This document shows, in pieces, positions 1-64,000 of a stretch of 64,000 bases of DNA (positions within the stretch are counted from its first letter, which is position 1; every line of letters begins with the position of its first letter). Where the stretch lies: contig NZ_JACDOB010000002.1 of NCBI RefSeq assembly GCF_017656375.1, positions 1-64,000 of the forward strand, read 5' to 3'. The position numbers were made by a program, and so were the translations under genes. The notes below the pieces were generated by a model. The model searched no databases. It worked only from the letters and a program-made list of their open reading frames with translations, and was not told the origin of the DNA. The stretch comes from Thermovirga sp. GTDB lineage: Bacteria; Synergistota; Synergistia; Synergistales; Thermovirgaceae.

Positions 1-418
1 GAATCTCTGGAGGTCTGATCTCATTTATGTGCTTATGACCTATCGCGGGGAAAACGTATCTTTGAAGCCTGGAAAGAACCCTTGCTGCGTGGTTGTCGCT
101 TCTAACTCCCTCCATTTTGCGGGAATACCAATCCAAAGCTATTTCCTGGAAGGTTTCAAGTTTATTTGGAGATGCAAGAATATTTACACCTTTATCTCTT
201 GCAAGCAATATTTCGTCCCTTTTAAGCCGAGCTTCACGCAGAGAAACATCCGGGTATCTGCCCAGACTGCGTTTGATTTCCCTGCCGTTCTGCCATATTC
301 TAATTCGCCAAAGCTTTGAACCTTTTGGCGTAACCTCAAGATATAACCCTCTCCCATCACGAACGGTATAGGATTTTTCCTTGGGTTTCAAAGCCCGAAT
401 TTTCAGATCTGACAACAC
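1..418 (-). CDS. Tyrosine recombinase (P4-type integrase), N-terminal part, cut by window edge
   Basis: This is a site-specific recombinase of an integrated element. An open frame runs without stops from a GTG at 418 (or TTG at 415, behind a G-rich Shine-Dalgarno stretch) to base 1. The first ~85 residues match the arm-DNA-binding domain of P4-type integrases (DUF4102): K-S-Y-T-V-R-D-G-R-G-L-Y-L-E-V, then K-L-W-R-I-R and L-G-R-Y-P. From about residue 90 a core-binding domain begins (T-F-Q-E-I-A, later Y-V-F-P-A-I-G). The catalytic domain with R-H-R-Y residues lies outside the window and cannot be checked. The gene points away from the 3' end of tmRNA, a classic attachment site for this family, so it is probably the first gene of the element. 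Confidence 0.88.
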   Translation of the reverse strand, partial: MLSDLKIRALKPKEKSYTVRDGRGLYLEVTPKGSKLWRIRIWQNGREIKRSLGRYPDVSLREARLKRDEILLARDKGVNILASPNKLETFQEIALDWYSRKMEGVRSDNHAARVLSRLQRYVFPAIGHKHINEIRPPEI

Positions 419-432
419 TTCCCCCACCCCCA

Positions 433-481
433 CCGTACATGTTAGCACAAAAAAGGCTCACATGTACGGTTTCATGTACGG
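433..481. repeat. Three copies of a 9-mer (CATGTACGG) in front of the integrase
   Basis: CATGTACGG occurs at 461-469 and 473-481 as direct repeats with a 12-base period, and as its reverse complement CCGTACATG at 433-441. They sit between the integrase start and ssrA. Integrases with an arm-binding domain bind short repeated arm sites in attP, so these are candidate arm-type sites; an operator for the integrase gene is the alternative. The repeats are seen directly; the function is inferred. Confidence 0.5.
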
Positions 482-527
482 TCTATGTTGTGGAACCCCA
501 TGTTTTTAGGCGAACAATATTGGACAT

Positions 528-567
528 AAAAAATCGCTAAAACCTAGCTTTCAAGCGGTTTTAGCGA
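528..567 (-). terminator. Rho-independent terminator of ssrA
   Basis: A perfect 11-bp inverted repeat (arms 534-544 and 557-567) is followed on the minus strand by six Ts (528-533). It lies 40 bases past the tmRNA 3' end and before the integrase start, so it should end ssrA transcription and insulate the integrase. Confidence 0.85.
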
Positions 568-606
568 ACTTTTGAGGATTTTCTTGGAAGGCTTAAAATT
601 ATCTAT

Positions 607-631
607 TGGTGGAGGCGCGGGGAATCGAACC
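607..631. other. Putative attachment site (att) at the ssrA 3' end
   Basis: The last ~25 bases of tmRNA (T-arm and acceptor stem with encoded CCA) are the usual crossover target of P4-type integrases. An integrase gene starts about 190 bases away and is oriented outward. The matching second copy would lie beyond base 1, so the exact core cannot be defined here. Confidence 0.5.
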
Positions 632-960
632 CCGGTCCGACAGGGGCCAACCCTGTGTTTCTCCGTGCGCAGTCCCTGCTTTAATGTCGAATCAGGTTCC
701 CCAGGGACAGGGCCCCTGATCCCAAGCTTCCTTGATCTTTCCTGAATAGCCGGGAAGCGCGGCTATCAGGGCATCCGCTTTATGTGACGCCCTTTGGAAA
801 TCCAAGCGGAGAAGATTTCCAAGGACGGGCTACTTCAATTAAGCAGCCAATGCGTAATTTTCGTTGGCACTTATTGTGCGATTCCGCTTTTTAACGAGAT
901 GCGGAGAACTCGGCACGCTTCACAAGGCCCTCCATCCTGCCGTCGAAACCTATCGCCCCC
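607..960 (-). ncRNA. ssrA: Transfer-messenger RNA (tmRNA)
   Basis: This is the RNA of trans-translation, which rescues stalled ribosomes and tags nascent chains for proteolysis. The 5' end reads GGGGGCGATAGGTTTCGACG (from 960) and the 3' end has the tRNA-like TTCGATTCCCCGCGCC and an encoded CCA (607-609). The tag reading frame is visible at 868-839: A-N-E-N-Y-A-L-A-A followed by TAA. The gene is intact (about 354 nt) even though it appears to be the insertion site of a mobile element. It lies 9 bases downstream of smpB on the same strand and is probably transcribed with it or from a promoter inside smpB. Confidence 0.97.
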
Positions 961-969
961 ATATATTTG

Positions 970-1422
970 CTAATGCCTCTTTAGAGCTTTTTCCATTGCT
1001 CTTCTGGCATCACGCTCTGCTATGCTTTCCCTTTTATCATGTTTGGTTTTTCCTTTAACCAAGGCCAACTCTATTTTTGCCCACTTGTTGTCTTTTAAAT
1101 ACATTTCAAGAGGCACAAGGGTTAACCCTTTCTCCTTTGTTTTCCCGATAAGCCGCTTTATCTCCTCTGACCTTAAAAGAAGCTTTCGCGGCCTCAATGG
1201 ATCATGATTATAATAGGTACCCTTCTCATAGGGAGAAATATGCACGTTGTAAAGCCACACTTCAGAACCATTTATCCTAGCATAACCATCTTTCAGGTTT
1301 ACCTTACCAGCTCTTACTGATTTTATCTCAGTTCCCGTAAGTTGTATTCCAGCTTCATAGGTTTCTATTATAAAATAATCGTGCCTTGCCTTCTTGTTTC
1401 TGGCTACAACATTCTTTGCCAT
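970..1422 (-). CDS. smpB: SsrA-binding protein SmpB
   Basis: SmpB binds tmRNA and delivers it to stalled ribosomes. The 150-residue product has the family landmarks: N-terminal [10 protein letters not shown], then [23 protein letters not shown], and a basic C-terminal tail (K-R-E-S-I-A-E-R-D). The ATG at 1422 is preferred over the longer frame because it has a GGAGGGG ribosome-binding site and because a strong promoter lies inside the extended frame at 1442-1470. It is directly followed by ssrA, its RNA partner. Confidence 0.96.
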
Positions 1423-1441
1423 AATCCCCTCCACCACGGCT

Positions 1442-1470
1442 ATTATACTGCCATTAGCCTTATTGGTCAA
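1442..1470 (-). promoter_or_regulatory. Sigma-70-type promoter of smpB-ssrA
   Basis: On the minus strand TTGACC (1470-1465) and TATAAT (1447-1442) are separated by 17 bases. The predicted transcription start is only ~12 bases before the smpB ATG. Confidence 0.8.
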
Positions 1471-1504
1471 CAATAATCAAACTTCATTGGCTTGATGTTT
1501 GCCC

Positions 1505-1540
1505 TAAAAAGAAAAAGGACCCCCTATTGGGATCCCTTAG
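1505..1540 (-). terminator. Terminator after tRNA-Pro
   Basis: An imperfect G/C-rich hairpin around 1515-1539 is followed on the minus strand by TTTTTCTTTTT. It lies directly downstream of the tRNA. Confidence 0.65.
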
Positions 1541-1550
1541 CCTTCAAACT

Positions 1551-1628
<78 letters not shown>

Positions 1629-1638
1629 AACGAAGTGC

Positions 1639-1668
1639 ATTCTAGCACCTACAAAGGGTTTCAGTCAA
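1639..1668 (-). promoter_or_regulatory. Promoter of tRNA-Pro
   Basis: Minus-strand TTGACT (1668-1663) and TAGAAT (1644-1639) are separated by 18 bases, just upstream of the tRNA 5' end at 1628. Confidence 0.65.
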
Positions 1669-1707
1669 CGAAAACATATTTTTTGTAATATCCGATATAA
1701 CACAAGA

Positions 1708-1737
1708 TTGATAAAAACTACACATAGATGATAGTAT
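1708..1737 (+). promoter_or_regulatory. Candidate promoter of the aldehyde oxidoreductase gene
   Basis: TTGATA (1708-1713) and TAGTAT (1732-1737) with an 18-base spacer lie about 85 bases before the chosen start. The match is moderate. Confidence 0.4.
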
Positions 1738-1822
1738 ATTTAAGGCCTTTCAAACAATTATACACACGATGAAGCCATAAGATTGTATTGTGGCCAATAA
1801 ATTTAAGGGGGGAATGCAGGAA

Positions 1823-3991
1823 ATGGAGAACATGAAGTTGTTGGCCGAATGGTCGTACGAACCAACAAAAGCCCATAGGGGCTACACAGGCAAGACCTTG
1901 AAGATCAACGTAGGAGAAAGGACATTCGAGGCTAAAGACGTAACTGAGGATATGAAAGAAAAGTTCGTAGGCGGAAGAGGTTTCGGGCTGAAACTCCTCT
2001 GGGATGCAGTAAAAGATACCACCAAGTGGAACGACCCAGAGAACGAGATAGTCATCTCCGGAGGTCCTCTTTGCGGAATAACCCAGTACCCCGGCACAGG
2101 TAAGTTTTACGCTGTTTTCATTTCTCCTCTGACGGAACAGACCTACGACAGTAATGCCGGAGGCCACTTTGGCCCATTGCTCAAGTTCGCTGGCTGGGAT
2201 GCCCTAGAAATTCAAGGCAAATCCGATAAGGACGTAGTAGTGGTCATAGACGGCGATGAAGGCAAGGTGAAAATTTTCGAATCTCCTTTTGAGGACATAA
2301 ACGCCTACTCTATTACGGAAACCCTTCATGAGTATTTCAGCGATCCCAACGACATCAATGACAGGAAGCATGTTTCCGTTATAACAGCAGGCAAAGGCGC
2401 AGAGCACACATATTGGGGATGCTTGAACAGCAGCTTCTGGGACAGCCATAGGAAGATAGCAAGACTGAAACAGGCAGGCCGAGGCGGTGGAGGAACAGTA
2501 TTCAGAGACAAGAAGATAGCAGCCTTGGTTGTAAAAACCCACAACCTTTCCGGAACTGCTAACGACCCAGCAGACATAGACACTTTGACAAAAGTGGGAC
2601 TTAAACTCCACAAAGAAATATTTACCCTTGACTCTAAACAGTGTCGCATGCGCACAGTCGGAACTCCTCATCTCAACGAAATCATGAACGAATATCATAT
2701 CCTCCCAGTTCATAATTATAAGTTCGGACAGCATCCAGACGCGGACAAAATACACTCTGAAGTTTACGGTAAACTCTTCACACAGGGCATCGCAGACGGT
2801 TGTTGGTATGGCTGCACTTTGGCATGTGCCAAAGCCGTAGATAACTACACTATCAAAACCGGCCCATGCAAAGGCCAAGTAGTAACTGTAGATGGCCCTG
2901 AATATGAGACAGCAGCAGGCCTTGGTTCAAACGTGGGTGTCTTTGATCCTGAATGGACCATAGAAACCAATTTCTACGCCGATCACTACGGCCTTGATAC
3001 TATATCTTTAGGTACAGGTATAGCTTTCGTCTGTGAGTGTTACGAGCTCGGGTATATCACAAAAGAGCACACAAATGGCCTAGAACTCAAATTCGGCAAC
3101 AAAGACGACATATTGGAGCTTATCCATAGGATGGCAGAAGGTAAAGATGAATTTGCCAAGATAGTTGGTTTGGGCATCCACAGGATGAAAGACATATTTG
3201 CAGAGAAATTCGGAGCTCCAAGAGACATACTTGAAAAAATAGGTATGGAGGGGCAAGGTATAGAAGTCTCCGAATACGTGCCAAAAGAGTCCATTGCTCA
3301 GTGGGGCGGTTACTTCCTCACACTAAAAGGCCCTCAGCACGACGAGGCGTGGCTCATTTTCATGGACAGAGTAAACAAACAGCTTCCTACTTTTGAGGAC
3401 AAAGCTGAAGCTCTGCACTACTTCCCAAACTTCCGTACGTGGTTCTCGCTGGTCGGGCTTTGCAAACTGCCCTGGAACGACATCGAACCTGCAGATAACG
3501 CTACTAAGTATCCTCCACAGGAAGCCGCAAAGGTCCCAGAACATGTACAGAACTACGTGGACATTTTCAACGCCGTGACTGGCAAAAACATAACCAAGGA
3601 AGAGCTGATCCTCCAGTCAGAAAGAGTCTACAATTTCCAGAGGGTCTTCCAGCTAAGGCTAGGTAAAGGTACCCGCAAGTATCACAACATTCCAGACAGA
3701 GCTCTAGGACCTGTTTTCCCCGATGAGTGGGAAGCCAGAGCAGAATACTACGACAATGAATTGAAAGAAGCAGGCGTAAATCCCGAAGAGCTGTCCACCG
3801 AGGAAAAGATAAAGAAATTGAACGAAATAAGAAGACAGCAGTGGGAAGAGCTAGTAGACGCCGTCTATAAGCGCCGCGGTTGGGATAGGAACGGAATACC
3901 CACAGTAGAAACTCTTAAGAGGTTGGGTATTGACTATCCTGATGTCGTAGCAGTAGTTGAAAAACACGCAAAACCGGAGGATAGGTGGTAA
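1823..3991 (+). CDS. Aldehyde:ferredoxin oxidoreductase family protein (tungsten/molybdopterin)
   Basis: This 722-residue protein belongs to the AOR family, which oxidises aldehydes (or reduces acids) with ferredoxin using a bis-pterin tungsten or molybdenum centre and one [4Fe-4S] cluster. The N-terminal domain has G-G-R-G-F-G-L-K and G-P-L-C-G-I-T-Q-Y-P-G-T-G-K. Cluster cysteines are visible near residue 327 as C-W-Y-G-C-T-L-A-C, spaced CxxxCxxxC (commonly CxxCxxxC in this family), with a later G-L-C-K-L-P supplying the fourth. The ATG at 1823 follows a GGGGGG ribosome-binding site at good distance; an upstream in-frame GTG at 1790 is less likely. A MoaD/ThiS-like gene follows 10 bases after the stop. 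The substrate cannot be read from the sequence; an aldehyde from amino-acid breakdown is plausible. Confidence 0.9.
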   Translation: MENMKLLAEWSYEPTKAHRGYTGKTLKINVGERTFEAKDVTEDMKEKFVGGRGFGLKLLWDAVKDTTKWNDPENEIVISGGPLCGITQYPGTGKFYAVFISPLTEQTYDSNAGGHFGPLLKFAGWDALEIQGKSDKDVVVVIDGDEGKVKIFESPFEDINAYSITETLHEYFSDPNDINDRKHVSVITAGKGAEHTYWGCLNSSFWDSHRKIARLKQAGRGGGGTVFRDKKIAALVVKTHNLSGTANDPADIDTLTKVGLKLHKEIFTLDSKQCRMRTVGTPHLNEIMNEYHILPVHNYKFGQHPDADKIHSEVYGKLFTQGIADGCWYGCTLACAKAVDNYTIKTGPCKGQVVTVDGPEYETAAGLGSNVGVFDPEWTIETNFYADHYGLDTISLGTGIAFVCECYELGYITKEHTNGLELKFGNKDDILELIHRMAEGKDEFAKIVGLGIHRMKDIFAEKFGAPRDILEKIGMEGQGIEVSEYVPKESIAQWGGYFLTLKGPQHDEAWLIFMDRVNKQLPTFEDKAEALHYFPNFRTWFSLVGLCKLPWNDIEPADNATKYPPQEAAKVPEHVQNYVDIFNAVTGKNITKEELILQSERVYNFQRVFQLRLGKGTRKYHNIPDRALGPVFPDEWEARAEYYDNELKEAGVNPEELSTEEKIKKLNEIRRQQWEELVDAVYKRRGWDRNGIPTVETLKRLGIDYPDVVAVVEKHAKPEDRW

Positions 3992-4001
3992 GTTTAGAAT
4001 C

Positions 4002-4199
4002 ATGATTACCGTAAATGGAGAACCCATGGAATGGGAAGTAGGCCTAACAGTCAAAGACATAATAACGCGGAAAAAATACACTTTTCCCCTCTTGGCTGTT
4101 TGGATTAACGATTCACCTGTTCCAAGGGATGATTTTAACTCTACCAAAGTGCCTGATGGCGCAAAAGTCCAGATCATCCATATGATTAGCGGTGGTTAA
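4002..4199 (+). CDS. MoaD/ThiS-family sulfur carrier protein
   Basis: This is a 65-residue ubiquitin-fold protein ending in S-G-G, the di-glycine tail that is adenylated and thiocarboxylated in MoaD and ThiS. It starts M-I-T-V-N-G-E-P, typical for the family. The partner AOR-family gene ends 10 bases upstream, so a role in making the tungsto- or molybdopterin of that enzyme is likely. ThiS itself is less likely because no thiamine gene is nearby. The C-terminal Gly-Gly is seen; the role is inferred from context. Confidence 0.82.
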   Translation: MITVNGEPMEWEVGLTVKDIITRKKYTFPLLAVWINDSPVPRDDFNSTKVPDGAKVQIIHMISGG

Positions 4200-4200
4200 A

Positions 4201-4260
4201 AACAAGAAGGGGAGAAAATCTCAAATTTTCTCCCCTTCTTGTTTCTTGTTTTATGTTTTT
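4201..4260 (+). terminator. Strong terminator after the AOR/MoaD pair
   Basis: A perfect 19-bp inverted repeat (4201-4219 and 4225-4243) with a five-base loop is followed by a T-rich stretch. It also lies downstream of the convergent gene at 4290 and may act in both directions. Confidence 0.85.
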
Positions 4261-4289
4261 TACTTTATTAATCATACCTATTCATTTAC

Positions 4290-4955
4290 TTACCCACTAC
4301 CATCTTGTTTTCTATTCTTTTGTCCTGGCCTTCGTGTATTATCTTCCGGCCCAATGGCATTTTCCCAATATAGCCTTCCATAGGCGAAAGAATCATTAAA
4401 TAAAGGGATCTCTGTCCATCCCCAAGGGGTAACCAACAGGAAACGAAAATCTACTCCTTGTTTTCTTAGCACCCTTATATGATGAATATATCTTGCAGTT
4501 TCTGGTATAGACCAGCTTTCGCTAACAACCCATACCTTCCTACACTTACCTCTTCCGAATAAAGAAGCGTAATCCACAGCCAGCCTCATGCCCTCTTCCA
4601 AATCAATAGTTCCCACACAAAGGACAATTGCGTCACTTTTCCCTTTGGGCATATGAGGCGCTGGCAATATATCCGCAAATTCCTCAAGTCTCCCCAAATT
4701 CGCAAAAAGAATCTCAGGATCTCCAATATTTCTGTCCGCATATCCCTGGTAAAATTCCTCTGCCTGATACTCCACATCGCCATTCAGCGCGGAGTACATC
4801 CATTCTTGAATGATATATAAAAGATCTTTTATATATGAAGGATATTTCGGCTCTGACATGGCTTCTAAAATATCCCCTACAGTCAAAGTATGATCTTCCC
4901 CGTTTAATCGCTTTTGGAAATTTGCTTTGTTATCTTTTTCACCTTGGGTGCTCAT
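4290..4955 (-). CDS. Protein of unknown function
   Basis: I do not recognise this 221-residue protein. It starts at the ATG at 4955 after a clear GGAGGTG ribosome-binding site. It is acidic and soluble with no signal peptide or membrane segment. The middle part (about residues 100-190) alternates hydrophobic strands and helices (D-A-I-V-L-C-V-G-T-I-D-L-E-E-G, then R-K-V-W-V-V-S-E-S-W-S-I, then R-F-L-L-V-T-P-W-G-W), which suggests a small alpha/beta fold of the NAD- or nucleotide-binding kind, but no catalytic motif is evident. It is divergent from the isochorismatase-family gene, with which it shares a promoter region. Confidence 0.75.
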   Translation of the reverse strand: MSTQGEKDNKANFQKRLNGEDHTLTVGDILEAMSEPKYPSYIKDLLYIIQEWMYSALNGDVEYQAEEFYQGYADRNIGDPEILFANLGRLEEFADILPAPHMPKGKSDAIVLCVGTIDLEEGMRLAVDYASLFGRGKCRKVWVVSESWSIPETARYIHHIRVLRKQGVDFRFLLVTPWGWTEIPLFNDSFAYGRLYWENAIGPEDNTRRPGQKNRKQDGSG

Positions 4956-5044
4956 AATAACACCTCCATCCTCTTTCAAGTCTGAAGAGCATATCATAAA
5001 AACAAATAATATAAAATAGGTTTTTTCAAAATCAGCACTGAAGG

Positions 5045-5050
5045 TATAAT
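5045..5050 (+). promoter_or_regulatory. Candidate -10 element of the 5108-6470 gene pair
   Basis: TATAAT at 5045-5050 lies about 58 bases before the isochorismatase-family start. No good -35 element is visible. Confidence 0.35.
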
Positions 5051-5107
5051 ATACATAAATTACAAATTTTTTGCTATACAAAATACTCAAAAGGGGTGGT
5101 GATGCAA

Positions 5108-5662
5108 ATGAAATTATTCGACATTAATAGCCAAAAAAGCCAATTTCTTCTGATTGATGCTCAAGAAAAGCTAGTATCAATGGTGGAAAATGAGAGAAAA
5201 ATCTTAAAAAACATTAAAACCCTTCTAAAGGCCTGCGATGTGATGGAGATTCCCGTAAAATACACTGAACACTACCCTAGCGGTTTAGGCCCCACCGTAA
5301 AAGATCTCCTTGACGCCATGCCACAAGATAGCCGTAGTTTTGAAAAAATTCATTTCTCCTGCTGTGAAGAAAAAGACTTTCATACCTTTTTGCAATTTGC
5401 GGGAAGAGACCAAATAATCATAGCAGGGATAGAAACCCATATTTGTGTGCTCCAAACTGTCATTGACCTAATAAATAAAGAACACGAAGTTTTCGTTGTC
5501 GCAGATGCATGTTCAAGCAGAAGTGTGGATAACCACAACATGGCACTGGAAACAATGAGACAATTCGGGGCAGTTGTTCTGCCTACTGAATCTATAATCT
5601 ACAGACTCCTCCGCCGTGCTGGAACTCAAGCTTTCAAGGCTCTCTTGCCATATTTCAAGTAA
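5108..5662 (+). CDS. Isochorismatase-family cysteine hydrolase
   Basis: This 184-residue protein has the Asp-Lys-Cys triad of the isochorismatase/nicotinamidase superfamily: D17 in L-L-I-D-A-Q-E-K, K80 in F-E-K-I-H-F-S, and C113 in G-I-E-T-H-I-C-V-L-Q-T. The family hydrolyses amide or vinyl-ether substrates, and the substrate here is unknown. The ATG at 5108 is 8 bases from AAGGGGTGG; an ATG at 5102 is possible. Four bases separate it from the following metallo-hydrolase gene, so the two are co-transcribed. Confidence 0.87.
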   Translation: MKLFDINSQKSQFLLIDAQEKLVSMVENERKILKNIKTLLKACDVMEIPVKYTEHYPSGLGPTVKDLLDAMPQDSRSFEKIHFSCCEEKDFHTFLQFAGRDQIIIAGIETHICVLQTVIDLINKEHEVFVVADACSSRSVDNHNMALETMRQFGAVVLPTESIIYRLLRRAGTQAFKALLPYFK

Positions 5663-5666
5663 GCTA

Positions 5667-6470
5667 ATGGCTGAGCAACGATCTCTTTTCACTAAGTCAT
5701 TCATTCGCTTTTTAGGCACCGGCGGAAGCCGTTTTACTGTAATGAGTCAACTGAGAGCCTCGGGGGGCCTGTGGTTCCAGTGGAAGGATCTATCTTTTTC
5801 TATAGACCCTGGCCCGGGCTCCCTGGTAAGGATGCATCAGACCCATCCCCCGCTGGATCCTGCCAAACTAGATGGGATACTACTGAGTCACAAGCATTTA
5901 GATCACTCTTCTGACTTAAATGTTCTTGTAGAAGCCATGACAGGTGGTGGCTTCCACAAAAGAGGGCTAGTAATTGCCCCATCTGACGCGATAAATGGCA
6001 GAGAGAAAATCCTTTACAGCTACTTGCGATCTAAAATATTTAAACTACACACTTGGGAAGATGGGAAAAGATTTCAACTCACGCTAAATGGAGCACTAGA
6101 TGTCGAAGGTGTATCTCTAATACATCATGGAGTAGAATGCTTTGGAATGGTATTCAGGGAACAAGGCCAACATTTATGGGGCCTAATAAGCGATACGAGA
6201 TTAGAAAAACACTGGATAGAACGATTTTCCGGTTGTCCAATTCTTGTCATAAACATGACACTATCACATAAACGGGCTAATTTAGACCACCTATCACCTG
6301 AAGATGTCAAATATATAATTAGAGAACTCAACCCTCCATTAACAATTATTACCCATTTCGGGCGTGGGGTGCTCAAGGATGGACCAGATAAAATAGCACA
6401 AAAACTCTCAACAAAAAACAATAAAGTAGTAGCTGCAGAGGACGGCTTAGTCGTAAACCTAAGTATATAA
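5667..6470 (+). CDS. Metallo-beta-lactamase-fold hydrolase (RNase Z-like)
   Basis: This 267-residue protein carries the dinuclear-zinc signature H75-x-H77-x-D79-H80 in L-S-H-K-H-L-D-H-S-S-D, with later metal ligands likely in the L-I-S-D-T segment and the final T-H-F-G. N-terminal F-L-G-T-G-G-S-R and a D-P-G-P-G-S strand are typical of the RNase Z / PhnP-like branch. The start follows the upstream stop by four bases. The substrate (phosphodiester or other) is not evident. Confidence 0.83.
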   Translation: MAEQRSLFTKSFIRFLGTGGSRFTVMSQLRASGGLWFQWKDLSFSIDPGPGSLVRMHQTHPPLDPAKLDGILLSHKHLDHSSDLNVLVEAMTGGGFHKRGLVIAPSDAINGREKILYSYLRSKIFKLHTWEDGKRFQLTLNGALDVEGVSLIHHGVECFGMVFREQGQHLWGLISDTRLEKHWIERFSGCPILVINMTLSHKRANLDHLSPEDVKYIIRELNPPLTIITHFGRGVLKDGPDKIAQKLSTKNNKVVAAEDGLVVNLSI

Positions 6471-6558
6471 TTCCCAGAAAAATTTTCCTAATTAAAAATT
6501 TCTGATAACATATGAGAGTAGATATAAGCTAAACTTTTTAAAGGGGGTATTTAAACAA

Positions 6559-7803
6559 ATGGTCTTGGACAAAATAAAGGCTTTAGAACTTCACAGAAGA
6601 GCAAAAGGCAAATTCGACATATACCCTACAATTAACATAAACAGCGAGGAAGATCTCTCCCTCGCCTATATTCCAGGCAGTGTCCCCGCTGCATTAGCAA
6701 TAAAGGATGACGTAGGGAAAAGCTACGAATACACTGGTAGGGGCAACAGAATTGCCGTAATTACTGACGGCAGCGCGGTTTTGGGGTTAGGTAAAGTAGG
6801 CCCAGATGCCGCAATGCCTGTAATGGAAGGTAAATGCCTTATCTTCAAAATTTTCGGTGATGTGAACGCTATTCCCTTATGCCTAGATTGCAATGATGTA
6901 GAAGCAATAGTTCATATTGCAGCCACACTGTCTCCTTCCTTTGGCGGCATCAATATAGAGGACATATCATCTCCAAGAACATTCATGATAGTAAGGGAAC
7001 TACAAAACAGAGTTGACATCCCCATCTTATGTGACGATCAACATGGAACAGCTGTAGTTGTATTGGCGGCCCTTTGGAACGCGCTTGAGGTTCAGGGACG
7101 AAAAATAGAAGACCTAAAAATTGTAGTGTGTGGAGCAGGAGCAGCCGGTATATCCGTGACAGAACTCTTACTGGCAGCAGGAGCAAAAAATATAACAGTT
7201 TTAAATAGTTCAGGAATCCTATCTGAATCTAACTCCAACATGAACCACATTCAGCAGGAACTTGCTTTAAAAACAAACCCTGAAGGCATCAAAGGTGGAC
7301 TGCATGAAGCTATTGAAGGAGCTCATTTATTTATAGGGCTATCAAAGGGGAATATTCTTGACCCTCAATTGATACGCCGAATGGAGAAAGACCCCATTAT
7401 CTTTGCAATGGCCTTGCCTGAACCAGAGATACATCCAGAGCAGGCTTACGCCGCAGGAGCATCAATAGTTGGAACAGGGTTGCCAGAGTATCCCAACGCA
7501 ATGCCCAACCTTCATACATCTCCAGGTATAATGCGGGGACTTCTTGATGTAAGAGCAACATTTCTCTCAACAAACATGTTGCTTGAAGCATCAAGGGCTC
7601 TAGCCAATGTCGTTGATAGAAGAAGGCTGTCTCCCCAAAAAATAACTCCCGATGTTTTCTGTGATGAAGTCAGCCCGTGTGTCGCCGAAGCTGTTGGACA
7701 GGCTGCCATCAAGGAAGGATTTGCTTCCCTTAATGTACCCAAAGGACAAATATATAATAATTTATGGGAAAACCTGTACGGTAACAAATTATCTAGACAC
7801 TAA
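6559..7803 (+). CDS. Malic enzyme (oxaloacetate-decarboxylating malate dehydrogenase)
   Basis: This enzyme converts malate to pyruvate and CO2 with reduction of NAD(P), or runs in reverse for anaplerosis. The 414-residue protein has the N-terminal Y-T-G-R-G-N-R-I-A-V-I-T-D-G-S-A-V-L-G-L-G segment, an acidic metal site (I-N-I-E-D-I and L-C-D-D-Q-H-G-T), and a Rossmann nucleotide-binding motif G-A-G-A-A-G at about 192-197. Length and domains match the short bacterial form. A strong AAGGGGG ribosome-binding site precedes the ATG. It stands alone between the hydrolase pair and a terminator. Confidence 0.95.
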   Translation: MVLDKIKALELHRRAKGKFDIYPTININSEEDLSLAYIPGSVPAALAIKDDVGKSYEYTGRGNRIAVITDGSAVLGLGKVGPDAAMPVMEGKCLIFKIFGDVNAIPLCLDCNDVEAIVHIAATLSPSFGGINIEDISSPRTFMIVRELQNRVDIPILCDDQHGTAVVVLAALWNALEVQGRKIEDLKIVVCGAGAAGISVTELLLAAGAKNITVLNSSGILSESNSNMNHIQQELALKTNPEGIKGGLHEAIEGAHLFIGLSKGNILDPQLIRRMEKDPIIFAMALPEPEIHPEQAYAAGASIVGTGLPEYPNAMPNLHTSPGIMRGLLDVRATFLSTNMLLEASRALANVVDRRRLSPQKITPDVFCDEVSPCVAEAVGQAAIKEGFASLNVPKGQIYNNLWENLYGNKLSRH

Positions 7804-7810
7804 ATATTAT

Positions 7811-7860
7811 AGGCCCTCTTAAGACTTGTTTTTACGTTCGTAGTCTAGGAGGGCCCTTTT
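7811..7860. terminator. Bidirectional terminator between malic enzyme and ogt
   Basis: Imperfect inverted repeat: GGCCCTCTTAAGACT near 7811 pairs with AGTCTAGGAGGGCC near 7840-7855, followed by a T-run on the + strand. It overlaps the last codons of the convergent ogt gene. Confidence 0.6.
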
Positions 7861-8319
7861 CAATTCAATTCCCTTAGGACCACCATACCCCCTCATGCTA
7901 CCATCAGAACCTATCACGCGATGACATGGCACGAAAAGAGCCCATGGATTATTCCTCATTATAGTACCAACGGCCCTGGATGCTCTAGCATTCCCAGCCA
8001 ATGAAGCCACCTCAGCGTAAGAAAGAGTGCTTCCAAAAGGTATGGAATAAACCACGTCATATACTCTAGCCGTAAAAAGCGGTGGTTCCCTATAAGTACA
8101 AAAAGTAACATTAACTTTAGAGCCGCTCCAAAATTCTGCCCACGCTCTATCAAGCCAATCTGGGATATCTTCAGATAACGTGCAAAAACCAACATTCTCC
8201 GCACTTGTAATTCTCACAATTCCCTCTTCGCTCCACAACAAATTCCAAGGCCCTACAGGAGAAGAAAAGGTACTTTTAAAAATTTGTGCTTCTTTAGATA
8301 TTACTTCCAAATTCACCAT
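7819..8319 (-). CDS. ogt: Methylated-DNA--protein-cysteine methyltransferase
   Basis: This suicide enzyme repairs O6-alkylguanine and O4-alkylthymine in DNA. The acceptor cysteine is C132 in V-P-C-H-R-V-I-G, with the helix-turn-helix S-Y-A-E-V-A-S-L-A-G and the R-A-V-G-T-I-M-R-N-N-P segment before it. At 166 residues it is normal length. Its start overlaps the end of the upstream methyltransferase gene by 7 bases, and it is the last gene of the minus-strand operon that begins near 13593. Confidence 0.95.
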   Translation of the reverse strand: MVNLEVISKEAQIFKSTFSSPVGPWNLLWSEEGIVRITSAENVGFCTLSEDIPDWLDRAWAEFWSGSKVNVTFCTYREPPLFTARVYDVVYSIPFGSTLSYAEVASLAGNARASRAVGTIMRNNPWALFVPCHRVIGSDGSMRGYGGPKGIELKRALLDYERKNKS

Positions 8320-8900
8320 AACTCGCTACCTTTAAATAATAAAATCAAAGTGCCCAACACCGTAATTCCCAATGAATATTTCTCGCTGGCCCATAAAATA
8401 CTTAAATCAAAAGGCCCTTGGACTCTACTTAAATGCATAGGCACTCTGGGAATAAATCTACCAGTTTGTTTCTCATAATAGCTATATTCTTCTGGAAATT
8501 TTTCTCTCAAATACTTTTCTTCCCATGGAACTATCAACATTCCATAAAGTAAAACAAAAATCAACAAGAAAACTCCCAAAGCCAACATGCTGCCTGACAT
8601 CAATGACCATCCAAGACCTATTAGGCCATTACCTATATAAAGAGGGTTTCTAACTAGACCATAAGGTCCCCAGGTTATCAGCTGCTCAGCTTTAACCGAT
8701 TCTCCCCTATACTTTCTTATCGTTCCAGCCGCCCAAAAACGAACTAGCTGGCCCAAAACCACCAACAATAAGCCTATAGAAGTATAGCCTCTGCCGGGCT
8801 CAGCTAAAAAATAAACAACTAAATATAATAAAGTCCATATTCCACCTCTATATTTAAAGGCTAAAGCCCGTAAATCGGCATTATTCATTGCTAAGCTCAT
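8313..8900 (-). CDS. Isoprenylcysteine carboxyl methyltransferase-like membrane protein
   Basis: This 195-residue membrane protein resembles the ICMT/PEMT-like family of SAM-dependent membrane methyltransferases: G-P-Y-G-L-V-R-N-P-L-Y-I-G-N-G, followed by W-E-E-K-Y-L-R-E-K-F-P-E-E-Y. It has about five hydrophobic segments. The ATG at 8900 follows GGGGAGGAAAA at proper distance and lies one base beyond the upstream stop. The substrate is unknown; its place after a lipid-type flippase and heptose genes suggests an envelope lipid or glycan, which is inference. Confidence 0.8.
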   Translation of the reverse strand: MSLAMNNADLRALAFKYRGGIWTLLYLVVYFLAEPGRGYTSIGLLLVVLGQLVRFWAAGTIRKYRGESVKAEQLITWGPYGLVRNPLYIGNGLIGLGWSLMSGSMLALGVFLLIFVLLYGMLIVPWEEKYLREKFPEEYSYYEKQTGRFIPRVPMHLSRVQGPFDLSILWASEKYSLGITVLGTLILLFKGSELW

Positions 8901-8901
8901 G

Positions 8902-9966
8902 CTACTTTTCCTCCCCATCATCACAGCCAGAATAATCACCTAAAACTTGCTCTGCACCTCTCCACCCAAGCAAAACCACAGCAGTTAAAGCCCCCATAGC
9001 AATTGATAGATATTCTGTAAAAAACCTCCAGGTTACAGCTAACACACCCGCCATATTCCAAGGAACAAGAAAGGCAAATATGGCAGTCCCTCCACCTTCC
9101 GCTACTCCGCTCGCCCCTGGTGTTGGGACAAAATATAAAATAAACATAAGCAGTGCCTGAGCAAAAAAGCTACCCATGTAAGAAACATCAAAACCAAAAG
9201 ACCATATAAGAAGCGGCAGTATGGAGAACAACACAATCATTTGAAGCCACGACACCAAGAAGGCTAGGATAAATTTCTTAAGGCCTGTTGTAAAAAATAG
9301 CTGAAAGTTTCTGTTGTAATTATCTATCTCCCTATAAGCCCGCCTCACAAACTTAAGCAATTTTTTTTTCTTGACAATTCCCCATCTGTTCAAAAGTAAA
9401 ATAAATGCTCCTGAAAGCTTTTTCATCAAGGAAGGGCGCAACAAGCTAAGTGCTATGATTACCCAAGAGATCATCACAAAGACAATAACATAATACAATG
9501 CACCTTTAAGTAGCAATTTCCCTTTAATTATGCTTGGTTCGTACATCAAAGCAACGGGCACTATTATCCCTATCTGAAGAAGTGTCATGAGAGTACTAAC
9601 CAACGTAATAGCGACTCCTTTACCTATAGGAATCCCGCTCTTGTAAAGAAAATATACCTGAAAAGGCCCTCCTCCACTCTGCATAGGAGTAATCGCACAT
9701 CCAAAATATCTTAGCCAATTGAGCAAAAAAGCAAACTTGTATGGGATTCGCTCCCCAGCAGCAGCAACCACCGAATAGAGTTTATAAGCATCTAGGCACC
9801 AGGAAAGAAACAACAAAAGAAACACATATCCAAGCTTCCGGATATCTACTCTTGAAAGTATATCCATGGTATTCAAATCCATACTGGACATCAGTACTAT
9901 AAAGCTTACTATAAAGGAGAGGCCAATGAAAAGTGCCAGGCCCTTTCTTACCGACAACAAGACCAC
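8902..9966 (-). CDS. Flippase-like integral membrane protein (LPG synthase TM / YbhN family)
   Basis: This 354-residue protein has about eight membrane segments and the family signature P-M-Q-S-G-G-G-P-F-Q-V-Y plus a late P-T-P-G-A-S-G-V-A-E-G-G. That matches the flippase-like domain (TIGR00374) found in the membrane part of lysylphosphatidylglycerol synthases. No soluble aminoacyl-transfer domain is present, so it is not MprF. The start is GTG at 9966 or TTG at 9957; AGGTGG lies close to both. It lies 9 bases after gmhB, consistent with a role in envelope glycan or lipid export. Confidence 0.8.
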   Translation of the reverse strand: MVLLSVRKGLALFIGLSFIVSFIVLMSSMDLNTMDILSRVDIRKLGYVFLLLFLSWCLDAYKLYSVVAAAGERIPYKFAFLLNWLRYFGCAITPMQSGGGPFQVYFLYKSGIPIGKGVAITLVSTLMTLLQIGIIVPVALMYEPSIIKGKLLLKGALYYVIVFVMISWVIIALSLLRPSLMKKLSGAFILLLNRWGIVKKKKLLKFVRRAYREIDNYNRNFQLFFTTGLKKFILAFLVSWLQMIVLFSILPLLIWSFGFDVSYMGSFFAQALLMFILYFVPTPGASGVAEGGGTAIFAFLVPWNMAGVLAVTWRFFTEYLSIAMGALTAVVLLGWRGAEQVLGDYSGCDDGEEK

Positions 9967-9975
9967 CTCATGAAA

Positions 9976-10554
9976 TCATTTTAACTTCTTGGATTCTAAA
10001 ATAATTTGAGCCACTTCTTTCATGTCTTTAGCAATCGGGACATCTAGATATCCTTCCTCTACTAGCTCATTCATTGCCTTTTGTCCATAGCCTGTCAAAA
10101 CAAGCACGGCCTTTATTCCGACATTTTTGCCTGCCATAATATCTGACATCTTGTCTCCTACCATCCAACACTGGCTTAAATCCAAATTATGTTCTTTAAC
10201 CGCCTGCAAAATCATGCCTGGCTTTGGTTTTCTGCAGTTGCACTGTATCCTATAGCGTCCCCTTCCCTCAGTAGGATGGTGAGGGCAGAAATAAAACCCA
10301 TCCACAGAACATCCAAATTCCTTCAGCTTACGAGATAAAAATTCATGGGTTTCATGAACGAAGGTTTCATCGAAAAGGCCTCTTGCCACTCCACTTTGGT
10401 TCGTGATAACGAACAACTTGAAGCCGCCAGCACGCAAAGCGGACAAGGCTTCAGGGATGCCTGGCAATAATTCCACTTTGTCCAATGAATCCAAATAGCC
10501 TACTTCCTCTATTATGGTTCCATCTCTGTCCAAAAAAACTGCTGGATATTTCAT
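9976..10554 (-). CDS. gmhB: D-glycero-D-manno-heptose 1,7-bisphosphate 7-phosphatase
   Basis: This HAD-superfamily phosphatase removes the 7-phosphate of heptose bisphosphate. The nucleophile motif is D9-R-D-G-T, motif II is V-I-T-N-Q-S-G, and the zinc-binding insertion C-P-H-H-P ... C-N-C-R-K-P is typical of GmhB. At 192 residues the length fits. It lies in one operon with gmhA and the nucleotidyltransferase. The anomer preference (alpha for GDP-heptose, beta for ADP-heptose) cannot be read directly; the HddC-like neighbour favours alpha. Confidence 0.92.
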   Translation of the reverse strand: MKYPAVFLDRDGTIIEEVGYLDSLDKVELLPGIPEALSALRAGGFKLFVITNQSGVARGLFDETFVHETHEFLSRKLKEFGCSVDGFYFCPHHPTEGRGRYRIQCNCRKPKPGMILQAVKEHNLDLSQCWMVGDKMSDIMAGKNVGIKAVLVLTGYGQKAMNELVEEGYLDVPIAKDMKEVAQIILESKKLK

Positions 10555-10581
10555 TTTGTATTTGTTGCTTTAGGTTTTGCC

Positions 10582-11544
10582 TCACGCAACCAAAAGCGAC
10601 TTTTTCCACCACTCTATCATATCTTTAACCGTCTTTTGCAAAGGAATCCTCTGTGACCAGCCAGTTGATTCTTTGAGTTTAGACAAATCACTCCAATATA
10701 TGGGCTCATCTACTTCTCTTACTAATGATGGATCTGTTATGACCTCCGGTTTGTTAGGACAATCTTCCAACACTAAATTTAAAAGCTCCTTGATGGAAAA
10801 AGCCTTTTCGCCAGCCACGTTATAGGCTTCACCTGATTTTCCTTTTTCTTGCAAACCCAAAAATGCCTCTACAGCATCCCTCACATCTAAAAAAGCCCTT
10901 TTAGTATGGAGGTTACCAACCGGGAATCCCGCCTTCAATCTACCTAAATCCCATAAAGCCCTTCTATACGTAAAATCTGATACCACTTCTCCAGTCCTTC
11001 TAGGGCCAACACAATTACCTATTCTTAGACGTATTATATCAAGCCCATAAGCCCTATAATATGTATCGCCCAACAAATCCTGTCCAGCCTTCGACATTCC
11101 ATAAACATGCGCCGGCCTGAATGGCTGATTTTCTCCTACCGGCGTTTCTTCAGCTTTTATAAAACCGTAAGCTGCTGTAGAAGAAGCAAGCATTATACGG
11201 CATGACGAAAGGCCAACCTTTATGACACTTTCAAAAAGATTAAGAGTTCCAAGAACATTGGTTTCTACGGTATAAGCAGGATATTTAAAGGATTCCATAG
11301 GATAACTTTGGGCGGCCAAATGGTAAATAATATCAGGCTTAAAATCTAAAAGAGCCTCTTCAATATGAGGCCTGTGCCTAACGTCTATATTATAAAGTTT
11401 CTTCGCATATGCCGAAGGAATATCCATAGTATTTGTCGGCCTAAAATATGATCCTGCTACTATAAAACCTTCTTCTGCCAGTCTCTGGGCTAAATGTCCA
11501 CCAATAAAACCACCTATTCCCGTAATAAAAACCTTCTTATTCAT
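10582..11544 (-). CDS. NAD(P)-dependent epimerase/dehydratase, GDP-mannose dehydratase/reductase-like
   Basis: This 320-residue extended short-chain dehydrogenase has the G-I-G-G-F-I-G-G-H-L dinucleotide motif, H-L-A-A-Q-S, S-S-T-A-A-Y-G, and the catalytic Y-G-M-S-K pair. It is closest in look to GDP-mannose 4,6-dehydratases and GDP-4-keto-6-deoxymannose reductases. Given its place between gmhB and the heptose nucleotidyltransferase, it may modify GDP-heptose, for example towards a 6-deoxyheptose. I chose the ATG at 11544, after GAAAGGAAG; a TTG at 11586 would overlap the upstream gene. Confidence 0.82.
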   Translation of the reverse strand: MNKKVFITGIGGFIGGHLAQRLAEEGFIVAGSYFRPTNTMDIPSAYAKKLYNIDVRHRPHIEEALLDFKPDIIYHLAAQSYPMESFKYPAYTVETNVLGTLNLFESVIKVGLSSCRIMLASSTAAYGFIKAEETPVGENQPFRPAHVYGMSKAGQDLLGDTYYRAYGLDIIRLRIGNCVGPRRTGEVVSDFTYRRALWDLGRLKAGFPVGNLHTKRAFLDVRDAVEAFLGLQEKGKSGEAYNVAGEKAFSIKELLNLVLEDCPNKPEVITDPSLVREVDEPIYWSDLSKLKESTGWSQRIPLQKTVKDMIEWWKKSLLVA

Positions 11545-11569
11545 GGGCTCTCTACTGCTTCCTTTCTTT

Positions 11570-12319
11570 TTAAATATTTTCGCCAATTTTCAAAATATTC
11601 TTACAAACTAAAGGAATACTCTCTTGAGCTCTATGATAATCCTCCGGAACCCCTATATCTATGAAATATTTCCCCTCCTGCGAAAATGCATACAACGCCT
11701 TTCCATCGTTTAGGAAACGGGGAATTAGTTCATGTTCCCACGACATCCTTTTACATGGCAGGCCCTCTACTAGTTCCCTTTCCACAACATATATACCCCC
11801 ATTTATAAACCATTCCCCTCTGTGGTCAGGGGGCAAATCCTTCCTTCCAAAACTTATTACCCTAGACTTTTCATCTATCTCTAAGGGATCAGTCCTATCA
11901 ATGCTCGGCCATTTTCTTGTAGCTATAGTAAGATCTGACGTTCTTTCCAGATGGAATTCAGCCATAGCACTAAAATTCACATCAAAAAAGGTGTCTCCAT
12001 TCATGAAGAAAAAATTGCTCGCATTTATCTTATCCATGGCGAGCCTTAAAGCTCCCCCTTTGTCCATTGGCTCATCTTCTACACTGTAATCAATGAAGAG
12101 TCCCCACTCTTTGCCATCTCCGCAATAATCGCTAATCTGCTTCGCGCCATATCCTAGAAGCATCAAAACTCTTTTTATGCCACGAGCAGAAAGAAGTGAT
12201 AAAAGCCAAAACAAAAAAGGCTTTCCTCCAACAAGAGCTAAAGCTTTTGGAGTATCATTTACTACAGATCTCAAGCGAGTTCCAAATCCCCCTGCAAGGA
12301 TCACAGCATAATCAATCAT
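11570..12319 (-). CDS. hddC: Heptose-1-phosphate guanylyltransferase-like nucleotidyltransferase
   Basis: This enzyme would couple D-glycero-alpha-D-manno-heptose 1-phosphate to GTP, giving GDP-heptose. The 249-residue protein has the nucleotidyltransferase motif L-A-G-G-F-G-T-R-L, P-K-A-L-A-L-V-G-G-K-P-F, a metal-site M-N-G-D-T-F and F-I-N-G-G-I-Y-V. The start at 12319 overlaps the gmhA stop by 8 bases, with GAGGAG inside gmhA as ribosome-binding site. The hddC name rests on the gmhA/gmhB context; another sugar-1-phosphate is possible. Confidence 0.82.
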   Translation of the reverse strand: MIDYAVILAGGFGTRLRSVVNDTPKALALVGGKPFLFWLLSLLSARGIKRVLMLLGYGAKQISDYCGDGKEWGLFIDYSVEDEPMDKGGALRLAMDKINASNFFFMNGDTFFDVNFSAMAEFHLERTSDLTIATRKWPSIDRTDPLEIDEKSRVISFGRKDLPPDHRGEWFINGGIYVVERELVEGLPCKRMSWEHELIPRFLNDGKALYAFSQEGKYFIDIGVPEDYHRAQESIPLVCKNILKIGENI

Positions 12320-12926
12320 CGCACAACCACTCCTCAACCAACCCGCAGATGATATGTCCCCACATTATATGAGTCTCTTGAATTCTGGGAGTATTTGTAG
12401 AGGGTACGGACAGCAAAATATCGCAATATGGTTCAAAGGCACTTTTATGTCCCCCAACAAAACCTATCGATTTCATTCCTTTCTTCTTTGCTACTTCAAG
12501 GGCGAACAAAACATTTTTACTCTTTCCACTGGTAGAAATAGCCACAAGAACGTCTCCTTCTTCCGCCAACCCTTCAAGTTGCCTTGAAAATATTTCATCA
12601 TAGGACATATCGTTGGCCACCGCTGTTAGGATGCTTGTGTCAACTGTCAGCGCTGCAGCCTTGAAGGGTCTTCTATTTTTCTTGTAACGCCCCACCAGTT
12701 CGGCAGCCAAATGTTGTGCATCTGCTGCAGATCCTCCGTTCCCACAAAAATACACACACCTTCCTCCCCTTATCGCTTCAGCCATTATATATGCAGCTTC
12801 AGCCACAGGAACGCAGAAATTCATAGCCTTCTTTTTGACTTCTATAGATTCTTTTATCTCGTTCAAAATCTGTTTTCTTGCGTTATCCACAAAATTTTCT
12901 TTCACTTCTCTCACTTCCTTAATCAT
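12312..12926 (-). CDS. gmhA: Sedoheptulose 7-phosphate isomerase
   Basis: GmhA turns sedoheptulose 7-phosphate into D-glycero-D-manno-heptose 7-phosphate, the first step of heptose synthesis for surface glycans. The 204-residue SIS-domain protein has the family signatures C-G-N-G-G-S-A-A-D-A-Q-H-L-A-A-E-L, A-N-D-M-S-Y-D, I-S-T-S-G-K-S-K-N-V, and the C-terminal Q-E-T-H-I-M-W-G-H. Its start overlaps the upstream regulator by 8 bases. The kinase (HddA or HldE) that should follow in the pathway is not in the window. Confidence 0.95.
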   Translation of the reverse strand: MIKEVREVKENFVDNARKQILNEIKESIEVKKKAMNFCVPVAEAAYIMAEAIRGGRCVYFCGNGGSAADAQHLAAELVGRYKKNRRPFKAAALTVDTSILTAVANDMSYDEIFSRQLEGLAEEGDVLVAISTSGKSKNVLFALEVAKKKGMKSIGFVGGHKSAFEPYCDILLSVPSTNTPRIQETHIMWGHIICGLVEEWLCDD

Positions 12927-13593
12927 TGCAACATATTTCCTTTAAAGACTTCTCGGCTAAACCTGTTTTCCAACCTAATACCACTATTTGCACCCGATCC
13001 TTTAAATCCAATTTTTTTAAAATTCTGCTTATATGATTCCTTACCGTTTTTTCTGACAATATCATGGCTTTAGCTATTTGGGCATTTGAATACCCCTGGC
13101 TCAGCCAATAAACTATCTCTTTTTCCTTTTTAGTCAACTCTTCTAAGCATCTTTTTTGATATCCGGACATTTTTAGAACATCTGGGATTTCCTCCATCAG
13201 ATGTCTATCAAGGTAACTTTCTCCTCGCAAAAGAGCCCTTACGCACCTTATCAACTCTGATGCTCCAGAGGAAAGCATAACACAAGAACAAAAACCGGCA
13301 TCACACAACGCGTGTGCTTTTTCAATTTCATCATCCTCTAATAGCACAATACAGTTAGCGCCAAGGGCAGCATCTCTCCAGTTAATCAGAAACCTTTCAG
13401 GCTCACTGCCCAACTCCCTCGCTCTACAAATAGCAAGTTTTATATTCCCTTTGGTAATAATAGTAAGGGCTTCCCAAATATTAGAAAAACCCACGACCTT
13501 CCCAATGTCTTTTTCACAACTCAAAAGTTTTACAAGTGCCTCTCTGTATAACCTACAAGAATCTGCCACAACCACAGTCGCAACGCTAACCAA
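12919..13593 (-). CDS. LuxR-family response regulator with degenerate receiver domain
   Basis: This 224-residue protein has an N-terminal CheY-like receiver (about 1-125) and a C-terminal LuxR helix-turn-helix (L-T-K-K-E-K-E-I-V-Y-W-L and S-N-A-Q-I-A-K-A ... S-E-K-T-V-R-N-H-I). Aligned by eye to normal receivers, the second acidic residue is S12, the phospho-acceptor aspartate is C56 (K-L-A-I-C-R-A), and the conserved lysine near 106 is serine (V-M-L-S-S-G). It is therefore unlikely to be regulated by phosphorylation. Start TTG at 13593 follows GGGGG. It heads the heptose operon and overlaps gmhA, so it may regulate that operon. Confidence 0.85.
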   Translation of the reverse strand: MVSVATVVVADSCRLYREALVKLLSCEKDIGKVVGFSNIWEALTIITKGNIKLAICRARELGSEPERFLINWRDAALGANCIVLLEDDEIEKAHALCDAGFCSCVMLSSGASELIRCVRALLRGESYLDRHLMEEIPDVLKMSGYQKRCLEELTKKEKEIVYWLSQGYSNAQIAKAMILSEKTVRNHISRILKKLDLKDRVQIVVLGWKTGLAEKSLKEICCND

Positions 13594-13731
13594 TTTTTAC
13601 CAGACCCCCAATTAATAAAATCCAAAAGATATGTTATCATTTACGGGCATTTCCAGTCCTATGACTACGATATCAACAGTTGTGATTATAACATCCATAA
13701 GATGAACTTAATTCAAGAGGGGATAATTGGC

Positions 13732-14469
13732 GTGAACTTGAATCCAGGTATAAGAAAAAAAGTAACCAGAGCAATAGCCGACTACAACCTAATTGAAAAC
13801 AAAGACAAGGTAGTTGTTGGCCTTTCTGGAGGAAAAGACAGTATTCTTTTGCTCCTCGCCCTATCAGAGATAAAGAAAATAAGCCCAATAAAATTTGACC
13901 TCACAGCTGTTACTATAAATATAGCCGAAAAAGAAACAAATTTAAGCCCACTTAAAACCTTTTGTATGGACCTTGGAATACCGCACGAAACCATTTCTTA
14001 TCCAATAATCGAGATAATAAAAGAACGTAACGAGCGCTCCCCATGCAGCCTGTGCTCCAAATTGCGAAACGGAATATTAATAGATTTTGCCACAAAAAAC
14101 GGATTCAACAAGGTAGCTTTAGGGCACCATTTAGACGATGTAGTAGAAACAGTACTATTAAATCTATTTCTGGCGGGAAGATTCAAGTGCTTTCCACCTC
14201 TTTCATGGAGAAGTAGAAAGCAAATATGGGTAATAAGACCTTTGGTATATCTGTCAGAAGAAGCAATCAGGTCAGAGACAAAAAGGCTGGATTTCCCCAC
14301 AATAAAATGGGAATGCCCTCATGGAGGAAAAACCCAGAGAGCTAAAATGAAACAGCTTATTGCTAACCTTGAACCCCAATTTCCAGCCCTAAAATCGCAG
14401 ATTCTCCATGCGCTCACTCATCTTAGGGAACAAGATGTATGGAAGATAGAAAAATCTTTCGAAAAATAA
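13732..14469 (+). CDS. TtcA-family tRNA-thiolating PP-loop ATPase
   Basis: This 245-residue protein has the PP-loop S-G-G-K-D-S at 32-37 and C-S-L-C before K-L-R, then G-H-H-L-D-D, as in TtcA (2-thiocytidine-32 synthesis) and related tRNA sulfurtransferases with an Fe-S cluster. The GTG at 13732 is preferred because AAGAGGGG lies 9 bases upstream; an ATG at 13702 lacks a good site. It is divergent from the heptose operon and convergent with the iron-sulfur assembly genes. The modified position could differ from C32. Confidence 0.85.
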   Translation: MNLNPGIRKKVTRAIADYNLIENKDKVVVGLSGGKDSILLLLALSEIKKISPIKFDLTAVTINIAEKETNLSPLKTFCMDLGIPHETISYPIIEIIKERNERSPCSLCSKLRNGILIDFATKNGFNKVALGHHLDDVVETVLLNLFLAGRFKCFPPLSWRSRKQIWVIRPLVYLSEEAIRSETKRLDFPTIKWECPHGGKTQRAKMKQLIANLEPQFPALKSQILHALTHLREQDVWKIEKSFEK

Positions 14470-14472
14470 CGT

Positions 14473-15420
14473 TTATCGCAAAAGTCCTGAAACGATGACC
14501 TCAATAGATTCCTCTTCTGATAAGCCTTTAGCCATTAAGCCTTCTATCTTTTCATCGGCTATTCTACCTATGGCAGCTTCATGGGTTACCTCTGCCTCGG
14601 GATGAGATGCTCTTACTACTGGAGAAGCTTCCGCCACTGCTCTTCCTTGAACTACCTCGGTACAATCTACATGCCCTCTTGCGCCAGCAGCAGCTCCATC
14701 AACCAAACCCAAAAAGCTTCCCTTACTTTCATCCTTAAGCACAACCCTCGCCTTTACCAGCGCTGAGCTTCCTTCACCATTGAGCAATATTACATCTTTT
14801 ATTTTGCATATATCGTCATATTTCCCATATATTTTGGAGCGAATATCCACATGGCTATGGGCTCCTCTCGCCTCCACTTCAATCTCAATATCTAGATCTC
14901 CGACTCGCCCTTCAACTAACGTAAAATCACCTATGTAGCTAGAATTTCCCCCAACAACAACTTTACTCTTGGGCCTAACCTTTATTTTCCCTTCACGGCC
15001 GTGCACGTGAACTTCCCTGTAGGCAAAACTAGCATTTTCTCCTATTTGAATCTCGCCCTCCATGGCGTGCAGAAACTCCACCGCATTGGGGAAAATACAA
15101 TGAGCCAAAAACTCGGCCCTGGCACCATCTTCAATTACCATTTTACTTTTTATCACCTGTTTCCCTTCATGCCCCAAATGGCCAAAGCACATGTGCACTG
15201 GCTTCTCTATTATGGTCCCTTTTGTAACCGTTATTACAGCATCTATGCCTTCGGCAGTTTCTACTGCGTCTATTTCAACTCCTGGCAAGATATTTTTACC
15301 TATGATCTTGTTAGCATGCACCACCATGTACACGGTATCTTTATCCCCTAAAGCACTTGCGCCTCCTCCAGTTCTGGAAGCTATCTCCAAAAGCTGGCTA
15401 TACTCTTCTACAACTTTCAA
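14473..15420 (-). CDS. SufB/SufD-family scaffold of a minimal two-gene SUF-like system
   Basis: This 315-residue SufBD-type beta-helix protein lacks the long N-terminal region of classical SufB. It shows the family's C-terminal H-E-A-A-I-G-R-I-A-D-E-K-I and L-S-E-E-E-S-I-E-V-I-V-S-G-L. It follows the SufC-like ATPase by 12 bases. No sufD, sufS or sufU adjoins, so the pair looks like the two-component SufCB (SmsCB-like) ancestor-type system seen in archaea and deep-branching anaerobes. It probably assembles [4Fe-4S] clusters for the many iron-sulfur enzymes here. Confidence 0.88.
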   Translation of the reverse strand: MKVVEEYSQLLEIASRTGGGASALGDKDTVYMVVHANKIIGKNILPGVEIDAVETAEGIDAVITVTKGTIIEKPVHMCFGHLGHEGKQVIKSKMVIEDGARAEFLAHCIFPNAVEFLHAMEGEIQIGENASFAYREVHVHGREGKIKVRPKSKVVVGGNSSYIGDFTLVEGRVGDLDIEIEVEARGAHSHVDIRSKIYGKYDDICKIKDVILLNGEGSSALVKARVVLKDESKGSFLGLVDGAAAGARGHVDCTEVVQGRAVAEASPVVRASHPEAEVTHEAAIGRIADEKIEGLMAKGLSEEESIEVIVSGLLR

Positions 15421-15432
15421 CTTATTACCCCC

Positions 15433-16173
15433 CTATTCCTGGGTTTCCCCTGTCTCATCTTTATGCTCAGGGCAAGGGATACATTGAGACAAAAAATACC
15501 TTCTAACAGCCTCTGCAGTCCCCTCTAAAACTATTTCTCCACTACACATAAGATAAGACCTGTCACATTGGGAAGCTACATCTTCTCTGTGGGTTATTAT
15601 CAAAACACTTCTGCCATTTTCGGTCATCTTTCTGAACAAACTTATTATGTCCGCCATTGCAAGCAGGTCCACCCCTGAATCTGGCTCATCCAATATAGTA
15701 AGTTGCGAATTCATCAAATAAACTGAGGCTAGTTCTATACGTTTTCTCTCTCCTCCTGAAAGGGACTTATCAACTTTTCTCGACAAGTAGGAACTTTCAA
15801 GCTGCACTAAATTCAAAGCCTCTTCCATTTTACGCACATCAATTTCTTTCCTGGAGGAGATTTTCAAATATTCCGCAACTGAAATTCCTTCGTATCTGGC
15901 TGGATGTTGCCATGCCAATGTAATTCCCGCCCTTGCCCGCTCAGTGATGCCCCAATTTGTAATATCTTGCCCCCTAAAGTACATTGCCCCTTTCTTAGGC
16001 TTGTAATTTGGCAAGCCCATAACTGCATAGGCTAGGCTAGATTTACCAGCACCATTCCGCCCAAGTATCCCTGTTATCTCCCCTGGCAGAACCTTTATAG
16101 AGACATCTTTTAATACCTCTTTCTCCTCCCGCATAACTGTAATATCATCCACATAAAGCAAAGATTCCTTCAA
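15433..16173 (-). CDS. sufC: SufC-type ABC ATPase
   Basis: This cytosolic ATPase of iron-sulfur cluster assembly has Walker A G-R-N-G-A-G-K-S-S, the signature L-S-G-G-E-R-K-R-I-E, and Walker B L-T-I-L-D-E-P-D-S-G-V-D, a SufC-like variant. There is no transmembrane partner nearby. The TTG start at 16173 is 8 bases after GGGGTG; the frame is open further upstream to 16194. C-terminal residues include C-I-P-C, which is unusual and of unknown meaning. It is directly followed by the SufB-like scaffold. Confidence 0.92.
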   Translation of the reverse strand: MKESLLYVDDITVMREEKEVLKDVSIKVLPGEITGILGRNGAGKSSLAYAVMGLPNYKPKKGAMYFRGQDITNWGITERARAGITLAWQHPARYEGISVAEYLKISSRKEIDVRKMEEALNLVQLESSYLSRKVDKSLSGGERKRIELASVYLMNSQLTILDEPDSGVDLLAMADIISLFRKMTENGRSVLIITHREDVASQCDRSYLMCSGEIVLEGTAEAVRRYFLSQCIPCPEHKDETGETQE

Positions 16174-16242
16174 CTTATTTTCACCCCATATCAAAATAAA
16201 CCTCTGTATATCTTTCCACTTTTCAGCTAAATATCATTAAAA

Positions 16243-17088
16243 CTAAAAGTATTCCGCCTCTATTTTTTTAACTATTTCCGGATCCATCGCAAAAGAATGC
16301 TCCTTACCTGGGAAAGTTTTATTCCTAACCTCCTTAACATATTCTTCTAACCCCGAAGTTAAATACTCTACCCCATTTGCATAAGACTTTACAAATTTGG
16401 GCTTGAACGCCTCAAAAAGGCCCAATATATCGTGGAACACTAAGACTTGACCATCACAAGCACTTCCTGCACCTATTCCTATCGTGGGAATATCCAGTTT
16501 GCGGGTTATAAGTTCCGCCAGCGGCGATGGAACACACTCCAACACTACTGCACAGGCCCCTGCTTCTTGTACAGCTAGAGCATCTTCAAAAACTCTCTTT
16601 GCACTAGCATCGTCTTTGCCCTGAACCTTATAGCCCCCAAGCAAGGTGGCCGTCTGAGGCGTAAGACCTATATGCCCCACAACTGCTATACCGGCATTGA
16701 CAATTGCCCTTATGGCGTTTTTCCTGGATTTGCCACCTTCCAGTTTTACTGCATCCACTCCAGCCTCTTTGACCAACAGGCCAGCGTTTCTGATAGCCTC
16801 TCTCTCATCAATTTCATAACTCAAAAAAGGCAAATCACCCACAACAAAGGCCCTCTTACGGGCTCTCATCACGGCCTTACAATGCATGATCATCATTTCC
16901 ATGGTCACGCCCAAAGTATCTTGTAGGCCATGTTCTACCATCCCTACAGAATCTCCGACAAGAATCATATCTGCGCCAGCTCTTTCCGCAAGATTTGTTT
17001 GCCAGTGATTATATGCAGTTAACATAACTATTGGCTCTTTTTCTTGTTTCATTCTCATAAAATCCGGAATAGTCAGTACCTTACTCAT
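16243..17088 (-). CDS. panB: 3-methyl-2-oxobutanoate hydroxymethyltransferase
   Basis: PanB makes ketopantoate from alpha-ketoisovalerate and methylene-tetrahydrofolate, the first committed step to pantothenate and CoA. The 281-residue protein has the TIM-barrel motifs M-L-T-A-Y-N-H-W, A-D-M-I-L-V-G-D-S-V-G-M-V, V-G-D-L-P-F-L-S-Y and G-H-I-G-L-T-P-Q. It lies 48 bases after panC on the same strand. Confidence 0.97.
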   Translation of the reverse strand: MSKVLTIPDFMRMKQEKEPIVMLTAYNHWQTNLAERAGADMILVGDSVGMVEHGLQDTLGVTMEMMIMHCKAVMRARKRAFVVGDLPFLSYEIDEREAIRNAGLLVKEAGVDAVKLEGGKSRKNAIRAIVNAGIAVVGHIGLTPQTATLLGGYKVQGKDDASAKRVFEDALAVQEAGACAVVLECVPSPLAELITRKLDIPTIGIGAGSACDGQVLVFHDILGLFEAFKPKFVKSYANGVEYLTSGLEEYVKEVRNKTFPGKEHSFAMDPEIVKKIEAEYF

Positions 17089-17136
17089 TATTCAAGATCC
17101 TCCTTAGTTTTTTTGAGGCTTACTTTAATGGTCTTA

Positions 17137-17982
17137 CTACCCCTCCAAAATTTTATTATCTATTAACCTGGCTTTTCCAACATATACTGCCAACGCAACT
17201 ACAACTCTTCCTTTTATTTCTTCAACTTCTTCCAGGTTATCTGCATCTCTAATCTCAATGTACTGGACTTTCAGGCCCTTGCCTGCACTTAAGACTTCTC
17301 TCATCTTAGCCTCCAAAACAGAAGCTCTTCTCTCCCCTTCCTTAAACAGACGCTCTGCTTCCTCAAGAGCTTTGGGAATTCTAAGGGCTTCTTGTCTCTG
17401 TTCCTTCGTAAGATACACATTACGACTGCTTAAGGCAAGACCATCATGATCCCTTACGATAGGACACCCTACAACTTCTACAGGAACATTTAAATCCCTA
17501 ACCATGCGCCTTAAAACCTGAAGTTGCTGGTAATCTTTCTCACCAAAGTATGCTCTCTTTGGTTGAACTATATTAAATAATTTAAGGACTACAGTGCAAA
17601 CTCCATCAAAATGACCGAGCCTAAAAGCGCCACACATGTATCTACTGAGCCTAGTTTCTTTAACTGAAGTAGAAAAATCAGGATGATACATATCTTGCTC
17701 AGTAGGAACAAAAAGAAGGTCTACACCTTCTTTCTCTAAGAGAGCTTTATCTCTATCCAAATCTCTAGGATATGCAGCAAGGTCTTCATTGGGGCCAAAC
17801 TGTAGGGGGTTAACGAATATGGACACCACACAAAAAGAATTTTCATGCCTGCACTTTCTAACTAAAGAGAGATGCCCCTCATGAAGATAGCCCATGGTTG
17901 GAACAAATCCAATTTCCTCTCTCTTTATCCCTTTTTGCTCGATAAACTCTCTAAGCTCTGATGGCTTACTTAGTATCTTCAT
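17137..17982 (-). CDS. panC: Pantoate--beta-alanine ligase
   Basis: PanC condenses pantoate with beta-alanine using ATP. The 281-residue protein has V-P-T-M-G-Y-L-H-E-G-H-L-S-L-V, S-I-F-V-N-P-L-Q-F-G-P-N-E-D, Y-F-G-E-K-D-Y-Q-Q-L and S-S-R-N-V-Y-L, all ligase family signatures. It precedes panB and follows pgi by about 30 bases. No panD or panE is present in the window. Confidence 0.97.
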   Translation of the reverse strand: MKILSKPSELREFIEQKGIKREEIGFVPTMGYLHEGHLSLVRKCRHENSFCVVSIFVNPLQFGPNEDLAAYPRDLDRDKALLEKEGVDLLFVPTEQDMYHPDFSTSVKETRLSRYMCGAFRLGHFDGVCTVVLKLFNIVQPKRAYFGEKDYQQLQVLRRMVRDLNVPVEVVGCPIVRDHDGLALSSRNVYLTKEQRQEALRIPKALEEAERLFKEGERRASVLEAKMREVLSAGKGLKVQYIEIRDADNLEEVEEIKGRVVVALAVYVGKARLIDNKILEG

Positions 17983-18014
17983 TTACCTTCTCCCCTCACT
18001 ATTTATCAATAAAG

Positions 18015-19373
18015 CTATAAGTTTATTGTCAACAACCTAGTTTGTCTCAAATAAGACTCTGCTTCCAGCCTTTTCTCTTCGTTGCCCTCTTTACCCATGA
18101 AAGCACGAGTATACATTTTACCCTGTTCAACGCCTGGCTGGTCGAATGGATTAATGCCCAACAGCTTTCCTGTAACAGCCGTAACATACTCGAAGAAATA
18201 AATCAAGCACCCCAAATAATATGCATCAAGTTTTGGTATTTCCATCCACATAACAGGTTTTTTAGATTTTATAAGCGCGGCGATGGTACTTTGGGCTTCA
18301 TAATTAAGCATAGTTTTCATATCCTTGCCCCAAAGGTAAGATAAAGCATTCAAAGAGTTTTCTTCCACTGATTCAGGGAAAAATACATTCCTTTTGCTTT
18401 TTTCTTCCGATAATATTAGGAACAATTTATCATCTGGCCCCGACGTATAAAGCTGAACCTGAGAATGTTGATCTACAGCCCCCACAGCTCTTATAGGAGT
18501 CATGCCCTTGCCATTTTTCCCTAAGCTTTCAGCCCACAATTGGGAAAACCACTCAGTAAAGCTACTCATACGGCTCAAATAAGGCATAAACACAAACATA
18601 TTTCTGCCCTTTAGATAATGCTCTACGCTTAAAGCTGATAAGACCCATGCCGGGTTATCTTTTAAAGATCTTCTGCTGAATAGCTTTTCCTTCATATCCT
18701 TGGCCCCGCGGAGGAGTTCTGCAATCGGTATCCTCTGGATAGCCGCAGAAAGCAACCCCACTGGAGACAGCACGGAGAAACGACCCCCAACATTTTGCGG
18801 TACATCCAAGCTAACGCAGCCTATTTCCTGCACAAACTTTCGCAAAATCCCCTCCTTGGGATCAGTTATGACAATCAGCTGCTTTGCAACATCAGAACCT
18901 CTTTCCTCTTTTAATTTGTCCCAAAACACAAGGAAATTCGCCATAGTCTCTGCAGTGGTTCCTGATTTACTAACAACTATGAAGCCTGTTCTGGATAGCT
19001 CTATCATTTCGATAACAGATAAGAATAATTCTGGATCTACGTTATCTAAAAGGTAAAACCGGGGACCTTTTCTTTCCTCCCGGGAAAGCTCATTGTAAAA
19101 CGGGTGAGTAAGGCATTCAAAAAGCATCTTATTGCCTAAAGCAGATCCACCTATACCTATTTGCACCACAGAATCAAAATCAATCAAAACGTCAGCTACT
19201 TCTAGCACTGCCTCGTAATTTTGTTCAGGCAAATTGATCCACCCGCAACCTTCTTTTCCCTCGCAAGCAGCTGCTAATAGCGCCTCTGAAGCACTCAAGA
19301 TTTTCTCTTCGTACTTTCTTAATTCTTTCTCATTTGACAAAGCTGCTCCACAGGACAACCTCAACATGCGCAT
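18015..19373 (-). CDS. pgi: Glucose-6-phosphate isomerase
   Basis: This glycolytic enzyme interconverts glucose 6-phosphate and fructose 6-phosphate. The 452-residue protein has the SIS folds with G-I-G-G-S-A-L-G-N-K, V-V-S-K-S-G-T-T-A-E-T-M, N-V-G-G-R-F-S-V-L-S-P-V-G, and the C-terminal F-D-Q-P-G-V-E-Q-G-K. Length fits the short bacterial type. It appears first in a run with panC, panB and the iron-sulfur genes. Confidence 0.96.
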   Translation of the reverse strand: MRMLRLSCGAALSNEKELRKYEEKILSASEALLAAACEGKEGCGWINLPEQNYEAVLEVADVLIDFDSVVQIGIGGSALGNKMLFECLTHPFYNELSREERKGPRFYLLDNVDPELFLSVIEMIELSRTGFIVVSKSGTTAETMANFLVFWDKLKEERGSDVAKQLIVITDPKEGILRKFVQEIGCVSLDVPQNVGGRFSVLSPVGLLSAAIQRIPIAELLRGAKDMKEKLFSRRSLKDNPAWVLSALSVEHYLKGRNMFVFMPYLSRMSSFTEWFSQLWAESLGKNGKGMTPIRAVGAVDQHSQVQLYTSGPDDKLFLILSEEKSKRNVFFPESVEENSLNALSYLWGKDMKTMLNYEAQSTIAALIKSKKPVMWMEIPKLDAYYLGCLIYFFEYVTAVTGKLLGINPFDQPGVEQGKMYTRAFMGKEGNEEKRLEAESYLRQTRLLTINL

Positions 19374-19405
19374 AGGATTCCTCCTCTAAGTTAGCTTCTA
19401 CGTAG

Positions 19406-19433
19406 ATTATATGCCACAAAGCCGGTTTTACAA
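19406..19433 (-). promoter_or_regulatory. Promoter of the pgi-pan run
   Basis: Minus-strand TTGTAA (19433-19428) and TATAAT (19411-19406) are separated by 16 bases, 30 bases before the pgi start. It abuts the terminator of the upstream glutaredoxin gene. Confidence 0.6.
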
Positions 19434-19462
19434 AAAAAGAAGGAGCCATACGGCTCCTTCCT
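19431..19462 (-). terminator. Terminator after the glutaredoxin gene
   Basis: Stem AGGAGCC/GGCTCCT (19441-19447 and 19452-19458) with a four-base loop, followed on the minus strand by TCTTTTTTTG. Confidence 0.85.
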
Positions 19463-19500
19463 ATCAAACAAATATTCGTTTTGTACCGAAAATAATAGCG

Positions 19501-19746
19501 TTACATAACCCCATTTTCTTTTAAAGCTTCATCTATAGCTGCCTTGTCAAAACCTACAATATATGTCGATCCTATTTGTACAACAGGCACCCCCATCTGT
19601 CGGGTTTTCCTAACCATTTCCATGGCTGCTTCCCTGTCCTTGCTTACATCTACATCCACAAAATCCACATTTATACTCTTCAAATAATCCTTAGCTTTTA
19701 CACACCAAGGACAAGTGGAAGTAGAATAAACCTTTACTATTGCCAT
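19501..19746 (-). CDS. Glutaredoxin-like protein
   Basis: This 81-residue thioredoxin-fold protein carries C12-P-W-C15 and the cis-proline segment G-V-P-V-V-Q-I-G with V-G-F-D after it. Such small glutaredoxins in anaerobes act as NrdH-like or general thiol reductants. It is monocistronic, with its own near-consensus promoter and terminator. An AAGGAG site precedes the ATG. Confidence 0.92.
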   Translation of the reverse strand: MAIVKVYSTSTCPWCVKAKDYLKSINVDFVDVDVSKDREAAMEMVRKTRQMGVPVVQIGSTYIVGFDKAAIDEALKENGVM

Positions 19747-19810
19747 AATATCAACTCCTTAACAATTGCTATTTTTGTATTCGCTACTCAAAAAATACCC
19801 CTGTACGGTT

Positions 19811-19838
19811 ATTATATGGCAACAGCTACGCCTGTCAA
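19811..19838 (-). promoter_or_regulatory. Near-consensus promoter of the glutaredoxin gene
   Basis: Minus-strand TTGACA (19838-19833) and TATAAT (19816-19811) with a 16-base spacer. Confidence 0.85.
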
Positions 19839-19858
19839 GCATAAAACCCTCAATTATC

Positions 19859-19885
19859 TTTCGTAAAATGCATGCATTTACGAAA
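19859..19885. promoter_or_regulatory. Perfect inverted repeat, candidate operator of the NuoEF-type operon
   Basis: TTTCGTAAA (19859-19867) and TTTACGAAA (19877-19885) form exact 9-bp arms around a 9-base spacer that itself contains palindromic TGCATGCA. It ends 17 bases before a TATAAT at 19903 and covers the place of the -35 element. It does not match the Rex consensus. No hairpin-terminator U-run follows, so a protein-binding site is more likely than an RNA element. Confidence 0.6.
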
Positions 19886-19902
19886 TCTTTCACATTTTGG
19901 TG

Positions 19903-19908
19903 TATAAT
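19903..19908 (+). promoter_or_regulatory. -10 element of the NuoEF-type operon
   Basis: TATAAT at 19903-19908, 57 bases before the first start codon. No convincing -35 is seen; TTTACG (19877-19882) is too far at 20 bases, which suggests an activator-dependent or regulated promoter. Confidence 0.5.
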
Positions 19909-19965
19909 CTAGAATTGTGTGTTAGAATGCTCACAGCTCTATTACTCCAGGGGGGAGATGTGCGG

Positions 19966-20463
19966 ATGACATGCGTTGTTAATGAATCCACAGCGGGAAT
20001 GCAACAAATTTTGGAAGGGATTATCGAAAAGTACCGGGGGAAACCTGGAAGTACCATAGGAATTTTGTCCGCCATTCAAGAAAAATTCGGTTATCTGCCC
20101 GAAGAAGCTATGGATTATGTTTCCCAGTCGTTAAACATCCCTTCAGCTGAAATTTTCGGTGTAGCATCCTTCTATTCCATGTTCCGATTCAAACCGGAAG
20201 GCAAATACGTAGTAAGGTTGTGCAGAGGAACCGCGTGCCATGTCCAGGGCTCATGGCTAATTGGGGAGCAGCTGCAAAGGCACCTTGGAATTGAAGAAGG
20301 TGGCACCACGGAAGATGGCCTCTTTTCTTTGCACTATGTGGCCTGCCTAGGTTGTTGCAGTCTGGCGCCAGTAATGATGGTAAATGGAACAGTTCACGGC
20401 CGCCTTACGCCAGACAAGGCTGTAGAGGTTTTGGAATCGTACAGACTTGAAGGCAAAGAATAA
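19966..20463 (+). CDS. NuoE-like [2Fe-2S] thioredoxin-fold subunit
   Basis: This 165-residue protein matches the 24-kDa (NuoE/HydC) subunit: a helical N-terminus, then cysteines in L-C-R-G-T-A-C-H-V-Q-G and A-C-L-G-C-C-S-L-A-P that hold a [2Fe-2S] cluster. It works with the NADH-oxidising flavoprotein encoded next. The ATG at 19966 is 9 bases from GGGGGGAG. It forms an operon with two larger subunits (gaps of 17 and 16 bases). In bifurcating complexes this subunit is the C subunit (HydC, StnC). Confidence 0.93.
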   Translation: MTCVVNESTAGMQQILEGIIEKYRGKPGSTIGILSAIQEKFGYLPEEAMDYVSQSLNIPSAEIFGVASFYSMFRFKPEGKYVVRLCRGTACHVQGSWLIGEQLQRHLGIEEGGTTEDGLFSLHYVACLGCCSLAPVMMVNGTVHGRLTPDKAVEVLESYRLEGKE

Positions 20464-20480
20464 AGTAGGAGGACTAAAAA

Positions 20481-22247
20481 ATGACAAAAACAGTCATTAA
20501 AGTAGGAATGGCAAGCTGTGGTATCGCTGCAGGAGCCCGTCCAGTGTATGAATACCTTCAAGAGAAACTGGGCGACAGAGAGGATGTAGAAATAAAGCAG
20601 GTAGGATGCATAGGGTTGTGTTTCAGGGAACCTTTGGTAGAAGTAGAAAAAGATGGTTCAAGAATAATCTACGGAGAAGTTGACATCGAATCTCTTGATA
20701 AAATAATAGAACAACACGTTCTAAAGGGAACTCCCGTCAAAGAAAAGGCTATTATAAGCGATTCTTTTGAAGCTCCTGAGAACAAGACATTAGATAAACA
20801 AGTTCGAATAGTCCTCAGAAACACCGGCATAATTGATCCCACAAAAATTGACGAGTATTTAGAAAGAGAAGGCTATAAAGGGCTCACAAAAGCTTTAGAA
20901 ATGGCCCCAGACGCCGTTATAGATGAAATTCTGGAAAGCGGATTGAGAGGAAGAGGTGGAGCAGGCTTCCCCACTGGTTTGAAATGGAGGTTTGCCCGCA
21001 AGGCAGCTGGCGATGAAAAGTACGTTGTGTGTAATGCTGACGAAGGAGACCCTGGAGCATTCATGGACCGTTCCGTTCTAGAAGGAGATCCTCATTCGGT
21101 CATTGAAGGAATGCTGATCTGCGGTTATGCAATAGGAGCCCAGCACGGAATAATCTACTGCAGAGCCGAGTACCCTCTGGCCATCAAGCACCTCAACATT
21201 GCAATAGAACAAGCCAGGGAAAGAGGTTTCCTCGGCAAGAATATATTAGGTTCTGGGTTCGACTTCGATATTTACATCAAAGAAGGGGCCGGAGCTTTCG
21301 TGTGCGGTGAAGAAACGGCACTCATGGCATCCATCGAAGGCAAAAGAGGTATGCCTAGGCCACGCCCACCATTCCCTGCTAACAAAGGTATCTTTGGCAA
21401 GCCAACAAACATAAACAACGTCGAAACGTTAGCAAATGTAGCATGGATTATTCTTCATGGCGCCTCCGAATTTAACAAGTACGGAACAGGTAAAAGCAGA
21501 GGCACCAAAGTTTTTGCCCTAGCCGGCAAAATTGTAAAAGGCGGTTTGGTCGAAGTCCCCATGGGAATGCCCCTAAGAGAAGTGATCTTTGATGTTGGCG
21601 GAGGAATACCTGGCAGCAAAAAGTTCAAAGCCGTACAGCTAGGAGGGCCTTCAGGGGGGTGTTTGCCAGAATCAGAATTGGACACTCCAGTAGACTACGA
21701 ATCCATTAATGCCACCGGTGCGATCATGGGATCTGGTGGAATGATAGTCATGGACGAGGATACATGTATAGTCGACGTAGCAAAATTTTTCCTAAGTTTC
21801 GTCCAAAATGAATCCTGCGGTAAGTGTCCCTTCTGTCGTATAGGCACGAAAAGAATGCTAGAAATTTTGGAACGCATATGCGACGGTAAAGGAACACCTG
21901 AAGACTTGACCCTACTGGAAGATTTGGCCTATAAAGTCAAAGATGGGTCACTTTGCGGCCTGGGGCAGACCGCTCCGAACCCTGTTTTAACTACTCTAAA
22001 ATATTTCCGCCATGAATATGAGGCTCATGTCAACGACAAGAAATGCCCTGCGAAGGTCTGTACTAATCTTATCCATTACACAATAGATCCAAATACATGT
22101 ATAGGTTGCACAAAGTGTGCAAGGGTTTGCCCTGTAAACGCCATAGAGGGACAGGTCAAACAACCTCATAAGATAGATGACTCTATTTGTGTTCGTTGCG
22201 GGCAATGTAAGTCTGTGTGCCCAGTAAAAGCTATCTCCGTAGAATAA
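20481..22247 (+). CDS. NuoF-like flavoprotein subunit (HydB/StnB type)
   Basis: This 588-residue protein has an N-terminal thioredoxin-like [2Fe-2S] domain (C-I-G-L-C), a central FMN/NADH domain (G-L-R-G-R-G-G-A-G-F-P-T-G, C-N-A-D-E-G-D-P-G-A, G-A-G-A-F-V-C-G-E-E-T-A-L), an N3-type [4Fe-4S] site (E-S-C-G-K-C-P-F-C-R), and two C-terminal ferredoxin clusters (C-I-G-C-T-K-C-A-R-V-C-P and C-V-R-C-G-Q-C-K-S-V-C-P). This is the architecture of HydB-type bifurcating subunits, not of respiratory NuoF, which lacks the C-terminal ferredoxin domain. It is cytosolic, and the electron partner is defined by the next gene. Confidence 0.94.
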   Translation: MTKTVIKVGMASCGIAAGARPVYEYLQEKLGDREDVEIKQVGCIGLCFREPLVEVEKDGSRIIYGEVDIESLDKIIEQHVLKGTPVKEKAIISDSFEAPENKTLDKQVRIVLRNTGIIDPTKIDEYLEREGYKGLTKALEMAPDAVIDEILESGLRGRGGAGFPTGLKWRFARKAAGDEKYVVCNADEGDPGAFMDRSVLEGDPHSVIEGMLICGYAIGAQHGIIYCRAEYPLAIKHLNIAIEQARERGFLGKNILGSGFDFDIYIKEGAGAFVCGEETALMASIEGKRGMPRPRPPFPANKGIFGKPTNINNVETLANVAWIILHGASEFNKYGTGKSRGTKVFALAGKIVKGGLVEVPMGMPLREVIFDVGGGIPGSKKFKAVQLGGPSGGCLPESELDTPVDYESINATGAIMGSGGMIVMDEDTCIVDVAKFFLSFVQNESCGKCPFCRIGTKRMLEILERICDGKGTPEDLTLLEDLAYKVKDGSLCGLGQTAPNPVLTTLKYFRHEYEAHVNDKKCPAKVCTNLIHYTIDPNTCIGCTKCARVCPVNAIEGQVKQPHKIDDSICVRCGQCKSVCPVKAISVE

Positions 22248-22263
22248 GGAGGAACTAGAAACC

Positions 22264-25200
22264 ATGGAACGTACTGTTTCTGTAACCCTAAATGGAAAAT
22301 CAGTAAAGGGATACCCTGGACAAAAGATATTGGACCTGTGTGCGGAAAACGGCATTGAGATACCCACTCTTTGCTATGATAAACATCTTTCGCTATATGG
22401 AGGATGCTCCATTTGTTTAGTGGAAGTAAAAGGTGCAAGAAGCCTAGTTAGAGCGTGCGCCACTCCAATTCAGGAAGGAATGGAAATAGAAACTCACACA
22501 GAACGCGTAAAGGGAGCCAGAAAACTAGCATTGGAATTGCTGCTTTCAGACCACGTAGGAGATTGCCGACCACCATGTCAATTAGCCTGCCCGGCGAGAA
22601 CCGACGTAAAAAGCTACGTCAATCTTGCAGCGGAAGGCAAACATCGCTCAGCCCTGGATGTGCTCCATCAAAATATCCCCATTCCTGCAAGTATAGGACG
22701 AGTCTGCCCTGCCCCATGTCAAGAAAAGTGCAGAAGGCTTTTCGTTGACGAAGAGCCTGTATCAATTAAAGAGATAAAACGCTATATTGGTGATTGGGGA
22801 TTGGCACAAGGCAACCTAGGAGATATTCCTCAAATACAAGAAAATGGGAAATCGGTAGCCATTGTAGGAGGAGGTCCCGCTGGCTTATCTGCAGCATATT
22901 ACCTGCGATTAAAAGGCTATAAAGTGACTATTTTTGAGAAGGAAACAAAATTAGGCGGAATGATGCGATACGGCATTCCAGACTACAGGCTTCCACAGGA
23001 AGTGCTTGAAAAAGAATGTCAGTGGTTACTCGAACACGGCATAGAAGCTAAAACGAACACAGCTTTGGGCAAAGATATTACCCTGGAAGAATTAAGAAGG
23101 CAGTTTGACGCAGTCCTTTTAGCTATGGGATGCTGGAAATCCACCCCAATGCGGGTGCCTGGCGAAGATCTCCCGGGAGTTATAGGTGGTATAGATTTCC
23201 TCTATAAGGTCAACAATAAACAAGAAACTGGCATTGGCAAAGAGGTTGCAATTATCGGTGGCGGCAATACTGCTATGGATGCAGCGAGATGCTCTCTGCG
23301 CGAGGGTGCCGAAAAGGTTTACGTAGTATACCGTAGGACCAGAGAAGAGATGCCCGCTGAGGACGTAGAAATAGAGGAAGCGATGGAAGAAGGAATAGAA
23401 TTCATTTTCCTGGCAGCTCCAACTGCCATAGAAGGCAACGGCAGGGTTGAGTCTATAGTATGCGAGAAAATGGCTCTTGGAGCGCCAGACTCTTCTGGAA
23501 GAAGAAGACCTATCCCCACAGGTGAAACATTCACATTGAAAGTTGATACTGTCATAGCTGCTATAGGACAAAGAATTGACCTATCTTCACTACCTGAAGA
23601 CATTCATGACGGAAAGTGGCTCAAAGCTGATGATCACTTCGCCACGCCGTATGAGGGGGTATTTGTATGCGGCGACCAAAAAACAGGCCCCAAAATAGCC
23701 GCTGAAGCTATAGCTAGCGGCCATTGGGCAGCAGAATCCATTCACCATTATCTTACTGAAGGCATACCCCACAGGCCCTTCGAGTGCGATGTCGTAAGAG
23801 ACGATCTGGGTCCAGAAGATTTCCTTGACGTCGAAAAACAGCCACAGGAAAAACCAATTATTATGGAGCCACAAAAGAGACTCTCTAAACCTTATGAAGA
23901 ATTCAACATGGGCCTTACTGAGGAGCAGGTGAAAATTGACGGCAGCCGATGCATGAAGTGCGGATGCCCAGATATTCACGAATGTAAGTTAAGGGCTTAC
24001 AGCATCGAGTACGAAGCCTCACCCGACGTGTTCCCGAAAGAACTCTATTCAAGGCCAGACCGCCCAGAAGAAGCGAATACATACTACATAAGAAATATGG
24101 ATAAGTGTATCCAGTGTGGCGTCTGTGTCAGGACATGTGAAGAAATAGCTAATTGTCATGCTATTGATTTCCAGAAACGCGGCATCCAAACCTTCGTAGG
24201 CCCAGGCATTGATCGCACAATAGAACACTCTGATTGCATCTTCTGTGGTCTATGCGTGCAAAACTGCCCCACAGGGGCTTTAGTTGAAAGGACAGCTCAC
24301 GGCATCTCCAGGCCTTCTACAACAAAACTTGCCAAGACTATATGCACTTACTGTAGCGTAGGCTGCGAGCTCGTAACCCATACGGATCTTTTGACCGGCA
24401 AAATAAATAACGTGACCTCTGATCTTGATAGACAAGGCTCCATCAACAAAGGAAAGATATGTGCAAAAGGGCGGTTCGACTGGCAATTTGTCAACAGCCC
24501 TGACAGGTTAAAAACGCCTCTTATCAGAAAGAACGGAAGCTTACAAGAGGCATCCTGGACAGAGGCGTTGGAGTTCATATCCAAAAAGCTTACGGCACTC
24601 AAAGAACAAAGTGGGCCTGATGCCATTGCCTTCTGTGCCTCAAATCATTGCACAAACGAAGAAAATTATTTGCTCCAGCGCTTTGCCAGAGAAGTCATAG
24701 GTACCAATAACGTTGACGTTGTAGACAGTATCTACTACACTCCGGTTCTCAAGGGACTTAAAGAAACTGTAGGTGTCTCCGCCACAACTAGCGACTTTGA
24801 TTCCTTCAAGAGCGCTGACGTGCTGTTGCTGATTGGCGCTAACCCCACAGATACCCACCCAGTTGTGGACATGTGGATCAAAGAGCACAAAAAAACAAGC
24901 TCCATGAAACTTATAACCTGCAACTCTACTCCGACAGGATTGGACAGGTTTGCCGATATTACAGTACAACATAATAAAGGTACTGATGTAGCTCTGCTAA
25001 ATGGATTAATGCACATCATAGTAAAAGAAAACCTTCACAACAGTGAATATATAGAAAACAATGTAGAGAACTTTAGGGAATTGAAAAAGGTGCTCTCTGA
25101 CTACTCACCTGCAAAAGTAGCAGCTATTACCGGAATTCCAGAAAACACACTAAGAGAAGTGGCCAAAACTTTTGCATGTGGTCCTAATTCCACCATAATG

Positions 25201-25995
25201 TTCGGCGATTATCTCTTACAACTCAAGGATGCCGAAAGCGGAGTGAAAGCAATATCCAACCTAGCATTGCTCTGCGGCATGTTAGGAAGGGCAGGAACAG
25301 GCATTTACCCATTAGCAAAGGCGAGCAACACTATAGGGGCCTTTGATATGGGCTGTTTGCCTGATTTCTTGCCAGGCTATTTACCAGTTTGCAACGACGC
25401 CGAAACTACACGCAGGAAAGTAGAAGGAATATGGAACTCTTCCATACCAACCAATGCCGGCTACAATATATCTGAAATGGTAGAAAAAGCCGCAAAAGGC
25501 CAGCTAAAGGCCATGTATGTTATGGGCTCCAACATAGCAAAGAAGCTATCCTGCAAAGAAGCTCTCTCCAACTTGGAGTTGCTTGTGGTACAAGATATAT
25601 TCCTTAACGAAACAGCGCAAATGGCCGATGTAGTGTTGCCTGCAGCATGCTGGGGTGAAAAAGATGGAACAATAACAAATAATTGCAGAGTTGTTCAAAA
25701 AACATCACAAGCTGTCAATCCACCGCAAGACGCAAAACCGGACTGGTGGATATTGACCCAATTAGCTGAAGCTTGTGGCCATTCATGGCCATTTGAAAGC
25801 CCAGAATCTATCATGGACGAAATAAGCCGTTTTGCAGATATTTATGGAGGAATAACTTACGACAGATTGGAATCTAAAGGTATCGCATGGCCATGTTGGA
25901 ACAGGCAACATGAAGGAACGCCTATACTTTTCGCTGATGGCTTCTCCGGCAGGAAAGCGCACTTTGCTCCTTGCGAATGGAAACAAACTGAATAA
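22264..25995 (+). CDS. Fusion of 2Fe-2S, GltD/NfnB-like flavoprotein, ferredoxin and FdhA-like domains (Stn-type transhydrogenase candidate)
   Basis: This 1243-residue protein has four parts: an N-terminal [2Fe-2S] domain (C37, C48, C51, C65); a GltD/NfnB-like NAD(P)H-FAD domain (about 100-500) with I-V-G-G-G-P-A-G-L-S-A and I-I-G-G-G-N-T-A-M-D-A; ferredoxin clusters (about 560-680, C-I-Q-C-G-V-C and C-I-F-C-G-L-C); and an FdhA-like domain from about 690 with C-T-Y-C-S-V-G-C. Where formate dehydrogenases have Sec/Cys-His, this protein has Y824-Y825. It ends where the cofactor-binding C-terminal domain would begin. Formate oxidation is therefore unlikely. Together with the NuoE/F partners it resembles the Sporomusa-type Nfn (Stn) NADH/NADPH/ferredoxin transhydrogenase, as I recall it. 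Databases may label it a formate dehydrogenase or glutamate synthase. Confidence 0.85.
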   Translation: MERTVSVTLNGKSVKGYPGQKILDLCAENGIEIPTLCYDKHLSLYGGCSICLVEVKGARSLVRACATPIQEGMEIETHTERVKGARKLALELLLSDHVGDCRPPCQLACPARTDVKSYVNLAAEGKHRSALDVLHQNIPIPASIGRVCPAPCQEKCRRLFVDEEPVSIKEIKRYIGDWGLAQGNLGDIPQIQENGKSVAIVGGGPAGLSAAYYLRLKGYKVTIFEKETKLGGMMRYGIPDYRLPQEVLEKECQWLLEHGIEAKTNTALGKDITLEELRRQFDAVLLAMGCWKSTPMRVPGEDLPGVIGGIDFLYKVNNKQETGIGKEVAIIGGGNTAMDAARCSLREGAEKVYVVYRRTREEMPAEDVEIEEAMEEGIEFIFLAAPTAIEGNGRVESIVCEKMALGAPDSSGRRRPIPTGETFTLKVDTVIAAIGQRIDLSSLPEDIHDGKWLKADDHFATPYEGVFVCGDQKTGPKIAAEAIASGHWAAESIHHYLTEGIPHRPFECDVVRDDLGPEDFLDVEKQPQEKPIIMEPQKRLSKPYEEFNMGLTEEQVKIDGSRCMKCGCPDIHECKLRAYSIEYEASPDVFPKELYSRPDRPEEANTYYIRNMDKCIQCGVCVRTCEEIANCHAIDFQKRGIQTFVGPGIDRTIEHSDCIFCGLCVQNCPTGALVERTAHGISRPSTTKLAKTICTYCSVGCELVTHTDLLTGKINNVTSDLDRQGSINKGKICAKGRFDWQFVNSPDRLKTPLIRKNGSLQEASWTEALEFISKKLTALKEQSGPDAIAFCASNHCTNEENYLLQRFAREVIGTNNVDVVDSIYYTPVLKGLKETVGVSATTSDFDSFKSADVLLLIGANPTDTHPVVDMWIKEHKKTSSMKLITCNSTPTGLDRFADITVQHNKGTDVALLNGLMHIIVKENLHNSEYIENNVENFRELKKVLSDYSPAKVAAITGIPENTLREVAKTFACGPNSTIMFGDYLLQLKDAESGVKAISNLALLCGMLGRAGTGIYPLAKASNTIGAFDMGCLPDFLPGYLPVCNDAETTRRKVEGIWNSSIPTNAGYNISEMVEKAAKGQLKAMYVMGSNIAKKLSCKEALSNLELLVVQDIFLNETAQMADVVLPAACWGEKDGTITNNCRVVQKTSQAVNPPQDAKPDWWILTQLAEACGHSWPFESPESIMDEISRFADIYGGITYDRLESKGIAWPCWNRQHEGTPILFADGFSGRKAHFAPCEWKQTE

Positions 25996-26015
25996 GGTTA
26001 AAAGAGAAGCTCACA

Positions 26016-26060
26016 AACAAGAGACGGAGGGCCGGAAATTCCAGCCCTCCGTCTCTTGTT
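26016..26060. terminator. Strong bidirectional terminator between the convergent operons
   Basis: A perfect 17-bp inverted repeat (26016-26032 and 26044-26060) with an 11-base loop, between the end of the NuoEF-type operon and the convergent EF-G gene. Tails are only moderately T-rich. Confidence 0.8.
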
Positions 26061-26090
26061 ATTCATTTAACCTCTCAATTACTATTTAAA

Positions 26091-28172
26091 TTATTCCTCT
26101 TCTTCCTCTACCTGGGCTTGAGCAATTATCTTTTTGGCGATGTCATGTGGAACTTCTTCATAGTGTGAAAATTCCATAGTAAAATTACCTCTTCCAGAAG
26201 TCATAGACCTCAAAATTATGGCGTAACGGAACATCTCCGCTAGAGGAACCTGAGCCTTAACCACCTGTAAACGTCCTCTACTATCAATACCCATAATTTT
26301 TCCTCGGCGACTATTGAAATCACCCATTACGTCTCCCAAATATTCCTCAGGAACTACAACTTCCACGTTCATTATGGGTTCCAACAATACTGGGGAAGCT
26401 TCCTTTATACCCTTCTTGAAAGCCATTGAAGCTGCAATCTTAAAGGCCATTTCTGACGAGTCCACTTCATGGTATGAACCAAAGAACAGGATGGCCTTAA
26501 CGTCAACTGTCGGGTATCCAGCAAGAACTCCCTTTTGCATGGCTTCACGAAGCCCTTTTTCGACAGCCGGTATGTACGATTTGGGAACAGCACCACCTAC
26601 TATCTTATCTTCAAACTCAAAACCGGTTCCTCTTGGAAGAGGCTGGAACTCAATATGGACATCTCCATACTGTCCCCTACCACCAGACTGTTTTTTATAT
26701 TTTCCTTGGGCTTTGGAGGACTTTTTAATAGTCTCCCTATATGGCACCTTAGGTGTTTGCGTCTCCAATTCCACTCCATATCTTTCTTTTATCCTGGAGA
26801 GCATAATATCTATATGTAAATCTCCCATCCCGGAAATAACACTATCATGCGTTTCTACGTTTTTCTCAAAATGCAGTGTAGGATCCTCCTCCAACAACTT
26901 GCTCAAAGCATTAGCTAACTTGTCTTCATCATTCCTGCTCTTAGGTAGAACTGCCACACTATAAACAGGTTTAGGGAATTTTATTGAGGGGAATATTATG
27001 TCCGTTCCTTTTTCAGCCAAGGTGTCGCCTACTACTGTACTGTGTAACTTAGGAATAGCCACTATATCTCCCACAATAATTTCCTTTTCGTCTTCCCCAT
27101 CTTTGCCCTTCATCATCTTGAACGCACTAATACGCTCCTCTTCACCCTTGTTAACATTATATATTGGACGGTCACTGGTAAGCTTTCCTGAAAACACTCT
27201 CAAGAAAGATAGCTTTCCTACATACGGGTCAACCATTATTTTGAAACAAAGGGCAGCAAAGGGACCATTTATATCCGGAGAAAGCTCAATTTCCTCTTCG
27301 CCTTTCAAGGCTTTACGTGGAGGCATTTCAACAGGAGATGGGAACAATAAAGCGATGGAATCAAGAAGTTGGCTTACTCCTACATTCAACGTACTTGCAC
27401 CAGGCAACACGGGGAAAAGCTTTCTCTCTCTTATGGCTTTTTTAAGCGCTGGAAGCAATTCATCCAAACCCAGCTCTTCTCCATCCAGATAGCGCATCAT
27501 AAGCTCATCATCAGCTTCTACTATTCGTTCCAAGAGCTCTTCCCTTACATCTGACGCTTCCTGAGCTAAGTCCTGAGGTATATCCTCTTCTTTGAATTCC
27601 TTGCTGCCATCTGCCTTATACATATATGCTTTTTGATTCAATACATCTATTACACCTTTAAAGTTCGCTTCTTTACCTATAGGAATAAACAAGGGAACTG
27701 CCTTATCTGACAAATAACGCCTTATGTCATCTAGAGTCCTGGTAAAATCAGAATTATCCCTGTCTAACTTGTTCACAAAGAAGGCAGCTGCCAAACCCAT
27801 TTCTTCTGCAAAATCCCAAGCTTTTTCTGTTTGGACTTCAACTCCATCGACACCGCTTACTACAATAATCGTTCCATCTGATACCCTCATTGCAGATCTA
27901 AGGTCTCCTATGAAATCCGCGTATCCTGGGCAATCTAGAATATAAAACCTTTTGCCAGCATGATCCATAGTTAAAACAGTAGTATTGATGGATATCTGAC
28001 GCTTTTTTTCTTCAGCCCCAAAATCACTCAAGGTGTTGCCATCTTCTACTTTGCCTAGCCTAGTAGTCACTCCGGCATTGAAGGCCATAGCCTCCACTAA
28101 TGAAGTTTTTCCAGCCCCGCCATGCCCTGTAAGGGCCAAAGTTCTCGTGTTTTCAGGTAAGCGTCCCGCCAT
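26091..28172 (-). CDS. Elongation factor G-like protein (EF-G paralogue)
   Basis: This 693-residue translational GTPase has EF-G domains in order. G1 is G-H-G-G-A-G-K-T-S, G3 is D80-C-P-G-Y84-A-D-F and G4 is N-K-L-D, followed by the EF-G domains III-V. Canonical EF-G has D-T-P-G-H; the histidine that activates water for GTP hydrolysis is replaced by Tyr84. The switch I region is also atypical (R-Q-I-S-I-N-T). This pattern belongs to the EF-G-2-like paralogues (as in Thermus and Thermotoga), so this is probably not the main translocase. It has no rpsL/rpsG/tuf neighbours, which supports that. Its own cellular role is not established. Confidence 0.88.
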   Translation of the reverse strand: MAGRLPENTRTLALTGHGGAGKTSLVEAMAFNAGVTTRLGKVEDGNTLSDFGAEEKKRQISINTTVLTMDHAGKRFYILDCPGYADFIGDLRSAMRVSDGTIIVVSGVDGVEVQTEKAWDFAEEMGLAAAFFVNKLDRDNSDFTRTLDDIRRYLSDKAVPLFIPIGKEANFKGVIDVLNQKAYMYKADGSKEFKEEDIPQDLAQEASDVREELLERIVEADDELMMRYLDGEELGLDELLPALKKAIRERKLFPVLPGASTLNVGVSQLLDSIALLFPSPVEMPPRKALKGEEEIELSPDINGPFAALCFKIMVDPYVGKLSFLRVFSGKLTSDRPIYNVNKGEEERISAFKMMKGKDGEDEKEIIVGDIVAIPKLHSTVVGDTLAEKGTDIIFPSIKFPKPVYSVAVLPKSRNDEDKLANALSKLLEEDPTLHFEKNVETHDSVISGMGDLHIDIMLSRIKERYGVELETQTPKVPYRETIKKSSKAQGKYKKQSGGRGQYGDVHIEFQPLPRGTGFEFEDKIVGGAVPKSYIPAVEKGLREAMQKGVLAGYPTVDVKAILFFGSYHEVDSSEMAFKIAASMAFKKGIKEASPVLLEPIMNVEVVVPEEYLGDVMGDFNSRRGKIMGIDSRGRLQVVKAQVPLAEMFRYAIILRSMTSGRGNFTMEFSHYEEVPHDIAKKIIAQAQVEEEEE

Positions 28173-28224
28173 AAAATCCTACCTCCTCCAAAAATTCATA
28201 ATTATTGTTTTTATGCTTGATGAC

Positions 28225-28244
28225 TTTGACTACATACAGTCAAA
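28225..28244. repeat. Small inverted repeat between gatB and the EF-G paralogue
   Basis: TTTGACT (28225-28231) and AGTCAAA (28238-28244) around a six-base spacer, directly after the gatB stop. It could be a weak terminator of gatB or an operator of the EF-G gene; there is no U-run. Confidence 0.35.
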
Positions 28245-28246
28245 AA

Positions 28247-29716
28247 CTACCCATGAAGCTTGCTTCTTAACATCTCCTCTACATTTTGAGGCTTTGCCTG
28301 ACCTCTTGTCTCACGCATCACCAACCCCATCAAAAATTTAATCTTTTTGCCTTTAGTATCTTTCCCTTCCAATATTTCTTTTACAACATCCTGATTCTGA
28401 TCAAGTACCTTACTTACTATGCTCTCCAACTTCTCTGCGCTCAATCCCCCTAGCGTTACGCCGGCTTTTTCCATAGCTTCCTCAAGGCCAACCTTATTAT
28501 CAAGCATTACTAGCCATACATCTTTTGCTGCAGTGTTAGAAATCTTACCCTCATCCAAAAATTTCACGAGCTTTGCAAGGGCCTGCGGATTAATCTCAGG
28601 ATTATTAAAATCAAATTTACCTTCTTTATTTGACCTTATTACCTCTGTCTTCATCCAATTAACCAGAGGCTTAACTGGTGCTCCACTAGCAAGGACTTCC
28701 TCAAAATACTGGGCAAGTTCCCTTTGAGACGTTAAAATTTCTGCCTCTTCCTCACTCATGGAAAACTCAAAAAGATACCTCTCTTTTTTCTCCCAGGGCA
28801 ACTCCGGTATCGATTTAGCCATTTTTTCTATCAAGTCCTCACTGACTACTAGTAAAGGTAAATCTGGATCAGGGAAATATCTATAATCATGGGCTTCTTC
28901 TTTACTTCTGCTTGATACTGTTATTCCTCTAACATCATCCCAATGGCGAGTTTCCTGAATAATGACCCCTCCAGACGATAAAATTTCCATCTGTCTCTTT
29001 TGCTCATACTCAAGAGCTCGCTGCAGGGCACGAAGGGAATTCATGTTCTTTACCTCGACCTTTACTCCAAGAGGTTGTCCTTCCTCGTTCATAGATATAT
29101 TGGCATCTACTCTCATCGAACCAGACTCCATGTCTCCATCAGATACTCCAAGATAGCGCACTAGTTTCCTTAAAGCTAAAACGTATTCTTTTGCCTCTTC
29201 AGGGGTGGAAATTTGAGGCTCAGAGACGATCTCTATTAACGGCACACCAGCTCTATTATAATCAACGTACGAGGAGCTAAAACCATGAAGCCTTCCGTCT
29301 GATGTAGCATGTACCAACTTACCAGCATCTTCTTCTAAATGTAGTCGAGTGATACCGATAAACTTCTTCCCATCAGCTGTCCTTATAGGTATCTTGCCTC
29401 CAAAAGAAATAGGGCGGTCATATTGGCTTATCTGGTATGCTTTAGGTAAATCAGGATAGAAATAATTTTTCCTGTGAAACCTGCTTTCCTTTTGGATATT
29501 TCCTCCAATCGCACATGACATCTTCAACGCCAACTCTACTGCTTTCTTATTAAGAACAGGCAACGTCCCAGGAAGGCCTAGACACACAGGACAAACATTA
29601 CTGTTTGGTTTTGCTCCTATATAGTCCGAGGAACAAGGGCAAAAAAGTTTGCTGTTGGTTTTAAGCTGCACATGTACTTCTAATCCTATAACGGTTACAT
29701 ATTTTCTAGACACCAT
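28247..29716 (-). CDS. gatB: Aspartyl/glutamyl-tRNA amidotransferase subunit B
   Basis: GatB is the kinase/tRNA-binding subunit that amidates misacylated Glu-tRNA-Gln and Asp-tRNA-Asn. The 489-residue protein has I-G-L-E-V-H-V-Q-L, C-P-V-C-L-G-L-P-G-T-L-P, Y-P-D-L-P-K-A-Y-Q-I-S-Q-Y, and the C-terminal YqeY-like domain. The paired cysteines C-P-C and C-P-V-C form its zinc site. Start and gatA stop overlap (TAATG). Confidence 0.97.
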   Translation of the reverse strand: MVSRKYVTVIGLEVHVQLKTNSKLFCPCSSDYIGAKPNSNVCPVCLGLPGTLPVLNKKAVELALKMSCAIGGNIQKESRFHRKNYFYPDLPKAYQISQYDRPISFGGKIPIRTADGKKFIGITRLHLEEDAGKLVHATSDGRLHGFSSSYVDYNRAGVPLIEIVSEPQISTPEEAKEYVLALRKLVRYLGVSDGDMESGSMRVDANISMNEEGQPLGVKVEVKNMNSLRALQRALEYEQKRQMEILSSGGVIIQETRHWDDVRGITVSSRSKEEAHDYRYFPDPDLPLLVVSEDLIEKMAKSIPELPWEKKERYLFEFSMSEEEAEILTSQRELAQYFEEVLASGAPVKPLVNWMKTEVIRSNKEGKFDFNNPEINPQALAKLVKFLDEGKISNTAAKDVWLVMLDNKVGLEEAMEKAGVTLGGLSAEKLESIVSKVLDQNQDVVKEILEGKDTKGKKIKFLMGLVMRETRGQAKPQNVEEMLRSKLHG

Positions 29717-31185
29717 TATTCACCTCCTGGAGCAAGAGGACAGGCTCCTATTGTCTCTTCTATCTTTGCAGCTGCCTTTAAAATTCTCACCTCATGCCAC
29801 TTCGGAGCTATAATTTGCATGGCCATCGGCAAACCTGTACTATTGAGCCCCATCCAAACAGATATGCCAGGCAGACCTGCCAGGTTAACAGGGAGGGTAA
29901 AGATATCGCTCAAATACATCTGTATAGGATCTCCAACCAGTTCCCCTTTTTTAAAAGGTGGCGTAGGTGTGGAGGGCATTACGATAACATCCACATTCGA
30001 GAAAGCTTCCTTAAATTTCTCGCAAACATACTTTCTGGCTTTCAACCCTCGTAAATAATATGCATCATAATAGCCAGAACTAAGAACAAAAGTCCCTATC
30101 ATTATTCGCCTCTTCACTTCATCCCCGAAGCCTTTGCCCCTGGTCTTAATATATTGGTCTAATAAGTTGTCCGCATCCTCACGTAGGCCGTAACGTACCC
30201 CATCGTATCGGGCCAGGTTGGAGCTGGCTTCTGCAGGAGCAATTATATAGTAGCAAGGCAAAGCACATTCCTTGATATCGCCGAGGTTCAAGTCAACGGG
30301 TATAGCTCCATTTTCAACCAATATGCCTAAACCCTTTTCCACAGCCTGGGCTAATTCATCATCTAGACCTTCTTCCATAAAATCCCTAACAACACCAACG
30401 CGCATACCTTTAATATTGGCATTTAATATAGCTTCTGAATAAGAAGGCCTATTTCCTGTCCAACACGTAGAATCCCTATAATCATGTTTAGCAATAACAT
30501 CTAGCGCAAGAGCCATATCCTCAACAGTCCTAGTGAATGGCCCTATTTGGTCGAGAGATGACGAAAAAGCTACTAACCCATACCTGCTAACAAGGCCATA
30601 TGTTGGTTTCATTCCATGAACACCACAAAAGGCTGCAGGCTGCCTTATGGAGCCTCCTGTATCGCTACCAAAGGCTAAAGGCACATAACCTGCAGCGACA
30701 GAAGCTGCACTCCCACCTGAACTGCCTCCAGGTACCCTCTCTAAATCCCACGGGTTCGAAGTAGGCCCAAAAGCCGAATGCTCAGTAGAACTTCCCATTG
30801 CAAATTCGTCCATGTTACTTTTCCCTATCAAGATAGTCCCTGCTTCCTCCAAATAATCCACGATCCCCGCGTTATAGGGAGATATCCACTTCTTAAGCAT
30901 CTTGCTCCCACAAGTAGTAGGATACCCTTCTACACAAATATTGTCCTTTAAAACAACAGGGACTCCCAAAAGCGCTTTCTCTTTCCACTGTCCTTTGGCA
31001 ACTTTCTCATCTATGAGTTCTGCCCTTTTTAGCGCTCTTTCCTCCATAATGGTTATAAGAGCATTCAACTTCTTTTCATTATTCTTTATCTCATCAAAAA
31101 CTGCCCTTACAACCTCTGTCGCTTTCAATTCCCCTCTTTTCACCAGACCCGCTATTTCTCTTGCTGATAGCTCGCGAACACTCAT
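29716..31185 (-). CDS. gatA: Aspartyl/glutamyl-tRNA amidotransferase subunit A
   Basis: GatA is the amidase subunit, which releases ammonia from glutamine. The 489-residue protein has the amidase-signature triad: Lys in V-V-L-K-D-N-I-C, and the two serines in G-G-S-S-G-G-S-A-A and G-S-D-T-G-G-S-I-R-Q-P. It follows gatC after one base and overlaps gatB. Confidence 0.97.
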   Translation of the reverse strand: MSVRELSAREIAGLVKRGELKATEVVRAVFDEIKNNEKKLNALITIMEERALKRAELIDEKVAKGQWKEKALLGVPVVLKDNICVEGYPTTCGSKMLKKWISPYNAGIVDYLEEAGTILIGKSNMDEFAMGSSTEHSAFGPTSNPWDLERVPGGSSGGSAASVAAGYVPLAFGSDTGGSIRQPAAFCGVHGMKPTYGLVSRYGLVAFSSSLDQIGPFTRTVEDMALALDVIAKHDYRDSTCWTGNRPSYSEAILNANIKGMRVGVVRDFMEEGLDDELAQAVEKGLGILVENGAIPVDLNLGDIKECALPCYYIIAPAEASSNLARYDGVRYGLREDADNLLDQYIKTRGKGFGDEVKRRIMIGTFVLSSGYYDAYYLRGLKARKYVCEKFKEAFSNVDVIVMPSTPTPPFKKGELVGDPIQMYLSDIFTLPVNLAGLPGISVWMGLNSTGLPMAMQIIAPKWHEVRILKAAAKIEETIGACPLAPGGE

Positions 31186-31186
31186 A

Positions 31187-31480
31187 TTAATTATCCTCCC
31201 CTAGAATGCTAGGCACCTCGAAATATCCTTCCTCATTAAAGTTTGCCAATTCATTAAGGGCCATCACGTTGTCCCACCTAGAGACATCATCTCCCCTCAT
31301 CGGGCAGATCACATCTTCATCTCCCACAAAAGGATCTACGCTCTCCAAAGGAAGATTCCCTAAAAGCTCAAAATAGCCAAGAATTTTATTAAAGTGTTCC
31401 TGTAACGAATCCGCTTCATCGGGCGTAATTTCCAACTTAATTAAACCAGCAATCCTCTCTACTTCTTCTTTATTTATCAT
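31187..31480 (-). CDS. gatC: Aspartyl/glutamyl-tRNA amidotransferase subunit C
   Basis: This 97-residue protein stabilises the GatA-GatB complex. It begins I-N-K-E-E-V-E-R-I-A-G-L-I-K-L and has the typical central helix E-H-F-N-K-I-L-G-Y-F and a later R-G-D-D-V. It lies 3 bases after ligA and 1 base before gatA. Confidence 0.94.
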   Translation of the reverse strand: MINKEEVERIAGLIKLEITPDEADSLQEHFNKILGYFELLGNLPLESVDPFVGDEDVICPMRGDDVSRWDNVMALNELANFNEEGYFEVPSILGEDN

Positions 31481-31483
31481 AAC

Positions 31484-33538
<2,055 letters not shown>

Positions 33539-33563
33539 TTATTCCTTTATCACGTTCCTCCTT

Positions 33564-35042
33564 TTACTGCTTTGGGCGCATGGTTGGGAAAAGTATCACG
33601 TCTCTTATCGATCGAGAATTGGTCAAAAACATAGTTAACCTGTCAATTCCCACGCCAAGCCCCCCCGTAGGAGGAAGTCCATACTCAAGCGCTGTAATGA
33701 AATCTTCATCGAAGACATGGGCTTCTTCATCGCCTTCTTCTTTCTTCCTAGCCTGATCCATAAAGCGCTCCCTTTGATCTAATGGATCATTGAGCTCGCT
33801 GAAGGCATTAGCAACTTCGTTACCATAAATATAAAGCTCGAACCTGTTAGTGAAATCTGGGTTCTCCGGATTACGCTTGGCCAAAGGTGAAATTTCAGTA
33901 GGATGCCCTATAACGAACGTTGGCTGAATTAGTTTATCCTCAACGAACGTCTCAAAAAGCTCCGCTAATATAACAAAACGGCTTTCATTACCCTTTATCT
34001 CAAGTCCTTTTTTCTTCGCAAAAGCCCGGGCTTCTTCGTCAGACTCAATACTGCTAAGATCATATCCACAATACTCCTTCACTAAGTCCTTCATTGAAGC
34101 CCTCCTAAACGGCGGCTCCAAAATCAACTCAGTTCCCTGGTAATTTATCTTCCTCTGCCCCACAGCATCTGCCGCGGCAACAACTAGCTCCTCGGTCAAA
34201 TTCATTATATCTTCATAGTCCGCATAAGCCCAATAGACCTCCAGGGCAGTGAATTCAGGATTGTGCATTATGTCGATACCCTCATTCCTGAAATTTTTAC
34301 CAATCTCATATACTCTTCCTAACATACCAACTATTAATCTTTTCAGATAAAGCTCCGTCGCTATACGAAGATAAAGATTAATACCCAAGGCATTGTGATA
34401 AGTTATAAATGGTCTTGCGTTAGCCCCTCCAGCTATAGGCGATAAAATAGGAGTTTCCACCTCTATAGTCCCGTGCTTTTCCAATACATCCCTTATAGCT
34501 CTTATTATCTTAGCTCTTTTTCGGAAAGTATCTCTTATGTCTGGGTTAGCTATTAAATCTACATACCTTTGCCTGTAACGTATTTCCGTATCTTTCAAGC
34601 CATGCCACTTCTCCGGAAGAGGCCTTAAAGCTTTGGACAAAAGCTTAAACTCTTTAACCAGAATAGAAAGCTCTCCACGCCTCGTTCTAATGGGTTTACC
34701 CACTATTCCTATAAAATCCCCTGTATCTACCCATTTTTTGAAGAAGGAATATTGATCCTCCCCCATAGCATTTACCTGAAAACATAGCTGTATGGTGTCA
34801 TATTCATCAGCCAAATCAAGAAAGGATGCTTTCCCGTGCTTTCTTATAGTCATTATGCGTCCTGCAGTTTCTATATCTTCTTCACCCATTTCATCGGGCT
34901 TCAAATACTCATATTTTTCCTTAACATAGCCTAAGGTGTGCTTACGATCCCATTTTTCTACCTTAAACGGATCGTATCCCTCTTCTTCTCTCAATCTTTT
35001 CAGTTTATCAGTTCTTTGTTTTAAAATTTCATCTTCGGGCAT
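33564..35042 (-). CDS. lysS: Lysyl-tRNA synthetase (class II)
   Basis: This protein charges tRNA-Lys. It has the N-terminal OB-fold anticodon domain, class II motif 2 F-R-N-E-G-I-D-I-M-H-N-P-E-F-T and motif 3 G-G-L-G-V-G-I-D-R-L-T-M. The ATG at 35042 gives a normal N-terminus (P-E-D-E-I-L-K-Q-R) with GAGAGG 10 bases upstream; an ATG at 35069 inside the end of dusB would add nine residues. Confidence 0.96.
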   Translation of the reverse strand: MPEDEILKQRTDKLKRLREEEGYDPFKVEKWDRKHTLGYVKEKYEYLKPDEMGEEDIETAGRIMTIRKHGKASFLDLADEYDTIQLCFQVNAMGEDQYSFFKKWVDTGDFIGIVGKPIRTRRGELSILVKEFKLLSKALRPLPEKWHGLKDTEIRYRQRYVDLIANPDIRDTFRKRAKIIRAIRDVLEKHGTIEVETPILSPIAGGANARPFITYHNALGINLYLRIATELYLKRLIVGMLGRVYEIGKNFRNEGIDIMHNPEFTALEVYWAYADYEDIMNLTEELVVAAADAVGQRKINYQGTELILEPPFRRASMKDLVKEYCGYDLSSIESDEEARAFAKKKGLEIKGNESRFVILAELFETFVEDKLIQPTFVIGHPTEISPLAKRNPENPDFTNRFELYIYGNEVANAFSELNDPLDQRERFMDQARKKEEGDEEAHVFDEDFITALEYGLPPTGGLGVGIDRLTMFLTNSRSIRDVILFPTMRPKQ

Positions 35043-35062
35043 TAACATGTCGCCTCTCTTTT

Positions 35063-36055
35063 CTACCATAGCTCCTGGCCCCTTTCAAAATGATCTGAAT
35101 AATCTATTATTGCTGCTTCAAAATCGTCCCACTTTTTGGCACTACCAACATTTCTACGAAAAGTAGATACGCCATTAAACCCTCTAAAAATACCTGACAC
35201 AAGCCTCTTTATCAAGATAAGTGCTAAATTTTCTCCCGCTTCTTCCCTAAGGTTATATGCAAAAGTTCTAAAAAGCGCAATGCGCTCTTTGACACTGGGG
35301 TCACACAAAGTTCTATTAGCTATTTCATAGTCTAACCTTTGCAGGATGGAAGGGACAATAAAAGGATCTTTCATAGCTCCTCTTGCCAACAATACAGCAA
35401 CACATCCGTTTTCGAGATAATCCAAAGCATCATTTACAGTGAAAACGTCCCCCGAACCGCTTATATATCCTGGAAATCTTTTTGCCGCTTCAAACACGAC
35501 ATTTTTGTCTGCATACCCCTCGTACTTTTGTTTGGGAGTTCTCCCATGCAGTGAGACATGAACTGCCCCTGCCGATATCATCCTATCTATAAAAGCCAAG
35601 GTATCTGAATAATTATCTGAAATTTTGCGGATTTTTATCCATACTGGCTTTTGAAAAACCATTAAGCCCTTTATCATCCTCTCGGCTCCCTCTATGTTCT
35701 TCAAAAGACTGGCCCCGGCCCCCTTTTTCAGTACTTTTGGCATAGGACACGCCATATTTATGCTTATAGCAGCCCACTTATCCTGCTTTAAGGCAAGTTC
35801 CGCACCTTTCAGAAGAGTATCAGTATCTCCAGCAAAAAGCTGGATTACCACAGGAGGAGCTTCCCCAAAGGTTTCCATCATCCTGAAAGTTTTCTTGCTG
35901 CCGTGCACCAACCCTGCACAGCTTATCATTTCTGTATGCGTTAGTCCTGCTCCAAGAGCCTTATAAAACTTTCTAACCGCAGGTATGGTTATTCCGGCAA
36001 GGGGGGCCAACCATACAGGGTTTAGATCTTTTCCAGCAAACCTAGTGTCCAGCAC
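35063..36055 (-). CDS. dus: tRNA-dihydrouridine synthase (DusB-like)
   Basis: This flavoenzyme reduces uridine in tRNA D-loops. The 330-residue TIM-barrel protein has L-A-P-L-A-G-I-T, A-I-S-I-N-M-A-C-P-M (catalytic Cys), K-K-G-A-G-A-S-L-L-K, V-S-L-H-G-R-T-P-K-Q-K-Y and I-S-G-S-G-D-V. The usual G-C-P version reads M-A-C-P here. It lies 3 bases after coaX. Confidence 0.92.
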   Translation of the reverse strand: MLDTRFAGKDLNPVWLAPLAGITIPAVRKFYKALGAGLTHTEMISCAGLVHGSKKTFRMMETFGEAPPVVIQLFAGDTDTLLKGAELALKQDKWAAISINMACPMPKVLKKGAGASLLKNIEGAERMIKGLMVFQKPVWIKIRKISDNYSDTLAFIDRMISAGAVHVSLHGRTPKQKYEGYADKNVVFEAAKRFPGYISGSGDVFTVNDALDYLENGCVAVLLARGAMKDPFIVPSILQRLDYEIANRTLCDPSVKERIALFRTFAYNLREEAGENLALILIKRLVSGIFRGFNGVSTFRRNVGSAKKWDDFEAAIIDYSDHFERGQELW

Positions 36056-36058
36056 TAG

Positions 36059-36838
36059 CTACACCTCTTCGAGCCTATTAGCGTTTTGTTCATAGATAAA
36101 ACGAAGGCCTTCCAAAGTTAACCACGGGTCTACATATTGAATTTTCCCTGAGAGAGAAGCTATTTTCTGTGCGTCCCCTCCAGTTGCTATGACTGTAAGT
36201 TCTCCTCCTAGTTCACCCTCTATTTTCTCTACAAGATGATCTACTAGCCCCGCAAAGCCGTATAAAATTCCAGACTGAATAGACTCCATAGTGTTTTTAC
36301 CTATTACAGTTTCAGGAACATCAAAGGATACTTTAGGCAGCTTTGCTGTCTTTCCAAAAAGAGCCTCTACGCTAGTAGCAAGCCCCGGTGCGATAATTCC
36401 TCCTAAATACTCCCTATCCTTTGAGACTACATCCAACGTTATGGCCGTTCCAAAGTCTACTATAATCATAGGTGCATGATATTTTTTTATACCTGCCACG
36501 GCGTTAACAAGTCTATCCGCACCAACTTCCGTTGGGTTTTTATAAGCAATTCTTATACCTAAATTCAGATTACTACTTACCTTAAGACAGTCCACATTCA
36601 AATATTGCTTTATCCCACAAGCCCACGGATAATCTAACGGAGGGACAACGCTGCTCATTACGGCTCCCTTTATTTGACTTGTAGAAATCCTTCCAACCTT
36701 AAGAAGGTTCAAAAGGTACACCCCTATCTCGTCTGCTGTCCTATTGTGGGATCTCAACCTCCAATGACATATAAGCTCCTCTTCCTTAAACACTCCGACC
36801 ACTGTATGAGTGTTGCCTATATCCACCACCAACAGCAT
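36059..36838 (-). CDS. coaX: Type III pantothenate kinase
   Basis: CoaX phosphorylates pantothenate, linking to panB and panC elsewhere in the window. The 259-residue ASKHA-fold protein starts L-L-V-V-D-I-G-N-T-H-T-V-V-G and has G-A-D-R-L-V-N-A-V-A, I-I-V-D-F-G-T-A-I-T, G-G-I-I-A-P-G, and A-T-G-G-D-A. Start ATG at 36838 follows AAGGA; an upstream in-frame start at 36856 is less likely. Confidence 0.96.
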   Translation of the reverse strand: MLLVVDIGNTHTVVGVFKEEELICHWRLRSHNRTADEIGVYLLNLLKVGRISTSQIKGAVMSSVVPPLDYPWACGIKQYLNVDCLKVSSNLNLGIRIAYKNPTEVGADRLVNAVAGIKKYHAPMIIVDFGTAITLDVVSKDREYLGGIIAPGLATSVEALFGKTAKLPKVSFDVPETVIGKNTMESIQSGILYGFAGLVDHLVEKIEGELGGELTVIATGGDAQKIASLSGKIQYVDPWLTLEGLRFIYEQNANRLEEV

Positions 36839-36859
36839 AAAAATCATTCCTTCCATAAG

Positions 36860-38374
36860 CTATGGTAAAACAACACCAAGAAAGACTACAAAAATAGCAG
36901 CACATGCAGCAAGTAAAACCGATAATAACCAATTTCCCCATACATTTTTATATACAGAATACATTATCATCAACACTACGATCGGAAAAGGGAAAAAGCT
37001 TACCCCTATTTTAATAGGCAATAGAGAAACCATCATATCTGCTAAATTATGCCAAAGCGCCAAGACAAACTCCACTGGCAATACAACAATGTAGCTCCAG
37101 TTCGCTGTTCCACTAAAGACGGTAGGCAAAATAGCCAAAAAAGACCCTACAGGTAAAAGAACGCTAAAAAATGGAATAGCGAACATGTTTATTATAATAC
37201 CCACCAAAGGGACCTCGCCAAAAGCTCTTGAAACAACAGCCCCTGTAGTGAACCAAATAGCTGGCAAAGCGGCCAATTTCCTCCAGCTATTTTTATTTAT
37301 CCCTAGAACACTCAAAGTAAGAACAGACAAAACAGAAAGCCTAAACCCCAGATCCCAGAACCAAAGCGGTTTGATTAACAACAATATAATTGAAGCTACA
37401 CAGACCGTATTCAAGAGTTTAGGAGGCCTCCCTACCACCCTGGCTAAAAGAAAAATTTGAAACATTATGGCCGCCCTTATAGCACTAACTTGCGCTCCAG
37501 AAGCCAGCACATAGAGCCAAAGAAGAAAAGATTGTATCCATATATTTTTCTTTATAAAGCACGACACCAAAAGCACAACTAGGCCAACATGGAACCCTGA
37601 AATAGCCAATATATGAGAAGTGCCCCATCTGCTATGAGCCTTTTGCAACTCGGGGTCCCTCACGCCCAGCCATGCTGCCAAAAGATATCCCCTCGTCAAG
37701 GGAGGTAAAGATAATAAGATCCTTTCCTTAAGAGTCCTGCGCCATCTAGCCAAAGAAAACCTGCTCACGCCATCCAACTCAACATTCTCAGGAACTAGAA
37801 TTTTCTTTACTCCTCGCACCTTCCAATACAGGCCCTCATTGAAGCCTTCTTGAAAGTCATACTCAAGCGGCTTGGCTTTACCCGAAAACTTAGCTATATC
37901 GCCTTCTCTAAAAGTGCTAATAGCTGGAAGTTTCATCAAATACTTTTCTCCACCCATTCCGCCAACCACCACCGCTCGACGCCCTCCCCATGCTCTTTCT
38001 AGCAGCACGATCCCTCTTCCTGCGACGTCATGCGATCTTTTCTCTTCCCTTCGATCAAACTCTAATCTCGCACATAAGGAAAAGGCAATAAACAAGAACA
38101 CCATACTAAATAGAACCGAAAATGAGATGAATCGAGGAAAAGTCTTTTTAGTATTCGAAAGCACGATAAACCAAAAAACAAAAAAAGCTGAGGCACAGCT
38201 TACCCATATAGGTAGCCTTTTACCGTAAAGATACAAGGCTACCCAAAGCCCTACAGCTACAGGGAATCCAGGAGCAAAAGACAGTATGCTTATGGCATTA
38301 CCACTACGTGCTCCTTTATTCTTTCCAACTTCTTGGGACCAATCCCCTTTACAGAAAGAAGATCTTCCACACAT
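36860..38374 (-). CDS. comEC: ComEC/Rec2-family DNA uptake channel
   Basis: ComEC carries single-stranded DNA through the inner membrane during competence. The protein (up to 504 residues) has many membrane segments and the ComEC core with S-H-I-L-A-I-S-G-F-H-V-G and S-A-I-R-A-A-I-M. It ends after the membrane core, so the C-terminal metallo-beta-lactamase domain found in many ComEC proteins is missing. The frame begins inside comEA (about 85 bases overlap); no better start with a ribosome-binding site is visible, and the true start may be further downstream. Confidence 0.88.
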   Translation of the reverse strand: MCGRSSFCKGDWSQEVGKNKGARSGNAISILSFAPGFPVAVGLWVALYLYGKRLPIWVSCASAFFVFWFIVLSNTKKTFPRFISFSVLFSMVFLFIAFSLCARLEFDRREEKRSHDVAGRGIVLLERAWGGRRAVVVGGMGGEKYLMKLPAISTFREGDIAKFSGKAKPLEYDFQEGFNEGLYWKVRGVKKILVPENVELDGVSRFSLARWRRTLKERILLSLPPLTRGYLLAAWLGVRDPELQKAHSRWGTSHILAISGFHVGLVVLLVSCFIKKNIWIQSFLLWLYVLASGAQVSAIRAAIMFQIFLLARVVGRPPKLLNTVCVASIILLLIKPLWFWDLGFRLSVLSVLTLSVLGINKNSWRKLAALPAIWFTTGAVVSRAFGEVPLVGIIINMFAIPFFSVLLPVGSFLAILPTVFSGTANWSYIVVLPVEFVLALWHNLADMMVSLLPIKIGVSFFPFPIVVLMIMYSVYKNVWGNWLLSVLLAACAAIFVVFLGVVLP

Positions 38375-39015
38375 TTGAAAGGCCCATTACTACTTCTATA
38401 TCTAACTATTGCCTCAGCTGTTTTGGGACCTACGCCAGGCAGAGATTCCAACTCCTGCAAAGTTGCCTTATTGATATCTATTTTTCCTTCCGTATGCCCA
38501 ACAACTTGGTTATTTAGCTCAATAAAAGTGCCAGAATCATAGCCCCCAGATATAGTTTGTCCCTCAGAAATAGCCTTATCTCCCTTTCTTGGTACATGCA
38601 AGTGAGCACCATCAAATAAAGGAGCTGCCATATTAAAGGCTTCGCTATCTGCTTCTTCCGTCAGCCCTCCAGCTTTCTCTACCAGTTCATATACCCTTGC
38701 TTTTTGATGAATTTTATAAACTCCAGGGTACCTAACCGCCCCCGTAACATAAACTACCCAAAGTTCTAATTCTTTATTCTCTACCTTTGGTTCTGAATAA
38801 GAATCTTCATGCAAGGTAACCTGTGCAACGTCTGGAGATTTATCATCATAAAGGTTAAGGGCAGGACCTGCTACGTTTTTAGGTTCCTCCTTAACCCAAG
38901 AACCGGCAAATAAAGCTATCATACCTGCCGCCAACAAAAAACATAAGAATCCTCCTAGCAACAGGAGCAAGGCTTTCCATCTACTGAACTTACTTCCTAA
39001 CTGCATATCAGCCAC
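38290..39015 (-). CDS. comEA: ComEA-like DNA-binding competence protein
   Basis: This 241-residue protein has an N-terminal membrane anchor (about 15-37), an SLBB domain (G-V-Y-K-I-H-Q-K-A ... A-G-G-L-T) and two C-terminal helix-hairpin-helix motifs (L-P-G-V-G-P-K-T-A-E-A-I and V-K-G-I-G-P-K-K-L-E). It binds incoming DNA outside the inner membrane and passes it to ComEC, encoded directly downstream. Confidence 0.93.
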   Translation of the reverse strand: MADMQLGSKFSRWKALLLLLGGFLCFLLAAGMIALFAGSWVKEEPKNVAGPALNLYDDKSPDVAQVTLHEDSYSEPKVENKELELWVVYVTGAVRYPGVYKIHQKARVYELVEKAGGLTEEADSEAFNMAAPLFDGAHLHVPRKGDKAISEGQTISGGYDSGTFIELNNQVVGHTEGKIDINKATLQELESLPGVGPKTAEAIVRYRSSNGPFKCVEDLLSVKGIGPKKLERIKEHVVVMP

Positions 39016-39018
39016 CCT

Positions 39019-40344
39019 CTAATTGAGAATTTTCTCCAGCCTGCCACGAAGGCACCAATGTTCTGCTCCAGTTATAGTTACTTCAACAAAGTTACCGAGA
39101 AGCTCCGGTGTGCCCTTGACTAAAACCACCTTATCTGTAGGTGTACGGCCTTGTAAAAGTCCCTCCCCCTTAGGTGGAAGGCTATCGAGTAACACTCGGT
39201 ATCTTTTACCCTTCAAACTCAAGTTGATCTCGTAAGATATTTGATTTTGCAATTCATTGGCCATGTTAAGTCTTTTATATTTTTCCTCCTCTGATAGCTG
39301 ATCTTTCATCTTAGCACCAATGGTTCCCTCTCTGGGCGAGTATGCTGCCGTATGCACCAAGTCAAACCTGAAGTGCCTAAGTGCATCCAATGATGCCTGA
39401 AAGTCCTCCTCCGTTTCCCCAGGAAACCCCACAATTAAATCACTGGTTATAGCAACATCTTCTAATTTACTTCTTATCGCCTCAATAATCTTCGCATACT
39501 GCTCTACGTTATATCCTCTATTCATTAAAGAGAGAATCCTGTCACTTCCGGATTGAATTGGCAAATTTATGGCTGGGCAGATCTTGGGATTTTCTGCCAT
39601 GACATCAATTATGTCTTCTGTAAAATCCTTGGGATGAGAGGTTAAAAACCTCACCAAATCCACTCGCTTATCTGAGGCTACATCTTTTAACAAGTTTGAG
39701 AATCTATATCCATCTTTAAAATCCGTTCCATAAGAATTGACATTCTGTCCAAGAAGAATTATTTCTCTAACTCCATCGGACACCAGCAAATCTATTTCTT
39801 TGAAAATTTCTTCTGGAGCCCTGGAACGAAAACGGCCCCTTGTATAGGGCACTATACAGTATGTGCAGAAATTATCACAGCCATGAGCAATAGTTATATA
39901 GGCTCTCCAAGGGTTCTCCCGCCTCAATGGAGGACAATCAAGGTCCGCAAGTTCTTTGGGATCATCTAAGATCAACACACGTTCTTTATCTTTTAAAATT
40001 CTAGAAATTTCTGATGGTACTCTACCAAGATTTCTGGGGCCTGCCACCAAACAAACACTCTTGAATCTATCCATAAACTTACTGCCCAATCTCTGAGCCA
40101 TGCACCCTACGACAGCTATCAGGGGCTTACCTTTCCCTCTCCACCTAGCATCCAGCCTTCCTATCTCACTCCACACCTTCTGTTCCGCTTTTTCTCTAAT
40201 GCTACACGTGACAAACATTACTAAATCAGGCTTATCTTCTACCGAAACCTCACAAAAACCTTCTTTGGCCATAGCTGTCCTTAACCTCTCAGCATCATAA
40301 ACATTCATCTGACAGCCATATACTTTTATCGCATAACTCTTCAA
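39019..40344 (-). CDS. miaB: tRNA-2-methylthio-N6-isopentenyladenosine synthase MiaB
   Basis: This radical-SAM methylthiotransferase acts on A37 of tRNAs. The 441-residue protein has the UPF0004 domain (Y-G-C-Q-M-N-V-Y-D-A-E, then V-T-C-S-I-R-E-K-A, G-C-M-A-Q), the radical-SAM C-D-N-F-C-T-Y-C-I-V-P, and a C-terminal TRAM domain. TTG start at 40344 follows GGAGG by 8 bases. It heads the long minus-strand run to gatB. Confidence 0.95.
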   Translation of the reverse strand: MKSYAIKVYGCQMNVYDAERLRTAMAKEGFCEVSVEDKPDLVMFVTCSIREKAEQKVWSEIGRLDARWRGKGKPLIAVVGCMAQRLGSKFMDRFKSVCLVAGPRNLGRVPSEISRILKDKERVLILDDPKELADLDCPPLRRENPWRAYITIAHGCDNFCTYCIVPYTRGRFRSRAPEEIFKEIDLLVSDGVREIILLGQNVNSYGTDFKDGYRFSNLLKDVASDKRVDLVRFLTSHPKDFTEDIIDVMAENPKICPAINLPIQSGSDRILSLMNRGYNVEQYAKIIEAIRSKLEDVAITSDLIVGFPGETEEDFQASLDALRHFRFDLVHTAAYSPREGTIGAKMKDQLSEEEKYKRLNMANELQNQISYEINLSLKGKRYRVLLDSLPPKGEGLLQGRTPTDKVVLVKGTPELLGNFVEVTITGAEHWCLRGRLEKILN

Positions 40345-40466
40345 TTACAATACCTCCATTATCAACTAAGTTGTTTATCAAAACCAATGGAAATGATACC
40401 ATTTTTATGGTCTTTTTGATTGCTAGGACACTAAATTTTTTAAACACATATAAGGAGGAAGCTTTT

Positions 40467-40964
40467 TTGAAAAGTATCACCTTCAATGGCTTAATTATTT
40501 TTTTCTGGATGTTATTAATAGCAATGTCACCCACCCCTTCTCAAGGATCAGACTCCAAAGAAGTCTTTCCTATATTGCAGGGTTGGAAAATTCAGGACCA
40601 ATTTTACGTGCCTATTAAATCAGCGAAAGGCATAGAAGGCCTCTGGGCTGAAGCAACTTACAAAAAAACACCTATTCCCCCAATGAAAGTGGTGATCATT
40701 GAAGGGAAAAATATAATCTGGAAACAACTTAAAAATACAGCCCCATCTGAGAGTAAAGGGCTTTTTGATGCTGAATCAACATACGAAACAGTTATAATTA
40801 AAGGGAAAAAGGGCATTATGGAAAGTCACCCAATTCTGGGTATTAGCCTTGTACTTCCCATGACGCCCCAAAAAACAATAACCTTCGAAACTAAAGGGTC
40901 GAAAACATTACTCCTTGAATTTGTCCAATCTTTCCTAAAAGAAATAACAAAAGACAAAAAATGA
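40467..40964 (+). CDS. Secreted protein of unknown function
   Basis: I do not recognise this 165-residue protein. A TTG start at 40467 follows an excellent AAGGAGG. The first ~27 residues form a signal peptide (basic K, then F-N-G-L-I-I-F-F-W-M-L-L-I-A-M), with likely cleavage after a polar Q-G-S region; there is no lipobox cysteine. The mature part is small, beta-rich and lysine-rich. It is the only + strand gene between miaB and carB and shares no obvious partner. Confidence 0.75.
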   Translation: MKSITFNGLIIFFWMLLIAMSPTPSQGSDSKEVFPILQGWKIQDQFYVPIKSAKGIEGLWAEATYKKTPIPPMKVVIIEGKNIIWKQLKNTAPSESKGLFDAESTYETVIIKGKKGIMESHPILGISLVLPMTPQKTITFETKGSKTLLLEFVQSFLKEITKDKK

Positions 40965-40973
40965 TTGCAAACA

Positions 40974-43900
40974 TTACTTTTTATACCTAGAGACTATAGA
41001 CATAGCTACAGCTTGCAGTGCTTCTATACTGTTTATACATGGGATTCCTGACTCTATCGCCGCCCTCCTTATCTTGAATCCATCACTCAAGGAACTCATA
41101 TTATTCGAGGGAACGTTAAATACGATGTCCCATTTTTTATTCATTATGTCCTTCAATAATCCTTCCCCCTTGGCTTCTTTCTTGCACGGAATCCCCCATT
41201 TTTCCAAAACTTCTCCAGTTCCCTCAGTCGCGTAAATCTCCCATCCAATGGCACTAAAAGTTCCTGCAGTTGGAGCTATTTGAGACTTATACTCATCGCT
41301 CACCGTTAGCAATATTTTTCCTTTCAGCGGAATATGCCAGCCCGCTCCCTCAAAACCTTCTCTAAGAGCCTCAGACACGGTATCCGAAACACCAAGAGAC
41401 TCTCCTGTAGATTGCATAGCTGGACCTAACCGGTTATCCACACCAGGTAACTTCTCAGTCGAAAAAACGGGCACCTTAACTCCGAAAAGCCCCTTCGCTG
41501 GACATACGCTGCCTCTAATACCATAATCGGAGATTTTACTTCCCAGAGCCACAGAAACGGCTATTTCCACCAATGGAATACCCGACAGCTTTGCGGCTAT
41601 TGGGACAGTCCTGCTGGCTCGTGGGTTAGCTTCTATTACATAGATCTCACCGCCAGAAAGCACAAACTGAATATTTATCAAGCCTCTCACACCCAAAGCT
41701 TTTGCCAGAACCGCCGTTATATCCAAAACCCTATCTTTCTGCCTGGAAGAGAGAGATACATCTGGGAAAATCGCTATAGAATCTCCTGAGTGAATTCCCG
41801 CCGGATCAAGATGCTCGAAAATGCCTGGCACAAAAACTTCATCTCCATCACAAAGGGCATCTACCTCAAATTCTTTACCTGGGATGAACCTATCTATAAG
41901 TACCTTTGCTTTTTTGTCAGTCCCAAGAGCTCTTTTCAATACCTCTTCCAGTTCTCTTTCTCTGGAAACTACCTGCATAGCAAGCCCACCTATGACAAAA
42001 CTAGGCCTGACCATTACTGGGAAACCATTCTCCCTTACCCATGACAGGGCTTCTTCAACAGAAGTTACAGAAATCCCTTTAGGCTGAGGAATATTCAACT
42101 TCTCAAGAAGTCTTGAGAAGCTATCTCTGTCTTCAGCTGTCCTTACTGCTGAAGAGGGCATGCCCAAAAGCTCAATTCCTCTTTTCTCTAATTCTAATCC
42201 CAACTTGAGGGCAGTTTGGCCTCCAAAGCAAGCAAAAACTTTCGAAACGTTTTCCCTATCTAAAACAGGCAGTACATCTTCTACCGTCAATGGTTCAAAA
42301 TAAAGTGCATCAGACATATCGTGATCCGTACTTACGGTTTCAGGATTATTATTGATCATTATTGCCCTGTATCCCAACCTCTTTATAGCCTCTACTGCCT
42401 TAACACAACAATAATCAAATTCAACGCCCTGGCCTATCCTTATAGGTCCTGAACCCAAGACCGCTATGGCCTCATCTTCATCAGCAAAATTTAAGCAATC
42501 ACTTGATCCCAAACAAGTACCATACCAATAGCCAGAAGCAGAGGGAACTTCACCAGCAGTTCCATCCACCTCACGAAAAACCTTAGATATAGAAGACCAA
42601 CTTTCATGATTTTCAAGTTCCTCTACACTTAAACCACAACAATGTGCCACATCTTCCACCGAAAAGCCAAATCTTCGAGCCTTGCTCAAAACCTCCTTGC
42701 TAGGTCCTTTGCTTGAAAGCTCCTTGAAGATATCCGCTACGATTTCAATCTGGCCTATAAAAAATTCATGTATTCCAGATTCTTTTGATATAGCTTCCTT
42801 ACTGTACCCTCGTTTTAAAAGTTCCAGTATCGCCCACAGCCTTCTGTGAGTTGGACGACTAATTTCACTTAATAATTTTCCCTCGTTCATTGAAAGCACT
42901 TCATGGTTATGGATGTCATAAGGCAAATCCAGAGATCTTATGGCCTTCAGTAGGGCTTCAATAAATGTAACCCCAATCGCCATAACCTCACCTGTAGATT
43001 TCATTCTGGTCCCAATAAAGGGGTCGGCCTCAGGAAACTTCTCAAAAGGCCATCTTGGATACTTTACCACTACATAATCTAAAGCAGGTTCAGCCAGGGC
43101 ACTACCAACTCCCGTCACGGGATTAGGCATGTCAGTCAAACTTATACCTAAAGCTATCTTAGCTGCCATCCTCGCTATGGGATAACCTGTCGCCTTGCTA
43201 GCTAAAGCGCTGGACCTACTTGCCCTTGGGTTTACCTCTATCACCACATATTCCTCTAAAGACGGAGAAACAGCAAATTGAACGTTACAAGCCCCTCTCA
43301 CATCAAGAGCATCAACTATCCTGAAAGCAGCCAAACGAAGTCGCTGCCAAAAGTCATCAGGTAAAGTAAGAACAGGCGCCACAACCACACTATCTCCAGT
43401 GTGAACCCCCATAGGATCTAAATTTTCCATTCCACAAACACAGAGCTTGTTCCCAAAGCTATCCCTTACTATCTCGAGCTCAATTTCTCTCCAATTTTTA
43501 AGATATCTCTCAACTAAGACTCTTTTAACTGGGGAAGCTCGCAACCCTTCCTCAGTTATCTTGCGAAGCTCGCAAACATCAAAAGCCACTCCGCCTCCTG
43601 TGCCACCAAGAGTAAAATCTGGCCGCACTATGAAGGGGAGAGCCTCACAAGTGGCAAAATCCAAGGCTTCTTGAGGTGTAGAAACGTAAATACTGTTGAC
43701 TACTGGCTCACCTATAGATTTCATCAAATCACGGAAAACATTTCTACCTTCAGCCTTTTTAACTGAATCAGCTGACGTTCCTAAGATAGAAACTCCATAT
43801 TTTTCCCAAAAACCTTTTTCTTCCAAATCAACTAGAAGGTTTAACGCTGTTTGTCCCCCGAGAGTAGCTATCACTCCATCAGGCTTATGAGTTTTGACGA

Positions 43901-44132
43901 TATCCTCCACTACTTCCGCAATAATTGGCCTTATATAGACCACATCAGCCACACTAATATCTGTCTGAATGGTTGCTGGATTGCTATTCAACAATATAAC
44001 CTTATGGCCTTCTTCTTTAACTGCCCGACAAGCCTGGCTACCTGAATAATCGAACTCTGCAGCCTGACCCACCCTTATGGGGCCTGAACCAATGATTAGA
44101 ACACTACGCTTCTTGGAGCTTCCTTTTGTCAT
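40974..44132 (-). CDS. carB: Carbamoyl-phosphate synthase large subunit
   Basis: CarB makes carbamoyl phosphate from bicarbonate, ATP and the ammonia delivered by CarA, for pyrimidines and arginine. The ~1050-residue protein has two ATP-grasp halves (I-G-S-G-P-I-R-V-G-Q and L-G-S-G-P-I-R-I-G-Q) and a C-terminal regulatory domain (K-I-L-L-T-V-S-D). The ATG at 44132 (or 44135) overlaps the carA stop, behind AAAGGGG. Confidence 0.97.
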   Translation of the reverse strand: MTKGSSKKRSVLIIGSGPIRVGQAAEFDYSGSQACRAVKEEGHKVILLNSNPATIQTDISVADVVYIRPIIAEVVEDIVKTHKPDGVIATLGGQTALNLLVDLEEKGFWEKYGVSILGTSADSVKKAEGRNVFRDLMKSIGEPVVNSIYVSTPQEALDFATCEALPFIVRPDFTLGGTGGGVAFDVCELRKITEEGLRASPVKRVLVERYLKNWREIELEIVRDSFGNKLCVCGMENLDPMGVHTGDSVVVAPVLTLPDDFWQRLRLAAFRIVDALDVRGACNVQFAVSPSLEEYVVIEVNPRASRSSALASKATGYPIARMAAKIALGISLTDMPNPVTGVGSALAEPALDYVVVKYPRWPFEKFPEADPFIGTRMKSTGEVMAIGVTFIEALLKAIRSLDLPYDIHNHEVLSMNEGKLLSEISRPTHRRLWAILELLKRGYSKEAISKESGIHEFFIGQIEIVADIFKELSSKGPSKEVLSKARRFGFSVEDVAHCCGLSVEELENHESWSSISKVFREVDGTAGEVPSASGYWYGTCLGSSDCLNFADEDEAIAVLGSGPIRIGQGVEFDYCCVKAVEAIKRLGYRAIMINNNPETVSTDHDMSDALYFEPLTVEDVLPVLDRENVSKVFACFGGQTALKLGLELEKRGIELLGMPSSAVRTAEDRDSFSRLLEKLNIPQPKGISVTSVEEALSWVRENGFPVMVRPSFVIGGLAMQVVSRERELEEVLKRALGTDKKAKVLIDRFIPGKEFEVDALCDGDEVFVPGIFEHLDPAGIHSGDSIAIFPDVSLSSRQKDRVLDITAVLAKALGVRGLINIQFVLSGGEIYVIEANPRASRTVPIAAKLSGIPLVEIAVSVALGSKISDYGIRGSVCPAKGLFGVKVPVFSTEKLPGVDNRLGPAMQSTGESLGVSDTVSEALREGFEGAGWHIPLKGKILLTVSDEYKSQIAPTAGTFSAIGWEIYATEGTGEVLEKWGIPCKKEAKGEGLLKDIMNKKWDIVFNVPSNNMSSLSDGFKIRRAAIESGIPCINSIEALQAVAMSIVSRYKK

Positions 44133-45163
44133 CATAAAACCCCTTTCGTAGAAGCCACGAAATTGTCGAAGAAACACTCGTAATCTAAAGGGCCAGGGCT
44201 TCCTTCCGGATGAAACTGAACTCCCCATATAGGCAACCTTTCATGCATAATGCCTTCCACACTACCATCACCTAGATTTACATGAGTTACAATCATCCCT
44301 GTCCCCCTTAATGAAGATTCAACTACTGCATATCCGTGATTTTGGCTCGTAACAAGTCCTTTGCCTGAAATGAGATCTTTGACAGCATGGTTAGCGCCTC
44401 TATGCCCATATTTAAGCTTTTCTGTCATACCGCCAACTGCTAGTGCCAATATCTGCATGCCAAGACAAATACCAGCTATTGGCTTTTGCCCAATTAAATC
44501 ACCAACTGTCTTTATTTCCGCCTCCAACAAAGACGGATCTCCCGGCCCATTGCTCAACAATATGCCGTCAGGATCCTCTCTTAGAATTTCTTCTGCCTCA
44601 GTGTTATGGGGAAAAATAATCACAGTACAATCTCTTTTTTGCAATTCTCTAACTATGTTTCTCTTTACCCCATAATCTACTAAAGCGATCTTAGGGCCTC
44701 TTTTCCCTTCCAGCCTTATAACTTCTTTAGTTGAAACTGTTTTCACCGGGTGTTCCTCTTGGGAGAGGGGAATCTCTTTCCTTTTATCCAAACACATGGC
44801 TCCTCTTAGGCAGCCACGCTCTCTCAAATGTATGACTAACCTTCGTGTGTCCACAAATTTCATCCATCCTACGCCATTTTCTATAAGCCATTCAGAAAAA
44901 GAAGGCCCCTCAAAAGCACCTTTTTCCATGCTCGTTACTACAACTCCACTTGCCCAAGGCTTATTACTTTCAAGGCGCTCAGGGTCAACGCCGTAATTCC
45001 CTATCATAGGAAACGCAAAGACTACTATCTGTCCTGCAAAAGACGGGTCAGACACTGCCTGGGGGTAGCCTACAGGAGTTGTATCAAAAACCACTTCTCC
45101 TTTTACCTCTATGCCCGGGCCAAAACCTTCCCAACACGAACCGTCCTCAAGAACAAGATACAT
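44132..45163 (-). CDS. carA: Carbamoyl-phosphate synthase small subunit
   Basis: This is the glutamine amidotransferase subunit. It starts M-Y-L-V-L-E-D-G-S-C-W-E-G; the class I GATase motif I-A-G-I-C-L-G-M-Q has the catalytic Cys, with the His-Glu pair in Q-F-H-P-E-G. A TTG six codons upstream (45181) is an alternative start behind GGGGGTG. It overlaps carB by one base. Confidence 0.97.
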   Translation of the reverse strand: MYLVLEDGSCWEGFGPGIEVKGEVVFDTTPVGYPQAVSDPSFAGQIVVFAFPMIGNYGVDPERLESNKPWASGVVVTSMEKGAFEGPSFSEWLIENGVGWMKFVDTRRLVIHLRERGCLRGAMCLDKRKEIPLSQEEHPVKTVSTKEVIRLEGKRGPKIALVDYGVKRNIVRELQKRDCTVIIFPHNTEAEEILREDPDGILLSNGPGDPSLLEAEIKTVGDLIGQKPIAGICLGMQILALAVGGMTEKLKYGHRGANHAVKDLISGKGLVTSQNHGYAVVESSLRGTGMIVTHVNLGDGSVEGIMHERLPIWGVQFHPEGSPGPLDYECFFDNFVASTKGVL

Positions 45164-45252
45164 AGGTTGCAGCTCACCCAAAAAAACACCCCCATAATAA
45201 AACCTAGTTTATGTAAATAAAAATAAGTACCAAAAGTTTACAATTCTAGATG

Positions 45253-45280
45253 ATTATATTTGTTTCTACTCTCTTGTCAA
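45253..45280 (-). promoter_or_regulatory. Near-consensus promoter of carAB
   Basis: Minus-strand TTGACA (45280-45275) and TATAAT (45258-45253), spacer 16. Confidence 0.85.
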
Positions 45281-45286
45281 GCTGCC

Positions 45287-45315
45287 TTGTTGCAAGAACA
45301 CGATTGTGTTATAAA
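45287..45315 (+). promoter_or_regulatory. Promoter of galE
   Basis: TTGTTG (45287-45292) and TATAAA (45310-45315), spacer 17, about 53 bases before the galE start and divergent from the carA promoter. Confidence 0.65.
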
Positions 45316-45367
45316 ATGCACTAGTTTCTCTTAAAATTAAGTTGCTTACTCATAGGAGGCGGGGATT

Positions 45368-46342
45368 TTGATATTAGTAACTGGCGGAGCAGGGTACGTA
45401 GGAAGCCATACTGTCTTAGCCTTACTTGATAAAGGAATGGACGTAGTAGTTTTAGATAACCTTTCAACCGGACATAGAGATCTTGTGGGAAATGCAACCC
45501 TCGTTGTTGGAGACCTAACTGATAAGTCTTTCGTGGAGTCAGTTTTCGAAAAATTTCCAATAGAAGGTGTCTTTCACTTTGCAGCCAAAAGCATAGTTCC
45601 TGAATCTATGGAAAACCCCGATACTTATTACAGAAACAACATTATAGGCACTATAAATCTACTTTCCACAATGAAAAACCACGATGTCGACAAACTAGTA
45701 TTTTCATCAACCGCCGCAATTTATGGCGAGCCAGACCAAATCCCAATAACCGAAGAGTCTCCTAAAAAGCCTCAAAACGTATATGGACACACAAAACTTT
45801 TTATAGAAGAAATACTGAAACAATATTTTAGAGCATATGCCTTAAAGAGCGTATCATTACGATACTTTAACGCTGCTGGAGCAGATCCCGAAGGAAGAGC
45901 AGGAGAGGACCATAACCCTGAAACTCACCTTTTACCCATAGCTTTTAACGTGGCCCTGGGCAAAAGGAAGGAATTTACTATATTCGGAAACGATTACCCT
46001 ACTACAGATGGAACATGTATAAGAGATTTCATACATGTAAGCGATCTGGCAGAAGCTCATCTACTTGCCTTTGAAAAGTTAGAGAGCGGCGAGCTAAGTT
46101 GCCATTCCTTCAATCTGGGAAGTGAAAAAGGTTATAGTGTAAACCAAATAGTACAGACTGTAAAAGATATTACAGGCCGTGATTTTCCCGTCACATATGG
46201 TGAGCGAAGAGCTGGAGATCCAGCTATATTAATAGCTTCATCCCAACAGGCTCATGAAAAGCTACAATGGCGCCCTAAATACTCAAACCTTGAGTCCATA
46301 GTGTCTACTGCCTGGATGTGGCATAAAAAGCGTTTCAAATAA
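45368..46342 (+). CDS. galE: UDP-glucose 4-epimerase
   Basis: GalE interconverts UDP-glucose and UDP-galactose (or their N-acetyl forms) for surface glycans. The 324-residue SDR protein has V-T-G-G-A-G-Y-V-G-S-H, F-S-S-T-A-A-I-Y-G, the catalytic Y-G-H-T-K, and Y-F-N-A-A-G-A. TTG start follows GGAGGCGGGG. It overlaps the convergent aminopeptidase gene by 8 bases. Confidence 0.95.
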   Translation: MILVTGGAGYVGSHTVLALLDKGMDVVVLDNLSTGHRDLVGNATLVVGDLTDKSFVESVFEKFPIEGVFHFAAKSIVPESMENPDTYYRNNIIGTINLLSTMKNHDVDKLVFSSTAAIYGEPDQIPITEESPKKPQNVYGHTKLFIEEILKQYFRAYALKSVSLRYFNAAGADPEGRAGEDHNPETHLLPIAFNVALGKRKEFTIFGNDYPTTDGTCIRDFIHVSDLAEAHLLAFEKLESGELSCHSFNLGSEKGYSVNQIVQTVKDITGRDFPVTYGERRAGDPAILIASSQQAHEKLQWRPKYSNLESIVSTAWMWHKKRFK

Positions 46343-47441
46343 AGGCTGCTATATTCTTGGGTATCATATCAGAAATACATTCAGCACCATCAGGGGTTAT
46401 GAGATAATTGTCCTCTATTCTCATACCCCCTACACCATTAACATATATACCGGGTTCCAGAGTTATAACATCCCCTACTTGAAGGGCATCTTCAGAAGAA
46501 AAGGATACGATTGGAGACTCATGGACATCCAGTCCTATTCCGTGGCCGGTACCGTGAGTAAAAAACTTTTCATATCCTGCCTTTTCCAAAACACGCCTGG
46601 CGGCCCAATCTACATCTTTCGCTTTTACCCCTGGCTTCAAAATTTGAGCAGCCGCATCTTGAGCCTCCAACAAAAGTTCATGTCGGTCTTGCCACTCTTT
46701 GGGAATCTCACCTAAAAAAATATTCCTAGTTATATCGCACACATATCCCTCATACCTGGCACCAAAATCAACTGTGATCCATTCTCCCTCAGTAAATTCT
46801 TTATCGGAAGCTTTTCCATGGGGCAATGCACTTCTAGCGCCAGATGCCACTATAAACTTGTGATCCTGCCAACCACCATCAGCGCCTACCATAGCGAGAT
46901 TATATTCTAAAAGTGCGTCAAGCTCTTTTTCTCTCTTCACACCCTTTATTCCATTTACTGTTCTCCCTAAGGCAAGATGCGCTAACTCACATGCCTTTCT
47001 TATTAATGCAACTTCCTCTTTTGACTTTGTCCTTCTAATCGTTGCAACTTCACGAGAAACATCAAAGATTTCAGATTCTTTCTTTAACGACCAATATATT
47101 GTTGTCGGAATTTTATCTCCCTGTATACCTATCCTCTTGACGGAAAGTTTTTTCATAAGCTCCACAGATGCATCTAGCAAACGATTTCTCTTGCGGTCCA
47201 CCACCTCAAAGGGAACTTCACCGGAAGCCTGAAGAGTATAACGGGCATCTGTAAGAAAGAAAGCCCTATCCCTAGTTATTATGACGGCACCGCTAGAACC
47301 CCTGAAGCCTGAAAAATAATAACAACTTTGCCAATTATAACCTTCCAACACAGGGATAAAAACTGCATCTGATACACCTAAATTAGCGTTTTTACGTAAT
47401 TTCTCTAATCTTTCATCTATCAAGCCTCGAGAAAATACCAT
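46335..47441 (-). CDS. Xaa-Pro aminopeptidase (M24 family)
   Basis: This metallopeptidase removes N-terminal residues before proline. The 368-residue protein has a creatinase N-domain and the pita-bread domain with metal ligands: Asp in T-V-D-F-G-A and V-C-D-I-T-R, His in G-T-G-H-G-I-G-L-D-V-H-E, Glu in L-E-P-G-I-Y-V and R-I-E-D-N. It starts 3 bases after the HypE-like gene. Confidence 0.93.
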   Translation of the reverse strand: MVFSRGLIDERLEKLRKNANLGVSDAVFIPVLEGYNWQSCYYFSGFRGSSGAVIITRDRAFFLTDARYTLQASGEVPFEVVDRKRNRLLDASVELMKKLSVKRIGIQGDKIPTTIYWSLKKESEIFDVSREVATIRRTKSKEEVALIRKACELAHLALGRTVNGIKGVKREKELDALLEYNLAMVGADGGWQDHKFIVASGARSALPHGKASDKEFTEGEWITVDFGARYEGYVCDITRNIFLGEIPKEWQDRHELLLEAQDAAAQILKPGVKAKDVDWAARRVLEKAGYEKFFTHGTGHGIGLDVHESPIVSFSSEDALQVGDVITLEPGIYVNGVGGMRIEDNYLITPDGAECISDMIPKNIAAFI

Positions 47442-47444
47442 TTA

Positions 47445-48431
47445 TCATTCTACCTCCAATAATCTCCAAAGTTCTTCAGTATAGTCACAATCTATATTCC
47501 CATTTCCTTCAATAAAACGTCCTACAATTGCACAATCCACCTCTATACGGGCAAGATCACGTAAAGCAGTATCAGCATCTTCTTCCGGTATTACAGCTAT
47601 GAGCACTCCTGAAGAAATAAGATGCAATGGATCGAAACATAAAGCCTCAGAGGTTTTTCTCGTTATAGGATGTATGGGAAACTTTTCCTTGAAGAGCTCT
47701 ATGCCCAGATTTGTCAATTCCATCAACTCGGAGAGACCACCTATTATGCCACCTTCCGTTGGATCATGCATAAATCTCGCATACTTTCTGAGTACCTTTG
47801 CTTCTTTTAAGATGCTAGTTCTAGAAATCCAACTCTTTGCCTCCTCTATTTCAGAGGGAGAAAGAAATTTACCTAACAAATCCGGTCTGTCAGCTGCCAG
47901 AATGGACATGCCTTCTAACCCCGCATGTTTGGTCACTAATATCAAATCCGAAGAGACAATATGATCTGCAGAAAGTACTCTATTTGCTTTCCCTACCATA
48001 GTCCCACATATTACAGGGAAAGTATATCGCTCATTTATTTCGGTATGGCCACTCACTACGGCCACTCCCATCTCTTGGCAAGCCTCATGTATTTCTCTGG
48101 CAACAGCTTCTATCGTGTCCTTAGTGGTGTGCTTTGGGAAGATCATGGTAGTCGCAAGGTAACAAGGATCTCCTCCTTTTGCGGCAACATCATTTGAGTT
48201 CACCGTAACGAGGAGTCTACCAGCCCCCTGAGTGGCCCCAACTATGGGGTCTGTTGTAATAACCAGATAATCTCCCTCTCCCCACTTAATAACAGCCGCG
48301 TCTTCCCCAACCTTAGGGCCGACAAGCACTTCCGGCCTTTTAGAGCCACAAAAGGATAACACCACACTTTTTAGGGCTTCTGGGGGAAGTTTTCCGCTGT
48401 TAAATTCTTGTAAGACTTTATTTGGCACCAT
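47445..48431 (-). CDS. HypE/PurM-like (AIR synthase-related) protein
   Basis: This ~328-residue protein has the PurM-like ATP-binding fold: V-G-P-K-V-G-E-D-A-A-V-I, a D-P-I-V-G-A strand, V-N-S-N-D-V-A-A-K-G-G-D-P, and H-D-P-T-E-G-G-I-I-G-G-L. It resembles HypE, but the C-terminal P-R-I-C tail that carries the cyanide precursor is absent: the protein ends L-L-E-V-E. No hyp genes adjoin. It is therefore a HypE-like protein of unknown substrate. ATG 48431 follows AGAGGTG and overlaps queH by 14 bases. Confidence 0.82.
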   Translation of the reverse strand: MVPNKVLQEFNSGKLPPEALKSVVLSFCGSKRPEVLVGPKVGEDAAVIKWGEGDYLVITTDPIVGATQGAGRLLVTVNSNDVAAKGGDPCYLATTMIFPKHTTKDTIEAVAREIHEACQEMGVAVVSGHTEINERYTFPVICGTMVGKANRVLSADHIVSSDLILVTKHAGLEGMSILAADRPDLLGKFLSPSEIEEAKSWISRTSILKEAKVLRKYARFMHDPTEGGIIGGLSELMELTNLGIELFKEKFPIHPITRKTSEALCFDPLHLISSGVLIAVIPEEDADTALRDLARIEVDCAIVGRFIEGNGNIDCDYTEELWRLLEVE

Positions 48432-48981
48432 TTTTTTCACCTCTGATGCTCAAGATGCAGCCACAGTAATTTTGTCTATACAAACCCAACTTCTTGCTCA
48501 TTTCTACAGATCGTAAAAATCCGTTGTTTTTCCGCCATATGACATCTATCCAGCGCAGGCCATACCTTCGTGCTACACTCCTACCTATGCCGTTTATTAG
48601 ACCTGGTTTCTTATGAGGACTTATGGTAAGCGTAGTGCCCAAGCAGGTAAATCCTTTACTGTTAGCAATTTGGGCCGCTCTCTCGATCTGGGTTTTTATA
48701 CACAAAGCGCACCTTACTCCTCCCTCTGGGAAATAAAGGTTGCCTTTTAACTTTATAAGCCACGATAGTGGATCATAAGAGTCGATCAAAACAGGAGCTC
48801 CAAAAAATTCAGATAACTGAATTACAGCATTTAACCTTTTTTTATATTCATTTTCAGGTTGAATGTTCGAACCATAAAAATACCCTACAGTCTCCATACC
48901 ACTATCAAGAAGCTCTTTCCAAGGTACCGTCGCATCTGGCGCACAACATATATGCAAAAGGGCACGGCCCTGTATCTTCAT
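48418..48981 (-). CDS. queH: Epoxyqueuosine reductase QueH
   Basis: QueH catalyses the last step of queuosine synthesis in tRNA, using Fe-S chemistry, and is unrelated to QueG. The 187-residue protein has the DUF208 signatures: H-I-C-C-A-P-D near the start, Y-F-Y-G-S-N-I-Q-P-E-N-E-Y, R-C-A-L-C, L-T-I-S-P-H-K, and Y-C-G-C near the end. It lies directly after trmI. Confidence 0.92.
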   Translation of the reverse strand: MKIQGRALLHICCAPDATVPWKELLDSGMETVGYFYGSNIQPENEYKKRLNAVIQLSEFFGAPVLIDSYDPLSWLIKLKGNLYFPEGGVRCALCIKTQIERAAQIANSKGFTCLGTTLTISPHKKPGLINGIGRSVARRYGLRWIDVIWRKNNGFLRSVEMSKKLGLYRQNYCGCILSIRGEKNGAK

Positions 48982-49755
48982 CTAAGTTACACTCCTCACA
49001 GTAGATGCAAATACAAGATAGCCTGTGTGCCCAATCATCATATCTTCTGGCCTTATTCTTTGGGCATTAATTTTATAATAGCGCACCAACAACTCCATTA
49101 CTTGAACATCCACATATTCATGTTTTTTGAGACCTTCAAGAGTTTTTTCTATTTGATTCGTTGTAGGAACCAAAATACCCAATCTGCTTCCACCTGCTAA
49201 GGCTTCCTTCGCACGTTCTAGGTAGTCCCAAGGGTTAGGCACATCCAGAAAAAGAGCATCCACATTCCTCTCATCAAACCCCTCAGCAATATCCTTCACT
49301 TTAAATTCAACCCTATGAGCAACATTCCATTTTTCGCAATTACGTCTGGCTAAGCGTGAAAATTCTTCTCGCTTATCATATGTATATACTCTTCCTTCAT
49401 CTCCTACAAAATGGGCCAGCGCAGCAGTTAAACTTCCAGAACCTGTTCCACACTCTACCACTGTTGAGCCAGGGCCTATCCCCAGAGATACAATTATCAT
49501 GCCAATTTCCTTAGGGTAAATAATTTGTGTTTTCCTTTTTATTCTTCTACTAAACTCCAGCATATTAGGCCTTAATATATAAAATATACTCCCTAAATGA
49601 GTTCTAACCTCCTCGCCATACGAGCGGCCTATTATGTCATCATGTTGTATCACACCAAGTCGCGTGTCTATTTTGGAACCTTTTTCCAAATTTAACAGAA
49701 AAGTATCCCCTTTATCAGGTGACCACAAAAAAACAATATCCTTGTCTTTAAGCAT
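48982..49755 (-). CDS. trmI: tRNA (adenine-58-N1)-methyltransferase TrmI
   Basis: This enzyme makes m1A58 in the T-loop, important for tRNA stability in thermophiles. The 257-residue protein has an N-terminal beta domain, the R-T-Q-I-I-Y-P-K-E-like linker (K-T-Q-I-I-Y-P-K-E), the SAM motif V-V-E-C-G-T-G-S-G-S-L-T, and F-L-D-V-P-N-P-W. It abuts queH. Confidence 0.93.
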   Translation of the reverse strand: MLKDKDIVFLWSPDKGDTFLLNLEKGSKIDTRLGVIQHDDIIGRSYGEEVRTHLGSIFYILRPNMLEFSRRIKRKTQIIYPKEIGMIIVSLGIGPGSTVVECGTGSGSLTAALAHFVGDEGRVYTYDKREEFSRLARRNCEKWNVAHRVEFKVKDIAEGFDERNVDALFLDVPNPWDYLERAKEALAGGSRLGILVPTTNQIEKTLEGLKKHEYVDVQVMELLVRYYKINAQRIRPEDMMIGHTGYLVFASTVRSVT

Positions 49756-49798
49756 ATCATCAACTCCATATCTTAATTTTCTTCAGCATGTTTCATGT

Positions 49799-51958
49799 TT
49801 AAAGACTTATTACACCTTCTGGCTCTTCAAAAGAATTATATATTTCATCAAACTGATGACCAATTTCTTTGAATAAAGAGACCATCGTTGGGTCAAAATG
49901 GAAAGGCTCTATTCTTCCATCTCCCTGCGTTATTATCTTATAAGCTTCTTCATGAGTCATCGGCTTCTTGTAAGCCCTCTTAGAACGCAAAGCATCGTAA
50001 GTATCGGCCAGAGAAACTATTCTGGCCTCGATAGGAATGTCCTCACCTGCTAATCCGTAAGGATATCCACTACCGTCCCATTTCTCATGATGATAAAGAC
50101 ATATAGATCTGCCTATTTCCAACCAACTCGCATCACCTAATATCTCAGCACCCCAAATAGTATGTTTTTTTATAATATCAAACTCTTCTGTTGTAAGAGC
50201 CTCACTTTTAGTTAATATGTCCAATGGCACCTTCATCTTCCCTATATCATGCAGCCTCGAAAAAAGGGCTATGTCCTCCACATGGTCCGCTGGCAACGAC
50301 AAAGATTTAGCCAATAAAAAACAGTATTTCTCCACCCTTTCCAGATGGGCTGAAGTCTCCTCGTGAAAAATAGAAGTTATTGCCTGAATTCTTTCGACCA
50401 TGTATTGGTAAGATTGTCTCAAATTCTGCAATGTGCTCTTTGAGTCTATCATTCCCCCTATATAAGAAGCTATAGGCAAAAGAAGATCTAATATTTCCCG
50501 ATTTTCCCTTTTGTGTTCACTCCAGCCTAAATAAATAACGCCTACAGGCCTACCTAGATGAAAGATAGGGAATATGGCCTCGCTCTTAACAGGAGCTCCC
50601 AAAGTCAAGGATAGAGGATCAGAATATACATCCTCTATCCATATTACTGTATCTTCTTTTAACGGTGTACTTTTCAATCTAATATCCAAACTCTTTTTGA
50701 CTTCAGACAACTTAACACCATAACCGCTCTCAGTATAAGGCAAATATTCATTTCCTTCTTTTTTCGAAATCACCACTTCACCTGCGCCTGCAACCTCCTT
50801 AACAATATCTGCAATCCTACCCAGTCCTTTGTGAAACCCTGTGTTCATGGTAACAGTTTTAGAGACCTCAATTATCCTCCTCCAAGCTCTATCTCTTATA
50901 ACTAAAGCCTCATTAGTAGCTTTGAGGGTTTTGTTAAGGTCGGCCATTTTTTCCCCACTTGCCAATAGTTTTTCCTGTTGATAAACGTAACTCTGGAGTG
51001 CGCTGGAAAGGGCTTGGCATAGTATACCCACTTCCTTGAGTCTGCTGCGAGAAACTATCTCTCTTACTCCCCTAGCAACTCTAGAAACCGTGGTGGATAA
51101 ATCTTTGGGGGACGTAGCAGTGAACAATCTGTCCTGCATATCTGAAGCTAAAGCCGTAATCTCTTCCATTGGAGCAAAAACATACTTGAAGATCAAAAAG
51201 CTCATGCCTATTATCATTATAATCAACAAAATATCAAAAGCTGCCATCCCTATAATACTATCGCAAAGCAAATACAAAAAGTTTCTCAAAGGCAATAACA
51301 CATAAAGAGCAACGGTACCTCCTATAATTGCTTTACTTTTACCCCAATATATCTTCCCATAAAGGTCCTTAAACCAAGGGCCTTTAACATTGTAGATTGC
51401 CGGCCCATCCGCCCCTCCAGGGCGATTTAAAAAATAAGGCGGGTCCTCCCATAATACTTCTCCCTCAGGCCCCAAAAACACTAACATCCCTTTTGTGCTA
51501 GTTAGATGCAAAGCTCTCCTTAGCCACTGAAAATTAGGCACAATCGGCAGAAGGCTGATTTTACCATGTGAGGAGCTTCCCAATAAAAGGGTATAACCCC
51601 TCCCTTTTTGGGGAATCTTATAAAGGACATAACTTCCTTCCACAATAGGCAATTCATTATTCAACAACTTAGAAGTTAACGAGTAGTCATCCTCGTTAGT
51701 AGAAAGCCTAAACGCCCTCAATCCTGAAGCATTTATGCTCCTTGAAGTTCCCGTATCTCCTCTAGGGAGGGAAAACTCCTTCAAGTAAAACAAATCTTTT
51801 TCCATTTGCTTTGATACAACATTAAGCCCGCTTAGTAGTGATTCGTTAATCTGTTTATATTTCCATTTTATTTGGACATAATAATTCAATGAGAAATTGC
51901 CCAGCGAAACAAGAAGCAAAAATCCCATGAATGCCGCAAACAGTTTACGGATACTCAT
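49799..51958 (-). CDS. Membrane-anchored GAF/HD-GYP cyclic-di-GMP phosphodiesterase-like protein
   Basis: This 719-residue signalling protein has an N-terminal membrane segment (about 8-28), an extracytoplasmic sensor region (about 30-215), a second membrane segment (about 235-262), a HAMP-like linker, a GAF-like domain (about 360-500), and a C-terminal HD-GYP domain with H-D-I-G-K, H-H-E-K-W-D-G-S-G-Y-P and D-T-Y-D-A-L. The HD and GYP motifs are intact, so hydrolysis of cyclic-di-GMP is likely. It is the first gene of the run to the aminopeptidase. Confidence 0.9.
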   Translation of the reverse strand: MSIRKLFAAFMGFLLLVSLGNFSLNYYVQIKWKYKQINESLLSGLNVVSKQMEKDLFYLKEFSLPRGDTGTSRSINASGLRAFRLSTNEDDYSLTSKLLNNELPIVEGSYVLYKIPQKGRGYTLLLGSSSHGKISLLPIVPNFQWLRRALHLTSTKGMLVFLGPEGEVLWEDPPYFLNRPGGADGPAIYNVKGPWFKDLYGKIYWGKSKAIIGGTVALYVLLPLRNFLYLLCDSIIGMAAFDILLIIMIIGMSFLIFKYVFAPMEEITALASDMQDRLFTATSPKDLSTTVSRVARGVREIVSRSRLKEVGILCQALSSALQSYVYQQEKLLASGEKMADLNKTLKATNEALVIRDRAWRRIIEVSKTVTMNTGFHKGLGRIADIVKEVAGAGEVVISKKEGNEYLPYTESGYGVKLSEVKKSLDIRLKSTPLKEDTVIWIEDVYSDPLSLTLGAPVKSEAIFPIFHLGRPVGVIYLGWSEHKRENREILDLLLPIASYIGGMIDSKSTLQNLRQSYQYMVERIQAITSIFHEETSAHLERVEKYCFLLAKSLSLPADHVEDIALFSRLHDIGKMKVPLDILTKSEALTTEEFDIIKKHTIWGAEILGDASWLEIGRSICLYHHEKWDGSGYPYGLAGEDIPIEARIVSLADTYDALRSKRAYKKPMTHEEAYKIITQGDGRIEPFHFDPTMVSLFKEIGHQFDEIYNSFEEPEGVISL

Positions 51959-52066
51959 TTAAAGTCCTCCAACATAATTCTATGCGAACCCCATAAGCTT
52001 TCTCTTTATATTGTACACTATACACCCCTACTGAAACTATTATAATTAAAGTGAAGATTATCTATC

Positions 52067-52834
52067 TTAAGGCTGTTTCAGCTTAAAAACTACGGGGACT
52101 AGAACTTTACCTTCAATATTTGGAACAAAAAGCCATTTTTTGATAGCTAGTCTCGCAGATTCGTCCAAAAGCTTGTATCCGCTACTTTTGTTCACCAGTA
52201 CATTTACAACCTCGCCATCTTTGTTGATATCCACTTCCAAAAGGACTTCCCCTTCCATACCTTTTCGCCTAGCAATCACAGGATAAAGAGGAGAAATTTT
52301 CTTAAGTATCATATCTTCACTAACTACTCTCAGGTTTTGAGCTTTCCCTTGAGTATTAGGCCCTGCTCTGTCCTTTGACAGTTCATTATTCAAATCAGTT
52401 GCACTCTCATCTGTAGTGTCTGAAGAGTTTTCTGTTTTACGGTCTTCCACAATCTTTTTCTGAACATTAGAGGGTTTAGATACTAATTCTTTTGATGAAT
52501 GGGGTTCAATTTTCTTCAACGAAGTAACCGTTTTCGTTTTTTTATTTATTACATTTACACTCTCTTTCTTAGGCTGTTGCGCATCTTTTTCCTTTTTTCT
52601 AACCTCCCTGAGAGCTTTTTCATCAGAGGCTACAGGCTTTTCCTTCTCCTGAGAAAGAGGTTGTTCTATCTTTGGAGTGACTTTTTGAGTTTTATAATTA
52701 ACAAATTCCAACTTCACTAATATCTTATTAGTGATATTTTTTGTTTGCTGGGGTTTAGAAATCCCCGGCAGGAATTTCAAAAGTAAGCAGTGAACAATAA
52801 TACTCACTATTATAAATACAGCGAAACGCTTCAA
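52067..52834 (-). CDS. tonB: TonB-like energy transducer
   Basis: This 255-residue protein has one N-terminal membrane helix (about 5-20), a lysine-rich periplasmic spacer, and a C-terminal TonB domain (Y-P-V-I-A-R-R-K-G-M-E-G-E-V-L-L-E-V and S-S-G-Y-K-L-L-D-E-S-A). It links the proton-motive force to outer-membrane receptors. Start overlaps exbD by four bases. Confidence 0.9.
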   Translation of the reverse strand: MKRFAVFIIVSIIVHCLLLKFLPGISKPQQTKNITNKILVKLEFVNYKTQKVTPKIEQPLSQEKEKPVASDEKALREVRKKEKDAQQPKKESVNVINKKTKTVTSLKKIEPHSSKELVSKPSNVQKKIVEDRKTENSSDTTDESATDLNNELSKDRAGPNTQGKAQNLRVVSEDMILKKISPLYPVIARRKGMEGEVLLEVDINKDGEVVNVLVNKSSGYKLLDESARLAIKKWLFVPNIEGKVLVPVVFKLKQP

Positions 52835-53220
52835 TTTTCTCTTTGCTCCTCTACTAGAAGCCCCGCTTCTGAAATCCCGGCTTCCTTAAGCACATCAAGG
52901 ACAAATATCACTTTTTCATAAGGCAAGTCTTTATCGGCAGCAACTACTATGGCTCTACCTTTAGTAGTCATATTTTCTATAGCTGTTTTAAGGTTATTTC
53001 CCTTCACTTCTTGATTACCTATCTTTATAGCTCCACCTTCAAGGATCTCAATAATGATTGGTTCGGATGTAGAAGGCACACCCTTCGCTTTTGGCAAGGT
53101 GACATCTATCTGCCCTTTTGCAAAAGTGGTCGTTAGAACCAAAAAAACTATCAACATGAACAAAACGTCAATTAATGGAGTAAGCTCTACTTCTGGAGAA
53201 GTTTTTGGCCTTCTACGCAC
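52831..53220 (-). CDS. exbD: ExbD/TolR-family protein
   Basis: This 129-residue protein has one membrane helix with the proton-carrying aspartate in P-L-I-D-V-L-F-M-L-I-V-F and a small periplasmic domain. It pairs with the ExbB-type protein. Its start lies inside the end of the binding-protein gene (34-base overlap), and its end overlaps tonB. Confidence 0.92.
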   Translation of the reverse strand: MRRRPKTSPEVELTPLIDVLFMLIVFLVLTTTFAKGQIDVTLPKAKGVPSTSEPIIIEILEGGAIKIGNQEVKGNNLKTAIENMTTKGRAIVVAADKDLPYEKVIFVLDVLKEAGISEAGLLVEEQREN

Positions 53221-54122
53221 ATTTCTACCTTCTTTCCATAGAGACTACTTAAACTTTTTACTACAAGTAACGCTGTTTCGGGTATCTTAGGGCCAGGGTG
53301 AAATAAAAGATCACTCTTTACAAAAGTTACCCTTTTCTTTTTAATCGCTTCAAGTGGCAAATCTCCAAATACGTTTAAGAAATCATCAACATCAATGGAC
53401 ATTCCCGTTTTAGCAGACGCAATCAATATAACGTCGGGATTCAATAAGAGAAGTTTTTCCCTATCTATAGTAGGAAAAGTGAATTTTATGTTTCCCGCTG
53501 CATTAGGCACTCCTATCAAGTCCAATATATCATCTATGTAGTTATAACCTCCAGCAACCGTAAGAGGATCATGCCACACCACAATAAGAACTGAAGGGCT
53601 GCCCCCAGGGAAGGTGTTTCTCACCATTGCCTTTACATCATCAAGATGCCTAGTAATACTGTTCCAATTTTCTTTAGCCTGTTGGATGGAGTCCAGAGCC
53701 TCTCCAATTTTATAGAAGCTGACCTCAACCTCACTTAAACGCCTATGAGGTTCTATTTCTAGGGTGTGGATGCCAAAGTTATCTAATTTTTTTAATATCT
53801 TATGATGAAACGTAGATATACCTATCACTAAGTCAGGCTGTAATGACACTATCTTTTCGAGTGAAGGGGTAGAAAACCCACCAACAACAGCAATCTTCCT
53901 CTCGCATGTGCTTCTAAAACTATCATATTTCGTGACTCCTACTACCTTTGATGCAAAGCCCATTACTTCTAAGGATTCAGTTATGCTAGGTGCCAAAGAT
54001 ACAACTCTCTTAACAGCCGACTCCCCTCCTACAGAAGAAACGGGAAATAAAAGGTCCTTAAACAGCATAAAAGAGCACAAAACTAAAATCAACGTTGTTT
54101 TATTGGTTATTACCCTTCTCAT
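53187..54122 (-). CDS. Periplasmic metal-chelate/cobalamin-type binding protein
   Basis: This 311-residue class III binding protein (BtuF/FhuD fold) has a signal peptide (about 1-33), R-V-V-S-L-A-P-S-I-T-E-S-L, then L-Q-P-D-L-V-I-G-I-S and the second-lobe L-L-L-N-P-D-V-I-L-I-A-S. Its ligand is probably cobalamin, heme or an iron chelate. No permease or ATPase genes are next to it. It is inserted between exbB and exbD, overlapping them by 23 and 34 bases. Confidence 0.88.
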   Translation of the reverse strand: MRRVITNKTTLILVLCSFMLFKDLLFPVSSVGGESAVKRVVSLAPSITESLEVMGFASKVVGVTKYDSFRSTCERKIAVVGGFSTPSLEKIVSLQPDLVIGISTFHHKILKKLDNFGIHTLEIEPHRRLSEVEVSFYKIGEALDSIQQAKENWNSITRHLDDVKAMVRNTFPGGSPSVLIVVWHDPLTVAGGYNYIDDILDLIGVPNAAGNIKFTFPTIDREKLLLLNPDVILIASAKTGMSIDVDDFLNVFGDLPLEAIKKKRVTFVKSDLLFHPGPKIPETALLVVKSLSSLYGKKVEMCVEGQKLLQK

Positions 54123-54729
54123 TCTCTCCTCTCCTCAACAATTTTTCCCTTATAATGAAATCTACTCCCCTGTAAAGGGTTTCCTCCATGTCTTCCACCT
54201 TTGATTGCAAATAAGTCAAGCTCAAAATGACTGGCACGGCAAGAGATAATCCTGCCACAGTGGTAATTAATGCTTTCCAAATTCCCTCAGCCATAACAGC
54301 CATATTAGCGCCACTAAACCCAGGCAAATTTCGGAAAACATCAATCATTCCCAGTATAGTTCCCAAAAGGCCCAAAAGCGGGGCAATCCTTGAAATCACT
54401 GAAAGAAAACTCAGACCCCTTTCGAGCTTGAAAAGTTCTCTTCTCACCTCTTGCTCAAGTAAAATCTGCAACGCATCTGAATCTGCCTCCCAATGATCCA
54501 CGGCTACGCTTAGCACTCTATGAAGAGACGACTTCCCAGATTTCAAGAGATCTGCTGCACCTTTGGAATCCCCCAGATACAGCCGCTCCCCCAAAGCAAG
54601 TTCCAATTTTTGTGGGTCTGTAGAGTGAACTTTGAAAAACCAAAGCCGCTCCAAAACAATAGCCAAAGATAAAACAGACAAAAACAGCAGAACCCAGATG
54701 ATGGGTCCGCCGTAAGAAAAAATTTCCAT
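54100..54729 (-). CDS. exbB: ExbB/TolQ-family proton channel protein
   Basis: This 209-residue protein has three membrane helices, a long first cytoplasmic segment and the MotA/TolQ/ExbB motif A-P-L-L-G-L-L-G-T-I-L-G-M-I-D-V-F. It is the first gene of the exbB / binding protein / exbD / tonB operon and starts 30 bases after the transketolase gene, so read-through from there is possible. Confidence 0.93.
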   Translation of the reverse strand: MEIFSYGGPIIWVLLFLSVLSLAIVLERLWFFKVHSTDPQKLELALGERLYLGDSKGAADLLKSGKSSLHRVLSVAVDHWEADSDALQILLEQEVRRELFKLERGLSFLSVISRIAPLLGLLGTILGMIDVFRNLPGFSGANMAVMAEGIWKALITTVAGLSLAVPVILSLTYLQSKVEDMEETLYRGVDFIIREKLLRRGENEKGNNQ

Positions 54730-54758
54730 GCTAATTACCCCTTTTTAAAATTTTAATC

Positions 54759-56705
54759 CTAGGCTAAATGTCTACTAATTACCTTTATCAATTTATCCGT
54801 GGACAACCCCATCATGTCTATCACTTCTTCAGCCGTCCCAGAGTCTCCATATCTATGAACCCCAAGTTTTACTAACTTGGACATACAACCTAATTCCACC
54901 ATCTTCTCAGAAACTATTGAACCAAGCCCACTACCACAATGATGATCTTCATAAGTAACCACTAACCCTGTCTTAGTGGCCTCATTTATAGTATGTTCGT
55001 CTATCTGCAACGGACAACTTACGTTGAAAACCTTGGCATAAATCCCCTTAGCCTTCAGTTTTTCCCAAGCCTCCACAGCTCTGTAAGCCATATGGCCACA
55101 ACACAAAATTGCCACGTCCGATCCATCACGCAGCAGGTCTGACTTCCCATATTCAAACACATAATCTTCATCATAATATGGGGTGCCATCTTCTTTGGTT
55201 ATAACCGGCACCTTGCTTCGTCCCATAGCCACACATATATTACCGTAAGTACCAATAGACCATCTCACTGCCCTGTCCGTCTGGTTAGGATCAGCAGGAA
55301 CGACCAACTTCCATCCAAACATATTTCTCAACAAACCAATATAATCTATGCACTGGTGGGTCTTCCCGTCCTCTCCTACATCAAGTCCCACATGGGTTAA
55401 AATCAACTTCAAGTTCGTCCCATTAATGTCATTCAACCTCTGCTGGTTGTAAACCTCTGACAGACCAAAAACGCCAAAATCAGCCCAAATACTTATAACA
55501 CCACTGCAAGAGGCAGCACCAGCGACTGTCGCCGTCGCATGCTCTTGGATTCCCATCTCAAAGAACCATTCTGGACAACTTTTCGCAAAATCCCCAACCT
55601 TTACGGAGCCGGCCAGATCACAATCAAAAACCAAAATTGGAGTTTTACCTGCAATACCGTAATTAGCAGCTCCTATATCCACTAGAGCTTTACCAAAAGC
55701 CGATCTACAATCTGTTTTTATGTCTGGAAGATATATTCTAGGGGTTCCAACATCCACAACAACTTTATCTTCCCTGGATACTTTAGCAATTTCTTTGCTA
55801 GCATCCGAAGCCCTGTAGGTTTTCGCCTGAACTAATAATTCTGAAGATCCGCCCAGCTCAGCTACGGCCTTTTCATATTCTTCATCAGAAGCAGCCTTTC
55901 CATGATAGGCAGGGGTTCCCTCCATAAAGGAAATACCTTTCCCCATAATGGTTCTACATAAAACTACAGAAGGTTTACCATCTTCCATAGCTTGCCTCAA
56001 AGTTCTATAAAGAGAGGCAAAATCGTGCCCATCCGCTTCGTAAACAGACCAACCATCTGCAATCCAAAGCTCCTTAAGATTAAAAGGCATCACTTTTTCC
56101 AATCTACCTGATATTTGTATATCATTCCAGTCCACCAACACAGTTACATTGTCTAAACAGTTTTTAACAGCTACCCTACGGGCCTCTGCAACCTGCCCTT
56201 TGATTTGTTCTCCATCTCCCATTAGCACGAATACATGATTGTCCAACTTTTTCGCTCTCTGCGCCAATCCAAAACCAACACCGGCTGCCAACCCTTGCCC
56301 AAGGTTGCCACTGCTCCAATCTATACCAGAAACTTCCCTTTCAACATGGCCTGGAAAGGGGCTACCGGCTTTCCTGAAAAGCGCCATAGCCTGATTGGGA
56401 TCCAAAAAACCATAATATGATAGGACGGCATAAGCTGCGGGAGAGGTATGACCATGACTTATTACAACATGATCCCTTTCTATATTCTCTACATTTTGCG
56501 GTGTTAAATTAGCAAGACCATAGACAAGAAGATACATTTCCATACTGGATAAAGATCCACCTATATGACCGCTCTTTGCCGTTGTAGTCATAGTAAGGGC
56601 CCATAACCTGCATTTTTTTGCTGCTTTTTGCAGTTGTCTAATGAGGTCCTCACTAAGATCTTCCTCTTTATAATTACATAAAACTTCCTTGATATTCGGC
56701 TTCAT
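54759..56705 (-). CDS. tkt: Transketolase
   Basis: This thiamine-diphosphate enzyme moves two-carbon units between sugar phosphates, and so can supply sedoheptulose 7-phosphate for the heptose operon. The 648-residue single-chain form has G-H-I-G-G-S-L-S-S, the TPP motif G-D-G-E-Q-I-K-G-Q and later D-W-N-D-I-Q-I-S-G, the pyrimidine domain with M-G-I-Q-E-H-A-T-A, and a C-terminal transketolase domain. Substrate range is not certain. Confidence 0.9.
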   Translation of the reverse strand: MKPNIKEVLCNYKEEDLSEDLIRQLQKAAKKCRLWALTMTTTAKSGHIGGSLSSMEMYLLVYGLANLTPQNVENIERDHVVISHGHTSPAAYAVLSYYGFLDPNQAMALFRKAGSPFPGHVEREVSGIDWSSGNLGQGLAAGVGFGLAQRAKKLDNHVFVLMGDGEQIKGQVAEARRVAVKNCLDNVTVLVDWNDIQISGRLEKVMPFNLKELWIADGWSVYEADGHDFASLYRTLRQAMEDGKPSVVLCRTIMGKGISFMEGTPAYHGKAASDEEYEKAVAELGGSSELLVQAKTYRASDASKEIAKVSREDKVVVDVGTPRIYLPDIKTDCRSAFGKALVDIGAANYGIAGKTPILVFDCDLAGSVKVGDFAKSCPEWFFEMGIQEHATATVAGAASCSGVISIWADFGVFGLSEVYNQQRLNDINGTNLKLILTHVGLDVGEDGKTHQCIDYIGLLRNMFGWKLVVPADPNQTDRAVRWSIGTYGNICVAMGRSKVPVITKEDGTPYYDEDYVFEYGKSDLLRDGSDVAILCCGHMAYRAVEAWEKLKAKGIYAKVFNVSCPLQIDEHTINEATKTGLVVTYEDHHCGSGLGSIVSEKMVELGCMSKLVKLGVHRYGDSGTAEEVIDMMGLSTDKLIKVISRHLA

Positions 56706-56740
56706 TATTCAAACCACTCTCCTTTCATTCGAGCACTGAA

Positions 56741-56746
56741 ATTATA
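56741..56746 (-). promoter_or_regulatory. -10 element before transketolase
   Basis: TATAAT on the minus strand about 35 bases before the transketolase start; the -35 is weak. Confidence 0.4.
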
Positions 56747-56761
56747 CCCTCTAACGAGCAT

Positions 56762-56792
56762 AAAAAAAACGGCGGTCTTAAAAGACCGCCGC
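56762..56792 (-). terminator. Terminator after alanine dehydrogenase
   Basis: Stem CGGCGGTCTT / AAGACCGCCG (56770-56791), followed on the minus strand by eight Ts (56769-56762). It separates ald from the transketolase gene. Confidence 0.92.
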
Positions 56793-56810
56793 GCTACTTT
56801 CGATTGTTTA

Positions 56811-57926
56811 TTAAGCAAGCACTTCTTCCGCAGGAGTATAAGGCAATCCCCATGCATCAGCAACGCCCTTAAAGGTAACCTTGCCTTTGTACATATTCAA
56901 GCCCTTTAAGATAGCTGGATTCTCCTTACACGCAGCCTCCACACCTTTATTAGCCAATGGCAATCCATAACGGATCGTGTAATTGTTCAAGGCAAAACTG
57001 GCAGTTCTAGCATAAGCACCAGGCATGTTAGCCACACAATAATGGATCACTCCATCAACAACAAAAATTGGATCGCTATGAGTAGTAGCCTTAGAAGTCT
57101 CTGCACAACCACCTTGATCAATAGCCACATCAACTATGACCGATCCTGGTTTCATCATCTTCAGATGGTCCTTTTTAATAAGCTTCGGTGCCTTCGCTCC
57201 AGGAATAAGAACTGCTCCCACAGTAATATCTGCTTCCTGTAAGGCTTTCTCCAAGTTCACCTTATCGCTGTAAACTGGGAACACGTTGGCTGGCATTATA
57301 GTCTCAAGATACTCCAACCTATCTGGATTTATATCCAGGATAGTTACTTTACATCCTAAACCAGCAGCTACTTTCGCTGCGTTAGTTCCAACGGTTCCGC
57401 CCCCAACTATGGTCACATTTGCTGGCGCCACACCAGGCACGCCCGTGGGAAGCAACCCCTGACCACCGTAAGGCCTGGCAAGGTAATAAGCTCCCATCAG
57501 CACAGACATTCTTCCCGCTATCTCGCTCATGGGCTTGAGAAGAGGCAACGAGCCATTTGACTCAGTAACAGTCTCATAGGCTAGTGCTATTATCTTCTTT
57601 TCCATGCAAGCCTTGGTCAACTCTTCATCAGCAGCAAAGTGGAAGTAGGTATAAACAAGTTGTCCCTCTTTCATCCTGTCGTATTCCTCAGGAAGGGGCT
57701 CTTTAACCTTTACTATCATATCCGCTACGTTCCACACCTCATCGGCCGTATCCAATATTTTGGCACCGGCTGCTACATACTCTTCATCGGTAATTCCAGA
57801 ACCTAGTCCTGCACCTTTCTGAATAAACACCTCATGGCCTGCTGCCACATAAGCGTGCACAGCGGCTGGTATCAACCCAACCCTATATTCGTGGTTCTTG
57901 ACTTCCTTGGGACACCCTATCTTCAT
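56811..57926 (-). CDS. ald: Alanine dehydrogenase
   Basis: This enzyme oxidises L-alanine to pyruvate and ammonia with NAD. The 371-residue protein has the N-terminal K-E-V-K-N-H-E-Y-R-V-G, K-E-P-L-P-E-E, the Rossmann G-G-G-T-V-G-T-N-A-A-K, and V-D-V-A-I-D-Q-G-G. It is full length, has its own promoter and terminator, and lies downstream of alr and the alanine symporter. Confidence 0.97.
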   Translation of the reverse strand: MKIGCPKEVKNHEYRVGLIPAAVHAYVAAGHEVFIQKGAGLGSGITDEEYVAAGAKILDTADEVWNVADMIVKVKEPLPEEYDRMKEGQLVYTYFHFAADEELTKACMEKKIIALAYETVTESNGSLPLLKPMSEIAGRMSVLMGAYYLARPYGGQGLLPTGVPGVAPANVTIVGGGTVGTNAAKVAAGLGCKVTILDINPDRLEYLETIMPANVFPVYSDKVNLEKALQEADITVGAVLIPGAKAPKLIKKDHLKMMKPGSVIVDVAIDQGGCAETSKATTHSDPIFVVDGVIHYCVANMPGAYARTASFALNNYTIRYGLPLANKGVEAACKENPAILKGLNMYKGKVTFKGVADAWGLPYTPAEEVLA

Positions 57927-57977
57927 TTAAGCTACGCCTCCTCTTTAGCTTGATAAATTACGCTAGCCGCAATGTAT

Positions 57978-58006
57978 ATTGTATATCTTCCTATTAAAAC
58001 CTTCAA
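57978..58006 (-). promoter_or_regulatory. Promoter of ald
   Basis: Minus-strand TTGAAG (58006-58001) and TACAAT (57983-57978), spacer 17, about 50 bases before the ald ATG, which is preceded by AGAGGAGG. Confidence 0.6.
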
Positions 58007-58047
58007 CCCCCTAGTGCCTTTATTTTATGTCCTATATTAGGTCAAAT

Positions 58048-59163
58048 CTAAACGTAAATTCTGGGAACCCTCGGGGTAAATAGGTTCGGTATTTCGTAGT
58101 TTATAGTACCTAAATGTTTCGCCATCTCCTCGGGGGTTATTTCCTCGTCACTTTGTTGACCTATCAAAACAACTTCATCTCCTACTTTAACGTCTGGTAT
58201 GTGAGTAACATCAACCATAGTTTGATCCATACAGATACTACCCAATATCGGGGCTCTCTTACCCTTTATTAGCACTTCGGCTTTCATGGAAAAACTCCTA
58301 GCATATCCATCATGATACCCAATAGGCAAAATTGCTATCCTATCGTTTCCCCTCGTCATATATCTCAAGCCGTAGCTTATTCCGCTACCTTGAGGCAAAG
58401 TCCTGACACAGGCTACCTCTGTAACAACTTTAAAGACTCTCTTCAATTCTATTTCTTTCCGGCACCATTCAGAAGGCCACATGCCATATAAAATAATTCC
58501 CGGCCGAACAGCATCCATATGCATTTGAGGGAAATTCAGAGTACCTGCACTATTGCAGCAATGTCTAATTCTAAATCGTACGTTTTTTGTCCTTAAAACA
58601 TCAAGCACATCGCAAAAACGCCTAAATTGCAGCTGGGTGTATTCTCTGTTACGCTCATCAGCCGTAGCAAAGTGGGTAAAAATACCCTCAAGTTCAAGGC
58701 CCTTCATCGAGAGAAGTTTTTCTACCACATCCGGAACCTCTTCGGGCAAGAAACCAATACGACCCATGCCCGTATCTACCTTAAGGTGAACCCTGGCCAC
58801 CTTTCCCAAGTCAATGGCCACCTTGCTGAGGGTTTCAGCAAAAGAAAGGTCTGTGATCGTTGCCGCTATATCTTTCTGCACATATTCCTCAGCTGCTATT
58901 ATAGGAGATGGGCCTAAGACCAAAAGGGGGACAGAAATTCCTTTCTCTCTGAGAGTAATAGCCTCATCAGGAATCGCAACGGCCAACCTGGAACATCCTG
59001 CATCAACAAGTGTCCTTGCAACCTCGAGCATCCCCATACCATAACCGTTAGCCTTGACAACACCAATAACTTGAGATTGCTCTTTTACCAGCCCCTTCAC
59101 CTGAAGAAAATTGTGCTTCAGGTTCTCAAGGTCAACCTCCATCCTCGTTGGACGAAAATTCAA
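58048..59163 (-). CDS. alr: Alanine racemase
   Basis: This PLP enzyme interconverts L- and D-alanine, for cell-wall synthesis and, here, possibly for catabolism of D-alanine. The 371-residue protein has the PLP lysine K37 in V-V-K-A-N-G-Y-G-M-G, and the catalytic tyrosine region G-S-G-I-S-Y-G-L-R-Y. The TTG start at 59163 follows AGGGGG. Confidence 0.96.
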   Translation of the reverse strand: MNFRPTRMEVDLENLKHNFLQVKGLVKEQSQVIGVVKANGYGMGMLEVARTLVDAGCSRLAVAIPDEAITLREKGISVPLLVLGPSPIIAAEEYVQKDIAATITDLSFAETLSKVAIDLGKVARVHLKVDTGMGRIGFLPEEVPDVVEKLLSMKGLELEGIFTHFATADERNREYTQLQFRRFCDVLDVLRTKNVRFRIRHCCNSAGTLNFPQMHMDAVRPGIILYGMWPSEWCRKEIELKRVFKVVTEVACVRTLPQGSGISYGLRYMTRGNDRIAILPIGYHDGYARSFSMKAEVLIKGKRAPILGSICMDQTMVDVTHIPDVKVGDEVVLIGQQSDEEITPEEMAKHLGTINYEIPNLFTPRVPRIYV

Positions 59164-59188
59164 AGTTATCGCCCCCTAAAACTAATAT

Positions 59189-59221
59189 TTGCGGGGGATA
59201 CAATTACCTTATCCCCCGCAA
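59189..59221. repeat. Stable hairpin between the symporter and alr
   Basis: A perfect 12-bp inverted repeat (59189-59200 and 59210-59221) with a nine-base loop. The minus-strand tail is AATATTAGTTTT, not a strong U-run, so it may be a weak terminator or an mRNA-stabilising hairpin controlling the ratio of symporter to racemase. Confidence 0.6.
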
Positions 59222-59249
59222 CGCTCAAACTATTTCACTCGCACTATAC

Positions 59250-60626
59250 CTACTTGATTAACCCTTCTTTCCTCTTTGTATCAAAATCTTTGACTAGCTT
59301 GCGCATTTCGTTGGACAGCCACAGTAGCGCTATCAGGTTAGGGGCCGCCATTAACCCATTCATGGTATCAGACAAATTCCATATGTTCGACAGGAATTTA
59401 CCGCCGCCACCCCAAGCACCCACTACAACTACCAAGATCCAGAGAGCTTTATATATTGGGGTTATCTTCAGACCAAAGATATATGTTGCTCCAGTTTCAC
59501 CATACCAGTACCATCCCAAAATGGTCGAGAAAGCGAACATAGCCAAACCGGCAGACAAAATCATAACCCCGCCCCTACCTAAAACAGATTGGAAGGCCGT
59601 CAAAGTTAGCTGGGCTCCAGTAAGTTCTGGCGATCCCGTAAGGGTACCGGTCGCCAAAATGCTTATACCTGTTATGGAGCACACAACTATCGTATCAGTG
59701 AAAACTTCAAAAAGCCCATAGCAACCCTGCCTTATAGGGTGATCCACAATGGCAGTAGCATGTACCATAGGGGCAGAGCCCAATCCTGCCTCATTGGAGA
59801 AAACACCTCTGGCCACTCCCTTGGTCAAAGCCATTTTCACAGACCACCCTGCTATTGCACCAGGCATAGCCATAGGATCATTAAACGCATATTTCACCGC
59901 CTGTCCTATTGCGGCAGGAACCATGTCTAAATGCATAAATACTACGATAAGTCCACCTATAATGTAAAAGATAGCCATAAAAGGAACTAAATAGGTCGTA
60001 ACATCCGAAATTCTCTTCAATCCACCCAATATAACCAATGCAACCAAAACTGCTACGACAACACCAGATAGCCAGTGAGGAATCCCATACCCCAAATATA
60101 GGGCCTCTGCTGTTGAATTTGCCTGTATGGCATTTCCAATGCCAAAGGCAGCAAAAGTCGTGAAAAAGGCAAACAGCCACGCAAGCCATTTTTGTCCAAG
60201 TCCCTTTTCCATAACGTACATAGTGCCACCACGCCAGTTGCCTGCAGCGTCTTTTTCTCTGAATCGCACAGCAAGGGCTACTTCCGTCATTTTGGTAGTC
60301 ATCCCAAATACAGCAGTGACCCACATCCAGAAAAGAGCACCCGGACCTCCTAAATGCAGTGCTGTGGCAACCCCTGCTACATTTCCGGAACCAACAGTAG
60401 AAGCCAAGGCTGTAGCCAAAGCGCCAAAAGAAGAAATAGTTCCTTCCCCTTCGGCCTTTTTGCCCAGCTTGCCTAGCACTTCTTTGAACATAAACCCAAA
60501 ATATCTAACCTGAGGAAAACCTAAAATAATGGTAAGGTATATACCTGTTCCTACCAGTAAAGCCAACATAGGTGGTCCCCAAACAAACCCATTGACTATG
60601 CCGTTAATCCTCATTAAGGCTTCCAA
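59250..60626 (-). CDS. Alanine/glycine:cation symporter (AGCS family)
   Basis: This 458-residue inner-membrane protein has about 10-11 helices and AGCS motifs: S-S-F-G-A-L-A-T-A-L-A-S-T-V-G-S-G-N, G-P-G-A-L-F-W-M-W, and F-S-N-E-A-G-L-G-S-A-P. It imports alanine or glycine with sodium or protons. The TTG start follows GGAGGG. Its place upstream of alr and ald and downstream of the glycine reductase genes fits uptake of substrate for both. Confidence 0.94.
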   Translation of the reverse strand: MEALMRINGIVNGFVWGPPMLALLVGTGIYLTIILGFPQVRYFGFMFKEVLGKLGKKAEGEGTISSFGALATALASTVGSGNVAGVATALHLGGPGALFWMWVTAVFGMTTKMTEVALAVRFREKDAAGNWRGGTMYVMEKGLGQKWLAWLFAFFTTFAAFGIGNAIQANSTAEALYLGYGIPHWLSGVVVAVLVALVILGGLKRISDVTTYLVPFMAIFYIIGGLIVVFMHLDMVPAAIGQAVKYAFNDPMAMPGAIAGWSVKMALTKGVARGVFSNEAGLGSAPMVHATAIVDHPIRQGCYGLFEVFTDTIVVCSITGISILATGTLTGSPELTGAQLTLTAFQSVLGRGGVMILSAGLAMFAFSTILGWYWYGETGATYIFGLKITPIYKALWILVVVVGAWGGGGKFLSNIWNLSDTMNGLMAAPNLIALLWLSNEMRKLVKDFDTKRKEGLIK

Positions 60627-60744
60627 CTAAAATCCCTCCTTCTAGCTTCTCTACCCATACAACTCCTCCTAACTGCTCACCCTTATAACCTTCCATACAC
60701 GAAACTCCCTTCTCTCACCCCCCTTCACAAATAATCTTTACTTA

Positions 60745-60750
60745 ATTATA
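60745..60750 (-). promoter_or_regulatory. Candidate -10 element of the symporter gene
   Basis: TATAAT on the minus strand (60750-60745), about 120 bases before the start; no clear -35. The 287-base gap 60627-60913 otherwise contains only this and the hairpin below. Confidence 0.4.
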
Positions 60751-60798
60751 ACACGTCACTCAGGAATAGTTCCTTCCTTTGTTCCAAACAGAAACACA

Positions 60799-60867
60799 AA
60801 AAGAGGTATTATCCCTTTTCGCGAACTAACATATACTCTACGAAACATCAGGGACAACACCTCTTTT
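60799..60867 (-). terminator. Long hairpin after grdD
   Basis: Arms 60799-60816 and 60850-60867 pair over 18 bases (two G-U pairs on the minus-strand RNA) with a 33-base loop. It lies 46 bases past the grdD stop; the tail (TTTTGTGTTT) is moderately U-rich. Likely the end of the grd operon. Confidence 0.6.
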
Positions 60868-60913
60868 CGAGTTTTAGTTTTTTCTTTCTAAAACACTCTA
60901 CTTTAGAAACTAT

Positions 60914-62068
60914 TTATATATAACCCTTCTCCTTAAGCACCTCAGAAGCCCTAACCAATTTTGCTGCAGGTACTTTAACCACTGGACCAGTACATCCCAT
61001 TGCAGATTCAGCATAAATTCCGTTTTTCCACAGCTCCTTGACTGCCCCCTCTATGGACAATACATCTATGCCATGAATCTCTTCTTCCGTAGGCTCTGCT
61101 GGCGGAGCTGTTACATCCTCTTCCTTTGCGGCTGAAGTGCTATGGCGCAGAGAATCCAGTACCGACGAAAGCCCAGCTTTCTCAGCTAACTTCAACTCCT
61201 GGCCTAATACATCCTGAAGGCTGCCCCTAGTTGCATCTGCCGTAAACTCTATGGCATTGGCTATAACTGGGGCACCTGAAGCCCTAGAGATTATAGAGAC
61301 TATGTAGGGCCACCCTTTCCCTATTGAAGGGCCATATCCCCAGCCTACAGCTTCATAGTTACCTCCTGTGGTGAAGGCCGAAAAAAGCTTGATCAAAACG
61401 TTACCCGTAAGGGTATCGGTAACACAAACATCAACGGCGCCAGCAAGAAGATCGTTTCCCCTTAAGATCGCTCCACCGTCCTTACGTATGCTCTCTCCGA
61501 ACTTCAATGGATATCCTTTTTCTACTAACTCAGACAGTTTTCTGTAGACCACCTGGGCACCTTCAATGTTCAAAATTCCGATCTTGGGCTCCTTAATTCC
61601 TACAGCCTTTGCCACAGCGCTACCATATATGGCGTTGAGCACCATGGCCTCCAATCTAGAAGTAGAGCTCGTGCCTGTAGTGGATGCAATAAACATTGCC
61701 TTACCTCTTCCTGGGGTTACTACTCTCCCTATAGTAGTAACTCCCAAGGGGAACGGGTAATGTAAAGCCACTGCCCCATCTATAGTTCCAGATTTCAAAG
61801 CATCTTCCATAGCTTTCGCTATTTCATTTTCATCCCTTGAGGTCTCAATCCACTCAAAGCCATGGTCCTCCTTTGGCTTAGGGCCTATCATTACAACCTC
61901 CACACTTTTGTTTCTAGATCTAGCTAGACAGGCCCCTTCCAGCAGCTCTCCATCACCATGCTCACTACCTGAAGCCATAAGTCCAACTTTTATAGGCTTT
62001 TCTCCATAGCGAGCCTTCTGCACAATTACAGAAAGTTCTTCTCCTATAATTTTCTTTAAATTATCCAT
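60914..62068 (-). CDS. grdD: Glycine/sarcosine/betaine reductase protein C, alpha subunit
   Basis: GrdD with GrdC converts the carboxymethyl-selenoether on protein A to acetyl phosphate. The ~384-residue protein resembles PlsX/phosphotransacetylase-like enzymes, with S-G-S-E-H-G-D-G-E-L-L-E-G-A and, near the C-terminus, the thioester-forming cysteine in A-M-G-C-T-G-P-V-V. ATG 62068 follows GAGGAG. It lies 15 bases after grdC. Confidence 0.94.
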   Translation of the reverse strand: MDNLKKIIGEELSVIVQKARYGEKPIKVGLMASGSEHGDGELLEGACLARSRNKSVEVVMIGPKPKEDHGFEWIETSRDENEIAKAMEDALKSGTIDGAVALHYPFPLGVTTIGRVVTPGRGKAMFIASTTGTSSTSRLEAMVLNAIYGSAVAKAVGIKEPKIGILNIEGAQVVYRKLSELVEKGYPLKFGESIRKDGGAILRGNDLLAGAVDVCVTDTLTGNVLIKLFSAFTTGGNYEAVGWGYGPSIGKGWPYIVSIISRASGAPVIANAIEFTADATRGSLQDVLGQELKLAEKAGLSSVLDSLRHSTSAAKEEDVTAPPAEPTEEEIHGIDVLSIEGAVKELWKNGIYAESAMGCTGPVVKVPAAKLVRASEVLKEKGYI

Positions 62069-62083
62069 AAAAAACACTCCTCA

Positions 62084-63622
62084 TTATTGCTGTTTCTTAA
62101 GGTCTTCTGCCAATCCTTGCAGGACATCCAAAACAGCCTCTCTTATTTCTTCTCTTGTAAGAGCTGCCTTTTCTTCTTCTTTCTGGCCCGGCTCAATAAT
62201 AAAAGATGCCCCATCAGAAAGGTTTGTAAGTCTCGCCAGGAACAAGCTGCCCTTACCTATAATCATTGCTCGTTTCATCTCATTGGCCTTTATTGCATCA
62301 CAAGCATGCCCGATAAATGGAACCCCTGAAGGAATGTGTCCCTGTGTGTGGGCAAAGCCAGGAATACCCTTGTTTTTAACAAATTCGTTCATAGCACTCT
62401 TCTCCAAGCGCCCTTTCATAACAGCAAGTGCAGCTATCATTTTAAAGTTGGCCAAAGGCACATCCCCGGCACCTGCAGGTAAGGTTATTTCCGGTATATG
62501 AAGTTCTGCTGCATATTTGTCTATATCGTTGAAATCCAAGCCCAGCTTCTGCAGGGGCTCCCATACTAAAGCACTTGTAATGGCCTGGGGTGAAGCTCCA
62601 GCTGCAACGGAGTGTTTGCCTAGGGCATCCAACCTAATCACTGGATTTTCTCCGTCCGAGGGGCCAAGAAGAACAGCAAAGCCTCCAAGACAGTCCTCAA
62701 GAGCTGGCATATCTTTTTTAATATGATCTCTACTGTTCATAAAAAGTTTAGGAACAGCTCCCCCAGCCAAAACTACAACGTTTTTTCTAGCACCAGATGC
62801 CACCTGGCATGCTCCTGCTATAACTGCGTTTACCGGGCCAGCACAAAAACTTCTCACATCACATCCAGAAGCATTGACACATCCAGCTATCTCCGCAACG
62901 GCCTTAGCAAAATTGCCGCCACCTCTCTGGTTAGCGTCTCCTGCAGCTTCCTCAGAACATTCTACAACGTAATCAATTTCTTCAGGTTTGATACCAGCGT
63001 TTTTCATCAAATGAAGCAAAGAAAGCACTCCACCTGCTTTGCAAGCTATATTTTCTAAAAGCACGTAAGATGACAGGCATTCATCAGTCTCGTGCCCTCT
63101 TCTGCAACATCCAACAACCCTTTCGCCAAGATACAGAGGAAGTGCTTCGTTTTCGTTGACCTCCTTCATTATTTCTTCCTGAGGATGACCTGCTTCAAGT
63201 CTCTTCAATTGGGATTCGTTCAAAAGGGAATGACCTTCCAATTTGCTTTTTATTTCAGAAGCAAAGATCTCTTCCAACCAGATTATGTCAAAGACATCAC
63301 ATATATCCATAAGCCCAATAAATTCATCTTCGGGCATGATTTCCCCGTATTTACCGAAGCGATCACAACTTTTCAATCTATTTTCATACATAGGGCTTGG
63401 CTGCTGCTCCAATTCTGCTAGGGTTATTCCTCCTATATAGGCCTGATTAGGAGCATAAGCACAAGCTTCCTTGTAGCTCTGCATTTTATTTTTTAGATTT
63501 TTGATAAATTCCGTCTCGCCTCTTAAAAGTCTCTCTGTAAACGGAGTATTACCGTAGTGAAAAGCAATGTTTGGAACATGATTCAGACAGTAAGAATAGC
63601 CCTTTATTGATGCTTTAGCCAT
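62084..63622 (-). CDS. grdC: Glycine/sarcosine/betaine reductase protein C, beta subunit
   Basis: This 512-residue subunit of protein C has a FabH-like thiolase fold: N-Q-A-Y-I-G-G-I-T-L-A near residue 60, C-E-V-like G-C-D-V-R-S-F-C-A-G-P-V, and a late G-H-I-P-S-G-V-P-F-I-G-H. It works with GrdD in releasing acetyl phosphate from the protein A selenoether. Start ATG follows AGGAGGA. Confidence 0.94.
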   Translation of the reverse strand: MAKASIKGYSYCLNHVPNIAFHYGNTPFTERLLRGETEFIKNLKNKMQSYKEACAYAPNQAYIGGITLAELEQQPSPMYENRLKSCDRFGKYGEIMPEDEFIGLMDICDVFDIIWLEEIFASEIKSKLEGHSLLNESQLKRLEAGHPQEEIMKEVNENEALPLYLGERVVGCCRRGHETDECLSSYVLLENIACKAGGVLSLLHLMKNAGIKPEEIDYVVECSEEAAGDANQRGGGNFAKAVAEIAGCVNASGCDVRSFCAGPVNAVIAGACQVASGARKNVVVLAGGAVPKLFMNSRDHIKKDMPALEDCLGGFAVLLGPSDGENPVIRLDALGKHSVAAGASPQAITSALVWEPLQKLGLDFNDIDKYAAELHIPEITLPAGAGDVPLANFKMIAALAVMKGRLEKSAMNEFVKNKGIPGFAHTQGHIPSGVPFIGHACDAIKANEMKRAMIIGKGSLFLARLTNLSDGASFIIEPGQKEEEKAALTREEIREAVLDVLQGLAEDLKKQQ

Positions 63623-63639
63623 TTTTGTTTCCTCCTCCT

Positions 63640-63682
63640 AAAAAGGTAAGGGGAAAGACACGTCGCGCCTCTCCCCTTACCT
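63640..63682 (-). terminator. Attenuator-like terminator between grdB and grdC
   Basis: Inverted repeat AGGTAAGGGGA / TCCCCTTACCT (63644-63654 and 63672-63682), 17-base loop, followed on the minus strand by TTTTT and then the grdC ribosome-binding site. It probably lowers grdC-grdD expression relative to grdB. Confidence 0.75.
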
Positions 63683-63689
63683 AGTATTA

Positions 63690-64000
63690 TTAATCGTTAA
63701 ATACCGTTTGATCTTCCACCTCGGTCTGAAGAGCTTTAAGAGCCTTCATTACAAGGTGCTTGCGCAATTGCTTCTCTTCTTCAGGTGTTTTTGTTGGATC
63801 TCCTAATGGATGAGGTATAGCAACAGCAGGAACTATTCTATTGGCTCCTACCGTTAAAGAAATAGGAACTATGGTACATACATGCACTACCGGCAAGCCG
63901 GCTCTTTCAATTTCCTTTACGATCGTTGCACCGCAACGAGTACAGGTTCCTCAGGTCGAGGTCACAATCACAGCAGTTACGTTAGCATCCTTGAGCTTCT
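63690..64000 (-). CDS. grdB: Glycine/sarcosine/betaine reductase selenoprotein B, C-terminal part, with in-frame UGA (selenocysteine)
   Basis: This is the substrate-activating subunit, which forms a Schiff-base or direct intermediate and uses a selenocysteine. From the window edge (64000) the frame reads through TGA at 63953-63951 and continues to the TAA at 63692-63690. Around the UGA it reads S-T-U-G-T-C-T-R-C-G-A-T-I-V-K, followed by V-C-T-I-V-P-I-S-L-T-V-G-A-N-R and A-I-P-H-P-L-G-D-P, all GrdB/F/H family signatures. A gene caller that stops at UGA would report only a 68-residue fragment starting at 63896. The substrate (glycine, sarcosine or betaine) cannot be told from this part. Confidence 0.92.
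63924..63938 (-). promoter_or_regulatory. Bacterial SECIS-like hairpin for UGA decoding
   Basis: In the minus-strand mRNA, CGUUGC and GCAACG form a perfect 6-bp stem with a GGU loop. It starts 12 bases after the UGA, the position used by bacterial SECIS elements bound by SelB. Confidence 0.8.

Follow-up and report, generated by a model that had tools for sequence, protein, structure and literature searches.

The window analysed here makes up the first 64 kb of contig C2 (163 kb) in a Thermovirga genome (phylum Synergistota) of 1.8 Mb and 85 contigs, and its base 1 is also base 1 of the contig. Close to this end lies a complete ssrA (tmRNA) gene, found by both ARAGORN and Rfam, the Rfam model being covered over its whole length (positions 1-374 of 374, 207 bits). 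The gene is followed on the same strand by a partial integrase gene that is oriented away from ssrA, with a short control region between the two. The preliminary description of this DNA had reported a P4-type integrase just beyond an ssrA gene with an intact 3′ end, and both observations were borne out. tmRNA genes are well known as favoured targets of genomic islands, and the arrangement that marks a tRNA- or tmRNA-integrated island, an intact target gene beside an integrase, is present at this ssrA. The features of the region are listed in Table 1.

Table 1. Features at the left end of the window.
Feature	Position	Strand	Basis or remarks
P4-type tyrosine integrase, first 139 codons, gene cut by the contig end	1..418	-	domains, alignment
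10-nt repeat copy 3, inverted, just before the integrase start; probable arm-type site	432..441	+	
10-nt repeat copy 2, same orientation as copy 1 and 12 bp from it; probable arm-type site	461..470	-	
10-nt repeat copy 1, ACCGTACATG on the minus strand; probable integrase arm-type site	473..482	-	
Hairpin followed by a T-run, on the element side; probable ssrA terminator	528..573	-	-19.5 kcal/mol, z -3.45
Predicted attL core, 14 nt at the 3′ end of ssrA and about 6 nt beyond	601..620	-	analogy with three sister elements, whose end repeats measure 20-21 bp
ssrA (tmRNA), intact; probable integration target	607..960	-	tag ANENYALAA; ARAGORN, Rfam

The frame at 448-2 of the minus strand is the N-terminal part of a P4-type tyrosine integrase. 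It matches, above the cut-off in both cases, the arm-binding domain PF13356 (7.2e-20) and the central domain PF22022 (1e-11), the latter over positions 1-49 of 96, the rest being cut off by the contig end. Alignment with six longer relatives, to which the encoded 139 codons are 41-46% identical, places the start at the GTG at 418-416, 188 nt past the 3′ end of ssrA; from there to the contig end (418-2) the frame is free of stops. The assembly thus breaks off inside the integrase gene, and the window edge is not the left border of the element that the preliminary description had taken it for. A profile search of the whole genome found PF13356 only in this gene. The catalytic domain PF00589, whose place in the gene would be beyond the contig end, has only two matches in the genome. 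They are on contigs C3 and C13, in genes of 299 and 316 aa that, from their length, are presumably Xer-like.

The N-terminus of the integrase has matches in 107 of 185 genomes of the phylum. We compared 29 phylum loci (L049-L077, the window excluded), which are among the matches listed, far more being present in the phylum. In 28 of these 29 listed loci the match is preceded on the same strand by a tRNA or tmRNA gene, at a distance of 156-280 nt (median 182) from the end of that gene; L060 alone has no such gene upstream. The 188-nt gap in the window falls within this range. The RNA gene is ssrA at six of the 28 listed loci, at two of the six by Rfam only. Relatives were also found in 18 named genomes (best segment 57%) and, at 34%, in a single viral contig, while the phage (272) and plasmid (499) records that match the integrase all do so at less than 60% identity.

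The region between ssrA and the integrase contains two kinds of signal, a hairpin with a T-run and a set of short repeats. The hairpin was not listed by a simple terminator pattern scan. In 20 of the 28 sister loci the 95 nt that follow the RNA gene fold better than 95 or more of 100 shuffled versions, and in the other eight they do not. The direct repeat pair and its inverted third copy are probably the arm-type sites of the integrase, as judged from their arrangement and from its recurrence among relatives. When direct 8-nt pairs with at least seven of eight positions matching were sought beyond nt 70, pairs spaced by 12 bp were found in 25 of the 28 sister segments (among L049-L077), and each other spacing from 8 to 40 bp in at most eight; in 200 letter shuffles the 12-bp pair occurred in 0.82 segments on average and in four of the 28 at the maximum. 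An inverted copy accompanies the pair in 22 of the 28. As these sisters are related, some of them almost identical, and were selected for being the best matches, the counts do not represent independent events. Among 19 other loci, of which 18 belong to the named genomes, all from other groups, and one to a viral contig with only 30 nt searchable, eight have the 12-bp pair (other spacings, at most three; shuffles, 0.47), and none of five ssrA flanks that have no adjacent integrase has it within the first 190 nt. The sequence of the repeat motif varies from element to element, and the spacing of 12 bp is constant.

Taken over the phylum, this pattern suggests a rule to which we give even odds: P4-type integrases would share a fixed geometry of two direct sites plus an inverted one, with element-specific site sequences, co-evolution of the arm-binding domain and self-repression, and the window would add a Thermovirga member that uses ssrA. 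A literature search for the 12-bp arm geometry surfaced only a general review, which is weak evidence on whether it has been described before.

The outer limit of the element can be predicted by analogy. Eight stretches with sister integrases were searched for end repeats, which were found in three, delimiting elements of 38.8 kb (21 bp), 26.8 kb (20 bp) and 48.7 kb (20 bp). The three resemble the window in their integrase, which is related to the window's (41-45% identical where the two can be compared), and in its similar distance to the RNA gene; they differ from it in their targets, tRNA-Ser in two cases and tRNA-Arg in the other, and in that both end repeats are present. The other five stretches (G116, G115, G086, G119 and G183), all ssrA sites, had no end repeats; three of them are shorter than 15 kb, and two measure 37 and 40 kb. 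Another scan, covering ten stretches that did not exceed 20 kb, found no end repeats either, and in the stretches searched both ends were obtained for none of the phylum's ssrA elements. With repeats of this length as a guide, the border of the window element is predicted at about 601-620, in place of the window edge.

Within this predicted core, the nearest genome in our set diverges from the window. This genome (G005) belongs to the same genus; it has a second replicon of 31,872 bases, which over its first 8,000 bases agrees 100% with plasmid CP003097 of Thermovirga lienii DSM 17291, and the window genome is accordingly regarded as a second species of the genus. Homology between T. lienii and the window starts at position 604 of the window, 3 nt past the 3′ end of ssrA, and the integrase N-terminus has no match in the whole T. 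lienii genome, including the flank of its ssrA. The comparison with a relative that lacks the insert, as proposed in the preliminary description, thus gave the expected picture, the relative being a different species rather than a strain of the same one.

T. lienii also indicates what may lie across the contig break. Its genes further downstream of ssrA (L036:1-8000) are colinear at 78-81% identity with the right end of contig C1 of the window genome, which carries a symporter gene. On the basis of this synteny, the gap to the left of C2 is probably the one that follows the right end of C1. In T. lienii the corresponding interval measures about 6.8 kb; when it was sought in the window genome by DNA search, the only matches were on C67, to a relative of one of its genes, and on C69, to a piece of a transposase. 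C67 was considered as the right border of the element and rejected: the gene that resembles the congener's ssrA-adjacent gene adjoins a tRNA-Arg there, and an ssrA fragment was not seen. C1 itself runs on for 616 bases past the T. lienii match, and the sequence in which it ends is related to congener repeats. This end (L140:9150-9766) has 19 matches in T. lienii and three in the window genome, one of which is itself.

The rest of the element was sought throughout the assembly. The preliminary description had proposed looking for a second copy of the ssrA 3′ end (attR); in the whole genome, the terminal 24 nt with up to three mismatches and the last 14 nt with up to one each occur once, in ssrA itself. 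The missing second copy does not refute an insertion, because the contig ends inside the integrase. In the 28 readable of 44 stretches (145,185 bases), tblastn with 25 sister integrases gave no continuation of the gene, only a distant match to the C13 gene. The same stretches contained no convincing att copy and no overlap with the first 200 bases of the window. An att-like match of 18 nt with three mismatches on C13 lies inside that contig and was taken as chance. On reading, the 24 readable small contigs carry mostly ordinary chromosomal genes, and none could be tied to the gap.

A fragment at the very end of a contig, with no continuation found, could also be a chimera of assembly or binning, a few hundred foreign bases having been joined to the ssrA contig end. 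We consider this very improbable: the junction falls at the 3′ end of ssrA, 28 other loci share its spacing and 25 its repeats, and the composition of the fragment matches that of the host (G+C, 43.2% vs 42.6%, with no shift).

A search of ten family genomes with its N-terminus gave two matches, the window genome and G003, and no integrase was found downstream of ssrA in the stretches of G002 or of the congener; the contigs of G009 and G004 end close to or at ssrA and are uninformative on its presence. Integrase relics were observed downstream of ssrA in two other family members (L041, and L078 with L040). The G003 integrase is broken and lies about 8.4 kb downstream of ssrA, a distance obtained by joining contigs via a 127-base overlap. 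Between the two are an IS3-like transposase, a Fic-like gene and an HsdS-like fragment, all named by reading. In G008 only the C-terminal half of an integrase is left (PF00589, 3.7e-25), about 0.75 kb from ssrA. The ssrA flank thus seems to be a repeatedly used insertion slot in the family, and decay of the integrase at this site is common, since two members carry only relics near ssrA.

The window fragment might likewise be a relic, that is, the integrase end and attL of an old insertion whose remainder was lost by deletion or insertion-sequence activity. The state of the G003 and G008 loci, the sequence resembling congener repeats on the facing C1 end and the failure to find the catalytic domain and attR in the assembly all speak for decay. 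Against this, the 139 codons are open, and the start, the hairpin and the repeat geometry are intact. In addition, the repeat pair is missing from the relic loci of G003 and G008, both in the vicinity of ssrA and ahead of the relic: none was found upstream of the G003 relic, and a longer G008 stretch gave one chance-like pair, at nt 731. The break coincides with the contig end, and nothing therefore shows that the gene is truly cut. A relic is accordingly possible but unlikely.

The reading that we prefer, with a probability of roughly 80%, takes the stretch from base 1 to about base 620 as the attL end of an ordinary chromosomal element integrated at ssrA in Thermovirga. The P4-type integrase would have recombined the attP of the element with the last 14-20 nt or so of ssrA, and the element would have supplied its own copy of the ssrA end, leaving ssrA whole. 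It would also have carried in the hairpin terminator and the integrase gene, and would continue beyond the contig end. The integrase promoter region is predicted to overlap the putative arm-type sites, in which case the enzyme probably represses its own synthesis, as reported for IntS of KplE1. Counting against the attL reading are the failure to find attR and the catalytic domain in the assembly, the absence of a composition shift, the two family members with mere integrase relics near ssrA, the lack of end repeats in five of eight sister stretches and in the ten shorter ones, and the hairpin, which is not universal among the sisters.

Similar arrangements have been described elsewhere. In the Islander set (PMC4383910), enrichment among the target genes is stronger for tmRNA than for tRNA of any isoacceptor type. 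As in the window, these islands have an intact target gene followed by a tyrosine integrase; they differ in the displaced gene fragment (attR), which was not found here, where the contig ends. For IntS of the KplE1 prophage, PMC2951348 reports an integrase promoter that overlaps attL, with arm-type sites between the tRNA end and the integrase. The layout beside ssrA in the window looks alike, with promoter and binding predicted from the DNA, in a different host phylum and at a different target gene. Dehalococcoides islands, according to PMC3146451, also integrate at the 3′ end of ssrA, with a 20-bp repeat and a variable region downstream of the gene, but use a serine recombinase (a CcrB homologue) in place of the P4-type tyrosine integrase of the window.

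The finding is real yet common in kind. Taken alone, the window locus marks the probable entry point of a mobile element in one genome, and an integrase beside an RNA gene indicates the place of insertion, not the content. The type of integrase does not predict the cargo, because related integrases carry BREX, metal-ATPase/ThiF and prophage elements: the 26.8-kb element encodes BrxA, BrxB, BrxC, BrxL, PglX and PglZ (BREX) along with a Toprim/AAA protein, the 38.8-kb element P-type ATPases (metal ATPases) and a ThiF protein, and the 48.7-kb element is a prophage with terminase, portal, capsid and tail proteins. In fragmented assemblies, the repeat geometry common to these loci might be of use for finding the ends of such elements. 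The BREX island (L145-L146, in G030) has its 20-bp end repeats at tRNA-Ser and its own P4-type integrase. Finally, near the far end of the window, Rfam SECIS_4 matches positions 63913-63950 with 54.8 bits.

Follow-up and report, generated by a model that had tools for sequence, protein, structure and literature searches.

A stretch of 64,000 nucleotides from Thermovirga sp. (NZ_JACDOB010000002.1, positions 1–64,000; here called the window) encodes a protein of 1243 amino acids whose C-terminal part resembles the formate dehydrogenase (FDH) subunit FdhA. The locus raises the question of what this part does in its present surroundings and where it came from. In Stn complexes, the FdhF-like branch is inactive and has been termed a nonfunctional evolutionary remnant, and to our knowledge no intermediate is known that shows how this branch arose. 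Judged from sequence comparisons, the protein very probably belongs to an StnABC transhydrogenase with a noncatalytic FdhA-like domain—a domain that would descend from an intact FDH of the family's ancestor and would be kept as a structural module. What is new here is the history of the FDH domain, not the Stn assignment.

The StnC-type large subunit is an uninterrupted open reading frame at 22264–25995 of the plus strand, on which all features given below lie unless stated otherwise. The initial annotation had described a single chain joining a 2Fe-2S, a GltD/NfnB-like, a ferredoxin, and an FdhA-like part, and Pfam recovers all of them: an N-terminal [2Fe-2S] domain (residues 1–100, 22264–22563; Fer2_4 at 3–79), a GltD/NfnB-like FAD–NADPH domain (residues 101–570, 22564–23973; Fer4_20 at 101–182 and Pyr_redox_2 at 197–486), ferredoxin-like clusters (residues 571–684, 23974–24315; Fer4 at about 611–673), and an FdhA-like domain without the active site and the fourth domain (residues 685–1243, 24316–25992). 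Within the latter, Molybdop_Fe4S4 matches at 688–745 and Molybdopterin at 748–1169; for the molybdopterin-dinucleotide-binding C-terminal domain, no Pfam match is present in the 1243-aa chain. An AlphaFold model places residues 685–1243 on the FDH fold; it deviates from E. coli FdhH by 1.9 Å across 570 columns, although the active FDHs in the input alignment bias the model toward this fold. FDHs are also on top of the structural matches of this part.

Upstream lie the two partners of the operon, a NuoE-type and a HydB-type NuoF subunit, both found as initially described. The StnA/HydC/NuoE-like subunit with its [2Fe-2S] thioredoxin fold (19966–20463; PF01257, 175 bits) is encoded in a frame that opens at TTG 19897, with the ATG at 19966, which has a ribosome-binding site, as its likely start. 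The StnB/HydB-type NuoF subunit, the bifurcating core, follows at 20481–22247 (Complex1_51K, NADH_4Fe-4S, Fer4), and its Pfam domains predict an FMN/NADH site and two C-terminal 4Fe-4S clusters. The three genes are spaced 16–17 bp apart and have good ribosome-binding sites. The operon ends with a strong terminator-like hairpin (26016–26060, –37 kcal/mol), beyond which EF-G is encoded on the opposite strand. The gene order Pgi–Grx–stnABC–EF-G–GatB–GatA is identical in the window, in a relative carrying the fusion (L013), and in Acetomicrobium; hence, the large-subunit genes are orthologs at one locus. As an ortholog of the large subunit is present in 10 of 10 genomes of the window's family, the 1243-aa architecture is not a matter of chance.

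Comparison with known structures supports reading 19966–25995 as a putative StnABC (Nfn-Bfu) complex with the 1243-aa protein as its large subunit. The HydB-type subunit best matches 9n5u_B, 8oh5_B, and 9bov_B over its full length, with E-values of about 1e-250. For the small subunit, the best PDB matches are 9n5u_C, 7t2r_C, 9bov_C, and 8oh5_A—C subunits of Nfn-Bfu and NiFe-Bfu systems, whereby the NiFe-Bfu protein scores about equal to Nfn-Bfu/Stn. The Stn-type assignment follows from the three subunits all best matching the Stn/Nfn-Bfu structures 8oh5, 9bov, and 9n5u. In addition, K170 and R239 of Sporomusa ovata StnC—FAD/NADPH-site residues shown to be important in this organism (PMC7483475, PMC10482914)—are kept as K172 and R242; a point against the assignment is C114 of S. 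ovata StnC, which is a Val in the window protein. The initial proposal of a Stn-type bifurcating transhydrogenase is supported, and a structural remnant together with a coupling of NADPH, NAD, and ferredoxin appears as the best reading of the sequence; the large Sporomusa subunit, which had been named StnA, is correctly StnC.

The Stn role of the Thermovirga protein is already known ground: Table 1 of Kremp 2020 (PMC7483475) lists Tlie_1249 of Thermovirga lienii DSM 17291, a protein of 1,241 aa, among the potential StnC homologs. In the available text of that study, Tlie_1249 is given as a homolog only, with no comment on what kind of FdhA domain it carries. The same-genus genome G005 encodes an ortholog of this very length, from which we infer that G005 is T. 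lienii. Between this protein and that of the window, identity amounts to 93% in the N-terminal part and 75% in the FdhA part, and the Tyr–Tyr pair and truncation described below are common to both.

Among characterized systems, StnABC of S. ovata (8oh5/8oh9; PMC7483475, PMC10482914) shares the subunit types, the domain order of the large subunit, and the HydB-type core with the window. The FdhF-like domain of its StnC is catalytically inactive, as would be that of the window protein. However, the C-terminal domain of S. ovata StnC is far more eroded, whereas that of the window is still near true FdhA. Nfn-Bfu (type 1 Bfu) of Thermococcus sibiricus and NfnABC of Caldicellulosiruptor saccharolyticus (9bov) would correspond to the window in complex type and reaction, but their FdhA-like part is eroded further; the 963-aa large subunit of 9n5u fits T. 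sibiricus Nfn-Bfu by name and length. The Fdh-Bfu/HylCBA-FdhF2-type of Clostridium acidurici resembles the window in combining a HydB-type core with an FDH. This FDH is intact, though, and the system has no GltD/NADPH domain, whereas the window joins an NADPH domain to a dead FDH.

The cofactor ligands are complete for the NADPH-to-FMN path and for the HydB core, and the catalytic formate site is absent. By analogy with the systems above, NADPH would reduce the FAD in the GltD domain of the large subunit, and the electrons would pass along the Fe-S chain of this subunit to the FMN of the HydB-type subunit. There, they would be split between NAD+ and ferredoxin; the reverse direction would make NADPH. 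The predicted reaction is, hence, a reversible coupling of NADPH oxidation to the reduction of NAD+ and ferredoxin. In S. ovata, the Stn tetramer is built by StnC via its FdhF-like and N-terminal domains (PMC7483475, PMC10482914), and the FdhA relic of the window probably contributes to assembly and holds a dead-end cluster.

As far as can be read from the sequence, changes at several independent places have abolished the formate site. In a residue-wise alignment, Sec140–His141 of E. coli FdhF fall on Y824–Y825 of the window protein (codons at 24733–24738, aligned to FdhF and relatives), which bears out the Tyr pair already noticed at the Sec/Cys–His place. Arg333 and Gln335 of the FdhF active site correspond to A1018 and A1020, with AKASNTI (residues 1018–1024, 25315–25335) where RGQNNVQ is expected, and the TMGITQH segment and the ENPMVSDP loop are lost as well. 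The [4Fe-4S] motif C-x2-C-x3-C...C (residues 694–733, 24343–24462) is kept: C8, C11, C15, C42, and K44 of FdhF are all retained as C694, C697, C701, C733, and K735. The initial annotation had pointed to another Cys at the ligand position as the observation that would speak against it, and no such alignment was found—the nearest candidates for a relocated ligand, Cys 791, 796, and 886, are all off the ligand column. The chain also ends before the C-terminal cofactor-binding domain, as had been claimed: besides the Pfam result, the match to TIGR01591 (FDH alpha) spans model positions 1–552 of 672 and reaches 550 bits, with a curated cut-off of 666. A frameshift or assembly error masking the fourth domain was rejected, since the stop codon is followed by the terminator hairpin and the opposite-strand EF-G and since G005 has the same end. 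Overall, the FdhA-like part is 33–37% identical to true FDHs and 50–54% to intact homologs.

Syntenic orthologs in other genera of the window's family are about 1370 aa long and have a complete FDH domain. At the position of Tyr824, the sister genomes show an in-frame UGA followed by His (n = 7) or a Cys–His pair (n = 1); the UGA forms read N-V/I-D-H-C-A-H-L-UGA-His and the Cys form NIDHCARL-Cys-His. The relatives readable through the region carry RGQNNVQGA, or RGHNNVQGA where the ligand is Cys, together with the C-terminal domain, a domain that both genomes of genus 1—the window genome and G005—are without. One intact relative matches TIGR01591 over positions 1–672 of 672 with 830.6 bits. The relatives have in common a conserved hairpin behind the UGA that is absent from the window, and SelB is present in 10 of 10 family genomes. 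The position of the UGA, the hairpin, SelB, and the Cys homolog together suggest that the UGA is translated as Sec in these relatives, most of which are MAGs. They could represent an undescribed bifurcating enzyme able to also use formate. A pattern-limited scan covering 84,980 species genomes turned up no fusion with an intact FDH outside the window's family. The NADP-dependent Fdh3 of Thermococcus onnurineus (PMC8965080) brings together an FDH and an NfnB-like NADPH subunit, as the single chain of the intact relatives would. In Fdh3, however, these are separate subunits, the active FDH is of the Cys type, and the purified four-subunit enzyme is without a HydB-type NAD/ferredoxin core.

Two causes of inactivation were considered and set aside: a loss of the Sec machinery, given the SelB genes in all 10 genomes, and a loss of cofactor synthesis, given MobA-like genes that persist in 9 of 10 family genomes, genus 1 included. 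The window genome additionally encodes a separate molybdopterin protein of 628 aa and may still make the pterin cofactor. FdhD was found in 0 of 2 genus-1 genomes vs 5 of 8 active relatives; with MAGs being incomplete, its absence is suggestive only as support for inactivation. Neither genus-1 genome contains a second close FdhA.

The tempo of the decay was assessed at 240 positions conserved across 28 active FdhA domains. Any active sequence deviates at 0–17 of these, whereas 75 are changed in the window and 79 in G005, 67 of them in common; most of the decay is therefore older than the split of the two genus-1 species. The two relics sit on a branch of 1.06 changes per site in the FdhA tree, vs 0.02–0.4 for intact end branches, and the corresponding branch in the N-terminal tree measures 0.14. 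When pN of the FdhA part is divided by pN of the N-terminal part, the relic pair gives 3.5 and active pairs give 0.9–1.6. Within the relic FdhA part, pN is 0.14 and thus about five-fold lower than pS, which at 0.74 is near saturation. Change in the relic runs at about three times the pace of the remainder of the chain; with pN far under pS, the relic is relaxed yet still under purifying selection. In the history that we propose, the FDH domain would have been intact in the family's common ancestor; the metal ligand, the active-site Arg/Gln, and the fourth domain would have been lost before the two Thermovirga-type species split; and the relic would persist as a folded structural module with one [4Fe-4S] cluster.

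The origin of the ancestral FDH domain can be approached through the wider phylum. The StnC-type N-terminal part occurs in 56 of 188 Synergistota genomes. Outside the window's family, StnC-type open frames are mostly 960–1155 aa long, which corresponds to eroded domains, and no in-frame UGA was reported for them in these 188 genomes. The eroded domains are on average 29–41% identical to each other, and the N-terminal parts of the same proteins about 65–72% between lineages. Stand-alone FdhA of Synergistota, about 900 aa long, is encoded behind its own HydB with a ferredoxin tail. Other long open frames in the phylum (1546 aa, f5) are not further fusions but FdhA read into a FocA-like neighbour. 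In Oscillospiraceae, StnC-type proteins of about 680 aa have no FdhA-like domain at all, so the domain is dispensable in some relatives.

One way to read this distribution—doubtful in our eyes, though it deserves some weight—equates the C-terminal domain with the ancient NuoG/FdhF-like remnant of Sporomusa StnC. It would have been inherited vertically and be less eroded, the other Synergistota would have eroded theirs further in parallel, and the family would never have acquired a new FDH. The StnC architecture is indeed common to all lineages, the Acetomicrobium operon is syntenic, and the fast evolution of eroded domains could hide a kinship. Yet, the intact fused FdhA shares 67% identity with stand-alone Sec-FdhA from other families of Synergistota and only 19–27% with the eroded StnC domains, and these show no greater similarity to FdhA of the window's family than to the stand-alone form. 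The fused domains group in one clade (99/99) that lies within the Synergistota FdhA radiation, in a tree with few outgroups and without FdhA of anaerobic Bacillota. Along the chain, similarity to StnC gives way to similarity to FdhA within residues 605–680, and in the N-terminal tree the window's family stands among lineages that all carry remnants. Both this tree and the FdhA tree place the relics within the clade of the family's active sequences. Combining StnC remnants and FdhA in one tree gave branches of 3–8 changes per site, and this tree was dropped for placing the remnants, for which identities and the remnant-free tree were used. On the simplest reading, the ancestor of the family replaced an eroded domain by a functional FDH, so that two bifurcating complexes became one, and catalysis later disappeared again in the Thermovirga lineage. 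The window remnant would then probably be separately derived and more recent than that of Sporomusa StnC, and the protein probably marks a second, recent FDH inactivation inside the same enzyme kind. We also lean toward the wider scenario, in which Stn gained a Sec FDH in place of the eroded domain, the resulting NADPH/formate/NAD+/ferredoxin complex survives in the sister genera, and Thermovirga inactivated it again; a dead FDH would then have arisen at least twice and be useful as a scaffold.

Arsenite oxidase holds its pterin metal without a protein ligand, and the window domain might likewise still bind a Mo/W pterin, without a ligand or via Tyr, and catalyze another reaction. Fold and proximal cluster are kept, purifying selection acts on the domain, and the genome retains the other molybdopterin protein and MobA-like genes. 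We nevertheless regard this as improbable: the fourth domain, RGQNNVQ, TMGITQH, and the ENPMVSDP loop are all lost together, changes at otherwise invariant sites are scattered across the domain, and in near homologs with solved structures this domain is catalytically inactive. An active formate dehydrogenase, as an annotation may call the protein, is less probable still and already contradicted. Its identity to true FDHs and the FDHs among its structural matches stand against the absence of the ligand residue, the Arg/Gln pair, and the fourth domain, against a TIGR01591 score under the cut-off, and against S. ovata, whose Stn was tested for formate oxidation and showed none in Kremp 2020 (PMC7483475). 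On the same grounds, the earlier warning against an automatic formate dehydrogenase annotation holds, and such proteins should not be annotated in this way.

Three states are thus found among orthologs of one locus: an intact Sec/Cys FDH, a recently inactivated FDH, and a long-eroded domain. For the intact state, the prediction is a four-substrate bifurcating enzyme of a kind not yet described. The recently dead state would be that of the cultured T. lienii, if G005 is this species, and the predicted loss of formate oxidation along with retained transhydrogenase activity is directly testable there. Caution is also needed in gene calling: naive calls end the proteins of the relatives at the UGA of residue 824, which leaves open frames of 824–853 aa.

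In several loci of Oscillospiraceae/Clostridia MAGs (L023, L031, L039 and others), StnC-type proteins comprise only ~680 aa; the ferredoxin clusters are their last part, and an FdhA/NuoG-like domain is entirely absent. Further members end at about 800–920 aa, and these lengths form a graded series of domain loss. In the sister-genus orthologs L092, L093, L094, L096, and L097, residue 824 is encoded by UGA, and their open frames span 824–853 aa if this UGA is taken as a stop. Automatic gene prediction that ignores Sec would truncate these orthologs at residue 824.

The genome of the window itself (G000) carries further complexes of the Bfu type. On contig C55 (locus L006, 3..3558, minus strand), a GltD-like FAD–NADPH domain substitutes for the C-terminal ferredoxin part of a HydB-like protein, which is followed by a 583-aa NuoG-like protein—these genes constitute a second NADPH-linked Bfu-type complex that is built differently. 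An additional bifurcating complex is encoded on contig C12 (locus L003), where HydB is paired with a 690-aa NuoG-like subunit similar to the A subunit of NiFe-Bfu hydrogenase. The same genome also bears a 628-aa molybdopterin-family protein (G000:C1:235107-236438; locus L009, 583..2469, minus strand) with weak matches to FDH, nitrate reductase, and thiosulfate reductase models, and, therefore, the pterin cofactor may still be needed despite the dead FDH.

Bacterial-type FDH alpha genes are also found in OR846614.1 (L160) and OR844994.1, records titled as Enterococcus and Staphylococcus phages, which are probably host DNA wrongly labelled as phage. The window additionally contains a tmRNA gene at 607–960 on the minus strand (tag ANENYALAA).

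Follow-up and report, generated by a model that had tools for sequence, protein, structure and literature searches.

The in-frame UGA in grdB of Thermovirga sp. is almost certainly (probability roughly 0.98, as judged from sequence evidence) a standard bacterial selenocysteine-recoding site of the substrate-binding selenoprotein of glycine reductase. The window analysed here, i.e., the whole 64,000-nucleotide stretch, holds only the 3' end of the gene, amounting to its last quarter or less, while the remainder lies past the window edge. The complete gene (contig C2:63690-64997) encodes 435 amino acids and contains a single in-frame UGA at codon 349, hereafter Sec349. The relevant features in the window are the following.

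63690-64000, minus strand: 3' part of grdB, an open reading frame with TGA read as U.
63951-63953, minus strand: in-frame UGA (Sec349) within the motif STUGTCTRCG.
63913-63950, minus strand: SECIS element, Rfam RF01990 (SECIS_4; 54.8 bits, gathering score 38), folding energy -12.8 kcal/mol.
63933-63938, minus strand: 5' arm of the SECIS stem, CGUUGC.
63930-63932, minus strand: apical loop of the SECIS, GGU.
63924-63929, minus strand: 3' arm of the SECIS stem, GCAACG.
62084-63622, minus strand: grdC, glycine reductase complex component C subunit beta (NF040746, 747 bits, cut-off 450).
60914-62077, minus strand: grdD, glycine reductase complex component C subunit alpha (NF040747, 566 bits, cut-off 350).

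On the minus strand, the site reads GTG ACC TCG ACC TGA GGA ACC TGT ACT CGT TGC GGT GCA ACG, and the corresponding peptide, VTST-U-GTCTRCGAT, represents the UxxC motif expected of GrdB. The first-pass annotation had proposed that the frame conserved in GrdB continues through the UGA, and this was borne out: the frame is open from the UGA down to the TAA stop codon at 63690-63692 (minus strand), and the full-length protein scores 686 bits against the model for glycine reductase selenoprotein B (TIGR01917, cut-off 602) and 576 bits against PF07355. The nearest named relatives of grdB are found in metagenome-assembled genomes of Synergistota (76-82% identity), one of which is a Thermovirgaceae bin, and it is on this gene that the placement in the phylum was based. 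The accompanying claim that standard gene calling breaks the gene holds for a plain reading with translation table 11; models for selenoproteins exist in curated pipelines.

The stem of the hairpin starts exactly 12 nt 3' of the UGA. The distance and the GGU loop were correctly given in the first-pass annotation, but its stem length of 6 bp is a slight undercount, because a flanking U-A pair closes the base of the stem and thereby extends it to seven contiguous Watson-Crick pairs. Bacterial SECIS elements have been delimited by a loop of 3-9 nt with G as its first base, a stem of 4-16 bp, a UGA-to-loop distance of 16-37 nt and a folding energy of -7.5 kcal/mol or lower (PMC13188914). The grdB hairpin falls within each of these limits, with a loop of 3 nt starting with G, a stem of 6-7 bp, 18 nt between the UGA and the loop, and the folding energy listed above. 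The E-value of its match to the Rfam model is 3.5e-10. When the same peptide was randomly recoded with synonymous codons drawn from this genome's own grdB family, a stem of equal or greater length arose in 86 of 20,000 recodings and an equally stable fold in 10 of 2,000. A degenerate pattern of the Sec site occurred once in the window and in none of 100 shuffles.

Conservation was assessed in 83 homologous grdB loci, mostly from Synergistota and Bacillota and including one Acetothermia record. The UGA was retained in all 83, and the homologues among the matches listed in 121 genomes likewise all contained the in-frame TGA. No replacement of the UGA by a Cys codon was found in the 83 loci, even though the search pattern left this codon free, nor among the matches listed in the 121 genomes. 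Extra in-frame stops were considered as possible signs of a GrdB with two Sec residues, but in two genomes (G006 and G112) the extra stop proved to be the true terminator near the C-terminus; two others that were also flagged (G025 and G074) were left out.

A GGN loop is present in every one of the 83 loci. All six stem pairs are formed in 67 of them and five in the remaining 16, where the outermost pair is missing, so that the other five pairs are formed throughout. Classical evidence from covariation is thin: four of the six pairs are invariant in the pair-count alignment, and the pair-keeping changes amount to one double change of U-A to C-G and one change of U-A to G-U. Because these four pairs never vary, synonymous entropy was chosen over pair covariation as the measure of constraint. 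Across the homologues, 132 codons specify an amino acid that is both invariant and degenerate; of these, the four stem codons, i.e., R +5, C +6, A +8 and T +9, show the least synonymous variation, with normalised entropies of 0.07, 0, 0 and 0.39, respectively, versus a mean of 0.92 elsewhere. Cys is always encoded by TGC and Ala always by GCA, while Arg is encoded by CGT in 81 and Thr by ACG in 65 of the 83 loci. That the four least variable codons are precisely those of the stem indicates that the RNA itself is under selection. As read from these alignments, the SECIS hairpin of grdB is under selection at the RNA level, and the synonymous-codon test is a clean demonstration of it.

The first-pass annotation had further concluded that the organism must make selenocysteine, and had named a complete lack of sel genes as one observation that would speak against it. 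The genome, with a completeness of 99%, contains all components required for Sec decoding: selA (578 bits) and the adjoining selB (384 bits), both over their cut-offs, on contig C1, selD (349 bits) on contig C19 (L117 4136-5182), and a tRNA-Sec with anticodon UCA (78.9 bits) on contig C3. A yedF-type selenium gene lies beside selA and selB. Codon 12 of selD is itself an in-frame UGA, and selenophosphate synthetase is thus predicted to be a selenoprotein as well.

An in-frame UGA alone is silent on which residue enters, and one could imagine that it is read as tryptophan, as in code 4, or as cysteine or glycine via a suppressor tRNA. Such a reading is highly improbable, given the presence of tRNA-Sec(UCA) together with complete selA, selB and selD in the genome, the fit of the hairpin to the bacterial SECIS model, and the restriction of in-frame UGA codons in the operon to grdA and grdB, the remaining genes being open without any. 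Equally hard to believe is that the UGA is a real stop, a sequencing error or a nonsense mutation, with the downstream similarity representing a decaying 3' end; the sole point in its favor is that a plain table-11 reading ends at the UGA, and it is already refuted by the conservation of the UGA and of the frame, since TGA is found in all 83 loci and in all matches listed in the 121 genomes, the reading frame past the UGA is conserved over its full length and accompanied by a SECIS, and all three grdB paralogues of the genome contain the UGA. No evidence against Sec recoding in grdB was found.

The two further grdB paralogues, on contigs C1 and C11, each combine the UGA with a SECIS-like element, which scores 39.0 bits in the C11 paralogue, over the gathering score, and 34.0 bits in the C1 paralogue, under it. 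At the C1 locus (L005 4185-9993), genes for a CdaR-type regulator and a radical SAM protein lie near a second pair of grdB and grdE; the GrdB of this pair barely exceeds the cut-off of TIGR01917 (603.1 vs. 602.2). The C11 locus (L006 291-9904) contains a third, divergent grdB-type gene with a grdE-like partner. The product of this grdB-type gene has the motif TSTUGTGTRCG and stays under the cut-offs of the glycine, sarcosine and betaine models, and the neighboring genes encode a TRAP transporter, a member of the opine-dehydrogenase family, an L-serine dehydratase and a cysteine-synthase-like protein.

In the main locus, the gene order is grdX-trxA-grdE-grdA(Sec44)-grdB(Sec349)-grdC-grdD. Thus, grdE and the Sec-containing grdA (Sec44 of 158) directly adjoin grdB upstream, where the first-pass annotation had pointed to them, and the operon comprises grdE, grdA, grdC, grdD and a thioredoxin gene, as expected for a genuine grdB. 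Most of these genes were named by NCBIfam models, but grdE by the Pfam component-B family, and trxA scores just below its NCBIfam cut-off. A glycine riboswitch (RF00504, 66.5 bits; L004 9775-9888, minus strand) is located directly upstream of grdX, preceded by a gene for a sodium-dependent transporter, and a gene for an AgcS amino acid carrier is found downstream of grdD. This context supports glycine as the probable substrate of GrdB. GrdB fell short of both other substrate models, scoring 711 against the sarcosine cut-off of 800 and 556 against the betaine cut-off of 775, although its raw sarcosine score is slightly above that for the glycine model, the only one with its cut-off passed. A longer stretch at the riboswitch resembles the glycine-GGAnGA variant, below the gathering score of the latter.

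Just past the grdB stop codon, the 70-nt grdB-grdC spacer contains a hairpin of ~18 bp (window positions 63644-63682, minus strand). This hairpin is unrelated to the Sec site. Its folding energy is -30.7 kcal/mol (z -5.5), and no shuffle was equally stable. Stems of at least 10 bp were found in 63 of 71 unique grdB-grdC spacers from Synergistota and Bacillota, versus 13 of 68 grdE-grdA, 6 of 65 grdA-grdB and 0 of 33 grdC-grdD spacers, a contrast that is partly due to length, because the median lengths of these spacers differ (85, 52, 38 and 10 nt, respectively). Normalised per nucleotide, the folding energy of the grdB-grdC spacer still exceeds that of the other spacers more than twofold. The letters of the hairpin diverge by lineage, with GGGTGAT...ATCACCC cores in many Bacillota and GGCCCGG...CCGGGCC in close relatives, and a T-run follows it in few spacers. 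A terminator scan reported none in this spacer, a long hairpin possibly falling outside its loop limit and its 5-of-8 T rule; no Rfam family matches the hairpin, and no description of it was found in the literature searched. Tentatively, this hairpin, conserved in position but divergent in sequence, might set the ratio between the GrdE/A/B and GrdC/D transcripts across Synergistota and Bacillota, through 3'-end stabilisation, processing or partial termination.

From established knowledge, the events at the recoding site of grdB can be envisaged as follows. SelB, loaded with GTP and Sec-tRNA-Sec, would bind the hairpin, and the ribosome arriving at the UGA would insert Sec rather than terminate. 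Partnered by Sec44 of GrdA, Sec349 of the UxxC motif would then contribute to the reductive cleavage of glycine, and GrdC/GrdD would release acetyl phosphate for ATP synthesis. The Sec assignment correctly marks as a selenoprotein gene what would, if read naively, be cut at codon 349, and it points to selenium use by the organism in energy conservation based on glycine.

The assignment is correct, and it is already known in kind, because there are precedents in both Clostridium and Synergistota; beyond annotation, it adds nothing new. According to its citation in PMC9312934, Kreimer and Andreesen described the grdAB genes of Clostridium litorale with two in-frame TGA codons in 1995. In C. sticklandii, Sec is located at position 350 of the 436 residues of GrdB and at position 44 of the 158 residues of GrdA (PMC3091704). 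The GrdB proteins of both species belong to the same family (TIGR01917/PF07355) as the one described here; the position of Sec is shifted by one residue relative to C. sticklandii (349 of 435), that in GrdA is common to both, and the Clostridium proteins, from another phylum, show ordinary sequence divergence only. The hairpin matches SECIS_4 over its full length and at the expected place, and differs from it in nothing notable. A survey of 2016 already described the phylum Synergistetes as rich in selenoproteins (PMC5029168). In Cloacibacillus porcorum, each of the eight grdB genes received a Sec assignment in 2023 on the basis of a UGA and a SECIS (PMC10838667). Thus, in C. porcorum MFA1 and other Synergistota, Sec in GrdB was predicted in the same way and alongside complete Sec machinery (PMC10838667; PMC5029168), and the present case concerns a different genome of the same phylum, with no mechanistic difference.
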